DNA of 41,976 bases from Candidatus Parcubacteria bacterium (GTDB lineage Bacteria > Patescibacteriota > Minisyncoccia > Phycocordibacterales > UBA12088): the NCBI GenBank assembly GCA_003694545.1, contig RFKD01000040.1:1-41976 (forward strand), given 5' to 3'. Both the position numbers and the translations under genes were made by a program. Shown here in pieces: positions 1-41,976 of the stretch (position 1 is the stretch's first letter; each line of letters starts with the position of its first letter). Under the pieces are notes generated by a model. The model saw only the letters and a program-made list of their open reading frames with translations, made no database searches and had not been told where the DNA came from.

Positions 1-327
1 CGCGTGCCGCGCCCCTTGCGCAAGGGGCGCGGCACGCGCGTCTTGCTCAAGGCATACAACCCAACAACCCTCCTTGCGCAAAGCGCCAATAGCCGCGAGT
101 GTTGATGGGAAATGCGCAAAGCGCACGATATCTTCCGCTCCAAGGGCGACTTTTGCGAAATCTCCACGCCGCCTGCCGAATCGGTCATAAGGAAGGGGGG
201 TTGTGCCACACGCGTATATTTCCTGCACACCAAAGAACGCCGCACTGCGCGCTATGGAGGCGGTGTTGTACACGCTACGAATGTTGTCCAAGACGAGAAC
301 AATCTCGCGCGAAGGTCGGTTTGCCAT
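1..327 (-). CDS. TrmH/SpoU-family RNA 2'-O-methyltransferase, partial (3' end beyond window)
   Basis: This CDS is not in the ORF track because it runs off the left edge; reading the minus strand gives 109 uninterrupted codons from ATG at 327. The N-terminus reads VLDNIRSVYNTASI..., followed by a FFGVQEIYACGTTPLPYDRFGRRR stretch, a pattern I know from SpoU/TrmH-type methyltransferases (SAM-dependent ribose methylation of tRNA or rRNA, SPOUT knot fold). The SAM-binding knot motifs would lie in the missing C-terminal part, so activity and substrate cannot be judged. It is divergent from the DoxX-like gene, with only 25 bp between the two start codons and apparently overlapping -10 elements. The last visible 38 bp form a perfect palindrome inside the reading frame. 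Confidence 0.85.
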   Translation of the reverse strand, partial: MANRPSREIVLVLDNIRSVYNTASIARSAAFFGVQEIYACGTTPLPYDRFGRRRGDFAKVALGAEDIVRFAHFPSTLAAIGALRKEGCWVVCLEQDARAAPLAQGARHA

Positions 328-333
328 AGGTTG

Positions 334-344
334 TGTGGTATACT
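334..344 (+). promoter_or_regulatory. Extended -10 promoter TGTGGTATACT of the DoxX-like gene
   Basis: TGTGG plus TATACT matches the TRTGnTATAAT extended -10 type. The hexamer ends 8 nt before the ATG, so the transcript would start at or within about 2 nt of the start codon. GTATAC is self-complementary, and the reverse strand may serve the divergent methyltransferase gene. No good -35 hexamer is seen at normal spacing. Confidence 0.7.
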
Positions 345-352
345 AACGCACA

Positions 353-748
353 ATGTTCAATGTGTGGCCAGAGCTCTTTACCTACGAGATTTTCGCGGTC
401 GCCTTGCTACGCCTATCTGTCGCGGTGTTTTTCCTTATCCACGGCACGCGCACGCTGTCATTATGGGGTATTGGGCCGTTTTTTGATCGTTTCGGCAGTT
501 GGGGACTGTGGGCTGCTCGACTTGCGACCACGCTTCAATTTGCAATTGGCGTGCTCCTCTTGGTGGGCGCGTGGACGCAAGTCGCTGCGCTGTTTGGTAT
601 GCTTGTTTGCCTGAAGCTTGCCGCCGCAAGGCGCTTTCCCACCATTGCGCCACACGCTAAAGCAACCTATTACCTTGTGGCCGTTATTTGTTTGGCGTTA
701 ATGTTTCTCGGCGGGGGGGCGTTTGCGGTTGACTTCATTAAACTCTAA
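353..748 (+). CDS. DoxX-like integral membrane protein
   Basis: A 131-residue protein with about four hydrophobic helices and few charges. The early LLRLSVAVFFLIHGTRTL segment and the small four-helix layout fit the DoxX/DoxD-like family, whose members sit in the inner membrane and are linked to redox or stress functions in other bacteria. The exact role here is unknown. The start is set by a TGTGGTATACT element 8 nt upstream, and no Shine-Dalgarno sequence is present, so the mRNA is probably leaderless. tRNA-Lys follows after 43 bp but has its own promoter. Confidence 0.7.
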   Translation: MFNVWPELFTYEIFAVALLRLSVAVFFLIHGTRTLSLWGIGPFFDRFGSWGLWAARLATTLQFAIGVLLLVGAWTQVAALFGMLVCLKLAAARRFPTIAPHAKATYYLVAVICLALMFLGGGAFAVDFIKL

Positions 749-771
749 AGCTCTAGAGGAGAAGGGGAAAA

Positions 772-782
772 TGTGGTAAGGT
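772..782 (+). promoter_or_regulatory. Extended -10 promoter of tRNA-Lys (TGTGGTAAGGT)
   Basis: The TAAGGT hexamer with a TGTGG extension ends 9 nt before the mature 5' end of tRNA-Lys, leaving room for only about 2-4 nt of 5' leader. Confidence 0.6.
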
Positions 783-791
783 GTGGTTTCA

Positions 792-863
792 CCCCCCGTA
801 GCTCAATGGTAGAGCAGCGGCCTTTTAAGCCGAGGGTTGAAGGTTCGAGTCCTTCCGGGGGGA
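792..863 (+). tRNA. tRNA-Lys (anticodon TTT)
   Basis: The cloverleaf was read by eye: acceptor CCCCCCG pairs with CGGGGGG, D stem GCTC/GAGC, anticodon loop CTTTTAA with anticodon TTT, T arm GAAGG-TTCGAGT-CCTTC, discriminator A. The outermost anticodon-stem pair is a G-A mismatch. CCA is not encoded, so it must be added by a nucleotidyltransferase. Confidence 0.93.
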
Positions 864-951
864 CTGCAGCGCAAGGAGGCAAACGCGAAGCATTTGTCGA
901 CTATGCGATGCCCCCACGGAGGGACTCGAACTGAGGCGCAGCGCACTTCTC

Positions 952-1461
952 TCATGACGCGCACAACACTAACACAATATTGTCAGATCCTGGCCCATAC
1001 TCTGCAACGCCATTGGGCCCAAGCGAATGAATGGCACGCACCCAAGTATCGGGCGCGACCCCTTCGCATTGATCGGTGCATCGATAGTCAGGGTCAAAAC
1101 GGTAGGGGTTGCTCCACGGATCCACGGGGGGACGGGAAAGGTACGGTCCGTTCCAATTGGGAAAACTGCCGTCAGTGCATAACAGGCCTGCTGCGCACGA
1201 ATCCAAAAAGACTTCCGGATCAAGCACGCAAGGCGTAGGGGAGAGGTGGTTTGGGTGCAAGCCGGTGTCAGCCTCCAAAAGCGCGACCGCATCGCGCAGC
1301 GCGGCTAAATCGGCTTGCGCTCGCGCGATACGCGCTTTGTGCCGCGCGTTGTTGAGCGAGGCGAACACGATGGAAGACAATAAGCCAATAATAGCTACAA
1401 CAACCAATAACTCTATTAATGTAAATCCGTGGTGAGAGCGAGAGATCTGCGTTTCCATCAT
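952..1461 (-). CDS. Type IV pilin-like / GspG-like prepilin
   Basis: A 169-residue protein with a short basic leader followed by the class III signal G-FTLIELLVVVAIIGLL. The prepilin peptidase would cut after Gly and methylate the Phe; the conserved Glu at +5 is present. The hydrophobic helix continues into an amphipathic stalk (ARAQADLAALRDAVALLEAD) and a globular head with five to six cysteines, likely disulphide-bonded outside the cell, with a GspG-like PPVDPWSNPYRFDP segment. It lies directly behind a second, frameshifted pilin on the same strand, 10 bp away, so the two were probably one minor-pilin operon. Start 1461 (ATGATG) is chosen because the leader peptide is complete from there. 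Confidence 0.9.
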   Translation of the reverse strand: MMETQISRSHHGFTLIELLVVVAIIGLLSSIVFASLNNARHKARIARAQADLAALRDAVALLEADTGLHPNHLSPTPCVLDPEVFLDSCAAGLLCTDGSFPNWNGPYLSRPPVDPWSNPYRFDPDYRCTDQCEGVAPDTWVRAIHSLGPNGVAEYGPGSDNIVLVLCAS

Positions 1462-1471
1462 ATTTCTTGGG

Positions 1472-2184
1472 TCAACAATGCACCATCACAAAAGCATCAA
1501 ACTCTTGCGACCAGTCGCGGCAAGCCTTTTGGGTCGCGTATTCCTCAACGGAACAAACACCATCTGCTTCTGGATCGCCGCAAACAGCTCTGGGAATAGA
1601 GAAGTATTTTTCGAGCGAAAGAGGCCGTCCGACTTCCGGGTCTTCTTGCGCGACGAACTTTTCCAAGTTGTTGATGCCGACGATCGCAAACGGTCCCGGG
1701 ACATTGCGGCAGGTGGGAGAAGCGGGGTCACACCGGCAGTATAGCATTGGGGGATAGCGGTAGTAAGCATAAAAATAATTCGCGCGGCGAGGGGCAAAAA
1801 ATTGAAAGCCTTGCACTCGGAGATTGATTGGATCGACCGGCACCTGCCCGATAGGAAAATGAGACGCGGGGTCTTGAAACCAATCGCTGGGACCTCCCGC
1901 ACCAGATGTTTCCCGTCCTCCGGCATTGCACGGGAAGATGTTTGGCAGATACGAACCGTGGTCGGAATAGTACACTCCCGTGCGGTGCGACTACTGCGCA
2001 AATAAGTCTGCCGTCGCGCATCGTATCCCTTTTTTCTAGCTCTTGATACAGACGCCAACACAATGTTCGATAAGATGCCGATAATTGCAATGACGACCAA
2101 AAGTTCAATAAGCGTAAACGTCTCGCCAGAAGGACGAGAACTAGGGAGAGGGAGGCTGGTGAGGCATACACGGAGCGTCGACAA
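1472..2184 (-). pseudogene. Second GspG-like prepilin, split by a frameshift
   Basis: The frame entering at 2184 (TTG start) encodes the prepilin signal FTLIELLVVIAIIGILSNIV and the stalk up to RRQTYLRSSRTAR. It then reads nonsense, while the frame ending at 1472 picks up exactly there with YYSDHGSYLPNIFPCNAGG and carries a complete cysteine-containing head to VMVHC. A single missing base near 1975-1985 (CGGGAGTGTAC, expected to encode something like RE-VYYSDHG) explains both. It may be a real inactivating mutation, a phase-variation-type event or a sequencing error; the intact downstream half argues for a recent change. The TTG start has a possible TATGCT element upstream but is uncertain. 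Confidence 0.8.
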
Positions 2185-2240
2185 CCAACTAGGGGTGCCC
2201 CTGATAGCATACCATTGTTGCGATGCGACGGGGCAACTTG

Positions 2241-2908
2241 GTTTTGTATTTCTACAGAACTATTGTCAGGGCGGAAACCTTTGAGCTCTTCGCGCGCCTT
2301 GCGCGGCAGGCAAGATGCCGAGCGTGGGCTCGCTGAAGTAGAGCGCATTACCGCTTGCGGTATGGAAGGGTGCATTCCAATACGCGAGTCTCTTTCACGG
2401 CGGTTTGCCCTTATTGCTTCAAGACGCACCGATATTGAATCGGGGCGCGACGGGCTTATTGAGGCAGTATCACCCAGTTGCTCGCTCACGCCGCGTGGTT
2501 ACGCTAGCACGCCGAGGGGGTATGGATTGTTTCGATCGGTTTTCTTTCTCTCATCGCGCCTATCGCGCAATAGTTGGGTTTGCGCATTGTCCACATTGTG
2601 GCGAACAACTTTCTTTGGAGAAGAGATCAGTGCGCGGGTGTTGAGGAAAGCGTCCTATTAGAAACGGGCGGGAGAGGAAAAGCGCTCAGCGATTTATGCC
2701 TGCGGCCTCCCGTGTGGGTCGAGGGCGTTGGCTTTACCGACTACGAGATGGCGTACGCTGTCGGCGGACGCTTCATCGCATTTCCGGAATATGTTTGTCG
2801 GGAGCGTATTGTGGGCGCGGCCGATTATGTATGCGATTGAGCGATTTAATTGAGTGCATCGTGCGGTTGATGGAAGGGGAGCATGCTTCTCAAGAGCAGC
2901 AAGTGTAA
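2241..2908 (+). pseudogene. Decayed HAD-family (phosphoserine phosphatase-like) hydrolase
   Basis: No single ORF covers this stretch, but three frames join into one HAD-type phosphatase. The N-terminal part reads VLYFYRTIVRAETFELFARLA, where relatives have a F-D-x-D-S/T-T core; both catalytic Asp codons now read Tyr. After a frameshift comes GMEGCIPIRESLSRRFALIA and DGLIEAVSPS, the cap region of SerB-like enzymes. A third frame gives VWIVSIGFLSLIAPIAQ, an in-frame TAG, LGLRIVHIVANNFLW, GGRGKALSDL (the conserved Lys motif) and GFTDYEMAYAVGGRFIAF (the Mg-binding acidic motif). A final shift gives DLIECIVRLMEGEHASQEQQV. At least three frameshifts, internal stops and lost catalytic residues show the gene is dead. 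Confidence 0.82.
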
Positions 2909-2969
2909 TGTAGGCGGATGTTGCTTGTTGGCGTTTTAGTAAGGATTCCGTCTCAGAGCTCATTTCTCG

Positions 2970-3042
2970 TGCGCGCGCTTGGGCTCGAACCAAGGACCTT
3001 CCGGGTGTAAACCGGATGCTCTACCAACTGAGCTACGCGCGC
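2970..3042 (-). tRNA. tRNA-Val (anticodon TAC)
   Basis: Minus-strand cloverleaf: acceptor GCGCGCG/CGCGCGC, D stem GCTC/GAGC, anticodon stem TCCGG/CCGGA with loop TTTACAC (anticodon TAC), T arm CTTGG-TTCGAGC-CCAAG, discriminator A. CCA is not encoded. Confidence 0.93.
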
Positions 3043-3051
3043 CTGTTGAGC

Positions 3052-3060
3052 ATTATGCCA
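3052..3060 (-). promoter_or_regulatory. Extended -10 promoter of tRNA-Val (TGGCATAAT)
   Basis: TGG-CATAAT on the minus strand ends 9 nt before the mature tRNA 5' end, the same spacing as for tRNA-Lys and tRNA-His. Confidence 0.6.
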
Positions 3061-3179
3061 CAAATGTGTTTGCGTGGCGATATTTGCCTCTGTAACCAGC
3101 TGTGGTGCGCAAGCGTTAAGCAAACAACGCGCGTTGCGCGTATCTTGTTTCGTTTTAGCTGCAAAATGCAGTAGAGTGT

Positions 3180-3866
3180 ATGGACACACCTCCCGCGCCG
3201 CAGGCTATGGGTATTATCGTTGATGGGAATCGCCGCTGGGCGCGTAAGCGCGGTTTGCCCGTGTGGGAAGGCCATCGGGAAGGCGCCAAGCGCGTTGGGG
3301 AAACGATTCGTTGGGCACGCGAAGCCGGTGTGCGTTCCCTTATTTTTTACCTCTTCTCAACTGAAAACTGGCAACGCCCCATAGAAGAGCGCAGTCAGCT
3401 CTTTGAACTCTTGCGAGAGTTTTTGGAAAGAGACAGCGACATTCCCTCTGATGTTCTGGTGCGCATCGCGGGGCAAAAAGAGCGATTTCCACCAATGTTA
3501 CAGCAGAAGTTTGCGCGCCTGGAGGAAGCGCGGCTTCGTATCAAGGGTGGTGCCGCGTTAGCAATCGTCTTTTGCCTTTCTTATGGAGGGCGAACTGAAA
3601 TTGTCCACGCGGCGCAGCAGTTGGCCCGCGAAGGGAGAGACATTACCGAGCGCGCGTTGGCTGGGGCTTTGTGGACGCAGCCGATTTCCGATGTTGACCT
3701 TATCGTGCGCACGGGAGGCGTGCGGCGCCTTTCTAACTTCCTCTTGTGGCAGGCGGCGTACGCTGAGCTGTATTTCAGCGATACTCTCTGGCCTGATTTT
3801 TCTCAAGCCGAATTCACAGCTATTTTGCAGTGGTACGCAAAACAAGAGCGCCGGTTTGGGAGGTAA
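3180..3866 (+). CDS. uppS: Undecaprenyl diphosphate synthase (cis-prenyltransferase)
   Basis: A 228-residue enzyme that condenses isopentenyl diphosphate onto farnesyl diphosphate to make the C55 lipid carrier for peptidoglycan and other wall polymers. Family motifs are in order: GIIVDGNRRWARKRG (catalytic Asp 15 and the pyrophosphate-binding loop), GHREGAKRV, FYLFSTENWQRP, VDLIVRTGGVRRLSNFLLWQAAYAELYF and WPDF near the end. Length is slightly below the usual 240-250. ATG 3180 is taken from the track. A TAGAGT hexamer ends only 2 nt before it, so initiation at the second ATG (3207, MGIIVDGN) on a short leader is also possible. The gene stands alone; the next gene has its own promoter. Confidence 0.93.
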   Translation: MDTPPAPQAMGIIVDGNRRWARKRGLPVWEGHREGAKRVGETIRWAREAGVRSLIFYLFSTENWQRPIEERSQLFELLREFLERDSDIPSDVLVRIAGQKERFPPMLQQKFARLEEARLRIKGGAALAIVFCLSYGGRTEIVHAAQQLAREGRDITERALAGALWTQPISDVDLIVRTGGVRRLSNFLLWQAAYAELYFSDTLWPDFSQAEFTAILQWYAKQERRFGR

Positions 3867-4162
3867 TTTCTCTTCTTCTTTCACTATGTCAAATCGGTTA
3901 CACGCAAAACCTTTCCAAATTCCACATCAACTGGGCCGTGCGAAAGCTCCTATGGCGTGCCCATGCGTAAGCCAAGTTTACCGCTTCCCAACCGAGGGGC
4001 TCCTTGCTCGAGGAGAAAGAGCGCAAACAAATCAATGCGTTAGCCACAAGAGCCAAAGACTCGCCTGCGGTGGAGCGTTCCAAGGAGAACGGAAGTGCAA
4101 CAAATTGGAAAAACCCTGCTCGTCCGCCTTTTTGTAAAAGAAGATGTGGTACGCTTCGCTTT
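3867..4162 (+). other. Roughly 300-bp stretch without an intact gene; possible gene remnant
   Basis: No intact CDS or RNA gene is recognised. One plus-strand frame reads GYTQNLSKFHINWAVRKLLWRAHA, then a TAA at about 3966, and continues in the same frame with LLEEKERKQINALATRAKDSPAVE up to the RluA start. Its composition is protein-like but I cannot name a family. It may be a decayed ORF or chance. The last bases hold the rluA-family promoter TGTGGTACGCT (4145-4155). Confidence 0.3.
4145..4155 (+). promoter_or_regulatory. Extended -10 promoter TGTGGTACGCT of the RluA-family gene
   Basis: The TACGCT hexamer with TGTGG extension ends 7 nt before ATG 4163, which predicts a leaderless mRNA and decides the start codon against the longer track ORF. 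Confidence 0.6.
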
Positions 4163-4951
4163 ATGCGCAGAAGCATAGGACCACAACCGCAAATCTTGTT
4201 TGAAGGTGCAGACGCGCTCGTGGTGGTAAAACCGCGCGGGTGGCGCACGCACGAACGGGCAGAAGAGGCGGGGCCCTCGCTCGCGCGCTGGTTTCTTTTG
4301 CGCGAACCAAGTCGCGCAGGTGTGGGGGAGCTCCACTTTGACGCTGAGCGGAAGGCGAGCGTATTGCGCCCCGGGGTGGTGCATCGGCTGGATACGGAAA
4401 CAACGGGGGTTGTCATACTTGCGAAAACATCGCCGGCGTATAAATTCTTCAAACGCCAACTAAAAGAACGAACCGCGCGAAAGGAATACCTTGCCGTGGT
4501 ATGGGGAGCAATGAAAGAGCCGCGCGGTAGTATTCGCTATCCTTTGCAACGCGCGCGCGGCGCCCGCAAACGCATAACCTTGCGGCGCTTGCCAATTGAA
4601 GGGCAACTACCGCGCGGCGCAAAAGAGGCCTCTACGGAGTGGGTCTTGCTCGGGGGCGGGGAGCTGGAAGGGAAGCTGGTGAGCTTGTTGCGCGTGGTCC
4701 CCCTCACGGGGCGCACCCACCAAATTCGTGCGCATCTTATGGCAATTGGGAGGCCGATCGTGGGAGACATGCTCTACCGCACTGCCGCCCCAATTGAAAC
4801 AGAGCGCTATCCTCTTCTCCTCCATTCATGGTCGCTGGCCATTCGTCTGCCACAAGAGCGCGGGGCGCGCACATTTGTTGCCCCGATTCCTGAAGATTGG
4901 CCAGAGCGTATCCGCGCGCTTGTCTCTGAATCCGCCACTCGGCTTGCCTAA
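4163..4951 (+). CDS. RluA-family pseudouridine synthase
   Basis: A 262-residue protein from ATG 4163. The catalytic motif HRLDTETTGVVILAKT (HRLDxxTSG type, with the catalytic Asp) is preceded by a VVVKPRGWRTH strand and followed by KEYLAVVWG. RVVPLTGRTHQIRAHL and the closing HSWSL segment are typical of RluA/RluC/RluD/TruC enzymes, which isomerise uridines in rRNA or tRNA. There is no N-terminal S4 domain. Which uridine it modifies cannot be told from sequence. The track start (4004) is rejected because a TGTGGTACGCT element lies 7 nt before 4163 and the upstream residues do not match the family. Confidence 0.9.
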   Translation: MRRSIGPQPQILFEGADALVVVKPRGWRTHERAEEAGPSLARWFLLREPSRAGVGELHFDAERKASVLRPGVVHRLDTETTGVVILAKTSPAYKFFKRQLKERTARKEYLAVVWGAMKEPRGSIRYPLQRARGARKRITLRRLPIEGQLPRGAKEASTEWVLLGGGELEGKLVSLLRVVPLTGRTHQIRAHLMAIGRPIVGDMLYRTAAPIETERYPLLLHSWSLAIRLPQERGARTFVAPIPEDWPERIRALVSESATRLA

Positions 4952-5002
4952 AGCAGGAATGCGCCTTGCTTTTTAATGTTTCCCGTGCTAGATTGCGCGG
5001 CA

Positions 5003-5431
5003 ATGAGCGAGGTTCGTCAAGCAACAACAGCGCGTACGCCCGTTGCGATTCAAGAGCGCAAAGCGATTCGCATTACGCCGGGCGACACGGTGCGTGTGTG
5101 GCAAAAGATTGAAGAAAAGGGTAAGACGCGCCTGCAGGCGTTTGAAGGATTGGTGATTGCCGTGAAGCATGGCAAAGAATTGGGTGGCACATTCACCGTG
5201 CGCCGCGTTTCCGGCGGGTACGGCGTTGAGCGGATCTTCCCCCTCTTTTCCCCTTTGATTGACCGCATAGAAGTGCTGCGCCGCACGAAGGTGCGCCGAG
5301 CGAAGCTTTACTTTGTGCGCGACAAGACCTCCAAAGCACTGCGCCGCCTCCTGCGCCGTACACAAATGGTGAGTGAATCAACCGTGAGCGAGCAACAGCG
5401 TACGAAGGAGGAGAAGGAAGCCGCCGAGTAG
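5003..5431 (+). CDS. rplS: 50S ribosomal protein L19
   Basis: A 142-residue L19 (bL19), which sits at the 30S-50S interface near bridge regions. The core [32 protein letters not shown], the [21 protein letters not shown] segment and the basic [16 protein letters not shown] region are all recognisable. The C-terminus extends about 25 residues past the usual end ([11 protein letters not shown]... then a Glu/Lys-rich tail). Start 5003 (MSEVRQ) is chosen over 4976 because TGCTAGATT (4986-4994) places a -10 element 8 nt before it. Its usual neighbours rpsP, rimM and trmD are absent, so it is a single-gene unit. Confidence 0.94.
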
Positions 5432-5648
5432 CAGGTTGTTGCGAAAGAAGTGAAAAAAGACGAAGGGAACGAATAGGTCACTTGCCGTCTTGATGCGTGC
5501 AGAGACATCAATCCAATACGCTTGCTTGTTGCGCGTTGCGCGCGAAGAGTTTTATTTGCTCCCAACAACATCTTAATACGAAACCGGCAGATGGTGAAGT
5601 CCTTTCTGGTTTTTTGGAGTGTAAAACAAACAGTTGTTTGGAATTGTG

Positions 5649-5733
5649 TGCGCAGGAGAGGACTTGAACCTCCACGGGGCTAAGCCCCACTACCCCCTCA
5701 AGGTAGCGCGTCTACCAGTTCCGCCACCTGCGC
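5649..5733 (-). tRNA. tRNA-Leu (anticodon GAG)
   Basis: A class II tRNA on the minus strand: acceptor GCGCAGG/CCTGCGC, anticodon stem CTACC/GGTAG with loop TTGAGGG (anticodon GAG), a long variable arm GGGGCTTAGCCCC, and T loop TTCAAGT. Discriminator A; CCA is not encoded. A TACACT hexamer (5744-5749, minus) ends 10 nt upstream of the 5' end. The 217 bp between rplS and this gene hold nothing I recognise. Confidence 0.93.
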
Positions 5734-5775
5734 TCTGAAGGTTAGTGTAGCGCACCACCAGCGATCACTCAAGCG

Positions 5776-5786
5776 TGTGGTATACT
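5776..5786 (+). promoter_or_regulatory. Extended -10 promoter TGTGGTATACT of the histidine phosphatase gene
   Basis: The hexamer TATACT (5781-5786) ends 8 nt before GTG 5795. It lies inside the track ORF, which shows that the track start at 5777 cannot be the true one. Confidence 0.65.
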
Positions 5787-5794
5787 TCCTCCGT

Positions 5795-6451
5795 GTGAAC
5801 AACGCAAAAGCGCGCAAGCATATTTTTCTTGTTCGCCACGGTGAAAGCGAGGGGAACAAGGCGGACACCTACCAACAGGCGGACACACCGCTTACGAAAA
5901 CCGGGTTCTTGCAGGCACGCGCTATTGCGGAGCGTATCGCGCACCTGACGGACATTGAGGCGGTGGTTTCCAGCGATATGTTGCGCGCACGGCAAACGGC
6001 TGAGCGCATCGCCGAAAGGGTTGGGGCGCCCCACTTTGTGGAGGGGTTGTTCCGCGAGCGCCGTCGCGCGAGCTTCTTTGTTGGCAAGCGACGAGACGAC
6101 CCGGCCGCCCAAGAGGCAGACAAGCGTATTCGGGAGAATTTTGGCGTCCCAGGCTTCCGATTTGATGATGAAGAGACTTATGACGATCTCGTGACCCGCG
6201 CTGACGAGGCCCTCGCGTGGCTTGCCGGAAGGGAAGAGGGGCGGATGGTGGTTGTGTCCCACGGCTTTTTCCTCCGTTGTCTTGTGGGTAGGGCGTTGTG
6301 GGGCGAGCACCTTTCGCCCCATGTTCTTCTTCGTTTTGTGTATGGCACGCGTATTTTTAACACAGGCCTGTCAGAGCTTCTTTGCCAAGAAGGGGAAGAA
6401 TTCCCCTGGGTGCTGGTTACCTTAAACGATCGGGCTCATTTGGGAGAGTAA
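5795..6451 (+). CDS. Histidine phosphatase family protein (phosphoglycerate mutase-like)
   Basis: A 218-residue cytosolic enzyme of the histidine phosphatase superfamily. It shows the phospho-accepting FLVRHGESEGNK motif, the second arginine in SSDMLRARQTAERI, an acidic residue in LFRERRRASF, and the second catalytic histidine in VVVSHGFFLR. All four parts of the pocket are present, so it should be active, but phosphoglycerate mutase, phosphatase and nucleotide-directed activities cannot be told apart. GTG 5795 is chosen because the promoter covers the earlier GTG. A related domain is inserted in IleRS in this same window. Confidence 0.88.
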   Translation: MNNAKARKHIFLVRHGESEGNKADTYQQADTPLTKTGFLQARAIAERIAHLTDIEAVVSSDMLRARQTAERIAERVGAPHFVEGLFRERRRASFFVGKRRDDPAAQEADKRIRENFGVPGFRFDDEETYDDLVTRADEALAWLAGREEGRMVVVSHGFFLRCLVGRALWGEHLSPHVLLRFVYGTRIFNTGLSELLCQEGEEFPWVLVTLNDRAHLGE

Positions 6452-6498
6452 GGGGATACATTGCCCCGAGCACACCGTGCTTCGCGTTGGAGGCGTAG

Positions 6499-6509
6499 TG
6501 TGGTATACT
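6499..6509 (+). promoter_or_regulatory. Extended -10 promoter TGTGGTATACT of tRNA-His
   Basis: TGTGG-TATACT ends 9 nt before the G at position -1 of tRNA-His. The transcript would begin within about 3 nt of the mature 5' end. Confidence 0.65.
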
Positions 6510-6518
6510 ACCATCAGT

Positions 6519-6591
6519 GGTGCCTATGGTGTAACGGTTAGCACAGGGGTTTGTGGAGCCCCTAGTTCCGGTTCGAATCCGGATAGGCACC
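6519..6591 (+). tRNA. tRNA-His (anticodon GTG)
   Basis: Acceptor GTGCCTA/TAGGCAC is preceded by an encoded G(-1) opposite discriminator C73, the hallmark of tRNA-His. The anticodon loop TTGTGGA gives GTG, and the T arm is TCCGG-TTCGAAT-CCGGA. Full CCA is not encoded (C73 is followed by CAG). Confidence 0.93.
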
Positions 6592-6608
6592 CAGCAAATT
6601 CGCTCATT

Positions 6609-6956
6609 TCAGCGACCTTTGAGTGTTTTTCGCATCGGACTGTTTCTGAGCGGTGGGTTGGCGCGTGTGTGGCGGGCTCGGGCTATTGTGCGGCTTGCGC
6701 AGTGCGCTTTTGGCGGGCGACCGAACAAACAGCGCAATTCGTCTTTTGCCGCTTCCAGAGCGCGTTTGCGCTCGGGAGAAGATTTCGGCCGCCTCCGGTT
6801 GATGTAGAAAACCAATATTGAGAGCGCTCTCCGAAATGGTAGCGCTTTACTGCGAGTGGAACGCAACGCGCTTTCCGCAAGGGAGCGCCCGATGCGCGCG
6901 GGGTTGTTCCATGAGCACACGTCATGCGCGAGGTCAAGTACGTCGGAAGTTTCCAC
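6609..6956 (-). CDS. DUF3175 domain protein
   Basis: A 115-residue ORF on the minus strand. The pattern TSDVLDLA, then [51 protein letters not shown] matches what I know of DUF3175, a short uncharacterised helical family. The open frame continues upstream of the GTG at 6956 with NWVRRV, which also fits the family, but no ATG, GTG or TTG occurs before an in-frame TGA. So either GTG 6956 is used and the protein is a little short, or the 5' end is damaged. The tail after FGRPP is basic and low in complexity. It lies between tRNA-His and the glyoxalase gene on the opposite strand. Confidence 0.6.
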
Positions 6957-7050
6957 AACGCGCCGAACCCAATTGGTAGGTTGGGCAGTGTTACTACCTC
7001 AGGGTGGGGAAGTGTGTCTGCGCGCCACTGGTGCTAGTATACGCTTGCGT

Positions 7051-7494
7051 ATGCGGTATCTCCACACGATGCTGCGGGTCAGCAACCTTGAAGAATCGTT
7101 GCGGTTTTATTGTGGCCTTTTGGGCTTTGAGGAGGTTCGGCGCGTCGAGCGGCCAGAGGGGCGCTATACCTTGGTATTTTTAGTGGCGCCCGAGGATATG
7201 CCGCGCGCACGATCGGAAAGCACTCCCTGCATCGAGCTTACTTATAACTGGGACCCGGAAGAGTACGCACAAGGGTGCCGCAACTTTGGCCACCTGGCGT
7301 TTGAGGTTGATGACATTTATGCCCTCTGTGAAAAGTTGCGCAACGCGGGAGTGGTGATTAACCGTCCTCCCCGCGACGGGCGCATGGCATTTGTGAAGTC
7401 GCCTGACGGCATTTCTGTTGAGCTTCTCCAAAAAGAAACGCCGCTTCCTCCCCGTGAGCCGTGGGTATCACTGCCGAACGAGGGAGTATGGTAG
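7051..7494 (+). CDS. gloA: Glyoxalase I / VOC-family protein (lactoylglutathione lyase-like)
   Basis: A 147-residue protein with two beta-alpha-beta-beta-beta VOC modules. The metal ligands expected for glyoxalase I are visible: His in YLHTMLRV, Glu in CIELTYNW, His in [10 protein letters not shown] and Glu in ISVELLQ. The [11 protein letters not shown] segment is typical. It would convert the methylglyoxal-thiol adduct to a lactoyl thioester in the cytosol; whether a CPR cell has glutathione is doubtful, so the thiol is unknown. Start 7051 (MRYLHTM) is chosen over the track start 6856 because TGCTAGTAT lies 10 nt upstream and the family begins here. The next gene follows after 9 bp. Confidence 0.9.
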
Positions 7495-7497
7495 CAT
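7489..7497 (+). promoter_or_regulatory. Extended -10 promoter TGGTAGCAT of the GerW-like gene
   Basis: TGG-TAGCAT overlaps the last codons and stop of the glyoxalase gene and ends exactly 6 nt before ATG 7504, which is the geometry expected if A of ATG is +1. Confidence 0.55.
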
Positions 7498-7503
7498 AGG
7501 GGT

Positions 7504-7818
7504 ATGGACGCAGAGCGTATCCTAGAAATCCTTACTCACACGGATGAGGCCAACAAAGCGCTTTCGCGAGCGGTTGTGGGTGATCCTATTGAGCGCGACG
7601 GACTTACCATCGTACCGCTTGCGAGAGTGGTGGCGCGGGGCGGTGTAACAAGAGCCGCGCGCGGAAGTTCTGTTGTTGTCGAGCCGGTGGGTTACTTGGA
7701 AATTCGCGACGGGGAAGCGCAATTTGTTCCCATTGTTGCCCCCAATTCGCCCGTTGGCATTTTGGGGGTAGTGCCTTGTCTGGCGGAGGCGTGGGAGCGT
7801 TTGCGCAAAAAACGATAA
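7504..7818 (+). CDS. GerW/YtfJ-like protein
   Basis: A 104-residue protein with the pattern VVGDPIERDGLTIVPLARVVARGGV, then VVVEPVGYLEIRDGEAQFVPI, resembling the GerW (YtfJ) family of small beta-rich proteins. The glycine-rich middle of the classic family is shortened here. In spore formers the family is linked to spore germination, but homologues occur widely in non-sporulators with no known role, so the name should not be read as a function. It lies 9 bp behind the glyoxalase gene and 7 bp ahead of the peptidoglycan-binding protein gene. Confidence 0.6.
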   Translation: MDAERILEILTHTDEANKALSRAVVGDPIERDGLTIVPLARVVARGGVTRAARGSSVVVEPVGYLEIRDGEAQFVPIVAPNSPVGILGVVPCLAEAWERLRKKR

Positions 7819-7825
7819 AAGGAGT

Positions 7826-9115
7826 ATGCTGCGCCGATGGTTTTTCTTTACCCAGCAGAGGGAAACTCCCGTGCTTATAGCCGCGGCACTCATTGGGGGC
7901 GCTCTTCTCGTTGTGTGGCAGGAGGGGGTGGGGCGGTTTTTCAGCGCGCGTGCGGCGACCATAGAAGAACTGCAAGAGCTTATTCAACGCAAGGAGCAGG
8001 AAATTCTCATTCTCCAACGCGAACTGCAGCAGTTGAGAAATTTACTTGTCGAAGCACAGCGGCAAGAGCAAGGCCGAGAAGGGGTCGGTCCGAGCGTCAC
8101 GGCTTTCGCGCAGTTTACCACTCCGCTCAGCCCGGGAGATTCGGGGGCTGAAGTGCGCCGCCTTCAAGAGCTTTTATACGCATGGGGCTACTATCCCGAA
8201 GGTCTCATCACGAGCTACTACGGCTCCCTTACCCAAAAAGCCGTGGAGCGGTTTCAAGCGGCAAAAGAAATCGTGTCGAGCGGTTCCCCTTGGACGACAG
8301 GGTACGGTAGGGTAGGACCCGCCACGCTGCGCGCCCTCAACGCGGAGCTTGTCGTGCACGGCGCGCCGGGAGGTTCTTCGCAAACCGCGCCGCTTTCAGC
8401 GGCCACCCCTCCTTCTTCCACGGGAAGCGGAGAATCAGGGTATAAGCAATTCGTGCGCCTGCAGACTTCGTCTTTGGGCAACGAAGACACGACTCGCGAA
8501 TACCTCACGCTCGAGGTTGACAGAGACGCGCCGTCTGACATCGTGATGACGGGGTGGTCGATCGAAAGCGCCGTGACGGGCACGCGCATTATTGTGCCGC
8601 TCGCCTCGGCGCTGTTTCGCTTTGGAGGGGCATCGCAAGCAAGTGATCCGATTCGCGTCCCACCCGGCGGACGTCTCGTGATCGTGACGGGCGATGCGCC
8701 GATGGCGCAGACGAGCTTTCGCACCAACAAATGCATTGGGTACCTGACGCAGTACTATCAGTTTAATCCTTCGCTTTCGACTGGATCTTGCCCTGATCCG
8801 GAAGACGAGTTTGAAGCCCGCGCGGACATCTCGGCGCGCGACCTGGCGTGCGCCGATTATATCAAGCGTCTTTCTTCGTGCCGCGCGCCTGACGCGGCCG
8901 CTCTGCCTTCTTCGCTCACGCTTGCGTGCCGCTATTTCATACAAAAAGAACTCAACTACAACGCGTGCGTTGACGCGCACCGCAGCGATGTCGACTTTTG
9001 GGGCTATGAATGGCGCCTCTACCTGCGCCGAGCAACGCCCTTGTGGGGCAGGAACAGTGAACGCATTATTGTACGCGACGCTACCGGGCTTTTTGTGGCG
9101 GAGTACTCTCGCTAG
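7826..9115 (+). CDS. Surface protein with peptidoglycan-binding domain and LTD-like C-terminus
   Basis: A 429-residue protein. An N-terminal signal anchor (residues about 14-31, PVLIAAALIGGALLVVW) is followed by a Glu/Gln-rich coiled coil (about 45-85), then a PG_binding_1 domain (SPGDSGAEVRRLQELLYAWGYY ... GSLTQKAVERFQAAKEI ... GRVGPATLRALNAEL, about 95-170). After a Ser/Pro/Gly linker comes a beta-rich region with several Cys (CIGYLTQYYQ, LACADYIKRLSSCR, LACRYF) ending in RIIVRDATGLFVAEYSR, similar to LTD-type domains in Parcubacteria surface proteins. It probably tethers to the wall. GGAG sits just before the ATG. Confidence 0.82.
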   Translation: MLRRWFFFTQQRETPVLIAAALIGGALLVVWQEGVGRFFSARAATIEELQELIQRKEQEILILQRELQQLRNLLVEAQRQEQGREGVGPSVTAFAQFTTPLSPGDSGAEVRRLQELLYAWGYYPEGLITSYYGSLTQKAVERFQAAKEIVSSGSPWTTGYGRVGPATLRALNAELVVHGAPGGSSQTAPLSAATPPSSTGSGESGYKQFVRLQTSSLGNEDTTREYLTLEVDRDAPSDIVMTGWSIESAVTGTRIIVPLASALFRFGGASQASDPIRVPPGGRLVIVTGDAPMAQTSFRTNKCIGYLTQYYQFNPSLSTGSCPDPEDEFEARADISARDLACADYIKRLSSCRAPDAAALPSSLTLACRYFIQKELNYNACVDAHRSDVDFWGYEWRLYLRRATPLWGRNSERIIVRDATGLFVAEYSR

Positions 9116-9138
9116 CGGCTGCGCCTTTTCAAGAAGGT

Positions 9139-9468
9139 ATGGCGCTGAAAGCCGACCAAAAAACCTTAGGAAGTGCCGCACAGGTCTTGCAGGCGCTTGC
9201 TTTCCCCGCGCGGCTGCATATTGTTGTTGCGCTTGCGCGGACGCCTCGTGGAATGGTTGCTTCAGATATTGGCGCCATAGTGGGGCTCGCTCCTGCCGCC
9301 TTATCGCATCAGCTGCGCCTGTTGGAGCAGGCTGCCATTATTGAAGGGGGGCGCGAGGGCCAGCATATTCGCTACAAACTCGCCCGCACTGGGTTGGCGC
9401 GCAAAGCGCGGCGCGTTACGCAACTGTTGTGTGAAGGGAGTAGCCGCGCGCGTCGAGCGCGGCGTTGA
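9139..9468 (+). CDS. ArsR-family winged-helix transcriptional regulator
   Basis: A 109-residue protein. LQALAFPARLHIVVALARTPRGMVASDIGAIVGLAPAALSHQLRLLEQAAIIEGGREGQHIRYKL is the standard ArsR winged helix, with the recognition helix at LAPAALSHQLRLL. The metal-sensing ELCVCD motif is absent, so it is probably not an arsenic or heavy-metal sensor. The tail is very basic. An AGAAGG sequence 3 nt before ATG 9139 could act as a ribosome-binding site, although the spacing is short. Targets are unknown. Confidence 0.87.
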   Translation: MALKADQKTLGSAAQVLQALAFPARLHIVVALARTPRGMVASDIGAIVGLAPAALSHQLRLLEQAAIIEGGREGQHIRYKLARTGLARKARRVTQLLCEGSSRARRARR

Positions 9469-9544
9469 TGCAGGTATGGAATATGAAGACAGCTTGGCTG
9501 TTCTGTGGACAGGTGCGCTGTTTTCCCTTGCGCTGAGCAGACGA

Positions 9545-9555
9545 TGTGGTATACT
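9545..9555 (+). promoter_or_regulatory. Extended -10 promoter TGTGGTATACT of the SIMPL gene
   Basis: The hexamer (9550-9555) ends 11 nt before ATG 9567. The leader would be about 4 nt and AT-rich, with no Shine-Dalgarno sequence. Confidence 0.65.
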
Positions 9556-9566
9556 AATAAAATAAT

Positions 9567-10394
9567 ATGGAACACAGTGCTCCTCAGCTCCGTTCTCTTT
9601 TTTTGGAACCACGTTTGGCGCGGATGGTGGGTGTCGCGCTTTTCGCGCTTTCGTTGTATCTTGTCGCGCTTTCGCTCAATGCGTTTAAGACTTTCACTAT
9701 CATAGGCGACGACATTCCGCCGCAAGCGGTATTCACCGTCTCAGGGGAAGGGGAGGTGACGGCTGTCCCGGATACAGCAACATTCTCGTTTGGCGTTGTT
9801 GCGGAAGCGTCTGACGCGGCGACGGCGCAAGGGGAAATGACCAAACGGCTCAATACCATTATGACGCAGTTGCGCAGCGAATTTGGATTTACCGACGAAG
9901 AACTCACCACCACATCGTACGACCTTCAGCCGCGGTATGAATGGAAAACTGAGTCTCACGCGCCATGCACACCGGCGTTTTGCCCGCCGTCTGAAGGCAA
10001 GCGGGAGCTTGTAGGTTTTGAGGCGCACACGAGCGTTCAAGTGAAGACTCAAGATTTCGATAAGGCGCGCAAGGCGCTGGGTTCGCTTGCTTCACTGGGG
10101 GCAACCGACATTTCTTCGCTGTCGTTTACCGTAAAGGATCCGCAGGTGCTTGAGGCGCAAGCACGGGAAAAAGCCATCGCGCAAGCGCGGCAGGAAGCGG
10201 TTGCTGTTGCTCGCGCACTCGGCGTTTCCTTAGGGAGGGTGGTGAGTTACACCGAAGGTGGGTGGGGAGGCCCCGTGCCATTTGCGCGGGCTGAAGCAGT
10301 GAAGGTTCAAGACGAAGGTCCCGTTGAGCCGGACATTTCCCCCGGCGAGACGACCATTCGCAAGCAAGTTTCCATCACCTACGAATTGTACTGA
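9567..10394 (+). CDS. SIMPL (DUF541) domain exported protein
   Basis: A 275-residue protein with a signal anchor at about residues 16-38 and a SIMPL domain starting VFTVSGEGEVTAVPDTATFSFGVV. It continues with TKRLNTIMTQLRS, TTTSYDLQPRYEW, GFEAHTSVQVKTQDFDKARKAL and the closing AREKAIAQARQEAVAVARALGVSLGRVVSYTEG, which are characteristic of the family. Two Cys in the CTPAFCPP insert may form a disulphide. The family is periplasmic or outer-surface in other bacteria, with an unclear role. Very short leader behind TGTGGTATACT. Confidence 0.9.
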   Translation: MEHSAPQLRSLFLEPRLARMVGVALFALSLYLVALSLNAFKTFTIIGDDIPPQAVFTVSGEGEVTAVPDTATFSFGVVAEASDAATAQGEMTKRLNTIMTQLRSEFGFTDEELTTTSYDLQPRYEWKTESHAPCTPAFCPPSEGKRELVGFEAHTSVQVKTQDFDKARKALGSLASLGATDISSLSFTVKDPQVLEAQAREKAIAQARQEAVAVARALGVSLGRVVSYTEGGWGGPVPFARAEAVKVQDEGPVEPDISPGETTIRKQVSITYELY

Positions 10395-10469
10395 GCCGTG
10401 AGGAGGGTGTTTGACCGTTGCGGTAAAGTGCGCTAAGGTGAAGGCGCCCGGGAAGGGGGCCGATGTGTT

Positions 10470-10646
10470 ATGTTTGCGTATCTCCGAGCTGTTCGAGAAG
10501 AACTCTCCCATGTGTCGTGGCCGACGCCGCGCGAGACGGTGGTGTACACCGCGCTCGTGATAGCTGTTTCGCTTGCGACCGCCGTGTACCTCGGGCTGTT
10601 TGATGCGATTCTTTTGTGGTTCATTGATCGAATCGTGTTTTTCTAA
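10470..10646 (+). CDS. secE: Preprotein translocase subunit SecE
   Basis: This gene is missing from the ORF track (58 aa). ATG 10470 opens MFAYLRAVREELSHVSWPTPRE, where the VSWPTRxE-type signature identifies SecE, followed by one transmembrane helix VVYTALVIAVSLATAVYLGLF and a short end. SecE stabilises SecY in the membrane. The position directly before nusG is the classical secE-nusG arrangement. A TAAGGT-like hexamer lies about 30 nt upstream, so this gene may carry a short real leader. Confidence 0.92.
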   Translation: MFAYLRAVREELSHVSWPTPRETVVYTALVIAVSLATAVYLGLFDAILLWFIDRIVFF

Positions 10647-10652
10647 CGCTTC

Positions 10653-10663
10653 TGTGGTTTACT
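10653..10663 (+). promoter_or_regulatory. Extended -10-like element TGTGGTTTACT abutting the nusG ATG
   Basis: TGTGG-TTTACT ends directly before ATG 10664. If active, its transcripts would begin downstream of that ATG and could only use ATG 10682. Transcripts coming through secE could use either start. Confidence 0.4.
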
Positions 10664-11254
10664 ATGGAAGAAAACGAAAAGATGTCCGCGCGAACAACAA
10701 GCAAGACTAACGCGCAAGAGGCGCAAGGCGATTGGTATGCCGTCCATACCTATTCAGGCTATGAGCAAGCCGCGGTGCGCAATTTAATGCAGCGCGTTGA
10801 GTCGCTGAATGTCGGGCATCTCATTTTTGAGGCGGTTATCCCCACCGAAACGCGCGTTCGGATGAAAGGGGGTAAGCGAGTTGAAGAGCGGGAGCGAATT
10901 TATCCGGGGTATATCCTCGTGCGAATGATTCTTACGGAAGAGTCGCAGTTTATCGTGCGCACGACGCCGCGCATTTCCGGGTTTGTGGGGGGGGCGCGCG
11001 GCGGGGTGCCAACCCCGCTTTCGCAGAAAGAGGTAGACGCCCTGTTCGCGCGTATACAATCGCAAACAGCCAAACACCACATCGACCTTCATCCCGGCGA
11101 CACCGTGCAAATCATTGACGGCCCCTTTAAGGATCAAGAAGGACGAGTGGGGGAAGTGGACGAGGAGCGGGGGATGGTGCGCGTTTTGGTACCAATGTTC
11201 GGGCGCGACACGCCGGTGGAGCTGGACTACGCTCAAGTGCGCCGCATTTCTTAA
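10664..11254 (+). CDS. nusG: Transcription termination/antitermination protein NusG
   Basis: A 196-residue protein (190 if ATG 10682 is used). The NGN domain is clear: DWYAVHTYSGYEQAAVRNL, then ERIYPGYILVRM and RTTPRISGFVG. The C-terminal KOW domain reads FARIQ ... GDTVQIIDGPFKDQEGRVGEVDEERGMVRVLVPMFGRDTPVELDYAQV. NusG binds RNA polymerase and couples it to Rho or to ribosomal S10. The stretch before DWYAV is Lys/Thr-rich and not conserved, so the choice between the two Mets depends on the promoter. secE lies upstream; a mazG-like gene follows after 16 bp. Confidence 0.95.
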   Translation: MEENEKMSARTTSKTNAQEAQGDWYAVHTYSGYEQAAVRNLMQRVESLNVGHLIFEAVIPTETRVRMKGGKRVEERERIYPGYILVRMILTEESQFIVRTTPRISGFVGGARGGVPTPLSQKEVDALFARIQSQTAKHHIDLHPGDTVQIIDGPFKDQEGRVGEVDEERGMVRVLVPMFGRDTPVELDYAQVRRIS

Positions 11255-11270
11255 GTATTGATTCTTCCGT

Positions 11271-11603
11271 ATGGACTTTTCGGAATACCAAGAGCATGCG
11301 CTCGAGACTTTTCTGCAATCCAAAGAGTGGGAATTTGCGGTTCCGTACCTCGTGTTGGGGCTGAACGGTGAAGCTGGGGAAGTTGCGGAAAAAGTGAAGA
11401 AGCTGTACCGCGACGCCGGTGGCGTTCTGACGCCAGAGGCGCGCGAAGCGATCGTGAAAGAAATGGGAGATGTGCTGTGGTACCTGGCGGTGTTGGCGCA
11501 TGTGCTGGAGGTGCCCTTGGAGGAGGTTGCGTGCCAGAACATCGAAAAACTCGCGAGTCGCAAGGAGCGGGGGGCCCTGCGTGGTGAAGGAGACAACCGA
11601 TAG
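11271..11603 (+). CDS. MazG-like nucleotide pyrophosphohydrolase
   Basis: A 110-residue all-alpha protein of the MazG/dUTPase-2 superfamily. LVLGLNGEAGEVAEKVKKLYRD carries the GExGE-type metal-binding helix, and VKEMGDVLWYLAVLAHVL carries the ExxD helix, so four acidic Mg ligands are present. Such enzymes hydrolyse NTPs or dNTPs to monophosphate and pyrophosphate, cleaning the pool of non-canonical nucleotides. It lies between nusG and rplK, which normally adjoin. It could supply dUMP alongside the dcd/thyX/tmk block nearby, but that is inference. Confidence 0.85.
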   Translation: MDFSEYQEHALETFLQSKEWEFAVPYLVLGLNGEAGEVAEKVKKLYRDAGGVLTPEAREAIVKEMGDVLWYLAVLAHVLEVPLEEVACQNIEKLASRKERGALRGEGDNR

Positions 11604-11631
11604 CGGCGTTGCAAGAGAGCGGAAAATGCGA

Positions 11632-11637
11632 TAAGGT
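11632..11637 (+). promoter_or_regulatory. -10 element TAAGGT of rplK
   Basis: ATGCGA-TAAGGT ends 8 nt before ATG 11646, so rplK seems to have its own leaderless transcript rather than depending on secE-nusG. Confidence 0.5.
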
Positions 11638-11645
11638 GCAGGCCT

Positions 11646-12071
11646 ATGGCAAAGAAAGTTGTTAAAGAACTCAAACTGCAAATTCCCGCGGGGAAGGCGA
11701 CGCCCGCGCCGCCTGTTGGACCAGCGTTGGGGCAGGCCGGCGTCAACATCGGCGAGTTTGTTAACCAGTTTAATGAGCGCACACGGGAGTTGGGCGGCAC
11801 GATCGTCCCGGTGGTGATTCGTGTGTACGAAGACCGATCGTTTGATTTTGAAATGAAGCGCCCGCCGGCAGCACAACTGATCCTCAAGCGGATCGGGAAA
11901 GAAAAAGGCGCGAATAAGCCGGGTACGCAAAAAATAGGGAAACTGATCCAGGCGGATCTCGAAGCGATAGCGCAAGAAAAGATGCCGGATTTGGTGGTGA
12001 ACGACTTGGAAGCGGCGAAAAAGGTAATTGCCGGTTCCGCCCGCTCTATGGGGGTTGAGGTGGAGGAGTAG
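11646..12071 (+). CDS. rplK: 50S ribosomal protein L11
   Basis: A 141-residue L11 (uL11), which forms the base of the L7/L12 stalk and the GTPase-associated centre. The N-terminal domain [38 protein letters not shown] and the rRNA-binding C-terminal domain [17 protein letters not shown] ... [21 protein letters not shown] ... [11 protein letters not shown]-type end are complete. rplA (L1), which follows rplK in nearly all bacteria, is not here; the gene is followed by convergent dcd after 31 bp. L1 loss is reported for some Parcubacteria. Confidence 0.97.
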
Positions 12072-12102
12072 TACTCTCTTTGAACTTTGAGAAAAAACTG
12101 TC

Positions 12103-12795
12103 TTACCTGTGCCGTGGGTTTTCTTGCTGCGGTTGACTCACTTCTCTGTCGGCCCACAGACGCGGCAGCATCATTTCCGGTTTCCATTGGCGTTTCAGAG
12201 CGGCAAGATCATTTGCCGCGGCGTATTTTCCGTTGCGGGCATAATCATCTTTGAGAATAGGGCCCGTTTCAAAAAACACGATTTGCGCGATGCGCCGCCC
12301 CACGATGAGCGGGATGGTGTAGTGGCGGGAGTTATTCGTTATTTCCATCGTCCAGCGGTTGATGTAGCCGACATCGCCCCATCCCGCACATTTGCACACC
12401 TCAATAAAACTGCGCCCATAGGAAGAGCGCGCTTTCATCATCGTGGTGATGTGGCGGAGTCCACCGATAAATTCTTCCGTGTGCGCGAGAATTGTCTCTC
12501 CCGGCTCGAGGAGAATGACTTTGTCGTTGGGGTTAACACCCAACTCCTCAAGATCATACCCCGCGAGCGCTCGCGAAGCTGGTTGGGCGCGATGCGGCTT
12601 TGGTCCCCATACGCGCTCGATATGTTTGCGATTGTAAATGTTGTACACAGGCAAGGAGGTGCGCGATTCTCGGTAGTACCACTCTCCTAAGGTTACATCG
12701 TAACTTGCGGTTCCAAGGTTGTCGCGGCGAAAAGGAGAAATAACAATATCGCCTGCTTTCAAGGCTTCAAGGATCCGCTGGTCGGAATACGCCAT
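12103..12795 (-). CDS. dcd: dCTP deaminase / dUTPase-family protein
   Basis: A 230-residue trimeric-fold protein. It shows ILEALKAGDIVISPF and GTASYDVTLG (the dCTP deaminase start), then LLEPGETILAHTEEFIGGL. The catalytic block follows: MMKARSSYGRSFIEVCKCAGWGDVGYINRWTMEITNNS, with the SSxGR and the G-W-x-D-x-G motifs and the Glu in MEITN, and GRRIAQIVFFE. Dcd deaminates dCTP to dUTP; some members also cut dUTP to dUMP. Placement behind thyX on the same strand and near tmk fits dTMP supply. It has its own TATACT (12806-12811, minus), 10 nt before the ATG. Confidence 0.88.
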   Translation of the reverse strand: MAYSDQRILEALKAGDIVISPFRRDNLGTASYDVTLGEWYYRESRTSLPVYNIYNRKHIERVWGPKPHRAQPASRALAGYDLEELGVNPNDKVILLEPGETILAHTEEFIGGLRHITTMMKARSSYGRSFIEVCKCAGWGDVGYINRWTMEITNNSRHYTIPLIVGRRIAQIVFFETGPILKDDYARNGKYAAANDLAALKRQWKPEMMLPRLWADREVSQPQQENPRHR

Positions 12796-12805
12796 ACGCT
12801 TCAGG

Positions 12806-12811
12806 AGTATA
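12806..12811 (-). promoter_or_regulatory. -10 element TATACT of dcd
   Basis: GCG-TATACT on the minus strand, 10 nt before the dcd ATG, in the 48-bp gap behind thyX. Confidence 0.55.
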
Positions 12812-12843
12812 CGCGCGCACCTGTCTCAACACAAGACCGCCTC

Positions 12844-14262
12844 TTAGGCGGAGCTATCTTTTGCGTTTGTGCGTTCCTCCGCTTCAGAGAGGCGTTGTTG
12901 CCCTCCTTGCGCGGCGACGAAAATATCCTGCTTCCCTCGGGCGACATCAAACCGATCGGGCTGTGCGTCCAAGTGGAGAGTGAGGCCGCACCAAGCGAAG
13001 CGCTCTTGGAGGAGCGCGGCTGTTTGCAAGACAAACGCCCGCAGGGTGGGGTGCACAAAACGCGTTGATCGCAACTCGATCAAATACACAAGCGCGCGCA
13101 AATCGCCGCGAAGGGAAATAGGAACGCGGTATCCCATTGGAAGGTAATACTGCGCCGTAGGAGGTTCGAGGTTAAGCGCGTGCAATCGTTCCTCCTGCTT
13201 TTTGATGAGATCGCGCGCTTCGTCGCGTGCGTCTTGCGGCAATTCTTCAAGATACCACGGGTGAAACCCAAAATGCGGTGTAAGCAAGGGGGGCGCTTGC
13301 GTGAGCGCGCGGTGGCGTTGTAAGTCGCGCCACGAGCCAAAATCCAAAAGGCCCTCAATGCGCACGGAGCCCGCAAGCCCAATAATATAGGGAAGATCGC
13401 TTTTCGGCGGGCGCTCGCGCAATAAAGCTTCGTGTTCACGCAGAACATTTGAATCGGTGCCGTCGTGGGCTATGGTTGGATATTCGGGCCATTGGGCGGG
13501 GGCGAGGTAGTGGTGCGCGCCGCGCATCACTTTTTCGTAGTAGGCTTCCGTGGCTTCGTAGAACTTGCGGGAAAACGAGCTGGGGAACGCCTCAGTGAGG
13601 GCATCAAGCGTCGCCTCGGCAATCTCTCGCACCTCGACAAGGGGGTGGTGCCGCAGGGGCAAGAGCGCGTCGGCAAACTGCCGTAGTGTGCCGTGCCACG
13701 CGATATTGGTTGCTGTTCCGGCCGGAAGGAAGGCGCGCAAAATGTCAAACGCGCGGGCGGCAACAGCCTTTTCGTAAAGTTTTTCGTCTTCGTCAGGGTT
13801 GCGCACAAAGCGCTCGCGTACCCACGCGCGCGTGGGTTCCTGGGAGCGTTGGTAAAAGGAGCGCCAAACTTCTTGGATGTGTTGTGCCTCTTTTGTTCCC
13901 GCCGGGTTTATTAACGGCTGGCGAGAAAAGTCGATATAACGCGTTGACGATTCTTGGCCGTTATACAACGGCCAATGTTGGAGCGCTTTTGCGGCCAACA
14001 TGGAAATGCCTTCAACAAAAACGGTTGCGGACCCCAAGTCGCCGATGGATTTATGGCCGTAGCCAACATAGTAGGTCTCCATAAAGCGGCTCGGGCCTTT
14101 TGCCGCGAGTGTCTCCAGGTGCGCCTGAACGCCGCCGGTGGACCGGGAGTGCAAGGCAGCGAGCATAGCCTGCGCCTCAGGAGTAATTGTGGCCCCGGTG
14201 TTCAGGACGAGCACACTACCGCCGCTTGATAGGGTCCGCACGGTATGTGGCAAGGGTTTCAT
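12844..14262 (-). CDS. thyX: Tandem ThyX-like protein (FAD-dependent thymidylate synthase family)
   Basis: A 472-residue protein, about twice the usual ThyX length. Domain 1 (about 30-230) has GHKSIGDLGSATVFVEGIS, then LQHWPLYNGQESSTRYIDF (residues 94-112), and the later LPAGTATNIAWHGTLRQFADALLPLR element. Domain 2 (about 285-450) has GSVRIEGLLDFGSWRDLQRHRALTQ (RHR at 316-318) and PMGYRVPISLRGDLRALVYLIELRS. ThyX methylates dUMP using methylene-THF and FADH2. The RHRx7S signature is split: domain 1 keeps the S-x-RY half, domain 2 keeps RHR. Start 14262 follows TGCTATACT by 9 nt; the longer track start is rejected. Activity is inferred. Confidence 0.82.
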   Translation of the reverse strand: MKPLPHTVRTLSSGGSVLVLNTGATITPEAQAMLAALHSRSTGGVQAHLETLAAKGPSRFMETYYVGYGHKSIGDLGSATVFVEGISMLAAKALQHWPLYNGQESSTRYIDFSRQPLINPAGTKEAQHIQEVWRSFYQRSQEPTRAWVRERFVRNPDEDEKLYEKAVAARAFDILRAFLPAGTATNIAWHGTLRQFADALLPLRHHPLVEVREIAEATLDALTEAFPSSFSRKFYEATEAYYEKVMRGAHHYLAPAQWPEYPTIAHDGTDSNVLREHEALLRERPPKSDLPYIIGLAGSVRIEGLLDFGSWRDLQRHRALTQAPPLLTPHFGFHPWYLEELPQDARDEARDLIKKQEERLHALNLEPPTAQYYLPMGYRVPISLRGDLRALVYLIELRSTRFVHPTLRAFVLQTAALLQERFAWCGLTLHLDAQPDRFDVARGKQDIFVAAQGGQQRLSEAEERTNAKDSSA

Positions 14263-14271
14263 GTGGGGTTG

Positions 14272-14280
14272 AGTATAGCA
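14272..14280 (-). promoter_or_regulatory. Extended -10 promoter TGCTATACT of thyX
   Basis: TGC-TATACT on the minus strand ends 9 nt before the thyX ATG. It lies in the 63-bp divergent gap shared with tmk. Confidence 0.6.
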
Positions 14281-14310
14281 CACTCGTGTTTCGCCTTCTC
14301 TTGTCAGCAG

Positions 14311-14319
14311 TGATATACT
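14311..14319 (+). promoter_or_regulatory. Extended -10 promoter TGATATACT of tmk
   Basis: TGA-TATACT ends exactly 6 nt before ATG 14326, so the A of the start codon would be the +1 base. Confidence 0.6.
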
Positions 14320-14325
14320 GAGCCT

Positions 14326-14973
14326 ATGGCGAAGCGGCGCGGTTTCTTTGTTGTCATAGAGGGGACAGATGGTTCGGGAAAGTCTAGTGTCATCGAAAAA
14401 CTGAAGTCGCGGTTTGCTGAGGCGCTGTTCACTCGTGAGCCGGGGGGTACGCCGTTTGCGGAGGCGTTGCGAGGAGTGATGTTTGGCGCACCAGGCGCTC
14501 AAGACGCGGACGGTTTGACACACCTTCTCCTTCACTATGCCGCGCGGCGCGATCATCTGCTCAAATGCATTGCGCCCGCGCTTGCGGAGGGCAACCTTGT
14601 CGTATGTGACCGTTTTGCCGCTTCCTCGTGGGCGTATAATGTGCGGGGCCAGGAGTGCGCCGCGTGCGAGGGGGTGTTTGCGCCATTGCATCAGGCAGCA
14701 GTAGGGCAATATGAGCCTGACGCATACATTTGGCTTGACATACCTCCTGAAGTCGCCCACGAGCGCAGGCGTGCCGCGGGTGCGCAAAACCATTTTGATA
14801 CGCAAGACGCCGCCTTTCAGGAGCGGGTATATGAGGCGTACACAGAGTATTTCACCCAACATTTTTCAGGGAAACTTGTGCGTGTTGACGCCGCGCAATC
14901 CTTAGCGACAGTTGTGAGGGAAGTCGCTGAGCGGATTTCGCGTGAGTGGGAGCGGCGGAAAAACGGACTGTAA
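14326..14973 (+). CDS. tmk: Thymidylate kinase
   Basis: A 215-residue P-loop kinase that phosphorylates dTMP to dTDP. The P-loop IEGTDGSGKSS (residues 11-21), the FTREPGGTPFAEALR dTMP-binding motif, the DRFAASSWAYNVRG motif and WLDIPPEVAHERRR (the LID region) are in the expected order. An extra CAACEG segment adds two Cys close to the nucleotide site. It is divergent from the tandem thyX gene and, with dcd, forms a dTTP-synthesis block. Leaderless by promoter position. Confidence 0.95.
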   Translation: MAKRRGFFVVIEGTDGSGKSSVIEKLKSRFAEALFTREPGGTPFAEALRGVMFGAPGAQDADGLTHLLLHYAARRDHLLKCIAPALAEGNLVVCDRFAASSWAYNVRGQECAACEGVFAPLHQAAVGQYEPDAYIWLDIPPEVAHERRRAAGAQNHFDTQDAAFQERVYEAYTEYFTQHFSGKLVRVDAAQSLATVVREVAERISREWERRKNGL

Positions 14974-15044
14974 GTTGAGTGCCAAAAGCGTATGGTGTAA
15001 CGAGCGCCTCTTTCTCTTTACCCGCTAGCAGTTTCTTTTTGCGT

Positions 15045-16325
15045 ATGGACAATGTGTGTTTGGCTTTTCTTTCACAACAAGACCCAGACATTGCCGATGC
15101 GATTGACGGCGAACACCGACGGCAAGCGGAAGGGCTTGAGCTGATTCCGTCGGAAAACTATGTGTCCCGCGCGGTGCGCGAGGCGCTCGCAAGCGAGCTC
15201 ACGAATAAATATTCTGAAGGGTATCCCGGCAAACGCTACTATGGCGGGCAGGAGTTTACCGACGCAGTGGAGCGACTCGCGATCGAGCGGGCACGGCAGC
15301 TGTTTGGCGCGCGATTTGTGAATGTGCAACCGTTGTCGGGGGCGCCAGCCAACCTCGCGGCGTATATGGCGCTTCTCGAGCCTGGCGACACCGTTTTAGG
15401 GATGAATCTCGCGCACGGCGGGCACCTCACGCATGGGCACCCTCTGACATTGCCCGCGAAGATTTACCGTTTTGTAAACTACGGCGTCACCGATCGCGAC
15501 AGTGCGGAGATTGACTACGACGCTCTGCGCGATCTTGCCCTGCGCGAACGCCCCAAACTCATCCTTGCCGGCTTTTCCGCCTACCCTAAGCATCTCCAGT
15601 GGAAGCGTTTCAAAGAAATTGCTGACGAAGTCGGCGCTTACACAATGGCTGATGTAGCGCACATTGCTGGATTGATTGTCGCAGGTGTTGAAGAAAACCC
15701 GCTTGCCGCAGGATTTGATGTGGTAACAACCACGACCCACAAAACCCTGCGCGGCCCGCGCGGCGGGCTTATCCTCACCAACCGTGAGGATATCGCGGCG
15801 GTCGTGGATAAGGCGGTTTTCCCCGGCGTGCAGGGCGGGCCGCACATGAACAACATTGCGGCAAAAGCGGTCGCGTTTCTGGAGGCTCAGCATCCCATGT
15901 TTCGCGATTATGCTAGGCAGATTGTGGCGAACGCCCGCGCGATGGCGGAAGTGTTCGCGGCAGAAGGGGTGAGGATGGTTGGTGGTGGAACGGAAAATCA
16001 CCTCATCCTCGTTGACGCCATGACTTCATTTGGCGTGGGTGGAAAAGAAGCGCAAGACTTGTTGGATGACGCCGGCATCACGCTCAATAAAAACGCGGTG
16101 CCGTTTGACGAGCGCAAGCCGATGGATCCTTCGGGTATTCGGCTCGGCACGCCCGCGATGACAACGCGCGGGATGCGGGAAAAGGAGGCGCGGCAGGTGG
16201 CCCAATGGATTATTGCGGTTTTGCGCGCGCCACAAGACGCGCAAGTGCGCAAGAAGGTGCGTGAAGAAGTGCGCGCGCTGTGCGCCCAGTTTCCCATTCC
16301 AGAGAGGTTTGTGCCCGCCGTTTAG
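15045..16325 (+). CDS. glyA: Serine hydroxymethyltransferase
   Basis: A 426-residue PLP enzyme that converts serine and THF to glycine and 5,10-methylene-THF, the one-carbon donor needed by ThyX upstream. ELIPSENYVSRAVREALASELTNKYSEGYPGKRYYGG, NVQPLSGAPANLAAYMALL and DVVTTTTHKTLRGPRGG (PLP lysine at about residue 233) are all canonical, as is GIRLGTPAMTTRGM. ATG 15045 gives a normal N-terminus; the track start 14979 adds an unrelated 22 residues. No clear -10 element at leaderless spacing is seen, so it may be cotranscribed with tmk. Confidence 0.96.
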   Translation: MDNVCLAFLSQQDPDIADAIDGEHRRQAEGLELIPSENYVSRAVREALASELTNKYSEGYPGKRYYGGQEFTDAVERLAIERARQLFGARFVNVQPLSGAPANLAAYMALLEPGDTVLGMNLAHGGHLTHGHPLTLPAKIYRFVNYGVTDRDSAEIDYDALRDLALRERPKLILAGFSAYPKHLQWKRFKEIADEVGAYTMADVAHIAGLIVAGVEENPLAAGFDVVTTTTHKTLRGPRGGLILTNREDIAAVVDKAVFPGVQGGPHMNNIAAKAVAFLEAQHPMFRDYARQIVANARAMAEVFAAEGVRMVGGGTENHLILVDAMTSFGVGGKEAQDLLDDAGITLNKNAVPFDERKPMDPSGIRLGTPAMTTRGMREKEARQVAQWIIAVLRAPQDAQVRKKVREEVRALCAQFPIPERFVPAV

Positions 16326-16345
16326 TGCCTCTGCTTTCCGACGAT

Positions 16346-17416
16346 ATGGCTTTTTGGGCGGGCATTTCAGCGCGTGTGAGCTCGTTGGAGCCGCTGTTTT
16401 CTTGGGGAGCGTTTTTGGGAGGCGTGGTGTGGGACGCACTCACGCTTGATCGGATTGATCGTCCGGGAAGCCAGCTGACGCTCGTCGTGCTGTGGGGAGT
16501 GGTTGTTACCTGCTTGCTTCTTATTGTGTTGGTGCGGAGTGAGGGGAAGTGGGCTGAGCGCTTGCGCTGGGCGGCCGCGCTTGGGGCGCAGTTTGGCCTC
16601 GGCGGCTTGTTTTCCGCCTTGTCTATCTTTTTCGTGCGGAGCGCAAGCTGGGGCTCGTCCGCCCTCTTTGTGTTCATCATTGTTGCCCTTCTCGTCGCGA
16701 ACGAATTTTTTCGGGAGCACTACCGCAACCCTGTTCCTCTCTTTACAATGTGGAGCATTGCGACAAGCGCGCTAGCGCTCTTGGTCATTCCCACGGTAGT
16801 GGGAGCGGTTTCGCAAACAACGACAATTGCCGCCCTTGGGAGCGCGGCCGCGCTTGGCCTTAGCGTGGGGTGGGTCATTGCGCGGTTGCGTTCATCAGCG
16901 ACGGGGGGAATGGGGGTTATTGCCGTGGGGGTTCCGTTTGTGCTCTTTGGGCTTTACGCCGCCAACCTCATTCCGCCCGTGCCGCTGGTTGCCAAGGAAG
17001 TGGGCATCTACCACCATCTCTGGCGCGATGAGGCGGGATACCATCTCGTGCGTTACGACCAAGGTTGGCGCAATTGGGTGTGGAGGGAGACGAGCGACGA
17101 GCTCGTGTCGGTTGCGGACGCTCCGGTGTATTGCTTTAGCGCGGTGTTCGCGCCGGAAGGAGTGAGGACGACTATTTACCACCATTGGCAGAAGCAAGAA
17201 GACGCAAGCGGCGCTTGGATCACCCACAGCCGTCTTGCCATTCCCCTTACCGGCGGCAGAGAGGGGGGATATCGCGGCTATTCGTGGGTGCGCCAACTTG
17301 ATCCTGGCGTTTGGCGTTGCCGCGTGGAAGATGAGCGCGGGAGATCTCTTGGGAGCGCCGAAGTGACGGTGCGGGAAGATCCGATTGACGCGCGCGAAGA
17401 AGTTATCCTACGCTAA
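16346..17416 (+). CDS. DUF2914 domain membrane protein
   Basis: A 356-residue protein from ATG 16346 (MAFWAGIS), 20 bp after glyA. About seven hydrophobic helices span residues 15-220, with LTLVVLWGVVVTCLLLIVLV and FLFGLYAANLIPP-like segments. The C-terminal soluble part (about 260-350) contains YHHWQKQEDASGAWITHSRLAIPLTGGREGGYRGYSW and LDPGVWRCRVEDERGRSLG, the pattern of DUF2914, which in other proteobacterial and CPR proteins lies on the outer face of the membrane. Function unknown. The residues of the longer track ORF upstream of 16346 overlap glyA and are rejected. Confidence 0.8.
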   Translation: MAFWAGISARVSSLEPLFSWGAFLGGVVWDALTLDRIDRPGSQLTLVVLWGVVVTCLLLIVLVRSEGKWAERLRWAAALGAQFGLGGLFSALSIFFVRSASWGSSALFVFIIVALLVANEFFREHYRNPVPLFTMWSIATSALALLVIPTVVGAVSQTTTIAALGSAAALGLSVGWVIARLRSSATGGMGVIAVGVPFVLFGLYAANLIPPVPLVAKEVGIYHHLWRDEAGYHLVRYDQGWRNWVWRETSDELVSVADAPVYCFSAVFAPEGVRTTIYHHWQKQEDASGAWITHSRLAIPLTGGREGGYRGYSWVRQLDPGVWRCRVEDERGRSLGSAEVTVREDPIDAREEVILR

Positions 17417-17432
17417 TAGGTGCGTACTGTGT

Positions 17433-17618
17433 ATGACGCTTTTCATGGACCCCGCAATGGCAAAGCGTTGGTCGTGGCGCGAAAAACTCTTGTTTGCGCT
17501 GGGGATTCTCGTGCTCATCATCGAGATTGCCCGGCTGGTGGTTACGCTCAACAAACACAAGGAGACAACATATCTACCCGCCGCAACCTCAACCGACGCT
17601 GCGACTGAAGATTTGTAG
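17433..17618 (+). CDS. Small single-helix membrane protein
   Basis: Up to 61 residues, with a basic start AKRWSWREK followed by one hydrophobic helix LLFALGILVLIIEIARLVVTL and a short Thr/Ala-rich tail, giving an N-in/C-out topology by the positive-inside rule. No family is recognised. Three in-frame ATGs (17433, 17445, 17457) are possible; a TACTGT hexamer at 17425-17430 would favour 17445 on leaderless spacing. It lies between the DUF2914 and M20 peptidase genes. Confidence 0.5.
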   Translation: MTLFMDPAMAKRWSWREKLLFALGILVLIIEIARLVVTLNKHKETTYLPAATSTDAATEDL

Positions 17619-17662
17619 CATGCTTGCCCCTGTAAGGCAAAAGCGTTAGGGTAAGGAGGATT

Positions 17663-19015
17663 ATGGCGTCGTTGCATCCTGATACTCTGCTTGTGCGGTG
17701 GAAGGAAATCACCGAGGCATGGGTTGCGATCCCGAGCGTTTCCACGGATACCGCGCGCAAAGCAGACTGCCGCCGCGCGGCGCAGTGGCTTGCTGATTTG
17801 CTGTATGACGCCGGCGGAACGGTTGAGCTGCTTGAAGGCTACGGCAACCCCATTGTGCTGGGGCGGGTGGATGTTGGCGCACCCACGACAATCGTGGTGT
17901 ATGGTCACTATGATGTTCAACCAGCCGCGCGCGAGGAGGGGTGGGAGACGGACCCCTTTGAACTCGTGTATCGGGATGGCAGATATGTCGCGCGCGGCGT
18001 GATGGACAACAAGGGGCAGGTTGCCATTCACCTTGCCGCCGCGCTCGCGCTGAAGGAAGCGGGGGAGCTCGCCCACAATATCGTCTTTTTCGTGGAGGGC
18101 GACGAGGAGACCGGTTCTCCGCATCTTGCGGAGGCAGTTCAGTCTCTAAGAGAGATTCTGCGGCAGGACGCGATTGTGGTGTCCGACGGAGTGCGGGAGC
18201 ACAACCTTCCCACGCTCGAGTTGAGTTTTCGCGGAGGATTCAACGCGCGCGTGTGGCTCCGCACGCTTGCGGCGGACCAACACTCGGGAATGATGAGCCG
18301 CGTGGTTCCCAACGCGCCTGAGGTGCTTGTGCGTCTGCTGGCGTTCGCGCTGCAAGAAGGGGAGGGAGGGTTATTTGAAATCTTGGCGCGCGATGCGCCC
18401 GCGCCTTCGGCGGAGGTGGAAGCGGATCTCGCGGTGCTCCCCTTTGGCAAAGAAGGCATCGCGCGCGCTACGGGAGCGAGAGTGGTGCATCCGAAAAACG
18501 CGCAAGAATACGGCCGCTGGGTGGGCCTTGAACCTTCTTTGTCAATCACCACGCTCCGCGCCGGCTACCTTGGTGAAGGCTACCGCAACGCGCTTGCCGC
18601 GACTGCCGAGGCAAAAATCAATGTGCGTCTCGCTCCGCAACAGGATCCAGAAGCGGCCGCGGAACGCTTTCGTGAGTGGTGGCGTGAGCGCTTCGCGCAG
18701 ACAGAGGAAATTGTGGAAGGTGATGTAGCGATCGATGTCCCCTATCGCGGCGTGATGCTGCCGCGCGACAACCCGTGGCTGAACCGCGCAGGGCGCGTGT
18801 GGGAAGAGGTGACGGGCCGCGCGCCAGTGCGTACCTACTGTGGGGGCGGCATCCCTGTGGTGACGCTCTTTCACGAGGAGGTGGGTGCGCCGCTGGTGGT
18901 GACACCGCTTGCAAGTGAAGGAGGCAACATGCACGGCCCCAATGAAAATGTGAACGAGTTCGTCTTGCGCGAGGGGCTTGCGTGGAGCGCGCGCTGGTTT
19001 GGTGCGCGTGAATAG
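17663..19015 (+). CDS. M20-family metallopeptidase (dipeptidase/deacylase type)
   Basis: A 450-residue di-zinc peptidase. IVVYGHYDVQPA supplies the first metal His and catalytic Asp, ARGVMDNKGQ the bridging Asp, FFVEGDEETGSPHL the catalytic Glu and metal Glu, VVSDGV the next Asp, and EGGNMHGPNENV the last His. The central dimerisation (lid) domain is present (FRGGFNARVWLRTLAADQHSGMM). The closest group is the cytosolic carnosinase/ArgE/DapE-like set; substrate is not predictable, though scavenged dipeptides fit a host-dependent CPR cell. A strong AAGGAGGA lies unusually close to the ATG (2 nt), and TAGGGT ends 10 nt before it. Confidence 0.9.
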   Translation: MASLHPDTLLVRWKEITEAWVAIPSVSTDTARKADCRRAAQWLADLLYDAGGTVELLEGYGNPIVLGRVDVGAPTTIVVYGHYDVQPAAREEGWETDPFELVYRDGRYVARGVMDNKGQVAIHLAAALALKEAGELAHNIVFFVEGDEETGSPHLAEAVQSLREILRQDAIVVSDGVREHNLPTLELSFRGGFNARVWLRTLAADQHSGMMSRVVPNAPEVLVRLLAFALQEGEGGLFEILARDAPAPSAEVEADLAVLPFGKEGIARATGARVVHPKNAQEYGRWVGLEPSLSITTLRAGYLGEGYRNALAATAEAKINVRLAPQQDPEAAAERFREWWRERFAQTEEIVEGDVAIDVPYRGVMLPRDNPWLNRAGRVWEEVTGRAPVRTYCGGGIPVVTLFHEEVGAPLVVTPLASEGGNMHGPNENVNEFVLREGLAWSARWFGARE

Positions 19016-19028
19016 TGTCGGCGGGTGT

Positions 19029-20807
19029 ATGCGTGCGCTGATGGCTCGCGTAGAAAAAGTAGCGCAGGAGGTGGTAGGCGCAACGGGAGGAGGAGACGCG
19101 TCCCACGCGCGCGTGACGCTGGCGGAGGATCTTGCCCACGGCGATATGGCGCTCAACCACGCGCTGATTTTGGCGCGCGCTTTGAAAAAGCCGCCGCAGG
19201 AGGTGGCGCAAACACTCGCGCGCGCCATTCAGGCATCCTTGGGAGAAGAGGCCAGTGTGGCAGTTGCGGCGCCGGGTTTTGTCAACATCACATTATCGCT
19301 ACGCGCTCTGCTTGCGTTTGAAAAAGAGGCCCTTCTTAAGCCGCACATGTGGGGCGCGGGCTCCGCGCGCGCCAATCAGCGGGTGGTGGTTGAGTACACA
19401 CAACCCAACCCCTTCAAGGCATTTCATATCGGCCACTTGATGTCCAACACGATTGGCGAGGCAATCTCGCGCCTCGTTGCCGCGCAGGGCGCGCGTGTTG
19501 TGCGCGCCAACTATCAGGGCGATATCGGACCCCATGTCGCAAAAGCAATTTGGGCGTTGTGGCGCTTTCCTCAGGAGTATGATCCGAGCGACGCCGAATC
19601 GCTCGGAGAAGCCTACGCGCGCGGCGTGCGCGCGTATGAGGAAGACGCGGTTGCCCGCGAGGAGATCGACACCATCAATCGCCGCCTGTATGCCTTGCTC
19701 GGCGGAGAAGCTCCCGCGAGCGAGGAGGAGCGGCTATGGCTTGAGCTGTATCACACAGGCCGCGGTGCGTCGCTTGAGCATTTTGCACGCATTTACGCGC
19801 TCTTGAGCACAACTTTTGACGAGTTTTTCTTTGAGAGCGAAGCGGCTCCTATTGGGATTGAGGTAGTGCGCGAAGGGCTCGCGGGCGGCATTTTTTCGCA
19901 AAGCGAAGGAGCGGTGGTGTTCCGCGGGGGAGAACGGTGCAGGCCTCCGTTGCACACTCGTGTTTTTCTCACGCGCCACGGCACGCCAACCTATGAGGCA
20001 AAGGAGCTTGGGCTCGTGGAATTGAAGCGCCGCCGTTTTGGCGAGTTCGACGAGAACATTACGACCGTTGCCGTGGAACAGGAGAGTTACGGCAAGCTGC
20101 TTGCGTGCGTGATTGGACTTGTATGGCCCGAACTTGCCGGAAAGTATCAGTTTGTGGCGCACGGGATGCTCCAGCTTACAACCGGGAAAATGTCTTCGCG
20201 CACGGGCAAAGTCATCACGGGCGAGTCGCTGCTTGCCGATTTGCGCAACCGAGCGCGGGAAGTGATGCGGGGGCGCGTTGCCGCCGAGGAGGTGGAATCA
20301 ACTGCCGACGCCGTTGCGGTTGCCGCGGTGCGCTTTGCGGTTCTACGGCAAAATCGCGGGAAAAATATCCGCTTTGATCCGCAAGCGTCGCTGTCGCTCG
20401 TCGGGGATAGTGGGCCATATTTGCAATATACGCACGCGCGCCTTGCGTCGTTGTTTGCGAAAGCGCGCGACTCCGGTTTCCTCTCGGGTGAGGAAGAAAA
20501 GGAGGCGCGCGAGCTGAGCGAAGCACTTTCTTTTGAAGAGCTCTCGCCGCACGCGTTGGGGGTGGCGCGCCTTGTCGCGCGCTTTCCTGTGGTAGTGGAT
20601 CGGGCGCACGAGGAATTGGAGCCTTCCCACCTCGCGCAATATTTGCTTTTGCTTGCCGCCGCGGTGAACCATTGGTACGAAGAAGAGCAAATGGTGCGCG
20701 ATTCGCGGGAAGTAACCCTTCCGCGTCTTGCGCACCTCGCGGCCGCGAAGGTAACGCTCAAGCGAGGATTGGAGCTGCTGGGTATTCGTCCTTTGGAGGC
20801 GATGTGA
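19029..20807 (+). CDS. argS: Arginyl-tRNA synthetase
   Basis: A 592-residue class I synthetase. The N-terminal Add-1 domain (tRNA D-loop recognition) includes VAAPGFVNITLS. The HIGH motif is NPFKAFHIGHLMSN (HIGH at 133-136), and the KMSKS equivalent is TTGKMSSRTGKVITGESLL (about 386-403). The anticodon-binding DALR domain ends LKRGLELLGIRPLEAM. ATG 19029 is chosen because the TAGTGT hexamer (19013-19018), overlapping the stop of the M20 gene, ends 10 nt before it; the track start adds 17 residues inside the previous gene. It supplies Arg-tRNA in the cytosol. Confidence 0.95.
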   Translation: MRALMARVEKVAQEVVGATGGGDASHARVTLAEDLAHGDMALNHALILARALKKPPQEVAQTLARAIQASLGEEASVAVAAPGFVNITLSLRALLAFEKEALLKPHMWGAGSARANQRVVVEYTQPNPFKAFHIGHLMSNTIGEAISRLVAAQGARVVRANYQGDIGPHVAKAIWALWRFPQEYDPSDAESLGEAYARGVRAYEEDAVAREEIDTINRRLYALLGGEAPASEEERLWLELYHTGRGASLEHFARIYALLSTTFDEFFFESEAAPIGIEVVREGLAGGIFSQSEGAVVFRGGERCRPPLHTRVFLTRHGTPTYEAKELGLVELKRRRFGEFDENITTVAVEQESYGKLLACVIGLVWPELAGKYQFVAHGMLQLTTGKMSSRTGKVITGESLLADLRNRAREVMRGRVAAEEVESTADAVAVAAVRFAVLRQNRGKNIRFDPQASLSLVGDSGPYLQYTHARLASLFAKARDSGFLSGEEEKEARELSEALSFEELSPHALGVARLVARFPVVVDRAHEELEPSHLAQYLLLLAAAVNHWYEEEQMVRDSREVTLPRLAHLAAAKVTLKRGLELLGIRPLEAM

Positions 20808-20829
20808 GATGTGGATCCCCAAGGGGGCG

Positions 20830-20848
20830 GTGGCGGACGCCACTTTTG
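20830..20848 (+). terminator. Possible weak rho-independent terminator after argS
   Basis: GTGGC-GGAC-GCCAC hairpin followed by TTTTG, 22 bp past the argS stop. The stem is only 5 bp, so this is tentative. Confidence 0.3.
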
Positions 20849-20921
20849 ATGATGCAAAACCCAAGGGGTGTGGGTAGGTAACAAATTATTCAAGTTATTT
20901 ATGTCAAACTAAAAGTGTGTT

Positions 20922-21473
20922 ATGCCTTTCTCTCCCGAGTTTTCTCAACCCAACTCTTTGGAAAGTGATCCTCAGCGAGAAAGTCTCCTTTATTCTTTTC
21001 TCGTGGGGCAACTACAGGCAGGGTTGTCACTCGATGAGATCAGGACAGCGTATGAAATGGCGCTTGCGAGAGAAACAGAGGATTCCACTCATCCAAAGAT
21101 TCTTGCTGCGGCGCAATCTTATGTAGCGTTAATTACGGAACACAATTTGCCCGACAACGCCTTGGTTCGGTACCTGGAACGATGGAATGGTTTGGTTGGG
21201 CTTTGTCGGGATTTCCCACTGACTTTGGAAGGTGATAGTGCACACATATCTACACGGGGAACACTCGTAGATATTACTTCGCATGCTCGCGATGGCACAC
21301 TCATGTTCTATCTTAGGCGGGGGGAGCGGGATCTTTATTCCGCGACGATAGAGTTACATTGGAAAGACATTAACACTATTTCCCATCTAAGCAAATTGTT
21401 TTTGAAAGCAGAGATATTGTTAGATGAGTATCCTGGGTCAACAATTGAGGTCGCTTTTGATCCGAGCGATTGA
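20922..21473 (+). CDS. Unrecognised cytosolic protein, AT-richer than neighbours
   Basis: A 183-residue protein that I do not recognise. Residues 1-95 look helical (SLLYSFLVGQLQAGLSLDEIRTAYEMALARE, HPKILAAAQSYVALITEHNLP), while the C-terminal half alternates strands (GTLVDITSHARDGTLMFYLRRGERDLYSATIELHW) and ends with a helix and VEVAFDPSD-like strand. There is no signal peptide or transmembrane segment. Codon use and the region just upstream (AAATTATTCAAGTTATTTATG) are visibly AT-richer than the rest of the window, which may point to later acquisition. No clear -10 or SD decides the start, but ATG 20922 gives a sensible N-terminus. Confidence 0.6.
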   Translation: MPFSPEFSQPNSLESDPQRESLLYSFLVGQLQAGLSLDEIRTAYEMALARETEDSTHPKILAAAQSYVALITEHNLPDNALVRYLERWNGLVGLCRDFPLTLEGDSAHISTRGTLVDITSHARDGTLMFYLRRGERDLYSATIELHWKDINTISHLSKLFLKAEILLDEYPGSTIEVAFDPSD

Positions 21474-21534
21474 AGCCGCTGCGGTGTGGTTGATGTAAAA
21501 TCAGAAGGCCTCAACTTGTATCGTTTGCTGAAGG

Positions 21535-21543
21535 TGCTAGGAT
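21535..21543 (+). promoter_or_regulatory. Extended -10 promoter TGCTAGGAT of ileS
   Basis: TGC-TAGGAT ends 9 nt before the ileS ATG at 21553. Confidence 0.55.
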
Positions 21544-21552
21544 ACGGCTTGT

Positions 21553-24500
21553 ATGGCGCATCCGGAAAACCAGCGAGAGGGTGCACAATCGTCTCTCTTC
21601 GCGTCCTACTACGGCAGTGAGCCGCTTTCAGATCGGGCACGGCGGGAAGAAGCCATCCTCGCGCAATGGCGCGAAACCAACGCGTTTGACCGTTCGCTCC
21701 AAAAGCCGGCGCCGCAAGGCGAATTCGTGTTTTACGAAGGGCCACCAACCGCAAACGGCCGCCCCGGCATTCACCACTTGGTGGCGCGGGCGTTTAAAGA
21801 CCTCATTCCTCGCTACAAAACAATGCGCGGATACTATGTGCGTCGCAAAGCCGGATGGGACACGCACGGTTTACCGGTGGAAGTAGAAGTGGAAAAAAAG
21901 CTCGGCTTCAAAACCAAGCGCGAGGTGGAAGCGTTTGGCATCGAGCGGTTCAATGAGCTGTGCAAACAAAGCGTGTGGGAATACGCGCGCGAGTGGGAGC
22001 GCTTCACGGAGCGCATTGGCTACTGGATCGATTTAGACAACGCATATGTCACCTACCACCCGGAATACATAGCAACCCTTTGGTGGATCGTGGCGCAGCT
22101 CCACAAGCGCGATCTCCTGTATCGCGACTACAAGGTGGTGCCGTGGTGTCCCCGATGTGGCACGCCGCTGTCGTCGCACGAGCTCGCGCAAGAGTACCGT
22201 GAGGTGGAAGATTGGGCGCTGTATGTACGCTTTGCGCTTGAGGGGAAGGAAAACGAATATCTCCTCGCGTGGACCACGACGCCCTGGACTCTGCCGGGCA
22301 ATATCGCTTTGGCGGCGCATCCCGAACTGTCCTACGTGAAGGTGCGTGCGAAAGGCGGTGCGGCGTATTGGCTTGCCAAAGATCGCGTTGGCGCGATTTT
22401 TGGCGAAGAGGCGGTTGTTGAAGAAGAACAACCGGGGACCCAGCTTGTGGGCTGGCGGTATCGGCCGTTGTGGCAGGGAGTACCTTTCTTGTGGAGCGAA
22501 GAAGAGCAAGCGCGGGCTTTGCAGGTATATCCTGCCGAGTTTGTGAGCGCTGAAGAGGGAACCGGCATCGTGCATACTGCCGTGATGTACGGGCAGGAAG
22601 ACTACGAGCTTGGCGAGCGCTACCAACTCCCCAAGCGCCACCTCGTTGCGGAAGACGGCACCTTTATTCCCGAAGAAGCGCTGGGGGCGCTTGGAGGGAA
22701 GTATGTTAAGGATCCCGAGACAGAAACGCTGATTGAAGAACACCTCAACAAGACAGGCGCGCTCTTTCGCGGCGAAACCATCACGCACGCCTACCCGTTT
22801 TGCTGGCGTTGCAAACAGCGCGTTTTGTACTACGCGCACACCTCGTGGTTCGTGCGAATGAGCGCGCTGCGCGAGGAGCTTTTGAAGGAAAACCAAACTA
22901 TTCACTGGGAGCCGGAACATTTGCGCGACGGCCGTTTTGGAGAATGGCTTGTGAATGTGAAAGATTGGGCGATAAGCCGCAACCGGTTTTGGGCAACACC
23001 GCTTCCCGTGTGGGAAAGTCCGACGGGAACCCGTGTTGTTGTCGACAGTATCGCCACCTTGCGGAACCTCACCCCGTCGCGGGGCAACCGTTTTTGGCTC
23101 ATGCGGCATGGGGAAGCCCTTTCCAACGCGGGTGGCTTTGTGGACGACGGGCGTGATCCGAATAACAGTCTTACGGGCGAGGGGCGCGAGGCGGTACGGC
23201 AAGCCGCGCGAGCACTCAAAGAACAGGGGATTACCGTTATCTACACCTCCCCCGTGCGTCGCGCGCGGGAAACTGCGGAAGTAGTCCGCCAAGAACTCGG
23301 TTTGCCGCAAGAGGCGGTGCGTGTTGATGAGCGTCTGCGGGAAATTGGAGTTGGCGAATTGCAAGGGCAACCACTTGAAAAATGGCACGAAGTCATGGGG
23401 CCGCCTCGCGCGCGGTTTGCAGCGCCGCCCGCGGGCGCTGAGCCGTGGGAAGCAGTGCGCCAGCGCACGGCACAAGCCTTGTTTGCCATTAATGAGGCGC
23501 ACGAGGGGGAACGGGTGCTCATCGTCTCGCACCAAACACCGCTGGCATTGCTCACAGCGGCGTTTGACGCGCGCGGGGCGGAGTGGACCAAGCGCAACTA
23601 CGAGAAGCTCCCATTGCTGCATCCGGCAGAAGTATTGGAAAAAGGAGAATTTCGCCCCTATCCTCACAACCCCCAATGGGAGGTGGACCTCCATCGCCCC
23701 TATGTTGATGAGTGGACCTTGGTTGCGCCCGATGGCTCGCGCTTAAAGCGAGTAGAAGAGGTGATGGATGTGTGGTTTGACTCGGGGGCGATGCCGCTTG
23801 CGCAAGACTACTATCCGTTTGAAAACCGACAGTGGGTTGATGGCCCCGGCTATCCCGCCGACTATATTTGCGAAGGGGTTGACCAAACGCGCGGCTGGTT
23901 TTACACCTTGCACGCGATTGGTGTTGCGCTCGGCAGAGGAAAAGCGTATCGCAGTGTGATTAGCGTAGGCCATATTCTCGATAAGGAAGGGAAGAAAATG
24001 TCCAAATCGCTTGGCAACATCGTTGACCCATGGCAAATGATGGCGCGCTACGGGGTGGATGTGGTGCGAATGTACATGTACAGCATCAATCAGCCGGGTA
24101 TGCCCAAACTTTTTGACGAAGCGCACCTCAAGGAACTCGAGCGCAACTTCTTTAACCTTGTTGAAAACACGCTCAATTTCTATACCCTTTACCGTCACCC
24201 CAACGACGATGGAAAATCGCCTCCCGGAGAGCCACACATTCTCGACGTGTGGCTGGCATCACGCACGAGCGCCTTGGAGGCGCGCGTGCGCGCCTTGCTG
24301 GATGACTATAAGGTTTTTGAGGCGGCACGCGAATTGCTCTCATTCGCCGAGGATCTTTCTCGCTGGTATGTGCGTCGCTCCCGCACTCGTATGCGCGGTC
24401 TTACGGGCGAGGAGGACCATCAAGCCGCTTCTCGCGCGTTACGAGAAGCCTTGCGCGCCTTTGCACAAATTGTGGCGCCCTTCACACCCTTTCTTGCCGA

Positions 24501-25077
24501 ACACTTTTTTGCCGCTGTGCGCTTGGCGGATGACCCTACCAGCGTCCATGTGACGAATTGGCCGCAGTTAGCGCCCCCTGATACGACGCTCCTTGAGCGA
24601 ATGGATAAGGCACGCGCTATTGTTTCCGAGGCGTTGCGCCAGCGCGACCAAGCCGGAATCCGTGTGCGCCAACCTCTCGCAAAGATCGTGCTGAGTGAAG
24701 ACCCAATGGGGATCGCAACAAATGAAGCATTGGCGCGCGAAGTGTGCGAGGAGGTGAATGTGCTTGCGCTTGAGGTAAACCCAGACGCTTCGGGAGCGGT
24801 AGCGCTCGACACGACGATCACGGACGAGCTGCGCACGATGGGGTGGGTACGGGAAGCGCAGCGCCTCATTCAAGAAGCGCGCAAGAAAGCAGGTATGACC
24901 CCTAAAGAAGAGGCGAATGTTGTGCTTGCCGCCGCGCCGCAAGCGCAAGGCGCGCTTGCGGCGCGGCGCGATACCCTCGCGCGTGCAGTCCGTGCGCGCG
25001 AGCTCAACATCACGCAAGATGAGTCTCTTGCGCAGTGTGACCCGCCTGTGCGCGTGGTTGCTATCAAGACGGCGTGA
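21553..25077 (+). CDS. ileS: Isoleucyl-tRNA synthetase with inserted histidine phosphatase domain
   Basis: A 1174-residue class I synthetase, longer than the usual 900-1050. The catalytic start EGPPTANGRPGIHHLVARAF has GIHH (72-75) as HIGH motif. CP1 editing features are TTPWTLPGNIALA and GTGIVHTAVMYGQEDYELG. KKMSKSLGNIVDP lies at about 814-826, followed by anticodon-binding and C-terminal domains. Between NRFWATPLPVWESPTG (about 477-492) and VDLHRPYVDEWTL lies an insert (about 511-700) that is a full histidine phosphatase: FWLMRHGEALSN, YTSPVRRARETAE, LREIGVGELQG and LIVSHQTPLAL. The Cys pairs that usually form zinc ribbons here are absent. Charging should work; the role of the insert is unknown. 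Confidence 0.93.
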   Translation: MAHPENQREGAQSSLFASYYGSEPLSDRARREEAILAQWRETNAFDRSLQKPAPQGEFVFYEGPPTANGRPGIHHLVARAFKDLIPRYKTMRGYYVRRKAGWDTHGLPVEVEVEKKLGFKTKREVEAFGIERFNELCKQSVWEYAREWERFTERIGYWIDLDNAYVTYHPEYIATLWWIVAQLHKRDLLYRDYKVVPWCPRCGTPLSSHELAQEYREVEDWALYVRFALEGKENEYLLAWTTTPWTLPGNIALAAHPELSYVKVRAKGGAAYWLAKDRVGAIFGEEAVVEEEQPGTQLVGWRYRPLWQGVPFLWSEEEQARALQVYPAEFVSAEEGTGIVHTAVMYGQEDYELGERYQLPKRHLVAEDGTFIPEEALGALGGKYVKDPETETLIEEHLNKTGALFRGETITHAYPFCWRCKQRVLYYAHTSWFVRMSALREELLKENQTIHWEPEHLRDGRFGEWLVNVKDWAISRNRFWATPLPVWESPTGTRVVVDSIATLRNLTPSRGNRFWLMRHGEALSNAGGFVDDGRDPNNSLTGEGREAVRQAARALKEQGITVIYTSPVRRARETAEVVRQELGLPQEAVRVDERLREIGVGELQGQPLEKWHEVMGPPRARFAAPPAGAEPWEAVRQRTAQALFAINEAHEGERVLIVSHQTPLALLTAAFDARGAEWTKRNYEKLPLLHPAEVLEKGEFRPYPHNPQWEVDLHRPYVDEWTLVAPDGSRLKRVEEVMDVWFDSGAMPLAQDYYPFENRQWVDGPGYPADYICEGVDQTRGWFYTLHAIGVALGRGKAYRSVISVGHILDKEGKKMSKSLGNIVDPWQMMARYGVDVVRMYMYSINQPGMPKLFDEAHLKELERNFFNLVENTLNFYTLYRHPNDDGKSPPGEPHILDVWLASRTSALEARVRALLDDYKVFEAARELLSFAEDLSRWYVRRSRTRMRGLTGEEDHQAASRALREALRAFAQIVAPFTPFLAEHFFAAVRLADDPTSVHVTNWPQLAPPDTTLLERMDKARAIVSEALRQRDQAGIRVRQPLAKIVLSEDPMGIATNEALAREVCEEVNVLALEVNPDASGAVALDTTITDELRTMGWVREAQRLIQEARKKAGMTPKEEANVVLAAAPQAQGALAARRDTLARAVRARELNITQDESLAQCDPPVRVVAIKTA

Positions 25078-25084
25078 GGCGGGT

Positions 25085-25669
25085 ATGTACCATATCTACC
25101 ACACACGCGGGCTTGTTATTGAGCGGGTTCAGCGGGGGGAGCAAGACCTTGTCGTGAGTATCCTCACCGACGATCCAATGCTTGGCCTCGTTCGCGCTTG
25201 GGCAACGAGCGGGGCGAGTGCTTTTTCACGAATGCGCGCGGCGCTTGAACCTCTCACGGAAGGGCAATACGCGTTCGTGCGCGGCAGGTTTCAATGGCGC
25301 CTTATCGGCGCGCAAGCAAAGAGGTGGCTTGCGCCGCAAGTGGTGTGCAGAGCAAACCATCGGATTGTCGGCCCTTTCGCGCGGTTCCTCATGGAAATTA
25401 TGCCTTCTGAAGGAATGGTTCCCCCAGAGGTAGTTCATACTGCGCGCGATCTGGTGGTGAGCGCCGCCCGTGCTAACGCGTTGCCGCTGGAGGCCCTTCA
25501 TCAGGCTGTGGCGCGCGTGCTTCACGCCTTGGGGTACCTGCCCAGCCCCAGGCCCGCGCGGCAAGAGCAGGTCGCAAGCGCGCTGTGGGCGGCGGGTATC
25601 CCTCATGCGGTATACTACCTTTATGGCAGACCCGCTACCGCCAAGAGACAATTCGTCTTTGGATCGTAA
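25085..25669 (+). CDS. recO: DNA repair protein RecO
   Basis: A 194-residue protein from ATG 25085, 7 bp after ileS. The N-terminal OB fold reads MYHIYHTRGLVIERVQRGEQDLVVSILTDDPMLGLVRAWATSGASAFSRMRAALEPL, the typical RecO start with the T-x-G-I/L-V and GE-x-D positions. The helical C-terminal part is shorter than usual (about 240) and no Cys4 zinc finger is seen. RecO helps load RecA on SSB-coated single strands; recA and ssb are both in this window. The last 47 nt overlap the start of the next gene and contain that gene's promoter. Confidence 0.8.
   Translation: MYHIYHTRGLVIERVQRGEQDLVVSILTDDPMLGLVRAWATSGASAFSRMRAALEPLTEGQYAFVRGRFQWRLIGAQAKRWLAPQVVCRANHRIVGPFARFLMEIMPSEGMVPPEVVHTARDLVVSAARANALPLEALHQAVARVLHALGYLPSPRPARQEQVASALWAAGIPHAVYYLYGRPATAKRQFVFGS
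25606..25616 (+). promoter_or_regulatory. Extended -10 promoter TGCGGTATACT inside recO
   Basis: TGCGG-TATACT ends 6 nt before ATG 25623 of the DUF11-like gene, while still within the recO reading frame. Confidence 0.6.
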
Positions 25670-27662
25670 CCAAAGCAAGGCGCCGTTTTGGCGCTTCGGG
25701 AGCCGTTCGCGCATTAAGGCTGTCGACACGCTTTTGCACGGGCGGGGTGAAGACGCGGCTGAGAATGTCCAAGCGGTCCGTCATCACCGCCTCCATCCGC
25801 ACAGCGCGCTGTATGAAGACGCTCCGACAGTGTGGCGCGAGCCGCAGTCACAACCATCTCTTTCTGCGCGCGCAATAGATGAACCTCACGCACACGCTCG
25901 CGCGGCATCTCATGGTTGGGTATGGGCGCTGTTTCTCGGCTCACTGCTTTTTTTCCTGGGCGTTGCCGCCTTTTCATTGTATGTGTGGCTGGGGGACCGC
26001 AACGCGGTTTCCGTGCGCAATGTAGCGCTGTCTTTCGATGGTCCGCTGACCACCGGAGGCGGCGAAGAAGCCCTGTTTACCCTCACCCTGCGCAATCAAA
26101 ATCCCATGGACCTCAAGAATGCCGTTTTGACAGTGGAGTATCCCGACGGAACGCGCAAACCGGGGGACATCGCGACTCCTCTGCGCACCCAACGCATCCC
26201 CTTGGGCGATGTGAAGCCAGGGGATGAACGCGTCCAGCAACTGCGCTTGCTGTTTTTTGGTAATCAGAACGAGGTGAAAGAATTCCGCGCTCGGGTGGAG
26301 TATACCATTGAGGGGTCGCGGGCAACCTATGTGAAGGAAGCGTCATACACCACCACACTCACTTCGTCTCCTATTATTGTGAGGATGAGCGCGGTCTCAG
26401 AAGTAGTAAGCGGGCAGATAAGCGAATTTTTGGTGGAAGTGGTGAACAATAGCGAGCAAACGCTCCGCAATTTGCTTGCGGAAGTGCAATTACCGCCGTC
26501 GGTGCGTTTTGTGGGAGCGGAACCATCGCCGGGCACGGGAGCCAGTCTGTGGCGCATCGCCCAATTGCCCCCGCAAGCCATTTTTCCCATTCGCCTGACG
26601 TTGTTGCCAACAGGGACGGAAGGGGAAGTGCGCACATTCCGCGTTACCGTCGGGGAAGAACACCCAGATGCGCCGGGAACTATTGTAGCGGCGTTTGGCT
26701 CTCTTTTGTGGGAGGTGCGCCTCTCAAGCCCATTTGTGCGCCTTGCGGTTGAGGTAAACGGGCAGAAAGACGAAACCGTTTCCGTTCCCGCGGGGTCGCC
26801 AGCCGCGTTTAACATCACCTATCACAACACACTGCCCGTGTCGGTGTATGACCTTGTCATTGAGGCGCGGCTGAGAGGGGAGGGGTTTGATAAGTTCTCG
26901 GTTGAGCCGGAGGGGCAGGGCTTTTACGATTCAACGCAAAATATTGTGCGCTGGCATCCGCGCGATCTGCCGGTCTTGCGCGAAATCCAGCCGGGCGGAA
27001 GCGGTTCCGTGGCGTTTACCATCACCACATTGCCGCCGACGCGTATTACAACGCGCGCGCCAAGGTTTTTCGTAGCGATCCACGCGCAGGCGCGGCGCGT
27101 TCTCGAGACACAAGTGCCGGAGACATTGGAAGCCGCTGTTGAGCGCGAAGTACGCCTGGCGACCACGCCGCAACTTATGCAGTTCACGCGCTACTCGGAC
27201 GGTCCGTTTACGAACACGGGCCCCATACCTCCTAAAGTTGACGAGCGCACCACCTACACCATCACCTGGCGCGTCGTTAATCCGCTCAATGATTTGCGCA
27301 AGGTGCGCCTTTCGGCGCGGCTTCCGTCGTATGTGGAGTGGACGGGGAACATCTATCCCGCCGACGCCTCAATTCGCTTTAATCCGGTAAGCGGTGAAGT
27401 TGTGTGGGAAGCGGAAACTATACCGGCGGGCTCCGGCGTTAACCGTCCGGCCCGAGAAGTTTCATTCCAAGTTGCCATTCGGCCTGGAGCCTCACAAGTC
27501 GGCAACGCGCCTTTGTTGGTGAGCGAAGTCGCTGGCGAAGCGACCGACGCGTTCACGCAGTCGGTCATTCCCCTCAGTGCGCCGCCCGCGACGACGGAGC
27601 TGAAACTGGATCCTGCCTACTCGCGCACCGAAGGTTCAAAGGTTGGGAAAGTGGTGCCGTGA
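25623..27662 (+). CDS. Large surface protein with DUF11/Ig-like repeats
   Basis: A 679-residue protein. A polar cytoplasmic N-terminus (about 1-95) precedes one transmembrane helix (WVWALFLGSLLFFLGVAAFSLYVWL, about 98-122). The rest is extracellular and built from beta-sandwich modules of about 130-150 residues, in which phrases recur such as FTLTLRNQNPMDLKNAVLTVEYPDGT, FLVEVVNNSEQTLRNLLAEVQLP, FNITYHNTLPVSVYDLVIEARL and YTITWRVVNPLNDLRKVRLSARLP. These 'N-x-L-x-V-x-L-P' modules fit DUF11/CARDB-like adhesion repeats. It is probably an attachment or envelope-structuring protein. ATG 25623 is set by TATACT 6 nt upstream. Confidence 0.82.
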   Translation: MADPLPPRDNSSLDRNQSKAPFWRFGSRSRIKAVDTLLHGRGEDAAENVQAVRHHRLHPHSALYEDAPTVWREPQSQPSLSARAIDEPHAHARAASHGWVWALFLGSLLFFLGVAAFSLYVWLGDRNAVSVRNVALSFDGPLTTGGGEEALFTLTLRNQNPMDLKNAVLTVEYPDGTRKPGDIATPLRTQRIPLGDVKPGDERVQQLRLLFFGNQNEVKEFRARVEYTIEGSRATYVKEASYTTTLTSSPIIVRMSAVSEVVSGQISEFLVEVVNNSEQTLRNLLAEVQLPPSVRFVGAEPSPGTGASLWRIAQLPPQAIFPIRLTLLPTGTEGEVRTFRVTVGEEHPDAPGTIVAAFGSLLWEVRLSSPFVRLAVEVNGQKDETVSVPAGSPAAFNITYHNTLPVSVYDLVIEARLRGEGFDKFSVEPEGQGFYDSTQNIVRWHPRDLPVLREIQPGGSGSVAFTITTLPPTRITTRAPRFFVAIHAQARRVLETQVPETLEAAVEREVRLATTPQLMQFTRYSDGPFTNTGPIPPKVDERTTYTITWRVVNPLNDLRKVRLSARLPSYVEWTGNIYPADASIRFNPVSGEVVWEAETIPAGSGVNRPAREVSFQVAIRPGASQVGNAPLLVSEVAGEATDAFTQSVIPLSAPPATTELKLDPAYSRTEGSKVGKVVP

Positions 27663-27693
27663 AGGCGCGAGTGATTGTCTTGGGGAGAAAATC

Positions 27694-27702
27694 TGTTAGT
27701 AT
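27694..27702 (+). promoter_or_regulatory. Extended -10 promoter TGTTAGTAT of glyS
   Basis: TGT-TAGTAT ends 8 nt before ATG 27711 and lies inside the longer track ORF, which argues against the track start at 27675. Confidence 0.55.
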
Positions 27703-27710
27703 GGCGGAAT

Positions 27711-29012
27711 ATGGAGGTCGGCCTCGACACGCTTGTTGCGCTTGCAAAGCGCCGCGGTTTTATTTTTCCCGGCTCGGAGCTCTACGGCGGCCTTGCGGGG
27801 ACATGGGATTACGGCCCTTTGGGGGCGCTCCTTAAGCACAACATCGTGCGGCTGTGGTGGCAGTATTGCGTGTGGGAGCGGGAGGATATGGTTGCGCTGG
27901 ACTCAGCAATTTTAATGAATCCTCGCGTGTGGGAAGCGAGTGGCCATGTTGAGACCTTCACGGATCCGTTGGTGGAATGCGAGAAATGCAAAGGGAGGTT
28001 TCGGGCTGATAAACTCGACGACCCCACGCGTTGCCCTGAGTGTGGGGGCGCGCTTGGGGAACCGCGAGCCTTTCACCTGATGATTGAGGCAAAGGTTGGC
28101 GTATTGGACGACGGAAGCGGCAAGGTGTTCTTGCGGCCGGAAACCGCGCAGGGTATTTTTGTAAACTTCAAAAATATTGTGGACACAATGCACCCAAAAT
28201 TACCTTTCGGGGTCGCGCAGGTGGGAAGGGCGTTTCGTAATGAAATTTCCCCGCGCGATTTTCTCTTCCGCGCGCGGGAGTTTGAGCAAATGGAGATCGA
28301 ATATTTCGTGCGGCCGGACGGCTGGGAAGCGGCATTTGAGGTATGGCTCCGCACGGTCCGCTCATTTTTGGAGCGTGTTGGGATCGATATGGAGCGCGTG
28401 GTGGAAGAAGAAATTCCTCCCCAAGAGCGGGCGCACTACTCTTCCCGCACGGTTGATTTCAACTTCCGTTATCCGTTTGGTCTTGATGAGCTGTTAGGCT
28501 TGGCATATCGCGGCGACTACGATTTGCGGCGGCACAGCGAATACAGCGGTGTTGACTTGCGCTATCGCGAGCCCGGCGTGGAGCCGTTTTTTCCTCATGT
28601 GATTGAGCCGTCGTTTGGGCTTGACCGCCTCGTGCTTGCTGTGCTTCTCTCCGCGTATGACGAAGATGAAGTGGGGGAGGGGAAGCGTGTTGTCCTGCGC
28701 TTGAAGCCGGAAGTCGCGCCGTATCGCGTTGCTGTCTTTCCACTCCTGCGTAATAAGCCGCAGTTGGTGCAAAAAGCGCACGAGGTTTTTCGCGAGCTGC
28801 GCGCCCACCACCCTTCTGTTGTGTTTGATGACAACGGTAACATCGGCAAGCGCTACCGCCGACAGGATGAAATTGGTACCCCGTGGTGCGTCACCGTAGA
28901 TTTCCAATCGTTAGATGATGGCACTGTGACGGTGCGCAACCGAGATACAGCCGAGCAAGACCGTGTTCCTATTGATGAGCTTCCTGAGGCTGTCGGGCTT
29001 GTTGGCTCGTGA
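27711..29012 (+). CDS. glyS: Glycyl-tRNA synthetase (alpha2, class II)
   Basis: A 433-residue single-chain class II enzyme of the archaeal/eukaryal and Gram-positive homodimeric type, not the alpha/beta type. Visible are LAKRRGFIFPGSELYGGLAGTWDYGPLG, a Cys4 zinc module (CEKCKGRF ... CPECGG), motif 2 around FLRPETAQGIFVNFKN ... VAQVGRAFRNEISPRDFLFRAREFEQMEIEYF, motif 3 around VIEPSFGLDRLVLA, and the anticodon-binding domain VAPYRVAVFPLL ... GKRYRRQDEIGTPWCVTVDF. Length is near the short end for the family. Start 27711 (MEVGLDTL) follows its promoter by 8 nt. Confidence 0.96.
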   Translation: MEVGLDTLVALAKRRGFIFPGSELYGGLAGTWDYGPLGALLKHNIVRLWWQYCVWEREDMVALDSAILMNPRVWEASGHVETFTDPLVECEKCKGRFRADKLDDPTRCPECGGALGEPRAFHLMIEAKVGVLDDGSGKVFLRPETAQGIFVNFKNIVDTMHPKLPFGVAQVGRAFRNEISPRDFLFRAREFEQMEIEYFVRPDGWEAAFEVWLRTVRSFLERVGIDMERVVEEEIPPQERAHYSSRTVDFNFRYPFGLDELLGLAYRGDYDLRRHSEYSGVDLRYREPGVEPFFPHVIEPSFGLDRLVLAVLLSAYDEDEVGEGKRVVLRLKPEVAPYRVAVFPLLRNKPQLVQKAHEVFRELRAHHPSVVFDDNGNIGKRYRRQDEIGTPWCVTVDFQSLDDGTVTVRNRDTAEQDRVPIDELPEAVGLVGS

Positions 29013-29025
29013 GCGCCTTGCGGCG

Positions 29026-29034
29026 TGCTACACT
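29026..29034 (+). promoter_or_regulatory. Extended -10 promoter TGCTACACT of the AI-2E gene
   Basis: TGC-TACACT ends exactly 6 nt before ATG 29041, inside the longer track ORF. Confidence 0.55.
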
Positions 29035-29040
29035 ATCCGT

Positions 29041-30102
29041 ATGCCGCAGCGTGCTCGCCCTGTCTCTCTTACAATAGCTCCCAGCACGATTGCGCTTTTC
29101 GTGGCAGTTGGCTTGGGCCTGTGGGCGCTGTGGCTTTTGCGCGATGTAGTACTTATCGTCTTGACTTCCATTGTGCTTGCGAGCGCAATCTCCCCTGCGG
29201 TTGCCCGCCTTGAGGCAATGCGCCTTCCGAGAGCGTTGGCGGTCCTTATGGTATATCTCGGGTTTTTTGGTGTGCTTGGGCTTGCGGGCGTGTATCTCCT
29301 TCCTTTGGTTTTCCGCGATATCGCGAGTTTGCTTGCGGTGTGGCCGCAGTATGTGGCCGGCTGGGGAGATTTTGCTATTGTTTCGGCAGGTGAGGCCGCC
29401 TCTTCCATCTCGCAGTTGGAAAGCGTTGTGCGCGAGTTAGGGCAAAACGCCTCGGCTTCGCCAGCAGGCGTTGTGGAGGTACTTTCTGCCGCCTTTGGAG
29501 GATTGCTCAGTTTTGTGCTCATCGTTGTGTTTTCTTTTTATTTTGCCGTTGAGGAGCGGGGGTTGAATGATTTTATTTCTCTGCTAGCGCCTCCCGAATG
29601 GCGCGACCGCGTTTTGCGTATTTGGGCGCGCAGTCAGCGCAAAATGGGCCAGTGGCTACAGGGCCAGCTCGTGCTGGTGGTGCTAGTTGCAACGATCACC
29701 TACCTTCTGTTGGCAATTTTTGGGGTGCGGCACGCGCTTGCGCTTGCCTTGCTCGCGGGCATTTTAGAGATCATTCCCATATTTGGCCCCATTCTTGCTG
29801 CTGTGCCCGCGGTGGGACTTGCGTATCTCGATGGAGGTGTGCCTCTAGCGCTCACTATTGGCGCGGGGTATCTCCTCATTCAGCAGTTTGAAAACCACCT
29901 CATTTACCCGTTGGTGGTAACAAAGGTGGTGGGGGTGCCTCCTATTCTCGTGATTCTCGCCCTTGTGGTGGGGGCTCAGCTTGCCGGTTTTTTGGGTATT
30001 GTGCTTGCGGTACCGGTTGCCGCGGCGCTCCAAGAAGGCCTTGCGGAACTGCGGCGCCTTCGTTCAGCGGGACTCGCGCAACAGCAGCGCGCTGCGGCAT
30101 AG
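29041..30102 (+). CDS. AI-2E family transporter (PerM/TqsA-like)
   Basis: A 353-residue inner-membrane protein. Paired N-terminal helices (IALFVAVGLGLWALWLLRDVVLIVLTSIVLASAISPAVARLE) are followed by a large soluble loop (about 110-165). LSFVLIVVFSFYFAVEERGL leads to the family core GQLVLVVLVATITYLLLAIFGVRHALALALLAGILEIIPIFGPILAAVPAVGLAYL. The closing part is ENHLIYPLVVTKVVGVPPILVILALVVGAQLAGFLGIVLAVPVAAAL. Members export small molecules or act as ion antiporters; the family name does not prove autoinducer transport. Start 29041 is chosen over 28963, which overlaps glyS. A small membrane protein gene follows after 3 bp. Confidence 0.92.
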   Translation: MPQRARPVSLTIAPSTIALFVAVGLGLWALWLLRDVVLIVLTSIVLASAISPAVARLEAMRLPRALAVLMVYLGFFGVLGLAGVYLLPLVFRDIASLLAVWPQYVAGWGDFAIVSAGEAASSISQLESVVRELGQNASASPAGVVEVLSAAFGGLLSFVLIVVFSFYFAVEERGLNDFISLLAPPEWRDRVLRIWARSQRKMGQWLQGQLVLVVLVATITYLLLAIFGVRHALALALLAGILEIIPIFGPILAAVPAVGLAYLDGGVPLALTIGAGYLLIQQFENHLIYPLVVTKVVGVPPILVILALVVGAQLAGFLGIVLAVPVAAALQEGLAELRRLRSAGLAQQQRAAA

Positions 30103-30105
30103 CGT

Positions 30106-30366
30106 ATGGCGGCTTTGACCGAGGTGGTGTCGTGGATTCAGACAGTTGGGACCGTCGTGGTTGAGCATTTTACGGCGCGTCCATACGACGCGCTGTTTGT
30201 TATTGTGGGGCTTGTGGTTATCTTAGTTGTGGTGCATCTTCTCTCGGGGGTGTTGAAGGTGGCGGTGTACATGCTCGTCGTTGTCGTGTTGGCGCTTGCG
30301 GCGGCGTGGTTTTTGCGAGAGTTGGAGTGGTGGCAGATGGGAGCGGTGACACTTCCTTTTCATTGA
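30106..30366 (+). CDS. Small membrane protein next to the AI-2E transporter
   Basis: An 86-residue protein with two hydrophobic segments, DALFVIVGLVVILVVVHLLSGVL and VAVYMLVVVVLALAAAWFL, separated by one lysine, so it may form a hairpin or a long re-entrant helix. No family is recognised. Its ATG lies 3 bp after the AI-2E stop, so the two are almost certainly cotranscribed and translationally coupled, and it could be an accessory subunit. Confidence 0.6.
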   Translation: MAALTEVVSWIQTVGTVVVEHFTARPYDALFVIVGLVVILVVVHLLSGVLKVAVYMLVVVVLALAAAWFLRELEWWQMGAVTLPFH

Positions 30367-30383
30367 AAAACCGCGCGAACGGC

Positions 30384-30408
30384 CGGGAGCGCTCTCTCTC
30401 TCGGTGAG
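30384..30408 (+). terminator. Hairpin after the AI-2E operon
   Basis: GCGCTC and GAGCGC arms flank a CT-rich loop, about 20 nt behind the stop of the small membrane protein. No U-tract follows, so termination is only a possibility. The rest of the 180-bp gap holds a TGT-TACACT element and a chance DnaA-box match. Confidence 0.3.
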
Positions 30409-30546
30409 CGCGGTAGCTGAAGCTTGACTCAACGAACATCTTTACAGGCCCTGTTATGGCCCAGCCTGTCAAAGTTTATCCACAAGCGCCACGTGTAGGG
30501 GCGCGGCGCGCTTGTTACACTTTCTCTCAGCAACACTCAAGCAGCT

Positions 30547-31944
30547 ATGGATCCCGATCAATTCCGCGAACAATCAGAAACCTGGTTTTCCTTCCTTAAA
30601 GGGTTTGTTGACGGCTTTATCGTCCCGATCGGCAAGACGATTGCCGACTTTGGGCAATTTCTCTTCAACCATCCGGCCTGGACCATAGCGCTGATTATTG
30701 GCTCGATTGCCCTTGGGCTCCTTATCAAATACGCGTGGAAGGTGGGGTTGGTTGTTTTGGGAGTGGTTCTGTTGCTTGGGGTGGGATGGGCCGCGATGAC
30801 GAAAGGGGGATGGGGGGAAGCCTTCGGCAACTTACTGCCCGCAGGTTTCTTCCATGACGGAGACAAATACACGGCTTCTCGCGTTGCTGAGCGCCTCCTT
30901 TCCTCGCTGGAGGAAAACGAGGCGGGGCGCATTAGCGTTGAGAGGAATACGCTGGTGCTCCGGCTGGATGCGAACGCGCTGGAAGTTTCCAAAGGGGAAT
31001 CGATTGCTGACACCTTTGGGGTGGACACGTTGGTGGTCCGCTTTGTTTTGCCGAAGAACCCCAACAACGGAGAAGCAAGCCTCGAAGTGGGTACCGCGTT
31101 CAACCCGTTGGCGTTTCGGATTCTTTCGGCCCGTTGGGAGGACAACTTACCAATGGCGCGAATCCCCTTCATTTCTATCGCGCACGCCCAGCAATCTGGT
31201 TCTAACATCTACCCGAGCGTTTGGTGGCAAGACTTGGGTTTTGTGGAGCTCCAAAACGCGGAGTGTAAATTAGGAGAAGTGGCAAAAGACCGGTATATTT
31301 TTTGCAAGCTACCTCCGGGACTGGAGGTAGTTATGGTCGTCGGTGAAATTTTTGATATCATATTCGGACGAAAAGGCGACCCGCAGGAGGAGCAACCAAG
31401 CAAGGAAGATGTTGCTTTTGTTGGGAAAGCAACCTACCTCGAATGCGTTTTTCCGCAAGAGTGGGTGGACAAAATTATTGAGGCAAAAAAGCGCGATAAT
31501 CTGTGCGCGAGAGACCCTGATCGTATGGAATGCGCTCACTGGGACGGTGGCGCATATGAAAAGTTACTGCAGGAGGCGCGAGCTTCGGTTCCTAAGAACA
31601 GTTTCCGTTGCTCCACCCGCGTTGAAGGGATTACCCATGTCGGCATAAAGGGAAAGGTGTTGAATTACGCGATGAGCAGGGTGCGCGATGAAATACTGGG
31701 GCGAATGGTGCCCACTTCTTCTTCGCTTCTCCCCGCTGATCCTCTCGGCATGGTTGTTGGCTTGCTGTTTGATATGACGGTGTGTCAGATGTCAAAAGCT
31801 GCTTGGGGTGAGACTCTGCCGCGGCCGTATGTTCAATTTCAGCTCAATCAATGCATTGCCGACGCCGCGGAAGCACAAACTCCGTTGCTCGTTACCTTTT
31901 TACGACTGCTGGAGGATTGGCAAAAGGGAGAAGAGGATCAATAA
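30547..31944 (+). CDS. Unrecognised membrane-anchored protein with Cys-rich outer domain
   Basis: A 465-residue protein I cannot assign. Residues 1-43 are amphipathic, then two transmembrane helices follow (about 45-61 AWTIALIIGSIALGLLI and 66-83 VGLVVLGVVLLLGVGWAAM). A segment FISIAHAQQSGSN near residue 215 looks like a signal-peptidase-type site but is too far in for a normal signal. The C-terminal half holds about eight Cys (AECKLG, IFCKLP, LECVFP, NLCARDPDRMECAHW, FRCST, TVCQMS, NQCIAD), which suggests disulphides outside the cell. TACACT about 25 nt upstream would give it a real leader, unlike most neighbours. Confidence 0.6.
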   Translation: MDPDQFREQSETWFSFLKGFVDGFIVPIGKTIADFGQFLFNHPAWTIALIIGSIALGLLIKYAWKVGLVVLGVVLLLGVGWAAMTKGGWGEAFGNLLPAGFFHDGDKYTASRVAERLLSSLEENEAGRISVERNTLVLRLDANALEVSKGESIADTFGVDTLVVRFVLPKNPNNGEASLEVGTAFNPLAFRILSARWEDNLPMARIPFISIAHAQQSGSNIYPSVWWQDLGFVELQNAECKLGEVAKDRYIFCKLPPGLEVVMVVGEIFDIIFGRKGDPQEEQPSKEDVAFVGKATYLECVFPQEWVDKIIEAKKRDNLCARDPDRMECAHWDGGAYEKLLQEARASVPKNSFRCSTRVEGITHVGIKGKVLNYAMSRVRDEILGRMVPTSSSLLPADPLGMVVGLLFDMTVCQMSKAAWGETLPRPYVQFQLNQCIADAAEAQTPLLVTFLRLLEDWQKGEEDQ

Positions 31945-32003
31945 GGAAGCAAGACGAAGGGGTATCTTGGAGCGCTCTTATTTCAACAACTGCTGATCGT
32001 AGG

Positions 32004-32014
32004 TGTGTTATAGT
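32004..32014 (+). promoter_or_regulatory. Extended -10 promoter TGTGTTATAGT of metG
   Basis: TGTGT-TATAGT ends 8 nt before ATG 32023 (5 nt before the preceding in-frame GTG), so it favours ATG as the start. Confidence 0.6.
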
Positions 32015-32022
32015 GCGTTGTG

Positions 32023-33480
32023 ATGCCGCTGGAGTCACGACGATACCTCACCACCACCCTCCCGTATGTCAACAGCGAGCCGCATTTGGGGCACGCGCTT
32101 GAATTTACGCAAGCCGACGCGCTCGCGCGGTTTTGGCGGGCGCAGGGTTGGGAAGTGTTTTTCAATGTGGGCACCGACGAGCATGGGCAAAAAATCTACC
32201 AAAAGGCGCTTGAGGCAGGCGAAGACCCGCAAGTGTATGTCGATCGCTACGCCGAGCGGTTTGAGGAGCTTTGCCGCACTCTGGGGATAAGCTACACGCG
32301 CTTTATCCGCACAACGGACCCTCAGCACACAGCTGCCGCGCAGGAGTTTTGGCGGCGCTGTGAAGCCGCGGGCGACATTTACAAAGCGGTGTATCAGACG
32401 AAATACTGCGTTGGTTGCGAGCTTGAGAAGACCGACTCGGAGCTCGTTGACGGGCGCTGCCCCTTGCATCCGAACATTGAGCTCGAGGAGCGGGAGGAAG
32501 AAAACTACTTCTTTCGCTTTTCCCGCTACCAAGAGCCTCTGTTGCGCTTGTACGGAGAGCGAGCGGATTTTGTGGTTCCCGACGAGCGGCTTCGGGAAGT
32601 GCGCGCGTTCGTGGAGCGGGGTTTGAAAGATTTTTCTATTTCCCGCTTACGCGAGAAAATGCCGTGGGGCATTCCCGTGCCAGGCGACCCGACGCATGTG
32701 ATGTATGTGTGGTTTGACGCCTTGGTGAACTACCTCTCCGCCATCGGCTGGCCGGACGACCCGGCGTGGGAGACATGGTGGCCCGTTATCCAACTTGCGG
32801 GGAAAGACAACCTTCGCCAACAGGCGGCAATGTGGCAGGCGATGCTCTTGTCGGCAGGCGTCGAGCCTTCCCGCCAAATCATCATCCACGGCTTCATTAC
32901 TTCGCAGGGGCAAAAGATGTCCAAAACGGTGGGGAATGTCATTTCTCCCTTGGAAATTATTGATGCCTACGGCGTTGAAGCCTTGCGCTACTTCCTCTTG
33001 CGCCACACGCATCCGTTTGAAGACACCGACATAACGCGTGAACGGCTTGCTGAGTGGTATGAGGCGCACCTTGCCAACGGGCTTGGCAACACGGTGGCGC
33101 GTGTGGCAGCTCTTGCGGAAAAACATCTTCCCGATTGGCGGCCTCGAGACGAACACCCTCCTTGCCCGCCAAAACTCGCTGACGCCATGGAGCGCTACCA
33201 CTACGCCGACGCGATGGACGCGTTGTGGGAGGAATTAGCCTTCATTGACGAGGATATGGCGAAGCACCGCACCTACGAGCTCGTGCGCGCCCAACCGGAG
33301 GAAGGGCGCGCGCGTCTTGCGGAGTATCTTGAGCGTTTGTGGCTCTTGGCGATGTGGCTCTCGCCGTTTATGCCCCAGACGGCCGCGACGATTCGCGACG
33401 CCCTAGCGCCACCGCGGCGCACAGCTCCTTTGTTCCCACGCGGGAAAAACGCCGGCTCTTCAACAAAAGGCAGGGTATGA
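32023..33480 (+). CDS. metG: Methionyl-tRNA synthetase
   Basis: A 485-residue class I enzyme, short because it lacks the C-terminal tRNA-binding dimerisation domain. LTTTLPYVNSEPHLGHALEFTQADALARF contains the HIGH motif (HLGH, 21-24). FNVGTDEHGQKIYQKA is canonical for MetRS, and a zinc-knuckle region reads KYCVGCELEKTDSELVDGRCPLHP. The KMSKS motif is SQGQKMSKTVGNVISP (298-301), and helical anticodon-binding positions follow. It makes Met-tRNA and fMet-tRNA precursor. Start ATG 32023 is preferred over GTG 32020 on promoter spacing. The stop overlaps the tatD start (ATGA). Confidence 0.95.
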   Translation: MPLESRRYLTTTLPYVNSEPHLGHALEFTQADALARFWRAQGWEVFFNVGTDEHGQKIYQKALEAGEDPQVYVDRYAERFEELCRTLGISYTRFIRTTDPQHTAAAQEFWRRCEAAGDIYKAVYQTKYCVGCELEKTDSELVDGRCPLHPNIELEEREEENYFFRFSRYQEPLLRLYGERADFVVPDERLREVRAFVERGLKDFSISRLREKMPWGIPVPGDPTHVMYVWFDALVNYLSAIGWPDDPAWETWWPVIQLAGKDNLRQQAAMWQAMLLSAGVEPSRQIIIHGFITSQGQKMSKTVGNVISPLEIIDAYGVEALRYFLLRHTHPFEDTDITRERLAEWYEAHLANGLGNTVARVAALAEKHLPDWRPRDEHPPCPPKLADAMERYHYADAMDALWEELAFIDEDMAKHRTYELVRAQPEEGRARLAEYLERLWLLAMWLSPFMPQTAATIRDALAPPRRTAPLFPRGKNAGSSTKGRV

Positions 33481-34316
33481 GTGGGCGGCACTACTTGGTG
33501 GACGCGCATTGCCATCTCGATGATCCACAGTTTGACGCAGATCGGCGGGAGGTTATTCGCCGAGCGTGGGAAGTGGGAGTCGGGATGGTCAGTGTGGGAA
33601 CGAACGCCGCTTCCAGCAGGCGCGCGGTTGCGCTAGCCGAGGAGCACGAAAGCGTATGGGCGTGCGTCGGGGTGCACCCTGAAGAGATAGCGGAACATCA
33701 AGAGGGAGGCGAAAGCGGTGAAAGCGCAATGGAGCATATTGCGGCACTTGCGGAGCGTTCGTCGGTGGTGGCGGTGGGGGAGTGCGGGTTTGATTACGCG
33801 CGTGTGCCCCGGGAAGAAGCGCGCCAAAAGCAACTGCCGCTGTTTGAAGCGCACATCGCCCTTGCGGTGAAGTTCAACAAACCCTTAATGCTCCATATTC
33901 GGCCGAGCACGCGCGGCGCGTCGGACGCGTACGAGGACATCTTGGATGTTCTTACGGCTTGGAAAGCGTCCTGCCCGAACCTGCGCGGCAACGCGCACTT
34001 TTTTGCCGCGGACGCGCCGACGGCGCACCGCTTTTTCGACCTTGATTTTACCGTGTCGTTCACTGGCGTTCTCACTTTTGTCCGCGACTACCAAGAAGTC
34101 GCCCGGACGCTGCCGCGCGAGCGCGTGCTCGTGGAGACCGACGCGCCGTATGTGGCGCCCGCGCCGCACCGCGGCGCGCGCAACGAGCCGCAGTTCGTAA
34201 GAGAAGTGGCACGGACGCTTGCCCGCTTGTGGGGGATGAGGGAAGCCGATACCGCTTGGCAGCTCCTGCATAACACGCGGGTGTTGTTCGGTGTCCCTGC
34301 CGACTCGGAGCCTTGA
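33477..34316 (+). CDS. tatD: TatD-family metal-dependent deoxyribonuclease/hydrolase
   Basis: A 279-residue TIM-barrel protein. YLVDAHCHLDDPQFD has the HxH metal motif. GVHPEEI, AVGECGFDYARVPREEARQKQLPLFEAHIALAVKFNKPLMLHIRPS, NAHFFAADA and the closing VLVETDAPYVAPAPHRGARNEPQFV complete the TatD set. Family members are 3'-5' DNases involved in repair and also D-aminoacyl-type hydrolases. The ATG overlaps the metG stop (ATGA at 33477-33480), showing translational coupling; metG-tatD is a common bacterial pair. The track start 33339 lies within metG and is rejected. Confidence 0.92.
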   Translation: MSGRHYLVDAHCHLDDPQFDADRREVIRRAWEVGVGMVSVGTNAASSRRAVALAEEHESVWACVGVHPEEIAEHQEGGESGESAMEHIAALAERSSVVAVGECGFDYARVPREEARQKQLPLFEAHIALAVKFNKPLMLHIRPSTRGASDAYEDILDVLTAWKASCPNLRGNAHFFAADAPTAHRFFDLDFTVSFTGVLTFVRDYQEVARTLPRERVLVETDAPYVAPAPHRGARNEPQFVREVARTLARLWGMREADTAWQLLHNTRVLFGVPADSEP

Positions 34317-34352
34317 GGTGACAAGCGGATAATCCTAGACGAACAGCGGAGC

Positions 34353-34363
34353 TTGTGGTATTG
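34353..34363 (+). promoter_or_regulatory. Extended -10 promoter of rpsF (TGTGGTATTGT)
   Basis: TGTGG-TATTGT would start transcription near 34370, giving rpsF a leader of about 55 nt, which is exceptional in this window. Confidence 0.5.
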
Positions 34364-34366
34364 TGC

Positions 34367-34397
34367 CGTTTGGCGGCCTCGCAAGGGCCGCCAAACG
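34367..34397 (+). promoter_or_regulatory. Strong hairpin in the rpsF leader, possible S6:S18 autoregulatory site
   Basis: A perfect 12-bp stem CGTTTGGCGGCC / GGCCGCCAAACG with a 7-nt loop lies at the 5' end of the predicted rpsF leader, followed by ATTATCCGTTC. rpsF leaders in many bacteria bind the S6:S18 complex through a structured CCG-containing element. Whether this hairpin plays that part, or acts as a terminator of the metG-tatD unit, cannot be settled by reading; it lacks a following U-tract. Confidence 0.4.
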
Positions 34398-34424
34398 ATT
34401 ATCCGTTCATAAACCAGCATTATT

Positions 34425-34952
34425 ATGGCAAAAAACCACGAAGACGAGGGGCGCCGCACCACCTATGAAGTCGGCTATCACCTCGTACCGACGCTCGATG
34501 ATGAAGCTCGAGCGCTTCGTGTGAAGGAGATCAAGGAGCTCATAGCCTCTCACGGAGGAGAAGTCCTCTTTGAAGGAGAGTCCGTCCCTATTGCGCTTGC
34601 CTACACAATACGCAAGCCCGTCGGCGGGGGAGGCCGTTATGTGAAATACGACCAAGCCTTTTTCGGCTGGGTGAAGTTTTCCGCTTCCCCGGAGGGAGCT
34701 TCCGCCATCAAGGAATCGCTCCGATCTTTCAGCGACATTATTCGCTTCATTCTCGTCAAAACGATTCCCACGGACTTCATGCCGACCCCGCCCAAGGTGG
34801 TGCGCGATCGCAAGCCCGTAAAGCCCAAGGGGGTTGGTGCTGCCGGCGCTATGGGGGAGGATGAAGAAGTCTCCGAGGAAGAACTGGACAAGGCGGTTGA
34901 AGAACTTTTGGGGGATGACGAGGAGGAAGACAGCGAGGCGCGCGTCCAATAG
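34425..34952 (+). CDS. rpsF: 30S ribosomal protein S6, extended
   Basis: A 175-residue S6 (bS6); most are 95-135. The ferredoxin-like core is clear: TYEVGYHLVPTLDDEARALRVKEIKELIASHGGEVLFEGESVPIALAYTIRKPV, then YDQAFFGWVKFSASPEGASAIKESLRSFSDIIRFILVKTIP. After a Lys/Pro linker the C-terminus is a strongly acidic tail (GEDEEVSEEELDKAVEELLGDDEEEDSE). S6 binds S18 on the 30S platform. The gene heads rpsF-ssb-rpsR. A start is given by ATG 34425; there is no SD sequence. Confidence 0.93.
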   Translation: MAKNHEDEGRRTTYEVGYHLVPTLDDEARALRVKEIKELIASHGGEVLFEGESVPIALAYTIRKPVGGGGRYVKYDQAFFGWVKFSASPEGASAIKESLRSFSDIIRFILVKTIPTDFMPTPPKVVRDRKPVKPKGVGAAGAMGEDEEVSEEELDKAVEELLGDDEEEDSEARVQ

Positions 34953-34994
34953 CGTGCCTCGCTCGCGGGCGCGCCTGGCGCCCAACGGCGAGTG

Positions 34995-35003
34995 TGCTAC
35001 AAT
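34995..35003 (+). promoter_or_regulatory. Extended -10 promoter TGCTACAAT of ssb
   Basis: TGC-TACAAT ends exactly 6 nt before ATG 35010, so ssb seems to have its own leaderless transcript within the rpsF cluster. Confidence 0.6.
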
Positions 35004-35009
35004 ACAGCT

Positions 35010-35435
35010 ATGTATCTCAACAAGGCGTTTCTCATCGGCAACCTTACGCGCGACCCGGAGGAGCGCGCCCTTCCTTCAGGGACCAAGGTGGTTTCGTTTG
35101 GCATCGCAACCAACCGCCGCTATAAGGACGCCTCCGGAGCGTGGCAGGAAGCCACCGATTACCACAACATCGTGGTGTTTGGGCGACAGGCTGAATCTTG
35201 CGCCCAATACCTCAAGAAAGGGGATATGGTGTTCGTGGAGGGGCGTTTGCAGACTCGCTCTTGGGATCGCGACGGGCAAAAGCAGTACCGCACGGAGATT
35301 GTTGCTGATCGCGTGCAGTTTGGCCCCAAGGGGGCTGGCGGCGCCCGAGGCAAACCTCAAGACGCCGAGCCGCATTCTCAAGAAGTCGCGCCTTCGATTG
35401 AAGATGAGATTGATCCCGAAGACATTCCCTTTTAG
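35010..35435 (+). CDS. ssb: Single-stranded DNA-binding protein
   Basis: A 141-residue SSB. The OB fold reads MYLNKAFLIGNLTRDPEERALPSGTKVVSFGIATNRRYKD, ATDYHNIVVFGRQAESCAQYLKKGDMVFVEGRLQTRSW and KQYRTEIVADRVQFG. A Gly/Ala/Pro-rich linker leads to the acidic tip DEIDPEDIPF, which recruits repair and replication partners. Start 35010 is chosen over 34992 because the -10 element sits inside the longer ORF and the family starts MxLNK. Lies between rpsF and rpsR as in most bacteria. Confidence 0.96.
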   Translation: MYLNKAFLIGNLTRDPEERALPSGTKVVSFGIATNRRYKDASGAWQEATDYHNIVVFGRQAESCAQYLKKGDMVFVEGRLQTRSWDRDGQKQYRTEIVADRVQFGPKGAGGARGKPQDAEPHSQEVAPSIEDEIDPEDIPF

Positions 35436-35490
35436 GCTGAGCCCGCCCAATTTCCATTACCAGAGTTAAACCGCAGACAACCAAAAGCAT

Positions 35491-35685
35491 ATGGCACGCA
35501 CACAACGACATGGCTACGCCCACATCGATTACAAAGATGTCGTCTTACTGAAACGCCACCTTGACCCTCACGGCCGCATTCGTTCGCGTCGCGTGACGGG
35601 CCTTACCGGAAAGTCGCAACGAATGCTCGCCCGCGCGGTTAAGAACGCGCGGTACATGGGGCTCATTCCTTATATCCAGCGTTAG
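35491..35685 (+). CDS. rpsR: 30S ribosomal protein S18
   Basis: A 64-residue S18 (bS18). IDYKDVVLLKRHLDPHGRIRSRRVTGLTGKSQRMLARAVKNARYMGLIPY is the full conserved core; the N-terminal extension and its zinc-type cysteines seen in some bacteria are missing. It forms a heterodimer with S6 on the 30S platform. The gene closes the rpsF-ssb-rpsR cluster; rplI (L9), usually next, is absent and a strong hairpin follows instead. Confidence 0.96.
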   Translation: MARTQRHGYAHIDYKDVVLLKRHLDPHGRIRSRRVTGLTGKSQRMLARAVKNARYMGLIPYIQR

Positions 35686-35704
35686 AGAGGATTTTCTCTT
35701 GAAC

Positions 35705-35740
35705 ACCCTCACAGCAGCCGCAAGCGGCTGCTGTGAGGGT
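35705..35740 (+). terminator. Strong hairpin terminator-like structure after rpsR
   Basis: A perfect 16-bp stem ACCCTCACAGCAGCCG / CGGCTGCTGTGAGGGT with tetraloop CAAG, 19 bp behind the rpsR stop. The position fits a terminator or 3' stabiliser. No clear U-tract follows, so rho-independent release is uncertain. Confidence 0.6.
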
Positions 35741-35880
35741 TGGCAGTTCAACAATGAAACATATCATTTTCCTTGGTGCAGGTGGCGAAGGCGCAAAGCG
35801 TTTTGCTTAAATACTCTTTTCGTGCGTAGCGTGTCAACCAAGCGAATTTTACCGAGTTTTCTTGTTGATGCCTCAAATGA

Positions 35881-36453
35881 TTAGCGTGCTTTTTCTACGC
35901 GCTCCACATATTCTCCCGTTTGCGTGTTGACCCGCACCACATCGCCCACTTCGATGAACATCGGCACGACAACTTCTGCGCCACTTTCCAACTTGGCGGG
36001 CTTTGATCCTCCTTGGGCCGTGTTCCCGCGCACATTGGGTGGTGTCTCCACTACCACAAGCTCCACCTTAATCGGGAGCTCCACGCCGATGATCGTGTCG
36101 TTGTAGACAAGTAGGGTGGCAGTCATTCCTGGGACAAGGTAGCGTTGCGCCTCGCCTGCCTCCTCGGACGATAACACAAAACGCTCCGTTTTATCTTCAG
36201 GAGAGTGGAAATGAAAGGTGTCTCGTTTTTGGAAGGCAAAAACCGCTTCGCGGCGCTCCACGAAAGCTTCTTCCACGCTTTCACTGGCGTGGAACGAACG
36301 CTCGATAACTTTGCCGGTTTTGAGTGAGCGGAGCTTGGTTTGATTCACTGGTTTACCTTGCTGTTTGCGGAACACATGAGCCGCGAGCACCATATACGGC
36401 TCGCCGTCGAGCTCGATAACCTTTTTGGGGAGAATTTCGTTATACTGCAACAT
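35881..36453 (-). CDS. efp: Translation elongation factor P
   Basis: A 190-residue EF-P with the three-domain layout: KOW-like domain I (VIELDGEPYMVLAAHVFRKQQGKPVNQTKLRSLKTG), OB domain II (FVLSSEEAGEAQRYLVPGMTATLLVYNDTIIGVELPIKVELVVVETPPNVRGNTAQGGSKPAKLESGAEVVVPMFIEVGDVVRVNTQTGEYVERV). It relieves ribosome stalling at polyproline. The tip of domain I, normally PGKG with a modified Lys or Arg, reads KQQG here, so Gln 32 aligns with Lys 34 of E. coli. ATG 36453 follows TAGGAT (36462-36467, minus) by 8 nt. Confidence 0.95.
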   Translation of the reverse strand: MLQYNEILPKKVIELDGEPYMVLAAHVFRKQQGKPVNQTKLRSLKTGKVIERSFHASESVEEAFVERREAVFAFQKRDTFHFHSPEDKTERFVLSSEEAGEAQRYLVPGMTATLLVYNDTIIGVELPIKVELVVVETPPNVRGNTAQGGSKPAKLESGAEVVVPMFIEVGDVVRVNTQTGEYVERVEKAR

Positions 36454-36520
36454 ACGGCGGCATCCTACTGCGAAGATGGATTTTTTGCAACAAGTGGGGT
36501 GTAACCAAAATGCTCTTACA

Positions 36521-36531
36521 GGTGTTATAGT
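36521..36531 (+). promoter_or_regulatory. Extended -10 promoter GGTGTTATAGT of the ECF sigma gene
   Basis: TGT-TATAGT ends 7 nt before ATG 36539, inside the longer track ORF. Confidence 0.6.
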
Positions 36532-36538
36532 GGTGTGT

Positions 36539-37141
36539 ATGGGGCTTCTTGAGCAAGAGCCAGATTCTCAACGCGCTCGTTTTGAGCAAACTTCCGACGC
36601 AACGCTCTTGGCTGCCTCGCGCCAGAATCCACACGCATTTGAAGCATTTGTTCGGCGTCATTATGAACCACTGCTTAAAAAGATGGAATCCGTGTGCCGC
36701 AATCGGGACATTGCGCGTGAGATTGTCAACGACGCCTTCGTGAAGGCGTACACCAAATCCGCGTCCTACACGCCGCGCGAGGGAATTCCCGCGCGGGCGT
36801 GGCTTGCCCGCATTGCAATGACAACCTTTCTTTCACACTGCCGGGCGCAACGACGCCGGGCGGCACTGCCCTTTGACCCCGAAACAGAATACGCGCTTAC
36901 GGAAGCCGCCGATGAATGGAGCACGCAGTATGAATTGCGCGATCTCATTGCCGTGGCGTTGAGCGAACTCCCTGAAGACGCCGCGCGTATACTGCGCCGC
37001 TATTACCTCGAAGGATACTCTTATGCCGACATCGCCCGGGAAGAAGGCGTGAGCTATGTTGCGGCAAAAGTTCGGATGTTCCGGGCGCGTGCCGCACTGC
37101 GGCATTTCCTCATTGCGCAAGGGTATGCGCCAGGAGGCTAA
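36539..37141 (+). CDS. ECF-type RNA polymerase sigma factor
   Basis: A 200-residue sigma-70 family protein with only regions 2 and 4. Region 2 reads AFEAFVRRHYEPLLKKMESVCRNRDIAREIVNDAFVKAYTKS ... AWLARIAMTTFLSHCRAQRRR. Region 4 reads ALSELPEDAARILRRYYLEGYSYADIAREEGVSYVAAKVRMFRARAALRHFL, the -35-recognising helix-turn-helix. The start at 36539 is set by the promoter and by the lack of homology upstream. Its last 17 nt overlap the following membrane protein gene, the usual arrangement for a sigma and its regulator. Its target promoters are unknown. Confidence 0.92.
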   Translation: MGLLEQEPDSQRARFEQTSDATLLAASRQNPHAFEAFVRRHYEPLLKKMESVCRNRDIAREIVNDAFVKAYTKSASYTPREGIPARAWLARIAMTTFLSHCRAQRRRAALPFDPETEYALTEAADEWSTQYELRDLIAVALSELPEDAARILRRYYLEGYSYADIAREEGVSYVAAKVRMFRARAALRHFLIAQGYAPGG

Positions 37142-37484
37142 CCTTGATCAGGATATCGCGCGCGTGATGCGGCGGGTGTATCGCCTGCGCTTGACGCGGG
37201 CGCTTGCCCACCTTCCTTTTGGGGCAGCGTTCGCGATTGCCGCGAGCTTGATATGGCTAGCGCGAGCTGTGTCGTGGTGGGATGTGTGGCATAATTTTTC
37301 GGCCGTGTCGCGCTTGCGCGATGCGGGGTTGTTTATTGTTTCCGCGTTTGCCCACACGGAGCTGGGCGTCCTAGCGGCGCTTATAATCCTTGCGGTTTCG
37401 GTCGGGAACCTCGTTTGGTGGGGTTGGACGCAGCATCGTTGCGCGGCGGCACTTTCCCGCAAAGCGCGGCCGCTTTACGGCTAG
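37125..37484 (+). CDS. Membrane protein overlapping the sigma gene, candidate anti-sigma or signalling partner
   Basis: A 119-residue protein from ATG 37125, overlapping the sigma stop by 17 nt. A short basic N-terminus ([27 protein letters not shown]) is followed by hydrophobic helices [20 protein letters not shown], a middle loop with [20 protein letters not shown], and [22 protein letters not shown]. No zinc-binding anti-sigma motif (HxxxCxxC) is present, so the role is inferred only from the overlap. The TAG stop shares CTAG with the recA stop on the other strand. Confidence 0.65.
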
Positions 37485-38575
37485 GCGGCGCTTTCTTGTT
37501 GCTCAGCGGATTGCAGGGTGGAGCGGATTTGCCGAAGCAGGTCTCGTGCCACATCCTTGTTGGCGCGCAGGAAGGTTCGCGCGGCGTCGTAACCGCGGCC
37601 GAGCTTGTGCTCGCCAAATGCATACGAGCCGCCCTCTTTGGTGATGAGTTTGAACCGTTCGCCAAGGGCGAGCATTTCTCCTTCGCGGGATATTCCTTCG
37701 TTATAAAGGAGATCAAATTCTGTTTGGCGGAACGGGGGCGCGACTTTGTTCTTCACCACCTTCACGCGGTGCCTCCCGCCAACAACCTCCTCGCCTTTTT
37801 TGATTTGCGCGATGCGTCGGATGTCTAAGCGCACGGAGGCATAAAACTTCAACGCGCGTCCGCCGGGGGTGATTTCTGGGTTGCCAAACATCACGCCAAT
37901 TTGCATGCGCACTTGGTTGATAAATATCACAAGCGCTTTTGACCGGTGGATGATGGCGGTGAGTTTGCGCAACGCTTGCGACATCAGCCGTGCTTGTTTG
38001 CCCACATGCTGCGCCCCCATATCCCCTTCAATCTCGTCGCGCGGAGTGAGCGCGGCAACGGAATCCACGACGATAACATCAACATCCCCCGTGCGTACCA
38101 ACTGTTCCACAATTTCCAACGCCTGCTCGCCCGTGTCGGGCTGGGAAATCAAGAGGCGATCGAGGTTGACGCCGATGCGCTTGGCGTATTCTGGGTCTAA
38201 AGCATGCTCCGCGTCGATAAATGCGGCAATACCCCCCTTGCGCTGGGCTTCGGCAACCGCGTGAAGCGCGAGCGTGGTTTTCCCGGAGGATTCAGGGCCG
38301 TAAATCTCCACCATCCTTCCGCGCGGGTAGCCGCCAATGCCAAGCGCCCAGTCAAGGCCCAGTGATCCCGAGGGGATAGCATCAACATCAACATGAGGCG
38401 CCTCCCGCAAGGTAACAATTGCGTCTTCCCCAAAGCGGGCGCGCACCGCGCGCATCGCTTCTTCTATGCGCTTGCGAGTCTCATCGGCTGTCGGTGGGGA
38501 GTTGTTGGGGGATGTCTTCGGTGGTGCTGGCTTGGCTGGTTTCTTGCGGGGATTCATTTTGGAAGTCTTGCTCAT
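37481..38575 (-). CDS. recA: Recombinase RecA
   Basis: A 364-residue RecA that forms filaments on single-stranded DNA and catalyses strand exchange. Visible: [18 protein letters not shown] (Walker A, 93-101), [60 protein letters not shown] (Walker B), loop L2 region [37 protein letters not shown], and [28 protein letters not shown] Lys/Pro-rich N-terminal extension (1-30) precedes the core. Start 38575 follows TATACT (38583-38588, minus) by 7 nt; the TTG at 38722 in the track is rejected. The 5' 95 nt overlap the previous gene. Confidence 0.97.
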
Positions 38576-38945
38576 GTGAAGTAGTATACGCTTCTTTCGG
38601 GTGCGCGACAAGGGTGAGAGTGCGGCGCACGGTTCGCCCAAGGCGATCGTGCGCTTCAAGTGTGAGGTAATTGATGCCCGGGGCGGGGTCGTAGACATAT
38701 TCAAAAAACCCCTGCACATCAAGCGCCACGGGCGCCCCGTTAACGCTTAGTGTTGTTGCTTGTGTAGCCTTTCCAAAAACGCGCAGTGGGGCGGCAGTTG
38801 CGACCACGGTTTCTGGTTGCGGGCCGTATATTTCAATACGCGGCCCCAAGAGAACACCTCGTAAAGCAAACAGTGAGATTCCCGTTGCCATTCCCGCGAA
38901 AAGCCCCATCAGAGCAAAGCGCTGCAAGCGGGTGAGGTTAAACAT
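38481..38945 (-). CDS. Membrane-anchored Ig-like domain protein
   Basis: A 154-residue protein: basic start MFNLTRLQR, signal anchor [24 protein letters not shown], then one beta-sandwich module ([80 protein letters not shown]) like the Ig-type domains that bind wall glycans or act as spacers. A polar Ser/Thr/Gln tail follows, and its last 95 nt are also the 5' end of recA in another frame. It starts 3 bp behind the ftsK stop, so it is cotranscribed with ftsK. Role unknown. Confidence 0.75.
38583..38588 (-). promoter_or_regulatory. recA: -10 element TATACT of recA, inside the upstream gene
   Basis: GCG-TATACT on the minus strand ends 7 nt before the recA ATG and lies within the coding sequence of the Ig-like membrane protein. 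No SOS box was seen beside it. Confidence 0.6.
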
Positions 38946-38948
38946 AGG

Positions 38949-41285
38949 TTATGCCTGGACAGCAGGCGTTTCCTCATCTCGGGAAGACGGGGCTGTTTGA
39001 TAGGTGTCGTACGCCTGTGGGAGCACTTCTCGCGGCTTTGAGCCGTCCGCCGGCCCAATGATGCCGCGCTCTTGCAACAGGTCCATAATGCGCGCCGCTC
39101 GCGAATAGCCAATGCGCAATTTGCGCTGAAGAAGGGAAGTGGACGCTTTGCCGTGCTCTAACACAACCCGTTTGGCTTCCTCGTACACCTCGTCGTCGTC
39201 TTCTTCCTCGAGAGCCGCGCTCAGCATCGCGCCGTTGCGCGCTTCCGCTTCAAAATCGATGGAGGCAGTCGCGTCAAGCGAGCCACCCTGCTTTTTCCAA
39301 TAACGCGCTATTTTCTTCACTTCTTCTTCGGAAATAAATGGGGCCTGCAGGCGCACGGGCTTTGCCCGGTCGCCCGAGAGGTACAGCATATCGCCAGCGC
39401 CCAGCAACTTTTCCGCGCCCCCCTGATCCAGAATGGTGCGTGAGTCGATTTGCGAGGAAACCTGCAGCGCGATGCGCGTGGGAATGTTTGCCTTAATAAG
39501 GCCCGTGATGACATTCACTGACGGGCGTTGCGTGGAGAGAATGAGGTGAATGCCGACCGCCCGCGACATTTGCGCGAGACGAACGACTGCCGCTTCCAAC
39601 TCGCGCGGGTAGGTTTGCATCAAATCAGCCAGTTCATCAACGATGATGACGATATACGGCATTTGGTCGGGGAGCGAGGCATTGGCGTCTTCCGCAACGC
39701 CGCCGTTTCGGCGCGCGGCTTCATACGCGGGCGCCACGATGTTCTTATGGTAGGAGTGAATGTCGCGCACCTGCTCCGCTTCGAGAATTCCGTAGCGCCG
39801 TTCCATTTCTTTAATTGCCCACTTCAACGCCAAGATGGCTTTTTTCGCATCAGTAATGACGGGTGTGAGCAAGTGAGGAATGTCGTTATAGAGCGTGAGC
39901 TCCACCCGTTTGGGATCAACCATAATAAACCGCAATGTCTCTGGCGAGTTGCGATACAGCAAAGAAGCCACCAGAGCGTGGATGGTGACCGACTTGCCCG
40001 ATCCGGTTGCGCCAGCAACTAAGAGGTGGGGCATCCGCGTGATGTCGGCGTAGTGCCCCTGGCCGGCAATGTCGCGCCCTAATGCGACCAACAAAGGGCG
40101 GTGGCTTTTTTGAAACGCGGGATCAGCAAGGAGGTTATAGAGTCCCACGGTTGCTTTCGTTTGGTTCGGAACCTCAATGCCGACCAACGGCCTGCCAGGA
40201 ATGGGCGCTTCAATGCGTATCGGGCTTGCGGCAAGCGCGAGCTCGAGGTTGCTCTGTAACGACACAATACGCGAAAGGCGCACGCCTTCGGCAGGCTTGA
40301 GGGCGTAGCGGGTAACCGTGGGGCCAACGGCAATCTCATCCATTTCCACCACGATGCCAAAGTTTTCAAGCGTCCGCTTGATGATGTTCGCGTTCGCCTT
40401 CGTGTCGCCCACGGTTGCCTTACTGCCGTCGCGCTTCAGAATGGAAAGCGGGGGCACTTCCCAGTTGGCGGCAAGGGGAGAGACGGGGATAAATTCTTCT
40501 GCAGTATCCTGCGTTTCCTCTTGCTTGGGACGCATGGCGGCCCGTGCCCGCGCGAGGATGCCGGGCGCGGGCGCCGGCGGCTCTTCTGCGCGTGGCGCCG
40601 TCTCCATTTCATGGGCAGGGGGTTGCCGCTGCGCGTCGTTGTCTTGCGTAGGTGTAGTTGCTCGCGTCTCTTCTTCCGTCTCGCTTTCCTCAAGCGTTCT
40701 GTCCGCGCTCGCGTTCGCGCTCTCGCTCTCGCGCCGCGCGCGCGCAAGTTCGCCAAGCCTTGCGATGATACGCATCGGGACAACGCGCAAGTGTGTTTCT
40801 AAAACAAGTAGGAGCCCAATGAGCGCTAAGCCGCTTACGAGGATGCCGGAGAACACGCGGCCGAATGCCGCGACAAGCGGCGCGAGCAATGTCGCGCCGA
40901 CGATGCCGCCGCTTTCCGGCACAAAGAACTCAAGCAACATCAGCGCCGAGAGGGCGAACAAGGCGGCTCCCGCGTACTTCAACCGAGACGGCCGCTGGCT
41001 TGCAATGTCAATAACGAGCGCGGCCGCCATTGTTGCTCCCAAAAGGGGGAACAAAAGGTACCCCCATCCAACGAGTTGAGAAAGCGATCCGAAAACGGTG
41101 GCTCCAACGGGTCCGGCAAGCCCAAGCGGGGCGAGCGAAAAGAAAACCGCAACAAGGGCAAGCAGAATGGCTGCCACGGTGCGTGCTGTTTCCCGCGACA
41201 CTTCCGCAAGCAACCCCTGCCACCAGCGTGTTCGCGCGCTTGGAGCATCTTTACCATTTTTGCCAGTTTTCGGGGCGCGTGCCAT
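38949..41285 (-). CDS. ftsK: DNA translocase FtsK/SpoIIIE
   Basis: A 778-residue septal DNA pump that moves the chromosome terminus during division. Four transmembrane helices lie in residues about 30-180, then a Glu/Pro/Ala-rich linker (about 185-260). The alpha/beta motor follows, with RLSRIVSLQSNLELALAASPIRIEAPIPGRP, Walker A LLVAGATGSGKSVTIHAL (423-432), Walker B YIVIIVDELADLM (about 544-556) and STQRPSVNVITGLIKANIPTRIALQVSS. The C-terminal gamma winged helix (EEAKRVVLEHGKASTSLLQRKLRIGYSRAARIMDLLQERGIIG) would read KOPS-type DNA signals. ATG 41285 follows TGCTAAGAT by 6 nt. Confidence 0.97.
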   Translation of the reverse strand: MARAPKTGKNGKDAPSARTRWWQGLLAEVSRETARTVAAILLALVAVFFSLAPLGLAGPVGATVFGSLSQLVGWGYLLFPLLGATMAAALVIDIASQRPSRLKYAGAALFALSALMLLEFFVPESGGIVGATLLAPLVAAFGRVFSGILVSGLALIGLLLVLETHLRVVPMRIIARLGELARARRESESANASADRTLEESETEEETRATTPTQDNDAQRQPPAHEMETAPRAEEPPAPAPGILARARAAMRPKQEETQDTAEEFIPVSPLAANWEVPPLSILKRDGSKATVGDTKANANIIKRTLENFGIVVEMDEIAVGPTVTRYALKPAEGVRLSRIVSLQSNLELALAASPIRIEAPIPGRPLVGIEVPNQTKATVGLYNLLADPAFQKSHRPLLVALGRDIAGQGHYADITRMPHLLVAGATGSGKSVTIHALVASLLYRNSPETLRFIMVDPKRVELTLYNDIPHLLTPVITDAKKAILALKWAIKEMERRYGILEAEQVRDIHSYHKNIVAPAYEAARRNGGVAEDANASLPDQMPYIVIIVDELADLMQTYPRELEAAVVRLAQMSRAVGIHLILSTQRPSVNVITGLIKANIPTRIALQVSSQIDSRTILDQGGAEKLLGAGDMLYLSGDRAKPVRLQAPFISEEEVKKIARYWKKQGGSLDATASIDFEAEARNGAMLSAALEEEDDDEVYEEAKRVVLEHGKASTSLLQRKLRIGYSRAARIMDLLQERGIIGPADGSKPREVLPQAYDTYQTAPSSRDEETPAVQA

Positions 41286-41291
41286 GCCTCT

Positions 41292-41300
41292 ATCTTAGCA
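41292..41300 (-). promoter_or_regulatory. ftsK: Extended -10 promoter TGCTAAGAT of ftsK
   Basis: TGC-TAAGAT on the minus strand ends exactly 6 nt before the ftsK ATG. Confidence 0.6.
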
Positions 41301-41413
41301 AACCCCAACGGCGCGCGCAGAATTTTTTGTTGGCAAGGGGCGCCACCTTGATCTGCTGGCGGGCTAAAAGGGAAGCGGCGGGCGCGCGGGGTACGGCAAG
41401 CGTGTTGGAGCTC

Positions 41414-41441
41414 TTGAAAAAAGACAATAAAGGTGTATTGT
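41414..41441 (+). promoter_or_regulatory. Promoter with -35 and -10 for the right-edge gene, overlapped by an inverted repeat
   Basis: TTGAAA, 16 nt, TATTGT: unlike most promoters here it has a recognisable -35. The inverted repeat ACAATA-N6-TATTGT overlaps the -10 and could be an operator. It would give a leader of about 44 nt with AAGGA close to the ATG. Confidence 0.45.
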
Positions 41442-41491
41442 TTGGATGTGAAAAGATACAGCCTGACCGCACTGCGATATTAAGGACATCT

Positions 41492-41976
41492 ATGGGAAAC
41501 AAAGGACAGCACACACAAGAAAGCAAAGTAGAAAACGAATTTGTCGCTCAGTATGTCCTTAAGAAAGGGGAACGCATTAGCGCCGCGCTCACAATGCTTG
41601 GAAGGCTTATAGGACAATATGACCTATACGGCAGCGCCTTTGTTAAGATGTCCCATAATGTCCTTAATGGGTGCGTCCTTTTTTCGAGCGCTCTTACAAG
41701 CGGCGAAGGTCTTGCCGCCGCCCGGAACAGCGCGGCGCAAGCGCTCCAACAAACACGTTCACTACTTTCTTCTGCGTTTTACGCGGGCATCATCAATGAA
41801 CATAATTTTCTCACGCTCAGCGAGGAAGTGAGCGCGCTCAATGTGCGCATCAACAACATAACGGAAAGCCGCTTATACGCGCTCGCGGACAGCGAGTCGT
41901 TTGTTGTTGCCTCTGCGCTTGCGCCGAGCGCGGCTTCCGCCGCCGCGGCGGGCGCGCCCGCCGCGGCGGCGGCCTC
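41492..41976 (+). CDS. Unrecognised helical protein, partial (3' end beyond window)
   Basis: This CDS is not in the ORF track because it runs off the right edge (161 codons without a stop). It reads MGNKGQHTQESKVENEFVAQ, then YVLKKGERISAALTMLGRL, SSALTSGEGLAAARNSAAQA, SSAFYAGIINEHNFLTLSEE and an Ala-rich linker at the edge. The composition is all-helical and cytosolic. It reminds me of an unnamed helical family that recurs in Parcubacteria genomes, but I cannot assign a function. It is one of few genes here with a good SD (TAAGGA, 6 nt spacing). Divergent from ftsK across a 206-bp gap. Confidence 0.65.
   Translation, partial: MGNKGQHTQESKVENEFVAQYVLKKGERISAALTMLGRLIGQYDLYGSAFVKMSHNVLNGCVLFSSALTSGEGLAAARNSAAQALQQTRSLLSSAFYAGIINEHNFLTLSEEVSALNVRINNITESRLYALADSESFVVASALAPSAASAAAAGAPAAAAA

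Follow-up and report, generated by a model that had tools for sequence, protein, structure and literature searches.

The tandem ThyX gene and its neighbours

The window (the whole 41,976-nt stretch of DNA that was analysed) carries an open frame on the minus strand with two matches to the Pfam Thy1 family (PF02511) within the single frame. The plus-strand reading of the same interval was ruled out by several stops. Its ATG lies 63 bases from the start of tmk, and the next gene beyond tmk is glyA; a dCTP deaminase-like gene (DCD) and a mazG-type gene lie on the other side (Table 1). Among 80 other tandem loci, many of which are cut by contig ends, tmk was a neighbour in 28, DCD in 23, glyA in 22 and mazG in 17.

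Table 1. Genes, domains and conserved elements at the tandem ThyX locus, in order of position. Mtb = M. tuberculosis ThyX, Tm = T. maritima ThyX; A1 and A2 are alignments of tandem proteins.
Feature	Position	Strand	Remarks
MazG-type NTP pyrophosphohydrolase	11271..11603	+	PF03819, 8.3e-12
dCTP deaminase-like (DCD) gene	12103..12795	-	PF22769, 4.7e-32; dUMP supply side
Tandem ThyX coding sequence	12844..14262	-	472 aa; ATG at 14262, stop at 12844
C-terminal tail, LHLDxxPxRFDxxRGxQDI	12922..12984	-	conserved (A1), absent from canonical ThyX
C-half ThyX-fold domain	13000..13515	-	residues about 250-421; AlphaFold2, PDB structure matches, hhalign
L397-R398...V403-H404, LR...H element	13051..13074	-	kept
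Q371 at the position of Arg before LP	13150..13152	-	Arg lost
L326-L-T328-P at the S-x-R-Y position	13276..13287	-	loop lost
R316-H317-R318, RHR motif	13309..13317	-	kept; R316 and R318 invariant in A1
N-half ThyX domain	13567..14190	-	residues about 25-232; Pfam Thy1, hhalign, AlphaFold2
R194	13681..13683	-	Mtb R190 / Tm R165 equivalent, kept; invariant in A1/A2
R176 before LP	13735..13737	-	Tm R147 equivalent, kept
E104-S-S106-T-R108-Y109	13936..13953	-	dUMP/flavin loop, kept
H96-W97-P98 at the RHR position	13969..13977	-	RHR lost; DWP in most relatives
GHKS, residues 69-72	14047..14058	-	subunit-B-type FAD element (Mtb H69, S71), kept
tmk, dTMP kinase	14326..14973	+	TIGR00041, 138 bits; divergent neighbour
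glyA, serine hydroxymethyltransferase	14979..16325	+	makes the CH2-THF donor

Thy1 matched the N-half (residues 31-228) strongly; the E-value was 7.6e-18 in the genome search, and 1.1e-22 when the whole protein was taken. The match to the C-half was weak, at 2.2e-4. The window protein passed the Thy1 gathering score (81.2 bits vs 24.8) and missed the cut-off of the NCBIfam thyX equivalog, TIGR02170 (57.7 vs 87.9 bits). The latter model was matched by 16 of the 17 tandem relatives in alignment A1, with a best E no better than 1.1e-15. Thy1 was the only family matched by the window protein, there being no match to ThyA (PF00303).

Fold of the two halves

An AlphaFold2 model of the whole chain, made from a 17-sequence alignment, had a pLDDT of 87 and a pTM of 0.84. 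The order strand-helix-...-long helix-helix-strand-helix-helix appears twice in it, and its top structural match in Foldseek was Mtb ThyX. Folded alone, the C-half gave a pLDDT of 91.8, and the best 50 PDB matches listed for that model were ThyX chains only (top E 5e-7). A ThyX fold is therefore predicted for both halves, which was one of the checks proposed when the locus was read from its sequence alone (hereafter the sequence-only reading). Comparison with canonical ThyX by hhalign gave a probability of 96.9% (E 1e-10) for the N-half and 62.6% (E 7e-5) for the C-half. Direct comparison of the N-half and C-half profiles was not significant (2.5%), so the case for internal homology is made from the fold and the motif. 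Nothing significant was found when the C-half profile was run against PDB sequences; the top match, at 0.081, was not a ThyX, and ThyX appeared at 0.86. Taken together, Pfam, the motif and the predicted fold support assignment of the C-half as a ThyX domain.

Division of the conserved elements

In canonical ThyX, including the single-domain ThyX from other members of the same order, GH..E, RHR and S-x-R are found in one chain (alignment A4), together with the Arg before LP, N-x-R and the LR-loop Arg. Like canonical ThyX, the tandem chain as a whole lacks none of the catalytic and FAD-contacting residues, and those conserved for FAD and dUMP are all within the window polypeptide, divided over both halves. 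Unlike canonical ThyX, it consists of two domains, each without elements that the other keeps. RHR and S do not stand in one RHRx7S stretch of one domain; RHR occurs in the C-half only, and S-x-R-Y in the N-half only.

In the N-half, H70 and S72 of the GHxS element are invariant in alignments A1/A2, as are E104, S106 and R108 of the following loop. S106, R108 and Y109 are the counterparts of Mtb S105, R107 and Y108, and of Tm S88, R90 and Y91. The position of R176 is nearly invariant in A2, and is R in 152 of 162 tandem proteins. Equivalence of R194 to Mtb R190 and Tm R165 requires a one-residue gap. Mtb Arg87, a subunit C residue, has no counterpart in the N-half, and T. maritima ThyX is also without it. 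The sequence-only reading had NGQESSTRY retained in the first domain, and this was borne out at residues 101-109. It had also taken QHW (95-97) as the variant of RHR, which is one residue off. The RHR-x7-S spacing in an ungapped alignment to Mtb ThyX rules out QHW opposite RHR and places H96-W97-P98 (D-W-P in most relatives) there; the catalytic Ser is then S106 rather than S105.

In the C-half, RHR was found at residues 316-318, as first read. The S and R of the loop are replaced by L and T, and GHxS is absent. The LR...H element is the counterpart of Mtb R199 and of Tm R174 and H178, with matching columns in hhalign, and is invariant in the tandem alignments A1 and A3. An LR element had been proposed for each half; L397-R398 of the C-half stands, but L203-R204 of the N-half is not conserved. 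R442, in the C-terminal tail, is invariant in alignment A1.

Conservation of the split

The tally of the split, anchored on the N-half motif, covers 162 distinct tandem proteins; they come from Patescibacteria, large phages, Euzebya and Parabacteroides. S-x-R-[YF] is present in the N-half of all 162, in part by selection, because most loci were recruited by patterns that include this motif. It is accompanied by RxR in the C-half in 161. The reciprocal elements, RHR in the N-half and S-x-R in the C-half, were found in none of the 162, which agrees with the earlier statement that the second domain is without S-x-RY. This bias does not touch the tally for the C-half, nor the loci that came from HMM or profile searches, and subfamilies recruited solely by such searches show the same split. 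Judged from the sequences, the complementary loss across the tandem proteins exceeds chance. The central claim of the sequence-only reading, a tandem ThyX with its signature divided between the halves, thus holds for the window protein and is conserved in its relatives. The sole outlier for RxR is a 583-aa protein (L027:1066-2814, genome G049) with RMG in place of RHR in the C-half; its genome is without a detected ThyA.

The same tally bears on two other explanations. The N-half fits Thy1 far better than the C-half and retains the catalytic Ser loop, so that it might be catalytic alone, as in ordinary ThyX, with the C-half a degenerate structural or regulatory copy. This is most improbable, as not one of the 162 N-halves has RHR, 161 of the C-halves have RxR plus LR...H, and a degenerate copy would not retain exactly the part that is missing from the other half. 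The split could also be an artefact, if the frame were chimeric or frameshifted, or if it were a pseudogene confined to a single metagenome assembly. The source genome is indeed an assembly of 65 contigs and one relative, L013, carries an in-frame TGA, but more than 160 distinct proteins, from many genomes, phages and plasmids, have this open frame and this split, which refutes the explanation; we give it practically no weight.

Distribution

A survey of other genomes of the candidate phyla radiation, suggested by the sequence-only reading, found the same split in several deep subfamilies. Of 287 genomes chosen from across the phylum, 67 gave relatives in the profile search. The loci that were read out were tandem proteins of about 430-620 aa, all with the split; the search also gave matches to one half only and longer frames of up to 796 aa, which are outside the loci read. 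A pattern scan of the genome contigs gave 261 relatives, and the best 80 of these include Moranbacteria, Kaiserbacteria, Nomurabacteria, Uhrbacteria and others. In viral contigs, an alignment as the query found 57 loci with full-length homologues; a search of viral sequences with the window protein alone as query gave no match. Full-length homologues (33% identity) are present in the Vibrio phages BONAISHI and Yong, and others in Microcystis phages, Tunturiibacter phages, a Euzebya pacifica megaplasmid and a Parabacteroides plasmid. Those viral and plasmid homologues whose sequences were read have the same split.

Several individual loci depart from the common form. Genome G089 has, besides one tandem ThyX frame (contig C16), a different tandem ThyX-like frame of 452 aa on another contig (L009:748-2103), with RQRx7S in the C-half and an N-half without S-x-R-Y. 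One in-frame TGA occurs in the tandem ThyX of genome G003 (L013/L042), and that of G067 (L021) ends early at 292 aa; either could be sequencing error or decay. In two viral proteins beyond the 162 (L170 and L199), the lid Tyr is replaced, the sequences being STRAMD and SSRAVD in place of S-x-R-Y, which may mean an altered substrate or inactivity.

Thymidylate supply

No second Thy1 and no ThyA were found in the source genome (92% complete, 65 contigs); a second thyA or thyX had been named beforehand as the finding that would count against the sequence-only reading. Neither DHFR nor thymidine kinase was found in the same 92%-complete genome. Among 98 relatives, ThyX was present in 27 (21 tandem and 6 single-domain) and ThyA in 59. 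Only one genome had both, and its ThyA match was weak and partial. Mutual exclusion of ThyX and ThyA was significant (Fisher p=5e-13, or 1e-10 for the tandem form only), and DHFR was present in 4 of the 21 tandem genomes vs 53 of the 58 with ThyA only (p 1e-9); these tests are uncorrected for shared ancestry, although nearly all the genomes belong to different families. ThyX chemistry leaves THF, not DHF. The scarcity of DHFR alongside the tandem ThyX is what this chemistry predicts. Like canonical ThyX, the tandem form replaces ThyA and accompanies the loss of DHFR. One genus mate of the source genome (G001) has DHFR. By the models used, 13 genomes, eg G020, G024, G037, G073 and G077, have neither ThyX nor ThyA; several of them are nearly complete.

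These data can be set against the view that the protein is a ThyX-fold nucleotide methylase with some other substrate or product. The ThyX fold can accept UMP, as in PolB (PMC5003785), modified bases could be the product of some phage members, and the lid Tyr is missing in two viral members. On the other hand, the tandem protein replaces ThyA one for one in the source genome and its relatives, tracks the loss of DHFR, and adjoins tmk and glyA. We consider this view unlikely, though a shade less so than catalysis by the N-half alone. Thymidylate synthesis in this cell probably depends on the tandem protein alone, as a flavin-dependent ThyX whose two fused domains share the labour. The supports directly in hand are the two ThyX-fold halves, the conserved complementary loss, the lack of detected ThyA and DHFR, and the gene neighbourhood; the quaternary structure, the number of live sites and the thymidylate synthase activity are what we infer.

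A proposed composite active site

Canonical ThyX is a homotetramer with 222 symmetry. Its active site sits between three monomers (PMC3498832), and the sharing of the site by subunits is also treated in PMC11940539. In the enzymes of M. tuberculosis and H. pylori (Mtb numbering), subunit A contributes RHR and Arg199 to a site, subunit B contributes Ser71 and Arg190, and subunit C the loop with Ser105, Arg107 and Tyr108 (PMC6514825). The tandem split matches these roles, the C-half having the subunit A set and the N-half the B and C sets. Because a site draws its RHR from one subunit and its SxRY loop from another, there is a reason for exactly this split.

The C-half would give the FAD-holding RHR and the LR-loop Arg which contacts uracil, in the role of subunit A. 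As a stand-in for subunit B, the N-half would give the GHxS element and R194, and as a stand-in for subunit C, the E-S-S-T-R-Y loop and R176. Two chains would pair so that their four ThyX domains form a pseudo-222 tetramer, in which the C-halves occupy positions A and D and the N-halves B and C. By symmetry, the sites at A and D would then be complete, each combining the RHR of a single C-half with remaining elements that the two chains' N-halves provide. Sites B and C would be dead, lacking every element. Every live site would need both chains, because positions B and C are the two N-halves. On this arrangement the retained elements would all be at work in live sites, and the lost ones would all have belonged to dead sites. 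FAD would carry the carbon from CH2-THF, the product of GlyA, to dUMP, and the dTMP would pass to the neighbouring Tmk.

The idea of hybrid sites in the sequence-only reading is supported by the fold predicted for both halves, the failure to find a second thyA or thyX, and the published subunit roles. It can be refined, in that a live site would combine the RHR of a C-half with two different N-halves, and the other two sites would be dead. On balance we favour a widespread class of thymidylate synthase, found in Patescibacteria and large phages, that arose when complementary loss locked in an ancient duplication of ThyX. Its members would be obligate pseudo-heterotetramers with exactly two composite live sites, each of which spans two chains. 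The space of the two vestigial sites may have been re-used, eg with the conserved C-terminal RGxQDI tail.

The mechanism of ThyX, which is a target for antibacterial drugs, relies on residues shared between subunits. The loss pattern amounts to a natural subunit-mixing experiment, indicating which residues are required from different subunits. If live and dead sites do occur together in one molecule, the binding of FAD, dUMP and folate could be studied by mutating the halves one at a time. The protein also suggests a route to dTMP in many host-dependent Patescibacteria without ThyA and DHFR, and adds a domain architecture missed by the current ThyX equivalog model.

Comparison with known systems

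Tandem proteins are already in the databases; some frames are named thymidylate synthase, and there is a PHROGs family of 491 positions. That family (phrog_36506), a long phage 'thymidylate synthase', has the same tandem layout and split. The long phage set includes gp020 of Microcystis phage LMM01 and ORF269 of Vibrio phage BONAISHI; these proteins differ in being viral, are 24-33% identical, and are annotated merely as thymidylate synthase or hypothetical. No description of a tandem ThyX or of a split site was found in the literature searched, which did not cover the work on chlamydial ThyX. The C. trachomatis ThyX is the subject of a 2005 biochemical study cited in PMC8316439; should that enzyme be of the tandem form, the activity of the class has already been demonstrated.

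The fold common to both tandem halves is that of canonical ThyX (Thy1, PF02511), represented by TM0449 of T. maritima and the M. tuberculosis enzyme. Canonical ThyX has four sites per four domains, whereas two are predicted for the tandem form. The UMP/dUMP methylase PolB likewise has a ThyX fold and a site shared by two monomers, the SxR loop in its structure being contributed by the neighbouring monomer (PMC5003785). It differs in being a single-domain homotetramer of an antibiotic pathway. T. thermophilus Thy1 (6j61), compared by title and length only, is like the tandem form longer than the usual ThyX and has an extra C-terminal domain, but its 270-aa chain has one ThyX domain and no second degenerate one.
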